From: a virus | Direction: 5' to 3' (one strand) | IMG/VR virus record: IMGVR_UViG_3300030012_001606 | Span: 1 to 25,432 of that record | Length of the DNA stretch: 25,432 nucleotides | Part shown: positions 1-25,432 of the stretch, in pieces | How the letters are laid out: each line of letters starts with the position of its first letter | Position numbering within the stretch: the stretch's first letter is position 1 | Notes under the pieces: generated by a model | Told to the model about the DNA's origin: nothing | The model's database searches: none | What the model saw: the letters and a program-made list of their open reading frames with translations, nothing else | Program-made: the position numbers and the translations under genes

Positions 1-1095
1 GTAAACCACCTTGGTAGTCAACATCCTCTTGGACCTTGTTGAAAGATTTCTCTTGTGAATACCACTGGCTACCTTGGCCCAAGCATTTCTTGAATCTCTG
101 TTCTCTTGCCCATCAATAGGAAATGGTGGTAACTCTTCGTCTTCTTTTGAAGGTAACCCCTCAACCTGTACATTGTTGTCCCAAGCCCATAACACTACAG
201 CCAATACATTCTGATTGATCTCCCAAGGCGTACGTTGGATGAGGTTAACAGCATCCATAGGAATCTTTAGTTTCTTTGGGTCCAGTGATCTTAAAAACTT
301 TTGGTCATGGCTTTTTATAAAAGGGAAACTTGGAGAGAATCCATCCTCCTCACTTGCCTTGTAACCCCCCTCCCACACTTGCTCCCAGTTTTCTGGAGGA
401 TCTATTGTCGGCATCCAAAAAGGATCAAGGATTGAATGATGGGTGTTGTAATTTTCTAGCCAATCAAGTGTCTCTTTGGTCGCTGCGACATAGCGAAGGA
501 TTCTTTTATTGTATGAGTTTTTGCGTATGTAAATATATTCAATCAGGCCAGTGGACACACGCAACAACTCAACTAAATTAGTGCCACAAGAAATCCTATC
601 CCTTCTGCTCCAGGGATCAAAGTTTTTCATGCCCTCCTTCTTTTCTTCGCTTCGCATAGACAACTGAATGTGCCTGTATTGGCTAGCCTTTGATCTTGTC
701 TTGGCTCCCTTGATGATACCCTTGCCCTTTGGGTTGGTCTTAACAAGGTAGGTACACATAACCTCTCGCTCTATGTACTTACCAACAGCATACGCAAGAG
801 ATGCCAAAGTCTTTTTTTTAGGTAACTCATCAAGCACAACCTTGAAGCATATAAAGGAAACCTTTTTCAAGTCGTAGCTCATTAGGTCACCTTTCCACCT
901 TGTAGGTCTTCCACCCTTTTCTTTTTTAAGAAGCTGCTTTACTCTTTTGTGAAACTCAGGCAACAACTCACGCATTATCTTTTGCCCTGCCTTTGATCTT
1001 GATATCTCATCATGGTCCCTTGCGCTCTCCCACTGCGAATTGTAACGGCCTATGCCAATCTCTGACATCTCTCTGTTCAGTTCACTTTGATCCAT
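1..1095 (-). CDS. T7-like single-subunit RNA polymerase, N-terminal part (runs off left edge)
   Basis: The minus strand reads open from an ATG at 1095 to base 1: 365 codons with no stop, and the gene continues outside the window. An in-frame TGA just upstream (1114-1116) supports this start; I see no clear Shine-Dalgarno sequence. The protein matches the N-terminal half of T7 RNA polymerase by motif order: DPWSRRDRISCG around 160-170 (T7 EAWSSWHKEDSI), PTIDPPENW then EGGYK around 229-246 (T7 CVVPPKPW...GGGYW), TPWEINQNVLAV around 289-300 (T7 TAWKINKKVLAV), and NAWAKVASG with a basic RSKR segment near the edge (T7 TAWKRAAAAV, KSRR). The catalytic palm and fingers are off the window and cannot be checked. 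This family transcribes phage middle and late genes from phage-specific promoters. The gene follows int and the attP core on the same strand, an unusual and probably regulatory arrangement. Confidence 0.93.
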   Translation of the reverse strand, partial: MDQSELNREMSEIGIGRYNSQWESARDHDEISRSKAGQKIMRELLPEFHKRVKQLLKKEKGGRPTRWKGDLMSYDLKKVSFICFKVVLDELPKKKTLASLAYAVGKYIEREVMCTYLVKTNPKGKGIIKGAKTRSKASQYRHIQLSMRSEEKKEGMKNFDPWSRRDRISCGTNLVELLRVSTGLIEYIYIRKNSYNKRILRYVAATKETLDWLENYNTHHSILDPFWMPTIDPPENWEQVWEGGYKASEEDGFSPSFPFIKSHDQKFLRSLDPKKLKIPMDAVNLIQRTPWEINQNVLAVVLWAWDNNVQVEGLPSKEDEELPPFPIDGQENRDSRNAWAKVASGIHKRNLSTRSKRMLTTKVVY

Positions 1096-1109
1096 AATTT
1101 TATTAGATT

Positions 1110-1177
1110 TATGTCAGGATTTTGTCAGTCGCAAAGGTTTTTCGCAGACAACATTTTCTAAATTGTCGGCTGACAAA
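1110..1177. repeat. Putative integrase arm-type sites, RNAP side of attP
   Basis: Copies of an octamer TTTGTCAG lie on the RNA-polymerase side of the attP core: TATGTCAG at 1110-1117, TTTGTCAG at 1121-1128 (11 bp further on, one helical turn) and an inverted copy CTGACAAA at 1170-1177. The inverted copy is part of a dyad, TTGTCGGCTGACAA, at 1163-1176. The same octamer with the same 11-bp phasing recurs on the other side of the core. By analogy with lambda-type attP, these could be arm-type integrase binding sites. The repeats are seen in the sequence; the function is inferred. Confidence 0.45.
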
Positions 1178-1220
1178 CCATTACAGGGCTTGAGTTTGAT
1201 GAGTTATTAAAAGAATGCGG

Positions 1221-1262
1221 AGAACCTAAATCTGGCGTGTCTACCTGTTCCACCACAGCCGC
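1221..1262 (-). other. attP core: 5' half of a tRNA-Leu(UAG) gene
   Basis: On the minus strand, 1262 to 1221 reads as the first 42 nt of a tRNA-Leu: acceptor strand GCGGCTG, TG, D-arm GTGGAACAGGTAGACAC, G26, anticodon stem CCAGA, loop TTTAGGT with anticodon TAG, then TCT. The stem's 3' strand should continue GG but reads CC, so tRNA similarity ends there and there is no T-arm or 3' acceptor strand. A tRNA fragment of this length directly downstream of a tyrosine integrase is the classic phage attachment core. A comparable 42-bp tRNA-Leu match beside int was reported for Prochlorococcus podovirus P-SSP7, and pelagiphages use tRNA sites. It is not a functional tRNA gene. Crossover probably occurs in or near the anticodon loop. 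Confidence 0.82.
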
Positions 1263-1293
1263 ATTTAACTTGTATCCCTTTTCCACCATACAT

Positions 1294-2424
1294 CTAAGCG
1301 AGTTTTTCTCCCTTATTTTTTTCTGAGGATTTGTCAGAGTATTCAGACATATTTGTCACCTTTTTGTCAGGAAACTCCAGAGCATTGTCTAAAGCGCAAA
1401 GTGCTTGCCTTAAATTGTGAGGCGCAAGCTTCGCATAACGCATCGATTGCTCGAGAGTTTTATGGCCCAACATACTCTGTACCAAAGGAATTGAGCCAGT
1501 CGCTTGTATGATCCTGGAGGCACATGTATGCCTTGTTAAATAAAAGACAAAATCTTTGTCAGTTGATCTGTTCATGTGACTTCTCACTTTATCCCACATG
1601 GATCTAATCCTTTCCTTGGTCCAGTACTTCCACAAATACTCTCGGTGTTGATTGTTCTTGTAAGCTAACAAAGCTCTACGAGTCAACGGCACAGTTCTTT
1701 GTTCTCCGTTTTTTGTATGAAACAAATCAACAACGTAACCAAGATGCTCATCCTTTCTTATGTGATGTGGTTTTATAAATCTAGATTCAATTGGCCTACA
1801 TCCAGTGTCCACTTGCCACGAAAAGAAATCACTAAAGTAATCTTCACCTTGCTCCTCAAGATAACTCAGTATCTCCATCTCTTCGTCTTTGGAAAAGAAA
1901 ATCAATCGCTCATTCTTTGTCTTCAAGAACTTGCTTTTAGGAAACTTAGGTTTTTTTGCAAGCAACGGAGGATCGTGGTCCACACAATAATTAAAGGCAG
2001 TACTAAGCGTTGCCAACTTCAAACGTATTGTTGCAGGTGCATTACCCGAATGCCTACACTCACTTACAAACTCATTTATCATGGTTGTCGTTATGTGCTT
2101 TATCTTTGTCTTAGGACCAAAAGCTTTCTCAAACATCTTTGAATGAGAGAACGCATTGTCCCAATTAGGTAACCCCTTCCAGTGCATTTCTAACACGAGA
2201 TCAAACATCTCTCTTAGGTTCATGTTGTCATCAGGGCCACTGCTTGCACCCTTAACACCTTGAACATCAAGACCATACTTTAATCTACCACGACTCTCTT
2301 CTTCCCACCTGGATGCGTCGGTTTCATTGTCAAAATACTTTCTGTACCTTTTGCCCGAATGCATGAAGTCTGCAAGATAAGATACAATTTCATTACGTTT
2401 GTTTCGTTGTGGACGAACTGCCAT
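1294..2424 (-). CDS. int: Tyrosine-family site-specific integrase
   Basis: A 376-residue tyrosine recombinase that would integrate and excise the phage genome at the adjacent tRNA-Leu-derived attP. An N-terminal arm-binding/AP2-like region (about 1-60) is followed by a SAM-like core-binding domain (about 68-150) and the catalytic domain. Visible catalytic residues are R210 (TGCRPIE), K238 (HTKNG), R298 in YLTRHT, H321 (MLGHK) and the nucleophile Y330 (MRYAKL). The first His of the usual HxxR box is Tyr295, a tolerated substitution. The ATG at 2424 is preceded by AAAGGAGGT (2433-2441), the strongest Shine-Dalgarno in the window. A consensus host-type promoter lies just upstream. The 3' end contains TTTGTCAG repeats that may be arm sites, and two GCATTCGGG motifs lie in the gene. 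The tail beyond about 355 is polar and probably disordered. Confidence 0.95.
   Translation of the reverse strand: MAVRPQRNKRNEIVSYLADFMHSGKRYRKYFDNETDASRWEEESRGRLKYGLDVQGVKGASSGPDDNMNLREMFDLVLEMHWKGLPNWDNAFSHSKMFEKAFGPKTKIKHITTTMINEFVSECRHSGNAPATIRLKLATLSTAFNYCVDHDPPLLAKKPKFPKSKFLKTKNERLIFFSKDEEMEILSYLEEQGEDYFSDFFSWQVDTGCRPIESRFIKPHHIRKDEHLGYVVDLFHTKNGEQRTVPLTRRALLAYKNNQHREYLWKYWTKERIRSMWDKVRSHMNRSTDKDFVFYLTRHTCASRIIQATGSIPLVQSMLGHKTLEQSMRYAKLAPHNLRQALCALDNALEFPDKKVTNMSEYSDKSSEKNKGEKLA
1330..1370. repeat. Putative integrase arm-type sites inside the int 3' end
   Basis: Three direct copies of the TTTGTCAG octamer occur at 1330-1337, 1352-1359 (TTTGTCAC) and 1363-1370, with start-to-start spacings of 22 and 11 bp, that is on one face of the helix. 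They overlap the last codons of int and face similar copies on the far side of the attP core. A lambda-like P' arm is the simplest reading; binding is not demonstrated. Confidence 0.45.
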
Positions 2425-2441
2425 TGCTGTTTACCTCCTTT

Positions 2442-2457
2442 GGTTAAGTTAAGTTAA
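2442..2457 (-). repeat. AACTT pentamer leader repeat before int
   Basis: The minus strand reads TTAACTTAACTTAACC just before the int Shine-Dalgarno. The identical 16-mer is found at 4576-4591 before another early gene, and shorter variants occur at 3767-3775 and 4159-4170. It lies at the predicted 5' end of the int transcript. Function is unknown. Confidence 0.7.
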
Positions 2458-2465
2458 ATAAAAAA

Positions 2466-2493
2466 CTAATACTAATTTAGTTTTGTTTGTCAA
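2466..2493 (-). promoter_or_regulatory. Putative sigma70-type promoter for int
   Basis: The minus strand has a perfect -35 TTGACA (plus 2488-2493), a 16-bp spacer and TATTAG (plus 2466-2471) as a 4/6 match to the -10. Transcription would start near 2458, about 34 nt before the int ATG. This suggests int can be transcribed by host polymerase independently of the upstream early genes. Inferred from consensus only. Confidence 0.5.
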
Positions 2494-2520
2494 TAAGTAG
2501 TTGGTTTTGTTGAATGAGGA

Positions 2521-2553
2521 GCAGGAAGAAAAGCAAAAAAGAAAACTTCCTGC
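2521..2553. other. Inverted repeat in int leader region
   Basis: A perfect 8-bp stem, GCAGGAAG (2521-2528) with CTTCCTGC (2546-2553), encloses an A-rich (plus) or T-rich (minus) 17-nt loop. It lies upstream of the int promoter and downstream of a small membrane gene. No U-tract follows directly on either strand, so I do not call it a terminator. Confidence 0.5.
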
Positions 2554-2598
2554 CCCCATTCGTTTTAACCTAACCACCAAATAACATATAGAAGTGAA

Positions 2599-2625
2599 CA
2601 TAGGTGAACTCCTAAAACACCTATG
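2599..2625. other. Inverted repeat just after small membrane gene
   Basis: A perfect 8-bp stem, CATAGGTG (2599-2606) with CACCTATG (2618-2625), has an 11-nt loop. It starts 8 nt after the stop of the 45-codon membrane gene. On the minus strand the loop contains AGGAG and the 3' arm contains ATG, so an alternative reading is a sequestered ribosome-binding site for a 50-codon frame whose product does not look like a protein. A transcript-stabilising or processing hairpin is more likely. Confidence 0.5.
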
Positions 2626-2632
2626 CTCGATG

Positions 2633-2770
2633 TTACTCAATGACGTTTGTATCTTTGCGCTCGTGAATATCTTTGTCAACATCACAAACGGAAAAAAATC
2701 TTAGGATCAATACGTTTAAAATAACCCATAAAATAATAACAAGTAACGCAATCATATCTTTCCTGTTCAT
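2633..2770 (-). CDS. Small single-span membrane protein (45 aa)
   Basis: A short minus-strand gene begins at ATG 2770 (MNRKDMIALL...) and encodes 45 residues. An internal ATG at 2755 would give 40 residues and has AGGAAAG about 5 nt upstream, so it may be the true start. Residues 7-27 are almost entirely V/I/L/A/F with one Trp and form one membrane helix; a polar, charged C-terminal tail (DVDKDIHERKDTNVIE) follows. It starts 6 nt after the stop of the DnaA-like gene, as expected in an operon. The function is not recognised. Small membrane proteins in phage early regions often act on the host envelope or in superinfection exclusion, but nothing here shows that. Confidence 0.6.
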   Translation of the reverse strand: MNRKDMIALLVIILWVILNVLILRFFSVCDVDKDIHERKDTNVIE

Positions 2771-2776
2771 TCAATA

Positions 2777-3151
2777 CTAAAGCACTATGTAATCAACCAG
2801 TCTATTTACATATGGCAACAACAAATGCCTCCTACCCTCAGTTGCCCGAATGCCCTCAAGATCATCAAGGGCCACTCCTACAAGCACCTTGTCTTGCCCG
2901 AATGCATCACAAACTTCTTCCAGGTTACAACCAAACTCACTCACTAATGTATAAATGATTATGTTTCTCCATCGGATTATGTAGTTCTTTTTTAGTTTCT
3001 TTATCTGGTCTGGAGAATACCCCGTCATTTCTGATGCACCCTTTAACATTGCATCAATCAGGCTATCAAGATCACCCGAATGCTTTTGCCCGAATGCATC
3101 TATGTTTTGTTCTTTTGTTTTTTGAGTTAGTGGTTGTTTTAATGTTTTCAT
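2777..3151 (-). CDS. DnaA domain IV-like DNA-binding protein
   Basis: A 124-residue protein whose residues about 45-122 resemble the C-terminal DNA-binding domain of bacterial DnaA. RWRNIIIYTLVSEF (60-73) aligns with the RQxAMYLxREL helix, and NLEEVCDAFG (76-85) with SLPEIGxAFG. The diagnostic DnaA-box recognition loop GRDHTTV is replaced by QDKVLV (86-91), so it probably does not read a standard DnaA box. The DnaA ATPase domain is absent. The first 40 residues are polar and contain DAFGQKHSGD, encoded by two GCATTCGGG motif copies; two more copies lie further along the gene. It sits among early genes upstream of int, where a lysogeny or replication regulator would fit. The fold assignment is by motif, not by search; the role is inferred. 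Confidence 0.62.
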   Translation of the reverse strand: MKTLKQPLTQKTKEQNIDAFGQKHSGDLDSLIDAMLKGASEMTGYSPDQIKKLKKNYIIRWRNIIIYTLVSEFGCNLEEVCDAFGQDKVLVGVALDDLEGIRATEGRRHLLLPYVNRLVDYIVL

Positions 3152-3165
3152 AAATATTTTATTTG

Positions 3166-3396
3166 TTAATCGTTTTCGGCAAGATCCAAGGGAAGCTCAA
3201 TGGCTTCTCCAATAATTTGATTACGTAAACTATCCATTGTGAAATCTTCGACCTCGCCTTTCCTGGGTGAAAGTTCTCCTGGTTCGGGACTTAAATTATA
3301 CTGTTTGAATGATACGAGCTTGCCAGAATGCTTTACGTATATTTTCTCGATGATGATCGGCAAGCCATTTGGCCTCAAAAATCTTATTATTTCCAT
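3166..3396 (-). CDS. Hypothetical early protein (76 aa)
   Basis: A 76-residue protein starting MEIIRFLRPNG. The frame stays open to a GTG at 3423, but that extension lies inside a terminator stem and its U-run, so the ATG at 3396 is the credible start. The N-terminal half looks like a small beta-rich domain (IIRFLRPNGLPIIIEKIYV); the C-terminal half is acidic, with SPEPGELSPRKGEVEDF. No family recognised. It is the first gene after the strong terminator at 3411-3445 and is followed 14 nt later by the DnaA-like gene, so the two probably form one unit. One variant copy of the GCATTCGGG motif (GCATTCTGG, encoding HSGK) is present. Confidence 0.68.
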   Translation of the reverse strand: MEIIRFLRPNGLPIIIEKIYVKHSGKLVSFKQYNLSPEPGELSPRKGEVEDFTMDSLRNQIIGEAIELPLDLAEND

Positions 3397-3410
3397 TTTT
3401 AAAAAAGACA

Positions 3411-3445
3411 AAAAAAGAACCACTTAAAACTAATTAAGTGGCTCT
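3411..3445 (-). terminator. Strong rho-independent terminator within early region
   Basis: On the minus strand, AGAGCCACTTAA (plus 3434-3445) pairs with TTAAGTGGTTCT (plus 3416-3427) in a 12-bp stem with one G-U pair and a 6-nt loop, directly followed by a T-run (plus 3411-3416) and a second T-rich stretch. It lies between the stop of the gene at 3458 and the ATG at 3396. It should halt most host-polymerase transcription from the early promoters before the DnaA-like and int genes. Confidence 0.85.
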
Positions 3446-3457
3446 TTGTTTAGATGT

Positions 3458-3754
3458 TTAGAATCTCGATTCAGCCTCCAGCATAGCCCTTGCATCGGCT
3501 AACGTCATGTCTTCGGAATAATGCCAAGCGTTCTGGTCTTCCAGAAATATAAAGTCATCTAAGAACGTTTGACTCGTAAATGAGTGAGCTAGTTTGTAAA
3601 CATCTTCGTCATTATTAAATCCGTACCATTCATTAAAAGGACTTGTACCACTTGTAATGGCGTAATGATAAGAATCTGCATTATCAAACCAATCAGGCGC
3701 ATATGGCCCTTGATGATATTTGAAATCAATTTCAGGAATTGTCATATTTTTCAT
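3458..3754 (-). CDS. Hypothetical early protein (98 aa)
   Basis: A 98-residue acidic, aromatic-rich protein (many W, Y, F, D, E). The ATG at 3754 is followed by a second ATG at 3745 (MTIPEI), and either could be used. I recognise no domain and see no signal peptide or membrane segment. It has an AACTTAACC tract about 13 nt upstream and is closed by the strong terminator that follows it. Small acidic early proteins in T7-like phages are often host-enzyme inhibitors, but there is no direct evidence for that here. Confidence 0.72.
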   Translation of the reverse strand: MKNMTIPEIDFKYHQGPYAPDWFDNADSYHYAITSGTSPFNEWYGFNNDEDVYKLAHSFTSQTFLDDFIFLEDQNAWHYSEDMTLADARAMLEAESRF

Positions 3755-3801
3755 TTATTTGTTTTAGGTTAAGTTTTTTTCTCAGTGTTAATAAACTGAA
3801 T

Positions 3802-3835
3802 ACAGCCAATCAAGTAACTAAACCTAATTGGCTGT
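3802..3835. other. Inverted repeat between early genes
   Basis: A perfect 9-bp stem, ACAGCCAAT (3802-3810) with ATTGGCTGT (3827-3835), has a 16-nt loop containing AACCTAA. There is no U-tract on either side, so a processing or stability hairpin is as likely as a terminator. It lies 10 nt after the stop of the gene at 3846. Confidence 0.55.
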
Positions 3836-3845
3836 CTTCTATTTA

Positions 3846-4139
3846 CTAACTACATTCAAATAAATCCTGGCATATAGCGTCAATACCTAGATTATCTTCA
3901 TAGCTCCAAACTTCGCTATCAGTTCCCCAATAGCCTTCCACTTTGTTGTACTGTGTATCAACCCAGATATTCGGGCCTCCAAAAGTTACAAGGATCCTTG
4001 CTCCGAGATATTCTTTTTTCTGGTTAACTATGTATTGAATATCAAGTGCATTATTTAACCAATCGGAAATATCTTCCTCCTCTTCTTCTGGTTTTTCTAT
4101 TCTATTTATTTGGTGTAGTACTTGGCTTTTAAGTTCCAT
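3846..4139 (-). CDS. Hypothetical early protein (97 aa)
   Basis: A 97-residue protein with a charged N-terminus containing an EEEEED run (about 19-24) and a C-terminal half with the pattern ILVTFGGPNIWVDTQYNKVEGYWG. This looks like a small beta-strand domain found in uncharacterised plasmid and phage proteins, but I cannot name the family with confidence. It starts at ATG 4139, with an AACCTAACCT tract about 20 nt upstream and no clear Shine-Dalgarno. It is flanked by inverted repeats on both sides, like its neighbours. Confidence 0.75.
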   Translation of the reverse strand: MELKSQVLHQINRIEKPEEEEEDISDWLNNALDIQYIVNQKKEYLGARILVTFGGPNIWVDTQYNKVEGYWGTDSEVWSYEDNLGIDAICQDLFECS

Positions 4140-4173
4140 AATATTATTCGGTGTTTTTAGGTTAGGTTAAAAC

Positions 4174-4202
4174 CAGTTAATAAGATTTATTCTTAATAAC
4201 TG
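4174..4202. other. Inverted repeat between early genes
   Basis: CAGTTAATAAG (4174-4184) and CTTAATAACTG (4192-4202) form an 11-bp stem with one mismatch and a 7-nt loop. On the minus strand it is followed by GTTTTAACC and then the AACCT tract before the gene starting at 4139. The pattern of hairpin, pentamer tract and gene repeats several times in this region. Confidence 0.5.
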
Positions 4203-4270
4203 AAACCTAGAAAGCTAATAATTAAACTAGCAATCCAGGGTTCAATAATTAAAAAAAGGAATATAAAAGT

Positions 4271-4348
4271 TTAGAAATATTTCTCTGATATTCCAGCAAT
4301 AACGCAAAGTATGCACGTTCCTATTAAGACGAGTAGTAAAAATGCCAT
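4271..4348 (-). CDS. Possible membrane microprotein (25 aa)
   Basis: A 25-codon minus-strand frame from ATG 4348, beginning MAFLLLVLIG and ending SEKYF, is almost entirely one hydrophobic helix with a short charged tail. It begins 4 nt after the stop of the preceding gene (4353), consistent with translational coupling. There is no clear Shine-Dalgarno. The length makes it uncertain; it would be the only gene in an otherwise empty 213-nt gap. Confidence 0.35.
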   Translation of the reverse strand: MAFLLLVLIGTCILCVIAGISEKYF

Positions 4349-4352
4349 TAGG

Positions 4353-4562
4353 TTAATTATTTTTTAGGAATTGTTTTAATATTGGCTGTATTTCTTTTTT
4401 ATCAATATAGCCTTTTTTAACAAGTGAGCAGATATAGGCATTAAATGACAAGTGATGATCATTTCTTAAATATTGTTCATCGCTACATAAATAGCCGTTT
4501 AAGTAAATATCTTCTACAATATCACTTGTGACGTTATCAAACGTAATTAGTTCTTTAGTCAT
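4353..4562 (-). CDS. Hypothetical early protein (69 aa)
   Basis: A 69-residue protein (MTKELITFDN...) that appears all-helical and ends in a basic amphipathic helix (LVKKGYIDKKEIQPILKQFLKN). No family recognised. An exact copy of the TTAACTTAACTTAACC leader repeat lies 13 nt upstream of the ATG, the same element that precedes int. The length and context fit a T7-like early gene product. Confidence 0.65.
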   Translation of the reverse strand: MTKELITFDNVTSDIVEDIYLNGYLCSDEQYLRNDHHLSFNAYICSLVKKGYIDKKEIQPILKQFLKNN

Positions 4563-4575
4563 CTTTTATTGAGTT

Positions 4576-4591
4576 GGTTAAGTTAAGTTAA
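4576..4591 (-). repeat. AACTT pentamer leader repeat, second exact copy
   Basis: The minus strand reads TTAACTTAACTTAACC, identical over 16 bases to the element before int at 2442-2457. It is followed by CAACTCAATAAAAG and the ATG at 4562. A possible -10 box (TATAAT, plus 4623-4628) lies about 35 bp upstream with only a weak -35. Confidence 0.7.
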
Positions 4592-4672
4592 TTAGGAGTC
4601 TTTTTTTAATTAAGACGATGCAATTATATGTAGGATAAAAACGAGCGCAAATAATTTTCTCTACTTTTTTCA

Positions 4673-4996
4673 TTAATTTTTAGTAATGTTCTTTTTATAC
4701 CTGGATAACTGGTTTTTTACGATTGGAATATAAAGAGAGTCGATGCAACGTATTAAGGCTTCCTCTGTATCTTCGTTGTTCAATAGATAAGAGAGGCCAC
4801 TTACAGCAAGGCAAGCGTGTAAAGATTCATGTAGGATTGTTTCAAGTGTTTCCTGGTTGCTTAAAGATTCTCTAATTGTGATAAGTTTTTTATCAATGTC
4901 ACAAAGTCCATAATCATTAATGGATTTGTATTGGATCTTGAACAACACTCCAGCAATCGATATGGATTTAGGTCTGTAAGTTTCTTTATCAGTCAT
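4673..4996 (-). CDS. Small HExxH metallopeptidase-like early protein (107 aa)
   Basis: A 107-residue protein with a zinc-peptidase signature HESLH at residues 56-60 (ETILHESLHACL), preceded by a strand-rich N-terminal part (SISIAGVLFKIQY; CDIDKKLITI) and followed by an acidic helix with NEDTEEALIRCI (about 74-85) that could supply the third zinc ligand (Glu78 or Glu79). This layout is typical of minimal gluzincin-like domains (SprT or ImmA/IrrE style) in phages. It is the first gene after the junction, hence probably the first early gene expressed. Possible roles are cleavage of a host factor or of a repressor; substrate and activity are unknown. The start at ATG 4996 lacks a good Shine-Dalgarno. 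Confidence 0.68.
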   Translation of the reverse strand: MTDKETYRPKSISIAGVLFKIQYKSINDYGLCDIDKKLITIRESLSNQETLETILHESLHACLAVSGLSYLLNNEDTEEALIRCIDSLYIPIVKNQLSRYKKNITKN

Positions 4997-5142
4997 TAAA
5001 TAGTTGAGTTGGTTGAGTGTGGTTACAAAGTGAATACGTTAGAAAACAAAAACGGCAACAATCAAAAAAGTACAGAAACAAAAGAAAAGAGAAAACCAGG
5101 CCCAATAATAACCCATCAGATAAAACATCTGGAGCAGATACT

Positions 5143-5174
5143 ATTATATAAGTATGAATTGCAAGTCCTGACAA
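5143..5174 (-). promoter_or_regulatory. Putative host promoter for the early operon
   Basis: On the minus strand a perfect TATAAT (plus 5143-5148), overlapping TATATA, lies downstream of TTGTCA (plus 5169-5174). Spacing is 18 bp to TATATA or 20 bp to TATAAT. The start would be near 5136, giving a leader of about 140 nt before the metallopeptidase-like gene, with a small hairpin at its 5' end. A dyad overlaps the -35. Confidence 0.4.
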
Positions 5175-5185
5175 ATTTACAGGAC
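5165..5185. promoter_or_regulatory. Operator-like dyad overlapping the early promoter -35
   Basis: GTCCTG (5165-5170) and CAGGAC (5180-5185) form a perfect 6-bp inverted repeat with a 9-bp AT-rich centre, about two helical turns in total. Its position over the putative -35 is that of a repressor operator. Only one copy was noticed. Confidence 0.4.
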
Positions 5186-5370
5186 AATACGGCCCCTGTT
5201 TAACTTTAAAATATACAAAAAATCTACAGAACTTGACCTGGTTTGGGGGAATCCGAATGCGAGTGCGTATATATTACCCCTTCAGATTTTTTTACCAAAA
5301 CAAAGGGAGGGATGGTTTATTAACAAACTCAAACACTCAACATCAAGGTGCTAACATACTTATAGACTTA

Positions 5371-5466
5371 TATAACATATATAACATAAAGCTAACACCT
5401 TTATACATATATAACACCTATAACACCTATAACACTATGCGTAGCTACTATAACACCTATAACATA
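5371..5466. repeat. TATAACACC iteron cluster around a GTAGCTAC palindrome
   Basis: Near-identical 9-mers occur at 5410-5418, 5419-5427 and 5428-5436 (TATAACACT), then after a perfect 8-bp palindrome GTAGCTAC (5441-5448) at 5449-5457 and 5458-5466 (TATAACATA). Diverged 8-mers precede them at 5371-5378 and 5380-5387 (TATAACAT) and 5392-5399 (CTAACACC). Several sit in strict 9-bp tandem. T7 has short heptamer repeat arrays beside its terminal repeat, and this cluster lies in the matching position; an iteron origin or a regulatory array is also possible. Confidence 0.8.
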
Positions 5467-5478
5467 TCTTTAAGATTG

Positions 5479-5496
5479 AGTTTATGAGTTGTTATT
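5479..5496 (-). promoter_or_regulatory. Possible phage RNAP promoter-like motif
   Basis: The minus strand reads AATAACAACTCATAAACTCA, sharing AACAACTCA with motifs upstream of the tail fibre and tail tube genes and resembling the T7 core CGACTCACTATA. It lies upstream of the early region beside the iteron cluster. Weak, based on similarity alone. Confidence 0.3.
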
Positions 5497-5608
5497 TAAA
5501 CCACTTATCCAATTGACCATATTCCATATATCCAATTTATATAAGTAAGGGGCAATAATGAGTGTTATTTTCCCGAAGGGAGGGTTTGTTACTCACCTTC
5601 ATCATTCC

Positions 5609-5620
5609 TTCGTATACGAA
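5609..5620. repeat. 12-bp palindrome nested in a longer inverted repeat
   Basis: TTCGTATACGAA is a perfect 12-bp palindrome. It is flanked by GGTTTGT (5583-5589) and ACAAACC (5622-5628), which could pair around it. It lies 26 bp beyond the amidase stop codon. It could be a protein-binding or processing site near the genome end; there is no U-tract for termination. Confidence 0.6.
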
Positions 5621-5645
5621 TACAAACCTAAAGACCCTATTTTTT

Positions 5646-6359
5646 CTATAGTATTATGTGTTCATCGCTCCACTGTTTAATTCCTGTGGCAAGAGCTTGG
5701 CTAAGAACGTGTTCATTGTTAGCGAATGTGGTCCAATCTGGTTCAAAGCAAGTGCCAAAAAATGGTTCAGTGATGACGGCAGGGCAATGGGTTCCTCTGA
5801 GGAATGTAGCACCTCTGTCACCGCTCTTTCTGCTTTTGGCTCCTCGACTTTTAATGAGTGGGAAATATTTCTGGCAGCCTCTAAGAAGATACTCAGCGAG
5901 GCTTAGACCGATCCTAGAGGTATTCCAGTAGAGCATTTCCATTCCATTGGCCTTCGAGTTGCTTGAGGCGTTGAAGTGGAGTTCTATGGCGATGGAGGCT
6001 TTTTCTTTCTTTAGGTGTTTTATGAGCCAGTTCATGGCAGATGTGTAGGAGCCATAGGTTCCTCCGTAGTCATCTACGACAAAGCTACTGATGCCATATT
6101 CCTGGAGGTCTGACTTCAGGTATTCAGCGACCTTCTTATTGTAGGTCCACTCGTTGATTCCTCCGCATGATACAGCACCAGTATCTCCCTTCCTTGAGTG
6201 TCCTACGCATATAGCGACGTTGAGGTCATCTCTAGGAATGCTGTTGGTTGGAAAGGGTACAGTGGGTTTCTCCTTTAGCTTTTCTATTTCGTTGATGTGT
6301 TCAATGGCGTTACTGATGTGTTCTTGAGCCTTGAACAGGTCTTCTTTAATGTCCTTCAT
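5646..6359 (-). CDS. N-acetylmuramoyl-L-alanine amidase endolysin (Amidase_3)
   Basis: A 237-residue endolysin that would cut the bond between muramic acid and L-alanine in peptidoglycan at lysis. Residues 1-35 form a charged, probably coiled helix. The rest is a zinc Amidase_3 domain with the expected ligands and catalytic Glu: H54 in VGHSRKG, E70 in INEWTY, H128 in IELHFNAS and E198 in ITEPFF. There is no signal peptide, so release depends on a holin. T7 encodes an Amidase_2-type lysozyme (gp3.5) among its middle genes; here an unrelated Amidase_3 enzyme lies after terL at the end of the late operon, with its own promoter-like motif. A possible coat of repeats and palindromes follows it at the genome junction. 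Confidence 0.93.
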   Translation of the reverse strand: MKDIKEDLFKAQEHISNAIEHINEIEKLKEKPTVPFPTNSIPRDDLNVAICVGHSRKGDTGAVSCGGINEWTYNKKVAEYLKSDLQEYGISSFVVDDYGGTYGSYTSAMNWLIKHLKKEKASIAIELHFNASSNSKANGMEMLYWNTSRIGLSLAEYLLRGCQKYFPLIKSRGAKSRKSGDRGATFLRGTHCPAVITEPFFGTCFEPDWTTFANNEHVLSQALATGIKQWSDEHIIL

Positions 6360-6389
6360 ATTTCCTCTACAAATCGTCGTTAATTAAAA

Positions 6390-6413
6390 TGGTATATAGT
6401 GAGTGAGTTATTG
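6390..6413 (-). promoter_or_regulatory. Putative phage RNAP promoter before the amidase gene
   Basis: The minus strand contains AATAACTCACTCACTATATA; the last part, CTCACTATA (plus 6395-6403), is identical to the -9 to -1 bases of the T7 promoter. A start near 6394 would give a leader of about 35 nt to the amidase ATG. The initiating bases are TAC rather than the T7 GGG, so recognition is uncertain. It lies in a 76-nt gap between terL and the amidase. Confidence 0.45.
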
Positions 6414-6435
6414 TTCTAAGCCCACCTCGTTAATC

Positions 6436-8097
6436 CTAGAGCCAGTTAGGGCTATTCCTATGGTTCTTCTTGTTCCCAAAGTAGCTGTCAGCCATCTTTT
6501 GTAACTCTTGGTCCAGAAGATCCTCCTTGCGATCCTTCATCTTCTTTTCGGCATCTTGTGCCATCTGTTCAGACCAATAGCTCACTGCCATTGCTAAGGC
6601 ATCCAATCGGTCATCGTGGGTGATAGCACCTCTGTCTCTTGTTATTCTGGACAGTTGATAGATGAGTTGGTATTTGAGTTGGGATTCAAGAGGGTAGTTC
6701 TGAGCAGTCTGAAAGTCCTGTCGGATAACATCAGGTGATATAACAAGCTTATGCTGACTCATTACTGGCTCAAGGGTGTCAATGATCCTCTTCTCCTTCT
6801 GGATGCTGTGGCGTACTTCTTCAATCGAGCAGGGGTGTATTTTGTTTAGGAAAGGTTTAAACAACTCACTAAACATACCATCACCAAAGTTACTCTCAAC
6901 AATGATGTAGTTGACCTTATGGGTCTTTGCTTTCATTGCAAGAACCTTGAGGACATCTTCTCCGTAGCCCCCTTGCATACCTCCTGCATCAGGGACGTAG
7001 AGATATCCGTTAAGCATCTTTACAATGGCCCAGGAGGTTTCATCTCGTCCTCTTCCTGATGGGTCAATCGACATGACTGATCCAGTGAACTCAACCATGT
7101 CACCAACTTGCTTGAAAGGTCTATAGAATCTATCTCCACTGAAGCCTACGTTAGGGACATCTCCAGTCCAAGCTAGGTCTGGTGATTGCGCCCACACTAC
7201 TTTCTCAGGAGCCACCTCGTTGTCTATGTCCATTACAAGCAAGTCGTTGACCTTTAGGGGGAAGCGATCAACATCTGACAGTTTACTATCAAGCATGAAC
7301 TGCATAGCAAAGCCAGCTTTTCCGTAGCTGACCTCCCGTTCTGCCAGATCTATCTCACTAAACCTTATAGGTTCTGTGGACTTGTTCTTCTTTTCTTCAG
7401 ACACGCAAAGTGGGCTAACTCGTCCATAATAAGTTTTCTCATTATCTTTGGGAGTTATGTACTTGCAGGGCCATATGCAAGCGGTGTAGTCTCTCTCCAT
7501 CAGTTTGTTGTAGAGTGAGTCTTCACATTGAGGCGTACCCAGAAAGACAATCTTGGATTCCTTATCAGGTTTTAATATGGACTCGAACTCCTTTACCTGC
7601 TCTCCAAGCTTATCTCTCATGCCTTGCGTGGCTGAGTTGTTTGGAACCTCCACATCGTCGGCCACTATGATGTCAGCCCTGCTTCCAGTTAGTTGGGAGG
7701 TAATGCCTAGTGACTTAACACTCGGAGCATGACTAGCTGGTGCAGGACCAACATCAAAACTTATCTTTGAAAATCGTTGTTTATCTGTGGGGATCAAATG
7801 GGATAGTAGAGGCATCTCGTGGATTAGCCTCAAGGTAAACGTGGAGAAATCGTCGGCTCTAGTTTTACTGGCAGAGCATACCAGGATGTTTTTTGATGGG
7901 TCCAGAAGTAGTTGGTGTACAACGTATGCTGAACAAATCCAAGATTTACCTACGCCTCGGAAGCCTTGGATAACAGCCCTTCTAGGGCCGTTCTGCATCC
8001 AGTCAGCAATCTCGTATTGTATGTCTGTGGGGTCGGGGAGATTGAGGTGTTTCCAAACGAGGTAAAGGAAATTTCTGAAGTCCTTTAACTCTTCCAT
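6436..8097 (-). CDS. terL: Terminase large subunit (T7 gp19-like)
   Basis: A 553-residue packaging motor. The N-terminal ATPase has Walker A GFRGVGKS (45-52), Walker B IIVADDVE (143-150) and a coupling motif FLGTPQ (185-190). The C-terminal RNase H-like nuclease has D345 in SIDPSGRG, a second acidic site around E401 in VESNFGDG and D495/D496 in HDDRLDA. T7 gp19 is of similar size. It packages concatemeric DNA into the prohead through the portal, together with the small subunit encoded just upstream. The ATG at 8097 follows the terS stop by 9 nt; there is no strong Shine-Dalgarno, so translation may be coupled to terS. Confidence 0.96.
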   Translation of the reverse strand: MEELKDFRNFLYLVWKHLNLPDPTDIQYEIADWMQNGPRRAVIQGFRGVGKSWICSAYVVHQLLLDPSKNILVCSASKTRADDFSTFTLRLIHEMPLLSHLIPTDKQRFSKISFDVGPAPASHAPSVKSLGITSQLTGSRADIIVADDVEVPNNSATQGMRDKLGEQVKEFESILKPDKESKIVFLGTPQCEDSLYNKLMERDYTACIWPCKYITPKDNEKTYYGRVSPLCVSEEKKNKSTEPIRFSEIDLAEREVSYGKAGFAMQFMLDSKLSDVDRFPLKVNDLLVMDIDNEVAPEKVVWAQSPDLAWTGDVPNVGFSGDRFYRPFKQVGDMVEFTGSVMSIDPSGRGRDETSWAIVKMLNGYLYVPDAGGMQGGYGEDVLKVLAMKAKTHKVNYIIVESNFGDGMFSELFKPFLNKIHPCSIEEVRHSIQKEKRIIDTLEPVMSQHKLVISPDVIRQDFQTAQNYPLESQLKYQLIYQLSRITRDRGAITHDDRLDALAMAVSYWSEQMAQDAEKKMKDRKEDLLDQELQKMADSYFGNKKNHRNSPNWL

Positions 8098-8106
8098 ATA
8101 TTGTTA

Positions 8107-8358
8107 TTAGTTAACGTTGCTTATAGGGGGTTCCTCACCTTCTTCTTCCTCTTTAAACGGAAGAACACTTATAAGATCTTGAATCTTAGTGTCTTGTTTA
8201 AGTCCTTCATGTATGCCGTTATCTTTTAGATACTGTCTGGCAGCATTTAGCAAAGAAGGTTCTGCGTCTCCTAATTTGATGCGCTCAATGAACTCATCTG
8301 TTAGAAGATCCTGCAAGACATGCATTCTTGCTGAGTTGTCTTTATCGTTATTATCCAT
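8107..8358 (-). CDS. terS: Terminase small subunit (T7 gp18-like)
   Basis: An 83-residue acidic, helical protein (HVLQDLLTDEFIERIKLGDAEP, then AARQYLKDNGI) with a very acidic C-terminal tail EEEEGEEPP (about 71-79). Length, helix content and position between the holin-like gene and terL match T7 gp18, which recognises DNA and stimulates the large subunit. Sequence similarity to T7 gp18 is modest by eye, so the assignment rests largely on synteny. The start at ATG 8358 lies 4 nt beyond the holin-like gene's stop. Confidence 0.85.
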   Translation of the reverse strand: MDNNDKDNSARMHVLQDLLTDEFIERIKLGDAEPSLLNAARQYLKDNGIHEGLKQDTKIQDLISVLPFKEEEEGEEPPISNVN

Positions 8359-8362
8359 GTAG

Positions 8363-8524
8363 TTATTTATCCTTTTTACGTAATTCTGATATTATCTTTA
8401 ACACCATGTAAACAAGCGTAGCAGCACCTACAAGTACTGCAAGAATCTCGTTTACGTCATTGAGTGTTATGTTTGCTAGAAGACCTAAAACACCGACTGT
8501 AGGTGTCGTGAATTGATTGTTCAT
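8363..8524 (-). CDS. Holin-like small membrane protein (53 aa, T7 gp17.5 position)
   Basis: A 53-codon gene from ATG 8524 to TAA 8363-8365. The N-terminal 25 residues are polar to moderately hydrophobic (MNNQFTTPTVGVLGLLANIT). Residues 28-46 (LAVLVGAATLVYMVLKII) form one strong membrane helix, followed by a basic tail ELRKKDK. One transmembrane segment with a charged C-terminus and its place between tail fibre and terS match T7 gp17.5, the T7 holin. It would time lysis by permeabilising the inner membrane and releasing the amidase. It overlaps nothing: terS starts 4 nt later. Confidence 0.72.
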   Translation of the reverse strand: MNNQFTTPTVGVLGLLANITLNDVNEILAVLVGAATLVYMVLKIISELRKKDK

Positions 8525-8535
8525 GTACGTGGGGA

Positions 8536-9513
8536 TTATGCTAGTTGAAATATTCCTAAAGCTGCACGTTGGGCTATTATTTGTAGAGTTCCTGCTCCAG
8601 AATTAGCTTTTACTCTCAGTTTAATAGGTTGGTTTGTTGTCAAGAAATCAATAGCAAAGGTACTTACTGACGCTTTAGTCATGTTCGTGTTAGACCCACC
8701 TTGTGCGTGTGTTTCAGAGTTACTTTGGATTGTTCCATTTATAGGAGATCCGCTTTTCTCTATCCGTATTTCAACATGAGAAAGGTCGTTAGGGTCGGTA
8801 CAATTTACCTCCACTTGCCCTTGTATACAATAATAACCAGTGGCAGGGGGTGTGAAGGCATTGTTTGCAAATGAGTTTGTATTATCTCTTTCCTCGTCAT
8901 CTAAAACAACATCAGTCAATGTGTTAGCTGATAAAGTTTGAGGTGCGCTATTAGTTACAAACAGTTTAGCAAAATTAGAATTTGGTATGCTTACAGTTCC
9001 AGAAGCAGTTAAGTTATTAACACTCAAGTTTGTACTAGAAGGAAGACTTACTGTACCTGTAGCAGTCAGGTTATCTACAGTTGTAAGGCCTCCTAGCGTT
9101 AAATCATTAAGACTTGTTAACAACGAACCTACGGCTCCTGCATCCTCTGATACTTCTTGAGCCACAAACAGTCCTTGCTTGTAAGCAGTATCGAGATCTC
9201 TTTCTGTTAGCCTTGCGCCATCTACAAAGTCAACGAGTGCATTTGAAGTTGTTTGTCGATACAGTCGTATTTTTTGAAACGATGGTATAGCAGATAACTT
9301 TAGAGTTTTATCAGAAGCTTTACGTCCATCTGTTGGAGAACTATCTCCGTATGAAGAAAGTAAAGCTACGTCTTGCCAGATGCTTCCGTTCCAACCTTTG
9401 ACCTTTATGTCTGCAATATTTAAAAAATCAATGGAACTAAAACTAAATACTTGTTGTCCCAATTGGTTGGCTCCTGTTCCTGACGATGAATATTCTATAT
9501 ATGAATTTGGCAT
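8536..9513 (-). CDS. Tail fibre / receptor-binding protein with T7-type N-terminus
   Basis: A 325-residue tail fibre protein. Residues about 1-125 match the T7-type fibre attachment domain, with KIRLYRQTTSNALVDFVDGARLTERDLDTAYKQ in the region 81-113. A short central stem (about 137-182) has two copies of a TA(T/S)GTVS(L/I)P repeat. The C-terminal part (about 185-325), ending FQLA, looks like a C1q/TNF-like beta-sandwich tip (TGYYCIQGQVEV, then LRVKANSGAGTLQI). T7 gp17 is much longer (553 residues), so this is a short fibre. It joins the tail to a host receptor. A promoter-like AACAACTCA motif lies 17 nt or more upstream, in the 39-nt gap after the gp16-like gene. Confidence 0.85.
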   Translation of the reverse strand: MPNSYIEYSSSGTGANQLGQQVFSFSSIDFLNIADIKVKGWNGSIWQDVALLSSYGDSSPTDGRKASDKTLKLSAIPSFQKIRLYRQTTSNALVDFVDGARLTERDLDTAYKQGLFVAQEVSEDAGAVGSLLTSLNDLTLGGLTTVDNLTATGTVSLPSSTNLSVNNLTASGTVSIPNSNFAKLFVTNSAPQTLSANTLTDVVLDDEERDNTNSFANNAFTPPATGYYCIQGQVEVNCTDPNDLSHVEIRIEKSGSPINGTIQSNSETHAQGGSNTNMTKASVSTFAIDFLTTNQPIKLRVKANSGAGTLQIIAQRAALGIFQLA

Positions 9514-9529
9514 AAGTAATTGATTGTTT

Positions 9530-9548
9530 GTTTGGTGAGTTGTTAATT
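9530..9548 (-). promoter_or_regulatory. Possible phage RNAP promoter before the tail fibre
   Basis: The minus strand reads AATTAACAACTCACCAAA (plus 9531-9548), sharing ACTCAC with the T7 promoter core and AACAACTCA with motifs before the tail tube A gene and the early region. A start near 9530 would leave a 17-nt leader. T7 also has a promoter (phi17) before its tail fibre gene, which supports the position. Confidence 0.38.
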
Positions 9549-9552
9549 TGTT

Positions 9553-12500
9553 TTAAGATGATAATGGTGCTGCTGCTTCTCGCCTTGCTTGCATAGCTTT
9601 ATCAAACATTTCTTTTAGTTGTGGGCTTTCTTGCAGGAGTTCGTATCTGGCTTTCTTTCTGTAGTTATTAATAACCTTGTTGATTGCTTTAATCCTTTGA
9701 GACTTTTGCCCAGTTGCTTCAAAGTCTATTGTCTCTGGAAGTCTGTTATAAAAGTCAGTTCCCATTAAAGATTTGAGTCTTTGTTTCAAAGTTTTACCTC
9801 CAAGCTTAACTGTCCCAGAAAGTTCTAGGTATCTGTCATAAGCGTCATACTTACCTTCAATAGGAATCTGAGTAAGATCTATTTCTGGTATGCCATAGAA
9901 GTTTTTACTGGGCATTGAGAAACCATGTTCTAGTTTTGCCATCTCGCTTAACACTTTGTCGTTTTTGACTTTAGATGTGTAGATAGGATTAAAGGCACTC
10001 CAGAAAGCTCCTCCAGGGTTTTCTCTATAAGCTGCTTCTCCAAGAACTGTTCTTCTTGGTGCGAGAGTATCTTCAAGTCCTGGTAGCCTTTTAAATACAG
10101 CATCTTGAAAGCTTCTAACTTCTCTAACCATTATTTCAGTTTCAGTATTTTTGAAGTGATTAATAATGTTAGGGACAAAACCTGCTGCAATATCTCTACC
10201 TAATTTAGGGCCGTAGTATTCTGGATCGTCCATTAGTTTAATAGCGTTATTTACACCTTGTAGAAATGTTTTATCCGTAAGGTTTTCTGCAAATACAAAA
10301 GCTATGTTGGCTCCTAGACTTTGCATAGTTTCTTCATCCATACTGCGATCAAACTTCTGGTGATCTCTAATGTCAGCAGCAAGTCCAATCATTGTTGATA
10401 TTGGGTCTAGTCTTTGATAGCTGTAATAAGTATCTCCAAATTTTATAGAATAAGGTTGCCATCCAGTGGCTCTTAGAGCTTCTCTTTCTTGTTTGCTTTG
10501 TGGACCTCCTCCAGTAACAGAGTCTTGTCTGTTGTATATGAGGTCATGCCAAACGTATGTCATTACGGCTCCAGTTGCTAATCTACCTCTTAATAAAGCT
10601 TTGTCTGTCGCTGTTCCTTTTTTAGCTATATCCTTGTTTTTATTTAAAAGTTTCCTTGTTAACATAGGTGCGCCTTCCATAACAAAACCTATAGGTGTTC
10701 TTTTCAAAGCATATGTAAGAATGTTTACTGGAGTTCTAAAGAACGGAATAAGAAATGACGAAGCATACCCTACTCCAAAGGGAGCAGATCTTATCAACCT
10801 TTCTAAGCCTTGAAACCAAGAGTGGTTATCGTTTGTAAATGTAAGTTCGTTGGCAACCTGTTGGGCTGTTTCAGCAAGCTTTGATGTCTCTGTATCTTTT
10901 GGGGAGGGGTTTTCTCTTAAATATTTATCAAGCGCTTCTTCTCTTCCATCTCCAAATAACTTACCTTGCCTGGTTAACTCAGTATGTGCTGCCATTAACC
11001 TGTTCTTTTCGCTGTAGAAAGATCCATCACTTGTAAGATGCTTTTCAAATTCTGTTTCAACCTTTGCATTCAACCAGTTAGTGAACTCAGGATCTTTTAT
11101 ATCCATAGGGTCTTTATCGATCCCTAAGTCTTTAAACTTTTTCATGTCCATAGCATCAAGGGCAGCTTTGTATTCATCCAGATATCTAACTGCAAGCTCT
11201 CCTTTTATGTATCCAGTGTAAGCCATTTGTTTAAATAACTCGTCGGTAGCAACTAACGCTCTTGATGGAAGGTTTATAAATGCTCCTAGAAAATTAAAAG
11301 CTTCTCCTGCTACGCCAGTGTTGTCAGTAGAGAAAGCTCTTTGTCTTGGCCTTTGTTCCATGAACTGCGCTCTACCAGGAACAAGAACACTTCTGTCGTT
11401 TCTCCACGCCTTTGACATGGCGCTAAATCCTTGTCTCCAAGTTTTAAGTCCATAGTGGTGTCTTAAAACATTCTTAGCAGCGTTGAAGTTTCCTGTTAAG
11501 ATGTTACCAGCTATACGTTCTAAAGAATTAAATGCTGATGTTATGAGTCCTCCTCCAGCGTTAACTTCAAAAGTACTGAACGCACTCAACAATGAATTGT
11601 AATAGAACTCTCTGGTCATGCCTAACATCTTTCTTCCAAGTGTTTGCTGACCAATGTCTTGCATTTTCTTTAAAGACAACAACTCTTCAAACTCTTCAAA
11701 GTTACTTATCTTAGATAACCTTACAGCAAGTTCTGTTGGTTTTTCTGTTCCTAGTTTTTCTGCAAGAGCTTCTAAGTATTCGTCTTTGTCTCTTGTAGCT
11801 TCCAAAGGGTTTATAACGTTGTTATCTAATCCGTCCATTCCTTGTTTAAGGAACTTACGTTGCATCAAAGAACCCGAAGCGATGCTCCCTCTGATTGAGT
11901 TAATGCGTGATAATTCAGTAAACCTAGCAAAGCTATCTATAAAGTTTAACATATCTGTCTCACTCTTCGGGTTATCAATATGTCTTCTTGCAAGTCCCAC
12001 AGTTTCTTCTGCTGTGTGTCGCATGAACTTGTAAATAACAGTACTCATAACAAGTTCCTCGTTAGCCGACTGTATAAGCTTTTCGTCTGTAGAGTTTTCT
12101 AATATTTCTTTTATATTGTCGTACTTTTCAGGGTTGTCATTTATGAACTGAACAATCTCCTGTTGTTTCTTTTTATCTACCTTTGTTATGACATCCGATT
12201 CCGCTGTTATGTTCTTTGAAACTATTCTTATGATTTCCCAGAAAGAAGCAGTGTCTCCTACGCCTGATATAAGCTCCTTCATAGTGCTTGAATCAAGAGA
12301 TATATCACCGCCTCTACCTTTTGATTTACCTAGAATATTTGTTACTTTTTCTTTAAAAGTTCTGGCGTTTATTTCCGCACCTTCTTTGACTGTTGTTTTA
12401 GGAGTTTCGAAAAGAGCAATAGTATCCCTAGGATCTTTAGCTCCTACTCCAGTTTCTACCCCTTTAAATTTCTTATCTTTCATTGATTTAACGAAAGCGT

Positions 12501-13986
12501 CTCTAGTCTTATCTCCAACGTAATTATCTGATTTAGCATCCAATAGGTCGTTTAACTTCTTGCCTTTAGGTTTGCTTACTCCTAATTCTTTAAGAACTTT
12601 TAAGCCATCAGCTTCTTTTGCAATAGTTTCTGGGTCTACAAGATAAGCGTTAGTTGGTACTTCAAGTGTAAATTCGTCAAATCCTTGATTGGCCCTAGCA
12701 AAGTCTTGTGCTTCTTCTTTTGATTTAGTTGTAAACAAAATACCGCCTTGTCTTTCTGGGTCTTTAAGGCTGCCCCCATGATGTACAACAATCTGTCTAG
12801 CTGTCGCAGCAGAGTCTCGAAAAGCTTTATCTTGAATTGTTCTGTCTACTTCTAGCTTTAACTTTCCTGGGGTCTTTTTGGTTCCGTCTGCGTCTATAAG
12901 AGATATATCAAGTTCTTCTGCTCTTTTAATGTAAGCTTTCTCTTCTTCTCCTATAAATCCTCCAGAACTTGGTAATGTATCATCTCCTATGTCTACGCCA
13001 TCTGCTTTAGGATCTTTTACCTTTGGAGCGTTCTTCTTTGGAGTACTAAAAGGTTCTTCAATTTCTTTAATAAGAATCTCTTCTTCTGGAGTGAGTTCAG
13101 TGATTGCGTTATCCCCTCCTCTCATTCTTTTAAACCCAAGCATTGCAACGTGTAAAGCTCCTCCAAAAACTCCTTCAAGTACTAAACCTTCAACTACGTT
13201 CTTAAATCTTCCAATATACTCAGGGTCGCTTTCATTGCCTTCGTACTTCATCATTTTCATTACAGGATTTAACAACCCAACATTACCATCAAGAAGATCT
13301 GCTAGACGCTCCTGATCTCCTTTGAATACTCCAAAGTCTGCTACTGCTCCTGCTGCAATTCCTTTTTCAATGTTATAGGTCTTGCCTTTGATGGCTCGCA
13401 TTTGCTTGATAGCTTTTTCTTGTGAAATCTTTTTGTCACGAGCCTTTTGTTTTACTTTGTTAATCTTCTTTAATTTACTAGCATCAACAAGCTTGCTTAC
13501 TGTTTTTGTTTTACCAAGCATACTAGCAACCTTAAAGGCAGGAATAAATCCTGTAGCAAACTGAAATATTCCTGATGTTATGTTGCCTGTCATTGTTTTA
13601 GGCTTTCCAAGCATCCAGTCAGACTTGTGCCACTGATCGGGTATAAAAGTATCTGGCCCCATAAACGCTTCACCAGCAGCATCAACACCACTTAATATTC
13701 CTTGAGCAGCGTCTCTAATACCTCTAGGTATAGCCCAAGCTATGTCACTCCAAAAACCTCCTTCATCCTTTTGTTCTTCTTCCTCTTTCTTTTTTTGAGT
13801 TGGTGAGAGAGTTTCTGGAAGAGCTTCTCCTTTAGCTAAAAGTTCTTTCTCTCTGTCAGTAAATACTTCCTGTTCACCTTCTTCTCCTGTAAAACCTCTT
13901 GGACTATCTGCTGATCTTCCAGGGTTATCATAAGCGTCTGTGAAACCTAGCTCTTTTGAAAATTGTTTTAATGCGTTTATTGACAT
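9553..13986 (-). CDS. Internal virion protein D, T7 gp16-like ejection protein
   Basis: A 1477-residue protein, the largest in the window, in the place and size range of T7 gp16 (1318 aa), the inner-core protein ejected to form a DNA-entry channel across the envelope. An acidic/polar N-terminus (1-75) is followed by hydrophobic stretches (FATGFIPAFKVASML, 143-157) and then long helical regions. The lytic transglycosylase domain at the N-terminus of T7 gp16 is not apparent. Residues about 398-530 resemble an ADP-ribosyltransferase-like domain of the polyvalent-protein type: HHG 402-404, GGILFTT 414-420, EEAQDFA 424-430, FKGVETG 507-513 and IALFETPKTTV 523-533. It follows the gp15-like gene by 2 nt. 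Confidence 0.88.
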   Translation of the reverse strand: MSINALKQFSKELGFTDAYDNPGRSADSPRGFTGEEGEQEVFTDREKELLAKGEALPETLSPTQKKKEEEEQKDEGGFWSDIAWAIPRGIRDAAQGILSGVDAAGEAFMGPDTFIPDQWHKSDWMLGKPKTMTGNITSGIFQFATGFIPAFKVASMLGKTKTVSKLVDASKLKKINKVKQKARDKKISQEKAIKQMRAIKGKTYNIEKGIAAGAVADFGVFKGDQERLADLLDGNVGLLNPVMKMMKYEGNESDPEYIGRFKNVVEGLVLEGVFGGALHVAMLGFKRMRGGDNAITELTPEEEILIKEIEEPFSTPKKNAPKVKDPKADGVDIGDDTLPSSGGFIGEEEKAYIKRAEELDISLIDADGTKKTPGKLKLEVDRTIQDKAFRDSAATARQIVVHHGGSLKDPERQGGILFTTKSKEEAQDFARANQGFDEFTLEVPTNAYLVDPETIAKEADGLKVLKELGVSKPKGKKLNDLLDAKSDNYVGDKTRDAFVKSMKDKKFKGVETGVGAKDPRDTIALFETPKTTVKEGAEINARTFKEKVTNILGKSKGRGGDISLDSSTMKELISGVGDTASFWEIIRIVSKNITAESDVITKVDKKKQQEIVQFINDNPEKYDNIKEILENSTDEKLIQSANEELVMSTVIYKFMRHTAEETVGLARRHIDNPKSETDMLNFIDSFARFTELSRINSIRGSIASGSLMQRKFLKQGMDGLDNNVINPLEATRDKDEYLEALAEKLGTEKPTELAVRLSKISNFEEFEELLSLKKMQDIGQQTLGRKMLGMTREFYYNSLLSAFSTFEVNAGGGLITSAFNSLERIAGNILTGNFNAAKNVLRHHYGLKTWRQGFSAMSKAWRNDRSVLVPGRAQFMEQRPRQRAFSTDNTGVAGEAFNFLGAFINLPSRALVATDELFKQMAYTGYIKGELAVRYLDEYKAALDAMDMKKFKDLGIDKDPMDIKDPEFTNWLNAKVETEFEKHLTSDGSFYSEKNRLMAAHTELTRQGKLFGDGREEALDKYLRENPSPKDTETSKLAETAQQVANELTFTNDNHSWFQGLERLIRSAPFGVGYASSFLIPFFRTPVNILTYALKRTPIGFVMEGAPMLTRKLLNKNKDIAKKGTATDKALLRGRLATGAVMTYVWHDLIYNRQDSVTGGGPQSKQEREALRATGWQPYSIKFGDTYYSYQRLDPISTMIGLAADIRDHQKFDRSMDEETMQSLGANIAFVFAENLTDKTFLQGVNNAIKLMDDPEYYGPKLGRDIAAGFVPNIINHFKNTETEIMVREVRSFQDAVFKRLPGLEDTLAPRRTVLGEAAYRENPGGAFWSAFNPIYTSKVKNDKVLSEMAKLEHGFSMPSKNFYGIPEIDLTQIPIEGKYDAYDRYLELSGTVKLGGKTLKQRLKSLMGTDFYNRLPETIDFEATGQKSQRIKAINKVINNYRKKARYELLQESPQLKEMFDKAMQARREAAAPLSS

Positions 13987-13988
13987 AT

Positions 13989-16745
13989 TTATTTAGTTTG
14001 ATCTGTAATAAGTTTTCTTTGTGCTTCTATAAAGTCTTCTAGTGTTACGTTTTGAATAACTTCTTGTCCTGCTCTATTAATTATTTTATGGTCTTCTCCC
14101 AACCCATTTTTATTCCAAATATCGGTTATAACATCCTCTTTAGTATCTTCACTAATGATTGGCATTCTGTCCCAATTTCTTTGAATAAGTTTCTTTAAAG
14201 GGTAACCAAGAATATCTCCTTTTAATGCGTCTTCTGCTAGAACACCATTATCTACTATATACTTATCAATAGTTAAACGTGTGGTTTTGAACTCAATTTC
14301 TGTTAAGTTTTTATTGGGAGCTAAAGGTGTAAAAGAATAAAAATCAGAAGAGGGGTTAACATACTTATTGTATTTAGTTATAAGAGGCTCAAAGAAATCT
14401 CCTTCTTTAACTATTTCTTTTCTGTTCTTAAAGAATTCGTCTACAGCTTTTTTGTTACCTTTAAAAGCTCCTGTATCTTTAGTATTTTTAAATAATAGAT
14501 TATACTTATTTAAATCTTCAATTTCATAGTTACCAATATTAAATAAACCTTTGCTTGGTTTTCTTACATCTATTTCTACTGGCTTACCTGGTTCGTCTAC
14601 TATGTCAAAAGTTTCATCTCCTTTTAAAGTAGTTGCTAATGCTAAGTCTTTTGCATCCTTCTCAGTCTCGCCTTCTTTCCTTTGCTTTAAAATTTCTCTT
14701 TCAAACTGAGTTCCAGTAGGATCAACTTTAGCTTGTTTAGGAATCAGACTGTTGACTATATCGTCCCAAGCTCTATTAACAGATTCCATTGCTTGTGTAA
14801 CATCTTGCTCTATAAGATTATTTCCTGCTTCAATTAGTTTAGTAGACTGAATTGTAGGATTTAAAACATTTAACTCATTAATTTTTTCCAAAGAGGAAGC
14901 ATAAAAATCCCTTTGAGTAATTTCAGCTAGTTGGTTTAGTTCTGTTTTAAATTTTTCAGTTAAAGATACAGTTCCATCGATTGGATCTTCCTGCCAATAT
15001 ATTCCTTTCAATGCTTCTGATTTTGCTACTTGTTGTGCTATTTGATTTAGTTTAACGGCTTTATCAGCTTCAAATTGTATAATAGGATTTGTTTTAGCGT
15101 GTAATTTGTCCGATTTATTTACTAAACTCAAAAGGTAAGAATCTCTATCTTCTAACGTTTTTTCTAACGCTTTACTGTTTATTGTTATTTGTGTTTTATC
15201 TCCACCTTTTTCTGCTTGATCTAGAGACTCGTTTAAGGTGGTAATGTAATTGTCGTAAGCACTTAAAAAAGGATCTACTATTTCTTCTGTCTGATCCCCA
15301 GGAAGTATTATTTCTTTTCCTATCGACTCAGCATTGATTTGAGCAATGTCAGTTTTTAATGGCTGAATAGCGCTGTCTACTGCGTCATTAATAAACTTTG
15401 TGTTTTCAGTTATTCTTGCTTCCTGGATTTTATCTTTTGCTTCTTCTAAAGCTTTTAGCTTTTCATCTCCTGAAAGAGATCCAAAAAGTTTTTGACCTGA
15501 TGCAAACGTTAAATTAGGGGCAGCTAGTTCAATTGCTTCACTTAATTCTATATCCCCATTCTTTTCTGCTAATAAAGCTGCACTTGTAACGGCGCCTCGA
15601 AGTAATTCTACTCTTTTTTTAGGATCTTGTATAAAACTGTTTTCTAGATCATTGTCATGTTTTTGCACAAGATACTGTAAAGTTTTAGTGATTGAGTGAT
15701 TGAGTGTGTCTGCATTTCTTTCTGCATATTCAACGCTTTTAATTTTAGTGTTTGCAAATTTCTTGTACATTTCTTTGTTTCCAGCAGCAAAGAAATCAAT
15801 TTTCTTATCAGTATCCATTCCTCCAGTGTCATCCACTCTGAATAATCTTGGACTGTCTTCTCCTTCAAACGTTATGTTTAAAAGAGTTCCTTGAGGATAA
15901 TAGTTAGATGCAACACTCAAGTCAGGTATAAGAGTTCTAAGTGAAGAGCCTTGCTCCTGGCTAAACCCTTCGTACCCAGGAACACCTCTGTCAGCCCTTT
16001 CTTGATCTACTCCTGTCTCTGGGTCTATAGACGCAAATCCATAAGCTGTTTGAATAGCTCCTGGAATAATTGCTTTTCTTTCAGACGCTACAGGTACTTT
16101 AGCGTTTTTTGCTTGCCCTAAAATATCATAAAAGTCTATGTCAAGTTTTTCAACACTAGCAGACTTTAACCATTCTACTTGTCCTTTTTCAAACTTACTG
16201 TTTTCATCAAACCTCATTCCAGCAGAAATCTGGCCCATAACTTCCTTATGCCTGTTAAGCATATGAACGTTGTCTCCAATGTACTCTAAAGCAATATTAT
16301 CTATTTTAGATAAGCCATCAGTTATTATATCTTGAAGAAAGCCCTTGTCTCCTATCTTATCTGGTCCTGCTCTTTTAATATCAAAAGATAATTGTTGGAC
16401 TTTATCTTTTATTTTTAAATCATAATACCTATCGTATCTCTTTCTGCTGAACGCTTTGTCAAAACCTATCTTATCAAACGGATTAAAGCCTTCGGGAAGA
16501 TTACTTTCTACCTGATCTATTACCTGTTGATCTGTTAACCTAAGAGCCTTTTCCTCTGCCCTTTGTCTTTGAACGTTTGCAAATTGCCCTAGAACTGTAC
16601 TGAACTGTGCAAGGTTCTTTGCAAGCATTTGCGCCCTGTTCTGTCTTGGTAAAGGAGCAGCGAAAACCTGATTTCTTCCTGCACCTTGCACTGTTGGGCG
16701 CAGGTTCAATTGCCCTAAATTTAATTCTGTTTGTGGTCTTGCCAT
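13989..16745 (-). CDS. Internal virion protein C, T7 gp15-like ejection protein
   Basis: A 918-residue protein, mostly helical and highly charged, in the position of T7 gp15 (747 aa), which forms the middle core ring and the periplasmic tunnel after ejection. The N-terminus (LGQLNLRPTVQGAGRNQVFAAPLPR) is an extended segment of the kind seen in gp15-like proteins of marine podoviruses, followed by long helices with many KxxE/QxxE patterns. No enzymatic motif found. The stop is followed within 2 nt by the gp16-like start, so the two are probably co-translated. Confidence 0.85.
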   Translation of the reverse strand: MARPQTELNLGQLNLRPTVQGAGRNQVFAAPLPRQNRAQMLAKNLAQFSTVLGQFANVQRQRAEEKALRLTDQQVIDQVESNLPEGFNPFDKIGFDKAFSRKRYDRYYDLKIKDKVQQLSFDIKRAGPDKIGDKGFLQDIITDGLSKIDNIALEYIGDNVHMLNRHKEVMGQISAGMRFDENSKFEKGQVEWLKSASVEKLDIDFYDILGQAKNAKVPVASERKAIIPGAIQTAYGFASIDPETGVDQERADRGVPGYEGFSQEQGSSLRTLIPDLSVASNYYPQGTLLNITFEGEDSPRLFRVDDTGGMDTDKKIDFFAAGNKEMYKKFANTKIKSVEYAERNADTLNHSITKTLQYLVQKHDNDLENSFIQDPKKRVELLRGAVTSAALLAEKNGDIELSEAIELAAPNLTFASGQKLFGSLSGDEKLKALEEAKDKIQEARITENTKFINDAVDSAIQPLKTDIAQINAESIGKEIILPGDQTEEIVDPFLSAYDNYITTLNESLDQAEKGGDKTQITINSKALEKTLEDRDSYLLSLVNKSDKLHAKTNPIIQFEADKAVKLNQIAQQVAKSEALKGIYWQEDPIDGTVSLTEKFKTELNQLAEITQRDFYASSLEKINELNVLNPTIQSTKLIEAGNNLIEQDVTQAMESVNRAWDDIVNSLIPKQAKVDPTGTQFEREILKQRKEGETEKDAKDLALATTLKGDETFDIVDEPGKPVEIDVRKPSKGLFNIGNYEIEDLNKYNLLFKNTKDTGAFKGNKKAVDEFFKNRKEIVKEGDFFEPLITKYNKYVNPSSDFYSFTPLAPNKNLTEIEFKTTRLTIDKYIVDNGVLAEDALKGDILGYPLKKLIQRNWDRMPIISEDTKEDVITDIWNKNGLGEDHKIINRAGQEVIQNVTLEDFIEAQRKLITDQTK

Positions 16746-16755
16746 AAAATTATTA

Positions 16756-17265
16756 TTATCTGAGTGATGAGTAAGTGCTTAATCCTGATTGTATTCCTCC
16801 AAGGGCTGACCCAAGGTAATCAGGTTGTTCTATTGGTCTGTTAATGCGAAGCATGTTTCTGTTAAATCCTATTCCTGACTCCTGTAATTGAATCTGTCTA
16901 TTAACATCAGTCATCTCTGCCTGTTGTTGTTCTGAGAAAGTATACTGAGCTTCTTGTCTTGTAAGATCCCCCATAAGAGCATCAACACTAAGTCCAGATA
17001 CCCCAGACTCTCCTGCTGCTACTCTAGCTCTAGCTCTAGCTTCCATGCCTCTCTTAGATGCCTCCTGTATTCTCTGCGCTCTTGCAACCATTTCTTGTTG
17101 CTGTTGGGTTCGCATTGCAGATACTTCTGCCAGATATCTTTGACGCTCTTGGACTGAAGCCGTTGCTTGGGCTTGTTGCTGCATTTCTGCTTGCTGTCTT
17201 TGGCCTATAATCGAGGTAGCCGTTTGAGCAGCCCCGATTGCTACTGCTGCTAAAGGTGTACACAT
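16756..17265 (-). CDS. Internal virion protein B, T7 gp14-like ejection protein
   Basis: A 169-residue protein beginning MCTPLAAVAIGAAQTATSII, a hydrophobic N-terminal segment typical of gp14-like proteins, which enter the outer membrane after ejection. A long Q/A/R-rich coiled-coil-like region (about 25-135) follows, with QQQEMVARAQRIQEASKRGMEARARARV, and then a Gly/Ser-rich tail. T7 gp14 is 196 aa. A three-unit hexamer repeat in the DNA (17022-17040) encodes the ARARAR stretch. It starts 4 nt after the gp13-like stop and ends 11 nt before the gp15-like ATG. Confidence 0.86.
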   Translation of the reverse strand: MCTPLAAVAIGAAQTATSIIGQRQQAEMQQQAQATASVQERQRYLAEVSAMRTQQQQEMVARAQRIQEASKRGMEARARARVAAGESGVSGLSVDALMGDLTRQEAQYTFSEQQQAEMTDVNRQIQLQESGIGFNRNMLRINRPIEQPDYLGSALGGIQSGLSTYSSLR

Positions 17266-17268
17266 AAA

Positions 17269-17796
17269 TTATTTTTTTTCTTCTTCGTTATTGTTTATTA
17301 ATATAAAATTGTAAAAAGGTTCTTTGTTGAACTCGACTTCTTCTAGGAACTCTGCTCCAACCCAACGAAGCCAACGCACTGCTGGTCTGTTGTATTTATA
17401 GACAAAGTTTCCTGCCATTCCTCCCACTAGTTTCAACAACTCATTAACCCAAGTCTTTGAGTACTTTACAAATTCTTTCTTGTATCTCTTGGATATCTCA
17501 TCAGTCCCAAGCATCCATAGGTAAGGGAACATGTCTCCTTCACCAACACCAAACATTCCGATTGGTTTTCCTTTGTTGTTAAGGACTGTTAAGGTAGCCA
17601 AGTCATACTTGAAGGCATCGTGAAGAGCATCTATGGGTTTCCTTCCCATGCACATGCATTCCATGTTGTCTCCTGCACGAAGTTTTGGTGCAAGATAATC
17701 TGCATGATCTGGATGTGCTTCAACAATCTCAAGCGATGGATACTTAATTACTGATTGATCAAACACGCCTACTTCTAGTGTGGATAAATGACTCAA
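17269..17796 (-). CDS. Internal protein A, T7 gp13-like (GNAT-like fold)
   Basis: A 175-residue protein in the position of T7 gp13 (138 aa), which is needed for proper assembly of the internal core. The pattern DLATLTVLNNKGKPIGMFGVGEGDMFPYLWMLGTDEISKRYKKEFVKYSKTWV and then AVRWLRWVGAEFLEEVEF parallels gp13 (DQCWFVTSDQVW...RFLKTIGAVFHEE) and has an acetyltransferase-like outline (DUF2833-type). No acetyl-CoA motif is clear, so a structural role is more likely. Its ATG at 17796 lies 38 nt inside the 3' end of the tail tube B gene in another frame, a translationally coupled overlap. Confidence 0.85.
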   Translation of the reverse strand: MSHLSTLEVGVFDQSVIKYPSLEIVEAHPDHADYLAPKLRAGDNMECMCMGRKPIDALHDAFKYDLATLTVLNNKGKPIGMFGVGEGDMFPYLWMLGTDEISKRYKKEFVKYSKTWVNELLKLVGGMAGNFVYKYNRPAVRWLRWVGAEFLEEVEFNKEPFYNFILINNNEEEKK

Positions 17797-20272
17797 ACTC
17801 TGCTGACTGGAAGTTACCAGGCAATGCTGAATCGTTTACTATTTTGATTGTAGTGTCTTTTGCTGAAGACATGATGGGGAAACTAAATGAACCAGACTCG
17901 ATAGGAAGCGTTCCTACAACAGTACTTCCAACAATATTGCTAGAGAATACATTGTTATAAACTTGTCTTGCTTTAGGTTGGACCTCCACTTTAAAGCTTG
18001 CAGTGTCATTAAAGAACAAAGTGCCTCCCTTTAAGAAATGCCTCTGGTATCCTGATGGACTTGTTCTTTTGTTAGCCCTCTGTCTAAAGACCTGCTCACT
18101 GAAGGTGTAACTCATTGTGTATTTAACACCTACCCACACTGGGGTGTTGTTATGACTAGCGTCTACTGTAACAGTGGTTCCGTTAACAGTACAAGGTATC
18201 AAAGCTCCTGCTTTAGTGCTACCAGCTTCTCTTGTGTATACTTGTATTTCATCGTCACTTTCTGGAGTGAATGAGAGAGTGATTTGTCCATTTGCAATAG
18301 TAGCTTGTTGTCTTAAATCAAGATAGGTGTTAAAACTTGTACCAGTGTCCACAAGCTTCTCTTCCATAGGCATTACAAGTAACTCAGTCTTATTGCTCTT
18401 GGTTGCTATAATGTAGAGATCGCTTTCAATAAATTCAAATCCTACAACAGAGAAGGGGAAGGTAAACTTACTCCAGCTTGCTAGTATCTTCTGTGCGCCT
18501 TCCCAGTAGTACTTGTAGACATACATGCTTTTATTATCAGACTCACTCACAACACAAATGCAGTTCTCTGAAGTAGATCCTGCCATGTCCATGATGTCTG
18601 CTGGTATGTACTGAGGTACGTGGGCTGTTATCTCAACGGAGTCGTAAGTGTCTGTGTTTGCATTTATGTTGAACTCACGCACTCCTGAGAAGCTTCCCCT
18701 GGTAAACGGAAAGTAGATGTAACTACCAAGCTCAAGGGGAGGTGTACTTGTATTAGTCTCGTAGTTTGTAACAGGTGTTATTGAAACTGTTTTGGGAGTG
18801 AGTAGATCTCCTCCTCTAAGAACAAACTGACCACGCTCTCCAAAGAGTATAAGGTTCTCTTGGAATCCTACTGCTGACTTTAGCTTAGTAACTCTAGTAC
18901 TGGCTACGTTGACATCGATGGGATCGGAGTCCAATAAGGTTCTTACAGTTGTCCTGAAGAAGTTAAAGTACTCTCCTGCTTCTGACAGGATAACACTTCC
19001 TTCTGAAAGGAATCCTAGTCGGTTCTTGTAGAAGAATATGTTTGAAATTGTTTTATCTGTAAAAGAAGGGAAGGGGTTTGTGTTGTCATCTCCTGCTTGT
19101 TTTGTTGTCCAAGAACACTCTGTTAAATTAAAATTATTTACGGATGTGTTAACAAGTTTAAATGGAAGTGTTAAATTGTTTAAAGCATTTTGTTCTCCAA
19201 AGCCTACATCCTCAACGTAGCCTCCATCACTAAAGTCTGTATCTCCGTCATTAGTCTCAAACTTTAAATAATAATCGTCTTCATTATCTGTTGCACTTCC
19301 TCTTACCTTTACTTTAAATCCGTTAGGTGCAGACTTAGGTAAATCTGTTATGGAATCTACTTCTTTGTAAACTACACCAAGGGCTGTTCCCGACTTGCTG
19401 TCAGATACTTTAATATTAAACTCTCTGCCGTCTGTTCTAGAAATAACAAAAGCTGGGTATCCATAACCAAGTCCTGTGAGTGCGTTAGTCTCAGCTTGGT
19501 ACACAACGCCATCAGAAGTGTTACTGTTTGCACTCGTAGGGTACTCTTCCACTGCCGATATACCGAAACCATTCGTTCCCCCATGCTCCAGTACAGCAGC
19601 AGTTATTTTGTCTTGTAACACATGAGCTATTCTTCCTGCTCTAGCATTTGGAGAAGCTCCTGTAGACGCACTGGGGCCAGATGTGTAAGTAGCTTTAGAA
19701 GTTTTAGCTGCTCCTGTAGTATCTGTAAAATCTATATCTATTGTATAGTCAGTCTGGTAGTGACCTTGCTTAACAAAAACTATTGCTCTGTTATGTTCTA
19801 CTTGCCCACTGGTTGTGCTAGAAAACACTCCAGATGTAGAGGTTTGTTTAGCTACAGATTTTGTTGTGTTTAGGATAAAAGTCGTATCACCAACTGTAAG
19901 TGCTTTATAAGATTCTCTAGGCTTTAGATTGTTCGCTAGGTGAAGGTAATGTCCAACTGTAAAACTTACTGTTCCTGTAAGTGTAACTGAAGCAAAGTTC
20001 AAGATGTCATATACCTGTGCAACATTGCTGTTAATAATAAGAACATAACGCTCTTGCTTGTCTCTGTTGATAAAATGTACAAAAGCATCATCTTCAATAG
20101 CAGAACTTACAAGCTGTGTTAGATACCTTGTATTGGGCCTCTTCTTCAATCCATCAGCTACCGAAGACAAAGCGTTTATCTGATCTTCACATTGTCCATC
20201 AAATCTGAGCGTGTCTGGTTGTTGACTAACACCCTGGACAAGGTTTGGAAGTGAAGTATTTATCAAAGCCAT
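17759..20272 (-). CDS. Tail tubular protein B (T7 gp12-like nozzle)
   Basis: An 837-residue protein with the hallmark T7 gp12 N-terminus: LPNLVQGVSQQPDTLRFDGQ (8-27), then NALSSVADGLKKRPNTRYL. T7 gp12 is 794 aa and forms the hexameric tail nozzle below the gp11 adaptor. The body is beta-rich, as expected. It starts 4 nt after the tail tube A stop and overlaps the gp13-like start by 38 nt. Nothing appears truncated. Confidence 0.95.
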   Translation of the reverse strand: MALINTSLPNLVQGVSQQPDTLRFDGQCEDQINALSSVADGLKKRPNTRYLTQLVSSAIEDDAFVHFINRDKQERYVLIINSNVAQVYDILNFASVTLTGTVSFTVGHYLHLANNLKPRESYKALTVGDTTFILNTTKSVAKQTSTSGVFSSTTSGQVEHNRAIVFVKQGHYQTDYTIDIDFTDTTGAAKTSKATYTSGPSASTGASPNARAGRIAHVLQDKITAAVLEHGGTNGFGISAVEEYPTSANSNTSDGVVYQAETNALTGLGYGYPAFVISRTDGREFNIKVSDSKSGTALGVVYKEVDSITDLPKSAPNGFKVKVRGSATDNEDDYYLKFETNDGDTDFSDGGYVEDVGFGEQNALNNLTLPFKLVNTSVNNFNLTECSWTTKQAGDDNTNPFPSFTDKTISNIFFYKNRLGFLSEGSVILSEAGEYFNFFRTTVRTLLDSDPIDVNVASTRVTKLKSAVGFQENLILFGERGQFVLRGGDLLTPKTVSITPVTNYETNTSTPPLELGSYIYFPFTRGSFSGVREFNINANTDTYDSVEITAHVPQYIPADIMDMAGSTSENCICVVSESDNKSMYVYKYYWEGAQKILASWSKFTFPFSVVGFEFIESDLYIIATKSNKTELLVMPMEEKLVDTGTSFNTYLDLRQQATIANGQITLSFTPESDDEIQVYTREAGSTKAGALIPCTVNGTTVTVDASHNNTPVWVGVKYTMSYTFSEQVFRQRANKRTSPSGYQRHFLKGGTLFFNDTASFKVEVQPKARQVYNNVFSSNIVGSTVVGTLPIESGSFSFPIMSSAKDTTIKIVNDSALPGNFQSAEFESFIHTRSRRV

Positions 20273-20276
20273 ATTA

Positions 20277-20870
20277 TTAATATAAATCGTAGTTTCTATT
20301 GATACCTATTCTAGTGACGGCATCGAAGTTATCAAAAATTGTTCTGTCAGCATTTGAACTATCTGCTCTTTCCAGATTAGCCTTTGCTGCAAATTCATCT
20401 CTTATTATGAGTGCTTCAAGTTCTCTAGAGCCAACCAATCGTGACTGTAGGGATCTTGCAGCTTTTAGTGCTATGTATCTTCTTGCTTGTTCTGGTAAAT
20501 CATCCCAGTCCAACAGAAATGTTATAGTCACCTTTATGTCGTTTGTGAAAGTAGTTGTCTGGTTCTTTCTGTCAAATAGAGAAAGCCCTCGTTGCACTAG
20601 GTCAACATCCTCAGTGCCATCATGGTCTACCTGTAGTGTATTATTAGGTATAGTGATTGAGTTGTTTGTTGGAGAAAGAACATAGTCTTTAACAGTATTA
20701 AAATGCCAACCTTCACTCTGCACCTCTCTTGAAACTTCATCAAGGATTGATACAGCGTTAGCAGCCGACACTGGAAGCTCAGAAGTGTTACTTATGCTGT
20801 TGACTGGAGCTTCTCCTATGTATCCCAACATAGTGTTAACAGCCTCTAGCTGCGATGTAAGTGTTGCCAT
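20277..20870 (-). CDS. Tail tubular protein A (T7 gp11-like adaptor)
   Basis: A 197-residue protein with the gp11 signature: TSQLEAVNTMLGYIGEAPVNSI (5-26), VSREVQSEGWHFNT (around 45-58) and LPEQARRYIALKAARSLQSRLVGS. T7 gp11 is 196 aa and forms the dodecameric gatekeeper ring beneath the portal. The gene lies immediately after a strong terminator and a promoter-like motif, so its expression is probably reset relative to capsid, as in T7. Confidence 0.95.
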   Translation of the reverse strand: MATLTSQLEAVNTMLGYIGEAPVNSISNTSELPVSAANAVSILDEVSREVQSEGWHFNTVKDYVLSPTNNSITIPNNTLQVDHDGTEDVDLVQRGLSLFDRKNQTTTFTNDIKVTITFLLDWDDLPEQARRYIALKAARSLQSRLVGSRELEALIIRDEFAAKANLERADSSNADRTIFDNFDAVTRIGINRNYDLY

Positions 20871-20873
20871 GTA

Positions 20874-20889
20874 AAATTAATGAGTTGTT
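20874..20889 (-). promoter_or_regulatory. Possible phage RNAP promoter-like motif before tail tube A
   Basis: The minus strand reads AACAACTCATTAATTT, sharing AACAACTCA with the copies before the tail fibre and early region and partly matching the T7 core. If aligned to T7, initiation would fall only about 5 nt before the ATG at 20870, leaving no room for a ribosome-binding site, which argues against a simple promoter for this gene. Confidence 0.28.
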
Positions 20890-20898
20890 TGTTTATGT

Positions 20899-20936
20899 AA
20901 AAGAAAAGGGCAGGAGCCATATTACGACTCCCACCC
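20899..20936 (-). terminator. Rho-independent terminator after the capsid gene
   Basis: On the minus strand, GGGTGGGAG (plus 20928-20936) pairs with CTCCTGCCC (plus 20908-20916) in a 9-bp stem with two G-U pairs and an 11-nt loop, followed by TTTTCTTTT (plus 20899-20907). Its place, between the major capsid gene and tail tube A, is that of the T7 terminator T-phi, which yields high capsid and lower tail expression. Confidence 0.85.
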
Positions 20937-20971
20937 AATCCTTTGTGTATGATTATATGTAGATTATTCTA

Positions 20972-21985
20972 CTACAGTCTGTACTCGACAGCGCACTCTG
21001 GTCTAAGAATACCATGTCCAAGGGCATACTTTGCCACGAACAAGGTTCCTTGGTGAGCTACTGAGTAGTCTTCCTCGGTCGCAAGATCGAGAAGCTTAAC
21101 AGTACCTACCGCCTGTGGGTGTCCACCGATCAGACCTGTATCGGAAATGTCTCCGTTGTAGCCTGTTCCGTTTCCACCGAACACGTCGTTAGATGCGTTG
21201 TCATCGTCCTGATCTTGGTTAGCTTCTGCTCCAAGAGCTTGAAGATCCGCAAGGTGCTGTGACTTGTACAACTTGATTCCTGCTACCATCGGTACTGTAC
21301 CTTTACTTACAGAACCAACACCATCTACGTCACGATTGATTGCGATGTTATCAGATGTAAGTAACTTGTAGTACTGTGCTGGTGTAAGAACTGCAAAACG
21401 CTGTCCATCATTTGGTACGTCCTTCTCGTCAAGGCTTTGAGCCATTCCAAAAAGTGCATCAATGATTTCAGCAGCAGTGTCAAGAGCATTGCCAGTGTTG
21501 ACAGATGTTCCTGCGTTACCACCAGTTACGTTAGGTGTACTTGTTCTAGCAGCAGCTACCCAAGTCTTCATCACTGCAAGGTCAAATCGCTTGGCAAGTG
21601 CCTTTCCGATCTCTTTTGCATAAATTGAACGAACTGAGTAGTGGTTCTTAACTTCATCAATATTGGCGATGAAAGTTGAACTCACTAACATATCGTCAAT
21701 GTTAATGATTTTCTCATTGTGCTTGATTGCACTGAGGTAACTATTGCCAGCATCAAGAATGTCCTGACCTGGTGTATGGTACTTAGCACTTGCTACTCCA
21801 CTAACTGGGAACTGGGCGCTTTTACCTGATGATATAGACCTGACTGTATGCAAGTCTTTCATTATGTTTGTCTCATCAAAAGTTGTGAGGATCTCGTTAG
21901 AAAATACTTTTAGGAATAACGCATTTGCATCACCTGAAGCATTTATCTGACCCACTCTTGATGGGGTTGTATCTCCATTAGCCAT
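20972..21985 (-). CDS. Major capsid protein (T7 gp10-like)
   Basis: A 337-residue protein matching T7 gp10A in length and layout: an N-terminal arm, FLKVFSNEILTTFDETNIMKDLHTVRSISSGKSAQFPVSG (25-64), RFDLAVMKTWV, and VLTPAQYYKLL followed by INRDVDG. It forms the T=7 icosahedral shell with an HK97-like fold. It is preceded by a 190-nt leader with several hairpins and an AGGA about 11 nt from the ATG, and is closed by a strong terminator, consistent with a separately controlled, highly expressed gene. No frameshifted minor capsid form was found. Confidence 0.96.
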   Translation of the reverse strand: MANGDTTPSRVGQINASGDANALFLKVFSNEILTTFDETNIMKDLHTVRSISSGKSAQFPVSGVASAKYHTPGQDILDAGNSYLSAIKHNEKIINIDDMLVSSTFIANIDEVKNHYSVRSIYAKEIGKALAKRFDLAVMKTWVAAARTSTPNVTGGNAGTSVNTGNALDTAAEIIDALFGMAQSLDEKDVPNDGQRFAVLTPAQYYKLLTSDNIAINRDVDGVGSVSKGTVPMVAGIKLYKSQHLADLQALGAEANQDQDDDNASNDVFGGNGTGYNGDISDTGLIGGHPQAVGTVKLLDLATEEDYSVAHQGTLFVAKYALGHGILRPECAVEYRL

Positions 21986-22177
21986 AATTTAATATGTCCT
22001 TTCTGTGTTTTATTATGTTTTGTTGTTTATATTTGGGTTATTAACAACTCACTCATTCAATAAAACAAAAAGACCTACTCGGTGTTCTTTGATTAGTTGT
22101 CCCTCGCAAGGGGCTGCACATTAAACAAACCTCTCGGTTCACTTTTGTTGTGTCTTGTCTTTTGTGTGTTGAAATCT
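21986..22177 (-). promoter_or_regulatory. Structured leader of the capsid gene
   Basis: This 192-nt gap holds no gene. On the minus strand it contains, in order, a hairpin with a GAGA tetraloop (AACCGAGAGGTT, plus 22128-22139), a small hairpin CCCTTGCGAGGG (plus 22101-22112), and an interrupted stem AAAGAACACC/GGTCTTT (about plus 22068-22090) followed by a T-rich stretch that could weakly terminate. Beyond it lies a plus-oriented AACAACTCA motif (22041-22055). These may set the mRNA 5' end for capsid. No clear minus-strand phage promoter was identified. Confidence 0.45.
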
Positions 22178-22384
22178 TTATCTATCTCTCCTGCTATGTT
22201 CCAGGTCATTCACGTACCTTAGGATTTCTGCTATGGTTTCCTTTTCGGGATCGGTGAACGAATGGACTTTCAGTTTCGAGATGAAATGGGGAATCTTGCT
22301 CTTCGGGGGGCTGGTCACTATACAACCACTCATCGATAAGATCAGCGTTGCGACTGCGACTGCGATTGTAAGCTTCTTTTTCAT
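22178..22384 (-). CDS. Small lipoprotein, probable outer-membrane spanin subunit
   Basis: A 68-residue protein starting MKKKLTIAV, with a textbook lipoprotein signal: basic N-terminus, hydrophobic core (8-16) and lipobox SMSG|C with Cys21. The mature part is 48 residues, begins with a Pro-containing stretch (VTSPPKSKIP) and ends in a charged helix. I prefer the ATG at 22384 (GAGG just upstream) to a TTG at 22396. Its first 179 nt overlap, in another frame, the gene ending at 22206. A short lipoprotein embedded in a membrane-protein gene is the usual Rz/Rz1 spanin layout. Unusually, it sits between scaffold and capsid genes. Confidence 0.72.
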   Translation of the reverse strand: MKKKLTIAVAVATLILSMSGCIVTSPPKSKIPHFISKLKVHSFTDPEKETIAEILRYVNDLEHSRRDR

Positions 22385-22460
22385 AAGCCTCAACAACCTT
22401 GAAAAAGTACTCGCAAATCCTTGGAAAGTTGAACAACAGACCTACGAGTATCTTAATCAT
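22206..22460 (-). CDS. Small membrane-associated protein, possible inner spanin-like partner
   Basis: An 84-residue protein with a hydrophobic N-terminus (MIKILVGLLFNFPRICEYFF) followed by a basic, helical stretch (EAYEKEAYNRSRSRNADLIDEWL) and a polar C-terminus. It overlaps the downstream lipoprotein gene by 179 nt in a different frame, which suggests an inner/outer spanin pair. The N-terminal helix is weak as a membrane anchor and the protein is short for a periplasm-spanning inner spanin, so the assignment is tentative. The start at ATG 22460 lies 18 nt after the holin-like gene and lacks a Shine-Dalgarno. Confidence 0.6.
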   Translation of the reverse strand: MIKILVGLLFNFPRICEYFFKVVEAYEKEAYNRSRSRNADLIDEWLYSDQPPEEQDSPFHLETESPFVHRSRKGNHSRNPKVRE

Positions 22461-22478
22461 AGTAGTAGTAGCGGTTGT

Positions 22479-22661
22479 TTATTCTTTTGGTTTTGCTTTG
22501 CCAACATTTATGGCAAGCCAGTTGATGAGTTTTAAAAGAACTGCTGTGATCTTGTTGTCAGCCTTGTTTGGTGTAAGTGCTGATATAAGACTAGCTGCTG
22601 TAACAACAGCCGTAGCAATGCCAATAAGCTCTGCTTGGTTTTCAATAATATACGTTATCAT
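22479..22661 (-). CDS. Small holin-like membrane protein (60 aa)
   Basis: A 60-residue protein with a hydrophobic helix at about 11-29 (ELIGIATAVVTAASLISALTP), a short charged turn (NKADNK), a second amphipathic segment (AVLLKLINWLAINVG) and a basic tail KAKPKE. Proteins of this design often precede spanin genes and are annotated as holins. The window also has a second holin-like gene at 8363-8524, so which of them triggers lysis is unresolved. It lies 8 nt after the scaffold stop and heads a three-gene membrane cluster. Confidence 0.68.
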   Translation of the reverse strand: MITYIIENQAELIGIATAVVTAASLISALTPNKADNKITAVLLKLINWLAINVGKAKPKE

Positions 22662-22669
22662 AAATTTTA

Positions 22670-23452
22670 TTATACCCTTGTAGATACTGCTAATCGTCTT
22701 TCAACTTCTTCACGATATGCAGGATCATTTTCATATCTCTTGTCTCTCATAGCCTCGACTACTTGAGCGTTACTTTGAAATGGTTGTACTGCTGATCCAG
22801 AGGTTTGTCCTTGTCTAATATTCGGTTGTCCTCCTTCACTTAGAAAGCGAGCATACAGTCCTTTAACAGCCATCTTAGCTGCCTCTGGTGTACTGGACTC
22901 AACTATCTGATCAAAGCTATCGATCTCTTCGCCTGGAAGATTATTTCTTGCCCACTCAGCCATAGCCTCGTAGTTCTCTTGACCACCAATAGAGTTTGTT
23001 ATCTCTACCTCTTCAGCAGATATAAGTGCCTGTTGGCCTCTGATGTATGTGTCAACAATATCCTTAGTGATGTTAAGTTTCTCTAGCTCTTTGTAATTGG
23101 CTTCTGACAACTCACCATTTTCAGCGTAAGCAATTGCAGCGTCTTCTATTGCGTTTGACACATCAGTAGACTCGCTGTTCGGATCTCCCTCATCTTCTGT
23201 TTGCGTCTGCTGTTCTTGGGATTGTTTCTCGCCAAGTTTCTTCTCAAGATTCTCGTACGCTTCTGCAAGGTCTTCTTGTGACTTGAACTTACCAAGAATC
23301 AAGTCCTCCTCCTTTTGCTGTTGTTCCTCCTCGGACCCAGAAGGGCTTTGCTGTTGTTGCTGTTGTGCTTCTTCTTGTTGTGCCAGTTGCTCCTCCAAGC
23401 TTATGTTGCCTTCTTCGGTTTCTTGCTTCTCGTTTATTGTGTATTGTTCCAT
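22670..23452 (-). CDS. Scaffold / capsid assembly protein (T7 gp9-like)
   Basis: A 260-residue, very acidic and Gln-rich helical protein between portal and capsid genes, matching T7 gp9 (307 aa). The first 60 residues include low-complexity EEAQQQQQQ and EEEQQQKEED runs encoded by CAG/CAA-type repeats. The middle has KFKSQEDLAEAYENLEKKLGEK (54-75), a motif common in T7-like scaffolds. The C-terminus (YENDPAYREEVERRLAVSTRV) is the probable capsid-binding helix. It guides capsid assembly and leaves before maturation. Confidence 0.92.
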   Translation of the reverse strand: MEQYTINEKQETEEGNISLEEQLAQQEEAQQQQQQSPSGSEEEQQQKEEDLILGKFKSQEDLAEAYENLEKKLGEKQSQEQQTQTEDEGDPNSESTDVSNAIEDAAIAYAENGELSEANYKELEKLNITKDIVDTYIRGQQALISAEEVEITNSIGGQENYEAMAEWARNNLPGEEIDSFDQIVESSTPEAAKMAVKGLYARFLSEGGQPNIRQGQTSGSAVQPFQSNAQVVEAMRDKRYENDPAYREEVERRLAVSTRV

Positions 23453-23468
23453 ACTTATTTACTCCCAT

Positions 23469-25037
23469 TTATTCAGTTATTGGTGGTTCTTCTTCTTCTC
23501 GCCCTTCTTGGGCAATTGATTGATCACTAGCTGCTTTGATTCCAGCAGGGCCAAGCTTCTCTGCCATCTGCATAAGTTGTGCTTGTTGTTGCTCTTGTGC
23601 AATCTGCTCTTGAGTCTTTATAAGTCCTGCTGTCTTGATACCGAGTGCTGTGGCTCTTCTCTTGATGTACTCAGATACGTTAACAAAGTTAGCTACCGCT
23701 TGTGGCCCTAACACCTGACTGGAACCAAGAAGGAATGAATCGAGACTGTTAAGATCCCCTTGTCTTCCAAGGCTATCAAGACCTGTAACAATAACAGGAT
23801 TCACTAGATCCTTTGGAAGCTTTGGCATCTTCTTGTTCTTTTCCATAACACTCATCAAACGACTCAACAAAGGAGCCTGGAGGTCATTGCTAAGTAAACT
23901 AAAGATACCACCAAGGGCTGCGTTAAGTTCCTGCGAGATCAATCGGATTTCTTCAGCAGTTACTCGCTCGGCATTCCTGATTGCACTGCTAGTGAGCAGG
24001 AAGTTCTGAGCAAGCCTGTCTTTGATCTGGTTGATTGTTTCCGCAGCAACTCTGAAATCATTAAACTTGTTGAGTTGGAGAGTTGATACATCCCCTGCGT
24101 TACCTTGTACAATAGCTCCGTTAGGTGACTCAGAAAGACTCTTGTGTCTTGTAGTTCCATTTGGGTTAACCAGGAATAACACCTTGGCTGCTGCTGCACT
24201 GCCTTCAACGATTGCTCTAGTAAGAGACTCAAGGGACTGCAAGTCACCAAGGTACTCTTCTACATATGAGCGTCCGAAGTTCTCTCCATCAACTCTACTG
24301 AATCTAAGAGGGATGTATGGGTTCTTATCAAGAGGGAAAGTTGTACCTGTCTCTGGAAGAACAACACCATTGATGTCCTGCTTCAGCATCCACTTGTCAC
24401 CACGCTTACAAAGGGCAGTGTACAAGCTAACGTTGCCTCCATCACCTACTCCAGAGTCCTGTGGCTTCTGTATGGCTGCTTTAATATCCTCATCAAGGGC
24501 TTCGTAGTTGAGTGTTTCCTTGGTTGCTATCGTCAGAACATTATCCATAGGATCTCTTTCAATAACAAACCTATCCAACCTAAACACTCTCATGCCTCCG
24601 TTCTGATCCAAGTAAAGCAAACAGTTTCCTGTAACAATGAGTTGTTTGAGTGCTTCGTGAATAACCACCCGATAACGCTCCTTGGCTATCTCATCCATAA
24701 CAGCGTCTTCTACTTTACGTAGTGCTGAATCTATCTCACTCACTACCTCCTCTGGCGCACCTTCTTGCTGTAGCTTGTTGGTGTCCACCTGGAGTCTAAA
24801 GAAACTTATGTTGGGAGGAAGAAGTGCCAACAATAACTTGGACGCAAGGTTGTTGACACCTCTGGCCCCCACGCCTTGAAATGGTGTATTGAGTCGTGAG
24901 TGTGATCCAAATCCTTCATCAGGTAAGATGTAAGGTATTGTAAGTTTGGAACACTGCCTAGCTCTATCCAGGTAACTATGTCTTCTGCCTTCAAGAACTG
25001 AATAGATCTGCTCGGCTGTTTGGTTTTCGTAATTCAT
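23469..25037 (-). CDS. Portal / head-tail connector (T7 gp8-like)
   Basis: A 522-residue protein matching T7 gp8 (536 aa): an N-terminal RRHSYLDRARQCSKLTIPYILP (18-39), GVGARGVNNLASKLLLALLPP (55-75), VTGNCLLYLD and an Ala/Glu-rich segment ERVTAEEIRLISQELNAALGGIFS (around 360-385). It forms the dodecameric ring at one capsid vertex through which terL packages DNA. The C-terminus is Gln- and Glu-rich. It ends 16 nt before the scaffold start. Confidence 0.96.
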   Translation of the reverse strand: MNYENQTAEQIYSVLEGRRHSYLDRARQCSKLTIPYILPDEGFGSHSRLNTPFQGVGARGVNNLASKLLLALLPPNISFFRLQVDTNKLQQEGAPEEVVSEIDSALRKVEDAVMDEIAKERYRVVIHEALKQLIVTGNCLLYLDQNGGMRVFRLDRFVIERDPMDNVLTIATKETLNYEALDEDIKAAIQKPQDSGVGDGGNVSLYTALCKRGDKWMLKQDINGVVLPETGTTFPLDKNPYIPLRFSRVDGENFGRSYVEEYLGDLQSLESLTRAIVEGSAAAAKVLFLVNPNGTTRHKSLSESPNGAIVQGNAGDVSTLQLNKFNDFRVAAETINQIKDRLAQNFLLTSSAIRNAERVTAEEIRLISQELNAALGGIFSLLSNDLQAPLLSRLMSVMEKNKKMPKLPKDLVNPVIVTGLDSLGRQGDLNSLDSFLLGSSQVLGPQAVANFVNVSEYIKRRATALGIKTAGLIKTQEQIAQEQQQAQLMQMAEKLGPAGIKAASDQSIAQEGREEEEPPITE

Positions 25038-25048
25038 ATAAAAATATT

Positions 25049-25390
25049 TTAGTCAGGTTGTACGAGGGCTTCTGGTTCTTCGGGAGGATATGCCCAATCG
25101 CTTGGAAGGGTTTCTACAACCTCGTCTTCATCTGTGAGAATGTCTTTATCGACTGGAACGACTTCTGAAGAGATTACTTCACCTTCCTCATCTGTTTCTG
25201 TTTCCGTTGTTGTTTTAAGTACAAGAGCAACTCTAGGATTCTCCTCTTTACTCTCAACTATCCAACCCCACCAGTACCTACTTCCAGTACCATTCTGGCT
25301 GTAACTAAGTCCACGCATAGCTCCTGCCTGTTCACTGCGAATATGTGCTTGGTCTTCGTTGTCGTATATAATGTAAAATGGATCGGTCAT
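25049..25390 (-). CDS. Small acidic protein upstream of portal (113 aa)
   Basis: A 113-residue protein with a conserved-looking N-terminal half (EQAGAMRGLSYSQNGTGSRYWWGWIVESKEENPRVALVL) and a strongly acidic C-terminal half (ETETDEEGEV, LTDEDEVVE). It has no membrane segment and I do not recognise the family. In T7 this place holds genes 6.7 to 7.7, several of which are small virion or host-range proteins, so a minor virion component is possible. It ends 11 nt before the portal ATG. Upstream (25391-25432) the window ends in AT-rich sequence with no feature. Confidence 0.75.
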   Translation of the reverse strand: MTDPFYIIYDNEDQAHIRSEQAGAMRGLSYSQNGTGSRYWWGWIVESKEENPRVALVLKTTTETETDEEGEVISSEVVPVDKDILTDEDEVVETLPSDWAYPPEEPEALVQPD

Positions 25391-25432
25391 GATAATAATA
25401 ATTTTTTCTAGAAAATGTTATGGAAGTCATTC

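Follow-up and report, generated by a model that had tools for sequence, protein, structure and literature searches.

Clustered asymmetric 12-bp sites as candidate operators of a DnaA domain IV-like protein in integrase-bearing T7-like phages

T7-like phages that carry an integrase gene (int) are abundant at sea and have to restrain their own RNA polymerase for lysogeny; in the literature covered here MarR-like proteins are the only regulators proposed for this restraint. The window, as we call the whole stretch of 25,432 nucleotides analysed here (IMG/VR record IMGVR_UViG_3300030012_001606), derives from a family of uncultured T7-like phages (Autographiviridae) carrying an integrase, and its early segment offers a concrete candidate pair of regulator and sites. 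The order of the segment is orf65, the gene of a 124-aa protein, int, attP (tRNA-Leu) and the T7-type RNA polymerase (RNAP), with the following features:

3414..3447, minus strand: intrinsic-terminator-like hairpin directly upstream of orf65
3166..3396, minus strand: orf65, first in the motif-bearing operon and coding for a conserved, beta-rich small protein
2777..3151, minus strand: 124-aa protein with a DnaA domain IV fold in its predicted structure, proposed binder of the motif
2633..2770, minus strand: conserved hydrophobic small ORF of 40-45 aa (RFFSVCDVD), separating the DnaA-like gene from int
1294..2424, minus strand: tyrosine integrase (Pfam Phage_integrase 1e-13, phrog_1 2e-48)
1330..1370, minus strand: three [CG]TGACAAA repeats, presumed arm-type sites of the integrase (Int), on one side of attP
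1217..1262, minus strand: 5' fragment of tRNA-Leu between int and the RNAP gene, presumed attP core from its sequence and its conservation in relatives
4..1095, minus strand: N-terminal part of the T7-type RNAP gene, which runs off the window

The RNAP has a full-length homologue in the related contig L001 (84.9% identity), and related phages annotate an RNA polymerase at the same position. The orf65 product was also considered as a binder of the motif, but its structure model is small, beta-rich and of low confidence (pLDDT 69). Matches to polyubiquitin were dismissed as spurious.

The motif GCATTCGGGCAA, of 12 letters, occurs seven times with up to two mismatches at 2042-3331 of the window, each time on the minus (coding) strand:

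3320..3331, minus strand: GCATTCTGGCAA, inside orf65 (KHSGK, frame 2), 1 mismatch
3086..3097, minus strand: GCATTCGGGCAA, in the N-terminal insert of the DnaA-like gene (AFGQ, frame 0), 0 mismatches
3072..3083, minus strand: GCATTCGGGTGA, inside the DnaA-like gene (KHSGD, frame 2), 2 mismatches
2894..2905, minus strand: GCATTCGGGCAA, at the family-conserved AFG of the DnaA-like gene (AFGQ, frame 0), 0 mismatches
2842..2853, minus strand: GCATTCGGGCAA, inside the DnaA-like gene (GIRAT, frame 1), 0 mismatches
2351..2362, minus strand: GCATTCGGGCAA, inside int (MHSGK, frame 2), 0 mismatches
2042..2053, minus strand: GCATTCGGGTAA, inside int (RHSGN, frame 2), 1 mismatch

The copies at 2351, 2894 and 3086 have the 14 bases ATGCATTCGGGCAA in common. 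In 100 dinucleotide shuffles the mean was 1.02 copies and the maximum 3, none reaching seven (0/100). Under a scoring matrix derived from every copy, those seven obtained 17.3-23.3 bits, with 5.8 as the best score elsewhere in the window on either strand. These data agree with the first-pass annotation, which had described seven copies in a single orientation within 1.3 kb (its 2044 and 3074 being our 2042 and 3072), 14 bases identical in three of them, a uniform direction along transcription (7/7 on the coding strand) and their absence from the late genes. Since the late genes lack copies, a role as promoters of the phage RNAP was rejected. The weak copy which the same annotation placed near the early promoter, at 5251, did not hold up: only the 8-base core GCATTCGG is present after that promoter, it falls outside the window's 16 best matrix scores, and in relatives the four final positions are mismatched, so that it was dismissed as a copy of this motif.

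It could be argued that the repeats merely reflect AFGQ and HSGK peptides written in biased codons, or a functionless mobile microsatellite of 8 bp. All three frames are used, as had been claimed before: frame 0 at 3086 and 2894 (AFGQ), frame 1 at 2842 (GIRAT) and frame 2 at 3320, 3072, 2351 and 2042 (HSGK, HSGD or HSGN). The motif employs rare codons, namely TCG, which makes up 4.7% of Ser codons, and GGG, with 8.2% of Gly codons. Shuffling synonymous codons within the window's own three genes gave a mean of 1.63 sites with up to one mismatch, compared with the six observed, a number reached in 0/2000 shuffles, so that the enrichment also withstands a codon-matched control. Furthermore, at conserved residues identical codons were found in 92% of cases within the motif versus 67% outside between the window and L001 (p 0.0045), and in 81% versus 47% between L001 and L058 (p 0.007). 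This stronger conservation of synonymous codons inside the motif points to selection on the nucleic acid, in concordance with the earlier claim that DNA or RNA, rather than protein, is selected; an excess of this kind was looked for against the motif-less L059 and none was found. On the side of protein constraint, the AFG at 2894 is kept even in motif-less relatives and the HSGK of orf65 is conserved, and therefore two slots are partly protein-constrained, as the first reading had considered possible for the former; the tandem 8-bp units found in relatives do resemble slippage. As an explanation of the whole motif set, coincidence at protein level is nevertheless refuted by the three frames, the rare codons and the synonymous shuffles. 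Both it and the microsatellite conflict with the strict strand bias, the intergenic copies and the retention across proteins 35% identical detailed below, and we regard the two together as scarcely credible.

Across 12 related contigs, the window included, 73 copies with up to one mismatch were counted, 73:0 in one orientation, and well-covered phages carry 6-12 each. The motif is restricted to 1.4 kb within a record of 37.3 kb (G001) and to 1.75 kb within one of 36.6 kb (G006), and de novo repeat finding ranked it first for this region in the window, L004, L013 and L058. It should be added that the sites are mostly intragenic and away from recognisable promoters, which counts against a regulatory role. 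Intergenic tandem copies stand directly after the terminator and before the operon, with a period of 8 bp in L001, L004 and L019 and of 10 bp in L058; simultaneous occupation of every overlapping 12-bp copy at an 8-bp period is hard to envisage, which likewise counts against regulator sites.

Copies lie at non-homologous places in different relatives. Within int, the slot at 2042 is filled in all motif-positive genes, L058 included, and that at 2351 only in the window and L002, in a clade other than the one filling the AFGH slot, which indicates turnover. The EAFGHP site of L058 is missing from L046, which has KSFGHP. The motif persists in L058 at no more than about 35% identity of the 124-aa protein, and is lost in L059, L065 and L066, which are syntenic and int-bearing, with attP and the AFG tripeptide; persistence in relatives, an issue raised by the first-pass annotation, is thereby upheld for the former and not for the latter. 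No replacement repeat was found in L059, L065, L066 and L068, little upstream DNA being covered for L059 and L065, and no clustered repeats were found in the int-bearing Autographiviridae S45-C18, S28-C10, CRP-113 and HTVC119P. Scans of bacterial genomes for prophage relatives yielded none, and isolated phages matched neither the 124-aa protein nor window positions 1-12000. Contigs L014, L015, L017 and others, retrieved in a 16-base scan (tandem GCATTCGG), lack relatives of the genes and were taken as unrelated.

The strict transcript-sense orientation, the presence of copies in both coding and leader RNA and the tandems directly downstream of terminators would suit a strand-specific site in the transcript, where an RNA-binding protein or small RNA would govern how the early operon is terminated or translated, in a nut-like or TRAP-like manner. 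We consider this improbable. No consistent structure emerged: one of four folded sequences was clearly more stable than its shuffles (z -2.7), and the motif folds differently in each of the four. Overlapping copies fit DNA better, as does the copy of the int-less L003, which stands just after TTGACA and upstream of the RNAP start, possibly in untranscribed promoter DNA (the -10 is poor and the promoter scan did not call it). Moreover, the linked protein has a predicted DNA-binding fold.

Several copies lie inside int and the cluster adjoins it, and the sites could therefore be of the arm type, bound by the integrase or its excisionase. Int, however, has its own [CG]TGACAAA repeats on both sides of attP, a further one being located at 1121-1128; these are distinct from the 12-bp motif, keep conserved distances from the attP core (-317, -125, -114, -92 and +117) and are retained in motif-less phages. 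Copies of the motif lie 0.8-2.1 kb from attP, and none at it. Two phages without int at this position, L003 and L046, keep copies, whereas L059, L065 and L066 possess int and attP and no motif. Gain and loss of the motif require one change on the trees of the DnaA-like protein and of RNAP and at least two on that of int. The motif is associated with the phage backbone and the DnaA-like gene, not with int; the integrase is disfavoured as binder, and an arm-type role is very remote. Int-less phages keeping the sites may not be temperate, an observation which counts against regulator sites as well.

The AF2 model of the 124-aa protein (pLDDT 81, pTM 0.75) matched domain IV of Escherichia coli DnaA bound to a DnaA box (1J1V) with Z 12.3 over 92 residues at 2.2 A, as compared to Z <=6 for other folds, and DnaA C-terminal-type proteins were its top BFVD matches. 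With Pfam Bac_DnaA_C (PF08299) the window protein scored 12.9 bits, below the gathering score of 31.5, and its L046 homologue 26.1 bits (E 9e-6), related and also below the cut-off. The homologues of L046 and L058 retain the DnaA signature AFGRDHT[VI]V. The recognition helix of the window clade, DKVLVGVAL, is hydrophobic, not of the RDHTTV type and devoid of the contact residues of DnaA, and that of L013 is rather different (DEVIAKITM plus a 4-residue insert) while the motif is the same; both observations count against the protein as regulator. TTATNCACA, the sequence read by RDHTTV-type helices, occurs just once in the window. The motif-less L059, L065 and L066 have a changed helix (AFGLSAPAV, AFGMSASAV), but phylogeny confounds this co-variation of motif and protein, as a single change suffices on the RNAP tree too.

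A DnaA-type fold, together with direct repeats of one orientation within the protein's own gene, also brings to mind iteron-like replication sites, on which a DnaA-IV-like initiator would act as lambda O does. This is an unlikely reading: the spacing of the window copies is irregular (14, 52, 178, 234, 309 and 491 bp, the first being the start-to-start distance of the 3086 and 3072 copies) and partly altered between relatives, the sites extend across several genes with turnover, and no initiator is needed because T7-like phages prime replication from transcripts of the phage RNA polymerase.

The explanation we favour, at about an even chance, is that the motif represents asymmetric operator or roadblock sites, similar to stoperators, through which the DnaA-IV-like protein controls its own operon, int and RNAP. 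The 124-aa protein is the most likely binder of the motif, and would act on it as DNA with repression as the presumed outcome. It would occupy numerous sites, all in one orientation, across the leader and gene bodies of the orf65 and DnaA-like operon and in int, acting as a repressor or roadblock for the host RNA polymerase, with autoregulation and less read-through towards int and the phage RNAP as consequences. Such a module would serve stoperator-like lysis/lysogeny or early-gene control, with a DnaA-IV fold in place of a MarR-like regulator, and may be the lysis/lysogeny switch hitherto missing in these phages. A broader proposal, to which we give somewhat less weight, is that in one clade of temperate T7-like phages a stand-alone DnaA domain IV became a transcriptional repressor, acquired an asymmetric box of its own and took the place of the MarR-like regulator. 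The boxes, written in three frames of coding sequence, would then shape the proteins, including the N-terminal insertions of the regulator, to carry operators. If true, the DNA-binding domain of a replication initiator has been re-used as a phage regulator, and operators are selected within coding sequence in all three frames.

Among known systems, DnaA boxes are asymmetric too and bound by a single domain IV; the window protein differs from DnaA in lacking the AAA+ domain and in its degenerate helix and 12-bp motif, and the agreement of the motif complement TTGCCCGAA with TTATCCACA (5/9) is weak and may be due to chance. In lambda, the O gene contains, as direct repeats, the iterons that its product binds, a likeness to our sites, but these iterons are regular and adjoin an AT-rich unwinding element, whereas the motif is irregular over several genes. 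Stoperators of Cluster A mycobacteriophages (L5, Bxb1, TipsytheTRex) are asymmetric sites of about 13 bp, in many copies and one orientation to transcription, whose motif diverges with the regulator (PMC6550527, PMC9283540). The resemblance to them suggested by the first-pass annotation stands for a 12-bp, asymmetric, many-copy motif in one orientation on transcribed DNA. It fails in distribution, since stoperators are dispersed genome-wide, as in L5, mainly in short intergenic gaps, and our motif is mostly intragenic within about 1.3-2 kb; moreover, the mycobacteriophage repressor is a two-domain protein, in contrast to the candidate binder with its predicted DnaA domain IV fold in a T7-like phage. 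Stoperator systems also have a genuine operator in the early lytic promoter, and their cognate repressor binds the sites and halts elongation; at the corresponding place the window shows the 8-base core described above, and L003 its copy upstream of RNAP beside TTGACA. In LUZ100 a MarR-like regulator has been proposed to repress RNAP, and this phage, HTVC119P, CRP-113 and MedDCM-OCT-S28-C10 share the order of small regulator (MarR-like there), int and RNAP (PMC10134795). Although without sequence relation to these MarR-like proteins (hhalign probability 0.2%), the 124-aa protein occupies the same position directly upstream of int.

The repeated 12-bp word is a real, selected and clade-wide system of asymmetric sites in temperate-type T7-like phages. 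The window, which covers nearly the whole of a viral record of 25,967 bases, has the gene content of a T7-like phage (Autographiviridae), with late genes from 25 to 5.6 kb on the minus strand, followed by small early genes and then, in gene order, by the features below.

3166-3396, orf65
2777-3151, gene of the 124-aa DnaA-like protein
2633-2770, minus strand, conserved hydrophobic small ORF (40-45 aa) with an RFF[SA]VC motif, directly after the DnaA-like gene
1294-2424, integrase gene (int)
1217-1262, 5' fragment of tRNA-Leu, presumably attP (core)
phage RNA polymerase gene, of which the window holds the start only

The small ORF is also present in the related contigs L065 and L066, which are motif-less. 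Downstream, the 37.3-kb record of the close relative L001 carries apparent SSB, primase-helicase, DNA polymerase and exonuclease genes, named by eye from the sequence. At 3400-4600 the early small ORFs are cassette-like (terminator-like hairpin, leader AACTTAACCTAA, gene); their gene content varies among relatives, and this leader ranks second among the region's de novo repeats. A block at about 5490-5545, TTACTTATATAAATTGGATATATGGAATATGGTCAATTGGATAAGTGG, lies upstream of the early genes, is near-invariant in five relatives and is possibly an origin or phage promoter. A 107-aa protein (4673-4996, minus strand) is weakly similar to zinc metallopeptidase families (phrog_1233, 1e-11; DUF6782, 0.0015).

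Seven motif copies were located on a single strand within 2042-3331 versus 1.0 expected in shuffles, confirming the one-orientation repeat described in the first-pass annotation; two of its copy positions were wrong by two bases, the others stand, and the frame-dependent peptides were recovered as AFGQ, GIRAT and HSG[KDN]. The six in-gene copies were reached in 0 of 2000 synonymous-codon shuffles of the window's own genes (mean 1.63), a conservative test because the motif's rare codons remain in the pool. A matrix of 74 distinct copies gave GCATTCGGGCAW, with little information beyond the 12 bases, and scored the seven copies at 17-23 bits and all other window sites at 5.8 or less; a weak copy proposed at 5251 was absent from the best-scored sites. 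The early promoter region (about 5234-5275, GGGGTAATATATACGCACTCGCATTCGG..CCCCC) has a conserved TAATAT box, after which the motif's 8-base core is found only in the window, L005 and L029.

The motif was also present in nine further close-clade contigs (L001-L005, L013, L019, L021 and L029) and in two of a distant clade, L058 and L046, whose homologue of the 124-aa protein has about 35% identity. With no more than one mismatch allowed, there were 73 copies in coding orientation and none opposed, and in the two long records every such copy fell within 1.4 and 1.75 kb, respectively. The motif was the top-scoring de novo repeat in the window, L004, L013 and L058.

Selection acts at the nucleic-acid level, as had been proposed, which is backed by synonymous codon conservation, rare codons, slot turnover and intergenic tandems. 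For window-L001, conserved residues had the same codon 92% of the time within the motif vs 67% outside it (p 0.0045), and for L001-L058 81% vs 47% (p 0.007), the difference not being significant for every pair (window-L058, p 0.07); comparison with motif-less L059 gave no in-motif excess. Ser and Gly are written in the motif with rare codons, TCG (4.7% of Ser) and GGG (8.2% of Gly). The window and L002 have an int copy at 2351; in L001, L004, L013, L019 and L058 int has one at AFGH. In the 124-aa protein, the N-terminal insert holds copies spaced by 14 bp in one sub-clade and by 8 bp in another, and a single copy in L005; L058 and L046 do not have this insert. L058 also lacks the IRAT copy; its EAFGHP carries the motif, and the L046 counterpart KSFGHP does not. 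Intergenic tandems stand directly after a terminator, upstream of the operon; their period is 8 bp in close-clade contigs and 10 bp in L058.

The distribution of the motif does not follow that of int. In L003 and L046 the stretch from the 124-aa gene to the RNA polymerase gene contains no int, and the motif is kept; L059, L065 and L066 retain the gene order orf65 - DnaA-like gene - int - attP - RNA polymerase but lack the motif. On the int tree, motif-bearing L058 clusters with these three motif-less phages, so that at least two motif changes are needed; one suffices on each of the DnaA-like and RNAP trees. Moreover, distinct [CG]TGACAAA repeats (window 1121-1128, 1330-1370, 1555-1562), presumed Int arm-type sites, occupy both sides of the attP core at conserved distances (-317, -125, -114, -92 and +117) and are also conserved in L059, L065 and L066. 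Together these data place the motif with the backbone/DnaA-like gene, its link to the latter specifically being confounded with phylogeny.

The AlphaFold2 model of the 124-aa protein (pLDDT 81, pTM 0.75) best matched DnaA domain IV bound to the DnaA box (1J1V; Z 12.3, 92 residues, 2.2 A), other folds reaching Z 6 or less, and the top viral Foldseek matches were phage 'DnaA C-terminal' proteins. Homologues in L046 and L058 keep the DnaA signature AFGRDHT[VI]V and match Bac_DnaA_C at 9e-6 and 1.8e-4, both under the gathering score. A single HTH is what a DnaA-type domain uses to recognise its asymmetric box, in keeping with single-orientation sites. The recognition helix is DKVLVGVAL in the window clade and AFGLSAPAV or AFGMSASAV in motif-less phages; L013 has a changed helix and the same motif, which counts against a simple reading.

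In the temperate T7-like phages HTVC119P, CRP-113 and S28-C10 a MarR-like regulator gene lies directly upstream of int, and in LUZ100 such a regulator is co-transcribed with int and has been put forward as a repressor of the phage RNA polymerase (PMC10134795). The 124-aa gene occupies the same place, although its product is not MarR-like. Most economically, the DnaA-IV-like protein would bind the asymmetric sites, probably as DNA rather than RNA, in the leader of its own operon as well as inside the operon's genes and int, and may have a role in lysogeny. Once bound, it would hinder host RNA polymerase orientation-dependently, like L5-type repressors at stoperators, for which site reversal abolishes repression (PMC9283540; PMC6550527). 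The likeness to mycobacteriophage stoperators suggested earlier holds for the asymmetric, single-orientation sites; genome-wide dispersal, a feature of stoperators, is not seen here and the fold of the candidate protein differs, so the system is not classed with that of mycobacteriophages and is most plausibly a stoperator-like variant whose candidate regulator is of the DnaA-IV type.

Follow-up and report, generated by a model that had tools for sequence, protein, structure and literature searches.

The DNA analysed here, hereafter the window, is a stretch of 25,432 nucleotides from a virus record of 25,967 bases (IMG/VR record IMGVR_UViG_3300030012_001606); it belongs to a marine T7-like podovirus with its genes on the minus strand. 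That strand carries genes for portal, capsid and tail proteins, a terminase, an amidase, small early genes, the gene of a protein here called P0001, an integrase gene (int), an attP site and a phage RNA polymerase (RNAP) gene. The nearest relative by TerL is Ayaqvirus S45C18 (73.5%), with Roseobacter phages at 57–60%. The features of the region from RNAP to P0001 and its upstream neighbour are:

1–1095, minus strand: phage RNAP, T7-like and single-subunit, cut at the window edge
1112–1370, no strand assigned: YTGACA repeats flanking attP on both sides, five in 300 bp against 0.5 expected
1221–1262, minus strand: attP core, the 42-nt 5′ half of a tRNA-Leu, between int and RNAP
1294–2424, minus strand: int, a tyrosine integrase
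2512–2561, minus strand: strong hairpin separating int from the P0001 unit
2633–2755, minus strand: gene of a 40-aa hydrophobic peptide right after P0001, below the ORF listing threshold
2777–3151, minus strand: P0001, a stand-alone DnaA domain IV-like protein of 124 aa, ATG start
3166–3423, minus strand: 85-aa gene upstream of P0001, without a family match, GTG start with a likely ATG at 3396

The YTGACA repeats differ from the GCATTCGGG motif described below, lie at the same places in relatives and are probably arm-type sites of the integrase. The attP form of one relative (L012) is matched at 42 of 42 positions in marine Alphaproteobacteria including SAR116, while the form in the window itself has an exact match in none of 49 hits; the host is probably alphaproteobacterial. 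The hydrophobic peptide is kept at 40–44 aa in seven of seven relatives with the pattern MIALL..WV..NVLILRFFSVCDVDK, and could be a membrane partner. The hairpin after the P0001 unit is present in all relatives with its stem pairing kept and its stem sequence altered (z −5.0 to −6.5 in four), and in contig L003 it falls between P0001 and RNAP. Elsewhere among the early genes, a TTAACTTAACC-like sequence, a possible promoter of the phage or leader element, stands just 5′ of the start codons at 2424, 3754, 4139, 4562 and 4996 (minus strand), and a small early protein (4673–4996, minus strand) has weak metallopeptidase-like matches (phrog_1233, E 1e-11; DUF6782 and M78 below threshold). A 37-kb relative (L025/L026) carries ACTCACTCAA seven times in the sense direction versus once on the other strand, scattered genome-wide.

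P0001 is predicted to have the DnaA DNA-binding fold in residues 30–124, behind a poorly ordered leader of residues 1–29. Two AlphaFold2 models reached pLDDT values of 73.5 and 80.0 (all five models of the second run fell at 73–80), and a Foldseek search gave only DnaA among its top PDB matches, at probability 1.00. Over 92 aligned residues the two models scored VIA Z 12.0 and 10.6 against the E. coli DnaA DNA-binding domain (1j1v), the best unrelated folds reaching 5.8 and 4.9, and in a viral structure library nearly all of the 50 matches listed had probability 1.00, those with names being phage proteins labelled DnaA C-terminal. On these models the assignment to DnaA domain IV is secure, in agreement with the preliminary description, which had proposed a stand-alone domain IV-like protein without an ATPase domain; the whole reading frame of 124 aa is indeed a single domain, and no AAA+ ATPase is present.

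At the level of sequence profiles the relationship is more distant, and descent from DnaA is plausible. The Pfam model Bac_DnaA_C matches seven of nine members of the P0001 family, all under its curated cut-off (best E 0.028; P0001 itself scores 12.9 bits against a cut-off of 31.5), and hhalign gives colinear alignments of the family that cover 71 columns with DnaA domain IV of Alphaproteobacteria (E 0.014) and 45 columns with HdaB/GafY-type proteins (E 5e-4), both being single-pair E-values. The HdaB/GafY-type model PRK06030 (NF004688) matches eight of the nine members, the best at E 0.0048 and far below its cut-off, and the NCBIfam test of this model gave E 0.0098 and 16 bits, where the cut-off is 136. 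The family is thus a DnaA domain IV-only protein nearest to HdaB/GafY and outside the curated model. Searches of PHROGs, of PDB sequences and, by tblastn, of 50,697 phage records returned no relative of P0001, and 136 genomes of the order of the SAR116 genome gave only marginal matches, inside other or broken frames. The alignment-based protein scans had poor patterns, so that distant relatives may have been missed.

The loop with which DnaA reads its box is altered in P0001. Where DnaA has SLPEIGRKFGGRDHTTVM, P0001 has NLEEVCDAFGQDKVLVG, so that DKVLV stands for RDHTT, as originally noted, and the (R)DHTT signature is absent from the family: eight of nine members have QDKVLV, and L012 has HGKDDEVIA. 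The P0001 loop FGQDKVLV is of the same length as FGRDRTT of GafY-type proteins with the two threonines replaced, whereas R-D-R-T-T-like loops are retained in the HdaB/GafY-type proteins of this analysis. Lacking both the ATPase and the DnaA-box signature, P0001 is not a DnaA. It is tempting to read the changed loop as the mark of a new binding site; however, the L012 homologue has four inserted residues and a recognition loop of quite different sequence (AFGQHGKDDEVIAKITM) and is still accompanied by the same DNA motif, which makes this step of the argument weak.

That motif forms an array around the gene. Allowing up to two mismatches, GCATTCGGGYAA has seven matches in 1.3 kb (five exact and two with one mismatch), all on the minus, that is the sense, strand, and the expectation by chance is about zero. 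Four of these lie in the P0001 gene, two in int and one in the upstream 85-aa gene, exactly as first counted:

2042–2053, minus strand: GCATTCGGGTAA, in int
2351–2362, minus strand: GCATTCGGGCAA, in int
2842–2853, minus strand: GCATTCGGGCAA, in the P0001 gene, codon offset 1
2894–2905, minus strand: GCATTCGGGCAA, in the P0001 gene, codon offset 0, coding for AFGQ of the recognition region
3072–3083, minus strand: GCATTCGGGTGA, in the P0001 gene, codon offset 2, 14 bp from the copy at 3086–3097
3086–3097, minus strand: GCATTCGGGCAA, in the P0001 gene, codon offset 0
3320–3331, minus strand: GCATTCTGGCAA, one mismatch, in the upstream 85-aa gene

The place of the last copy reads GCATTCGGGCAA in L001, L002, L012, L016 and L019. 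The shorter form GCATTCGGG has six copies, versus at most one per strand in 300 Markov resamples, and apart from shifted 9-mers of the same motif no other 9-mer reaches four copies within 1.3 kb on one strand; the full 25,967-base record holds the same five exact sites and no others. As the copies use all three codon offsets (0, 1 and 2), protein coding does not explain the array. DnaA boxes, by comparison, are not in excess in the window (27 one-mismatch matches against 29.5 expected), and P0001 therefore has no local DnaA-box target. These counts also bear on the idea that P0001 interferes with host DnaA or Hda and that the motif is unrelated to it. The original description of HdaB was of an effect on RIDA, to judge from a title cited in PMC9632790, but the GafY work disputes such a role even for HdaB (PMC9632790); moreover, the HTT residues that contact the DnaA box are replaced in P0001, DnaA boxes are no more frequent here than expected, and the array would be left unexplained. 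We regard this idea as highly improbable.

The array is well conserved among related phages. Ten related contigs hold 69 sites in 55 distinct contexts with no exact site antisense, and the sites are sharply conserved over 12 positions with the consensus GCATTCGGGYAW. The int gene holds two sites whose places differ between the window and L001, L004, L012 and L016, and the pair usually remains; shifting positions within a lasting array are, on sequence comparison, a sign of binding-site turnover. Upstream of the 85-aa gene most relatives carry tandem copies with an 8-bp period (GCATTCGGGCATTCGGG), and in L012 the 8-bp tandem stands in the equivalent leader, ahead of another gene. In a relative of 37,310 bases all nine exact copies fall on one strand within 1.4 kb, so that the sites are confined rather than spread genome-wide. 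Gene and array are both present in six of six close RNAP relatives (viral contigs) with a complete upstream region, and RNAP relatives at 45–51% identity have neither the DnaA-like gene nor the array. This co-occurrence is statistically weak because it represents one lineage, the close relatives being few (about 10) and similar to one another. A search of viral contigs for the paired-site pattern gave 57 loci; those outside the known relatives were chance matches except for one 24-bp tandem repeat (L064).

The position of the sites relative to promoters is less clear. Most relatives have a tandem or triple site immediately downstream of a putative promoter (TTAACT-N16-TATTAT in L001). In L003 (6376–6726) int is missing and the DnaA-like gene, which keeps three exact copies, is directly followed by RNAP; 5′ of RNAP this contig reads TTGACAACGCATTCGGTCAATATTACTTTA, in which a copy, GCATTCGGTCAA, comes right behind a perfect −35 hexamer, TTGACA. 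The −10 element of L003 is poor (TACTTT matches three of six positions) and the promoter scan did not call it, and hence this case is only suggestive. More generally, promoter scans found no excess of promoters (in L001 five hits against 3.9 expected), which weakens any claim that involves promoters.

L003 also bears on the possibility that integration is controlled through binding of Int, or of a directionality factor that might be P0001 itself, to the array. Arrays overlap int in three clades (two of them described below) and P0001 is encoded beside int, but attP is 0.8–2.1 kb away with YTGACA repeats of its own, and L003 keeps the array without int; we consider a role of this kind very unlikely.

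As a candidate function, we propose that P0001 is a DNA-binding regulator of the early or lysogeny region, likely a repressor that acts on operators and on stoperator-like roadblocks upstream of RNAP, a reading to which we give roughly even odds (a probability of about 0.5). The 12-base sites are probably bound by P0001, given their location, their co-occurrence with its gene and the fact that P0001 is the sole predicted DNA-binder of the module besides Int and RNAP. It would probably recognize the asymmetric 12-bp GCATTCGGGYAW as a monomer or as a tandem pair, much as DnaA domain IV does its asymmetric 9-mer. From binding of this kind we infer repression, a roadblock and a role in lysogeny. 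Sites near promoters would serve as operators, while those within the upstream gene, the P0001 gene and int, all facing with transcription, would stop host RNA polymerase and so prevent read-through across int and attP into the phage RNAP gene; the hairpin after the P0001 unit would add insulation, and the sites within its own gene would let P0001 limit its own synthesis. With phage RNAP off, the prophage or an early stage would be held, and loss of P0001 would turn RNAP on and lead to lysis. Such a roadblock would need co-oriented sites on the path from the early promoters to RNAP, and an array of this kind is present. Both parts of the scheme have precedents: DnaA can hold up RNA polymerase during elongation (PMC11317965), and in mycobacteriophages the repressors block initiation as well as elongation through asymmetric sites that face with transcription (PMC9283540). 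Counting against the lysogeny role, T7-like cyanophages integrate without stable lysogeny (PMC8776855).

Control of transcription fits this anatomy better than replication. In the latter case P0001 would open an origin through iteron-like sites in its own gene, in the manner of lambda O, and the array would be that origin, as could be suggested by the DnaA-type fold, the four sites inside the P0001 gene and the tandem spacings of 8 and 14 bp. Yet the spacing is irregular overall (8, 14, 52, 178, 309 and 491 bp) and spread over 1.3 kb, sites also lie inside int, P0001 has no ATPase or helicase-loader domain, and a bias to one strand is not obviously needed in an origin. T7-like phages are, in addition, thought to use origins primed by their own RNAP, and we find an initiator rather improbable. 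A third possibility draws on Caulobacter GafY/HdaB (CCNA_01111) and the N-terminal domain of Rhodobacter GafA, which are DnaA-domain-IV regulators of transcription in prophage-like elements (PMC9632790, PMC11150451, PMC9638019). Like P0001, GafY/HdaB has a single DnaA domain IV without ATPase; it occurs in Alphaproteobacteria and is the best profile match of P0001. GafY activates transcription from positions upstream of promoters (PMC11150451), where it works with IHF and its partner GafZ. By analogy, P0001 could act together with sigma70, and possibly IHF or another host factor, to activate early or lysogeny promoters. The sites here, however, lie inside transcribed genes and downstream, not upstream, of putative promoters, and no GafZ-like partner was recognized by family matches among the neighbours (the 85-aa gene, the 40-aa peptide and int); activation of this type seems unlikely. 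The accessible sections of these papers report no dispersed co-oriented array for GafY/HdaB.

The place of P0001 in the gene order also suggests a regulator. In ten of the ten int-carrying T7-like phages of our alignment a MarR-type protein lies directly upstream of int, with RNAP downstream (nine are annotated as MarR or transcription regulator and one was placed by alignment), and P0001 has the same position relative to int and RNAP. A profile of the ten MarR-type proteins found none in the P0001 clade (G000, G001 and G003; positive controls E 1e-44 to 1e-50). The DnaA-like P0001 thus occupies the place of the MarR-type regulator. The MarR protein of LUZ100 has been proposed to repress RNAP and to regulate lysis versus lysogeny (PMC10134795). 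In these temperate T7-like phages (LUZ100 with gp10, HTVC119P, CRP-113 and others) the order is likewise regulator, int, attP and RNAP, but the MarR fold is unrelated to that of P0001, and seven of the ten MarR-slot phages have no dispersed co-oriented 9-mer array of at least four copies; Bylgja, CRP-804 and Lo5R7ANS have weak or local repeats.

Private co-oriented arrays were, to our surprise, present in two other int-carrying T7-like clades that have no P0001-type protein. Five phages of a second clade (L140, L142, L143, L144 and L146) have their own co-oriented dispersed repeat, ACAAACCGCC(A), with the core CAAACCGCC in 2–9 copies, sense only, in and around int and small early genes. In Ayaqvirus S45C18 (L020, 6765–7702) all six copies of ATCGTTGGG are in sense orientation and lie in the leader of int, in int itself (in several reading frames) and in the next gene, and a winged-helix-like 103-aa protein follows int (8043–8354). 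The int-less relatives L148 and L149 have no array. No recognizable DnaA-like protein is present in the second clade or in S45C18, and by profile the small proteins of the former are unrelated to P0001. Array and protein are thus separable, which is the weightiest point against our reading. Different motifs may be read by one shared factor (Int, RNAP or something from the host), or each clade may have a reader of its own, as would fit immunity specificities.

The arrays of these clades, which have other sequences and no P0001, together with the strict co-orientation with transcription, could also point to an element acting at the level of RNA or polymerase, such as a nut-like antitermination or processing RNA or oriented pause sites with a reader other than P0001. 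Against this, Rfam gave no match, a nut-type element needs no multiple copies, and the L003 copy upstream of RNAP, coming after a −35-like hexamer, is probably untranscribed; we give such an element a rather low likelihood. If the repressor reading is extended to all of these phages, several int-carrying T7-like clades might silence RNAP through private co-oriented roadblock arrays within their lysogeny genes, each with its own motif and a recruited reader, which in the present case would be a DnaA domain IV re-specialized from DnaA boxes to GCATTCGGGYAW. This would be an undescribed class of phage immunity, a suggestion that we offer tentatively and think more doubtful than the repressor itself.

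Among known systems, the proposed mode of action would resemble that of the MarR-slot regulators or of the stoperators of Cluster A mycobacteriophages (L5, TipsytheTRex). Stoperators are asymmetric 12–13-bp sites oriented with transcription and include operators as well as elongation-blocking sites (PMC9283540). The present array likewise consists of multiple asymmetric sites oriented with transcription. It differs in being clustered in coding sequence, whereas stoperators are genome-wide and in short intergenic spaces, and the Cluster A repressor has an HTH and a second DNA-binding domain, not a DnaA fold. With bacterial DnaA, P0001 shares the fold and an asymmetric site, and the roadblock ability documented for DnaA (PMC11317965) is what we propose for P0001; P0001 is distinguished by having no AAA+ domain and by its motif, GCATTCGGGYAW as against TTATNCACA for DnaA. 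Tailed phages in BFVD carry proteins labelled ‘Chromosomal replication initiator, DnaA C-terminal’, which have a stand-alone DnaA-C fold of about 80–200 aa, match at probability 1.00 and are 9–25% identical to P0001 among the matches listed. We know of no site array for these proteins. Stand-alone DnaA-C proteins are therefore common in phages, and a regulator made of DnaA domain IV only is not wholly new. The preliminary description had suggested that a DnaA-derived protein would be a new kind of lysogeny or replication control; the fold, the plausible descent, the conserved array and the regulator slot all favour the core of that proposal, but replication fits less well, and ‘new kind’ is too strong in view of GafY/HdaB, GafA and the many phage DnaA-C-only proteins.

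T7-like marine phages often carry integrases, and at issue is by what means a phage that encodes an RNA polymerase of its own would be kept silent; in T7-like cyanophages no repressor has been recognized (PMC8776855). With P0001 in the regulator slot and candidate sites that can be read from the sequence, this question becomes testable. If our reading is true, DnaA domain IV would be a reusable and re-targetable DNA reader, and the co-oriented arrays that recur, with sequences of their own, in further int-carrying clades suggest that immunity types in these phages may be clade-specific.
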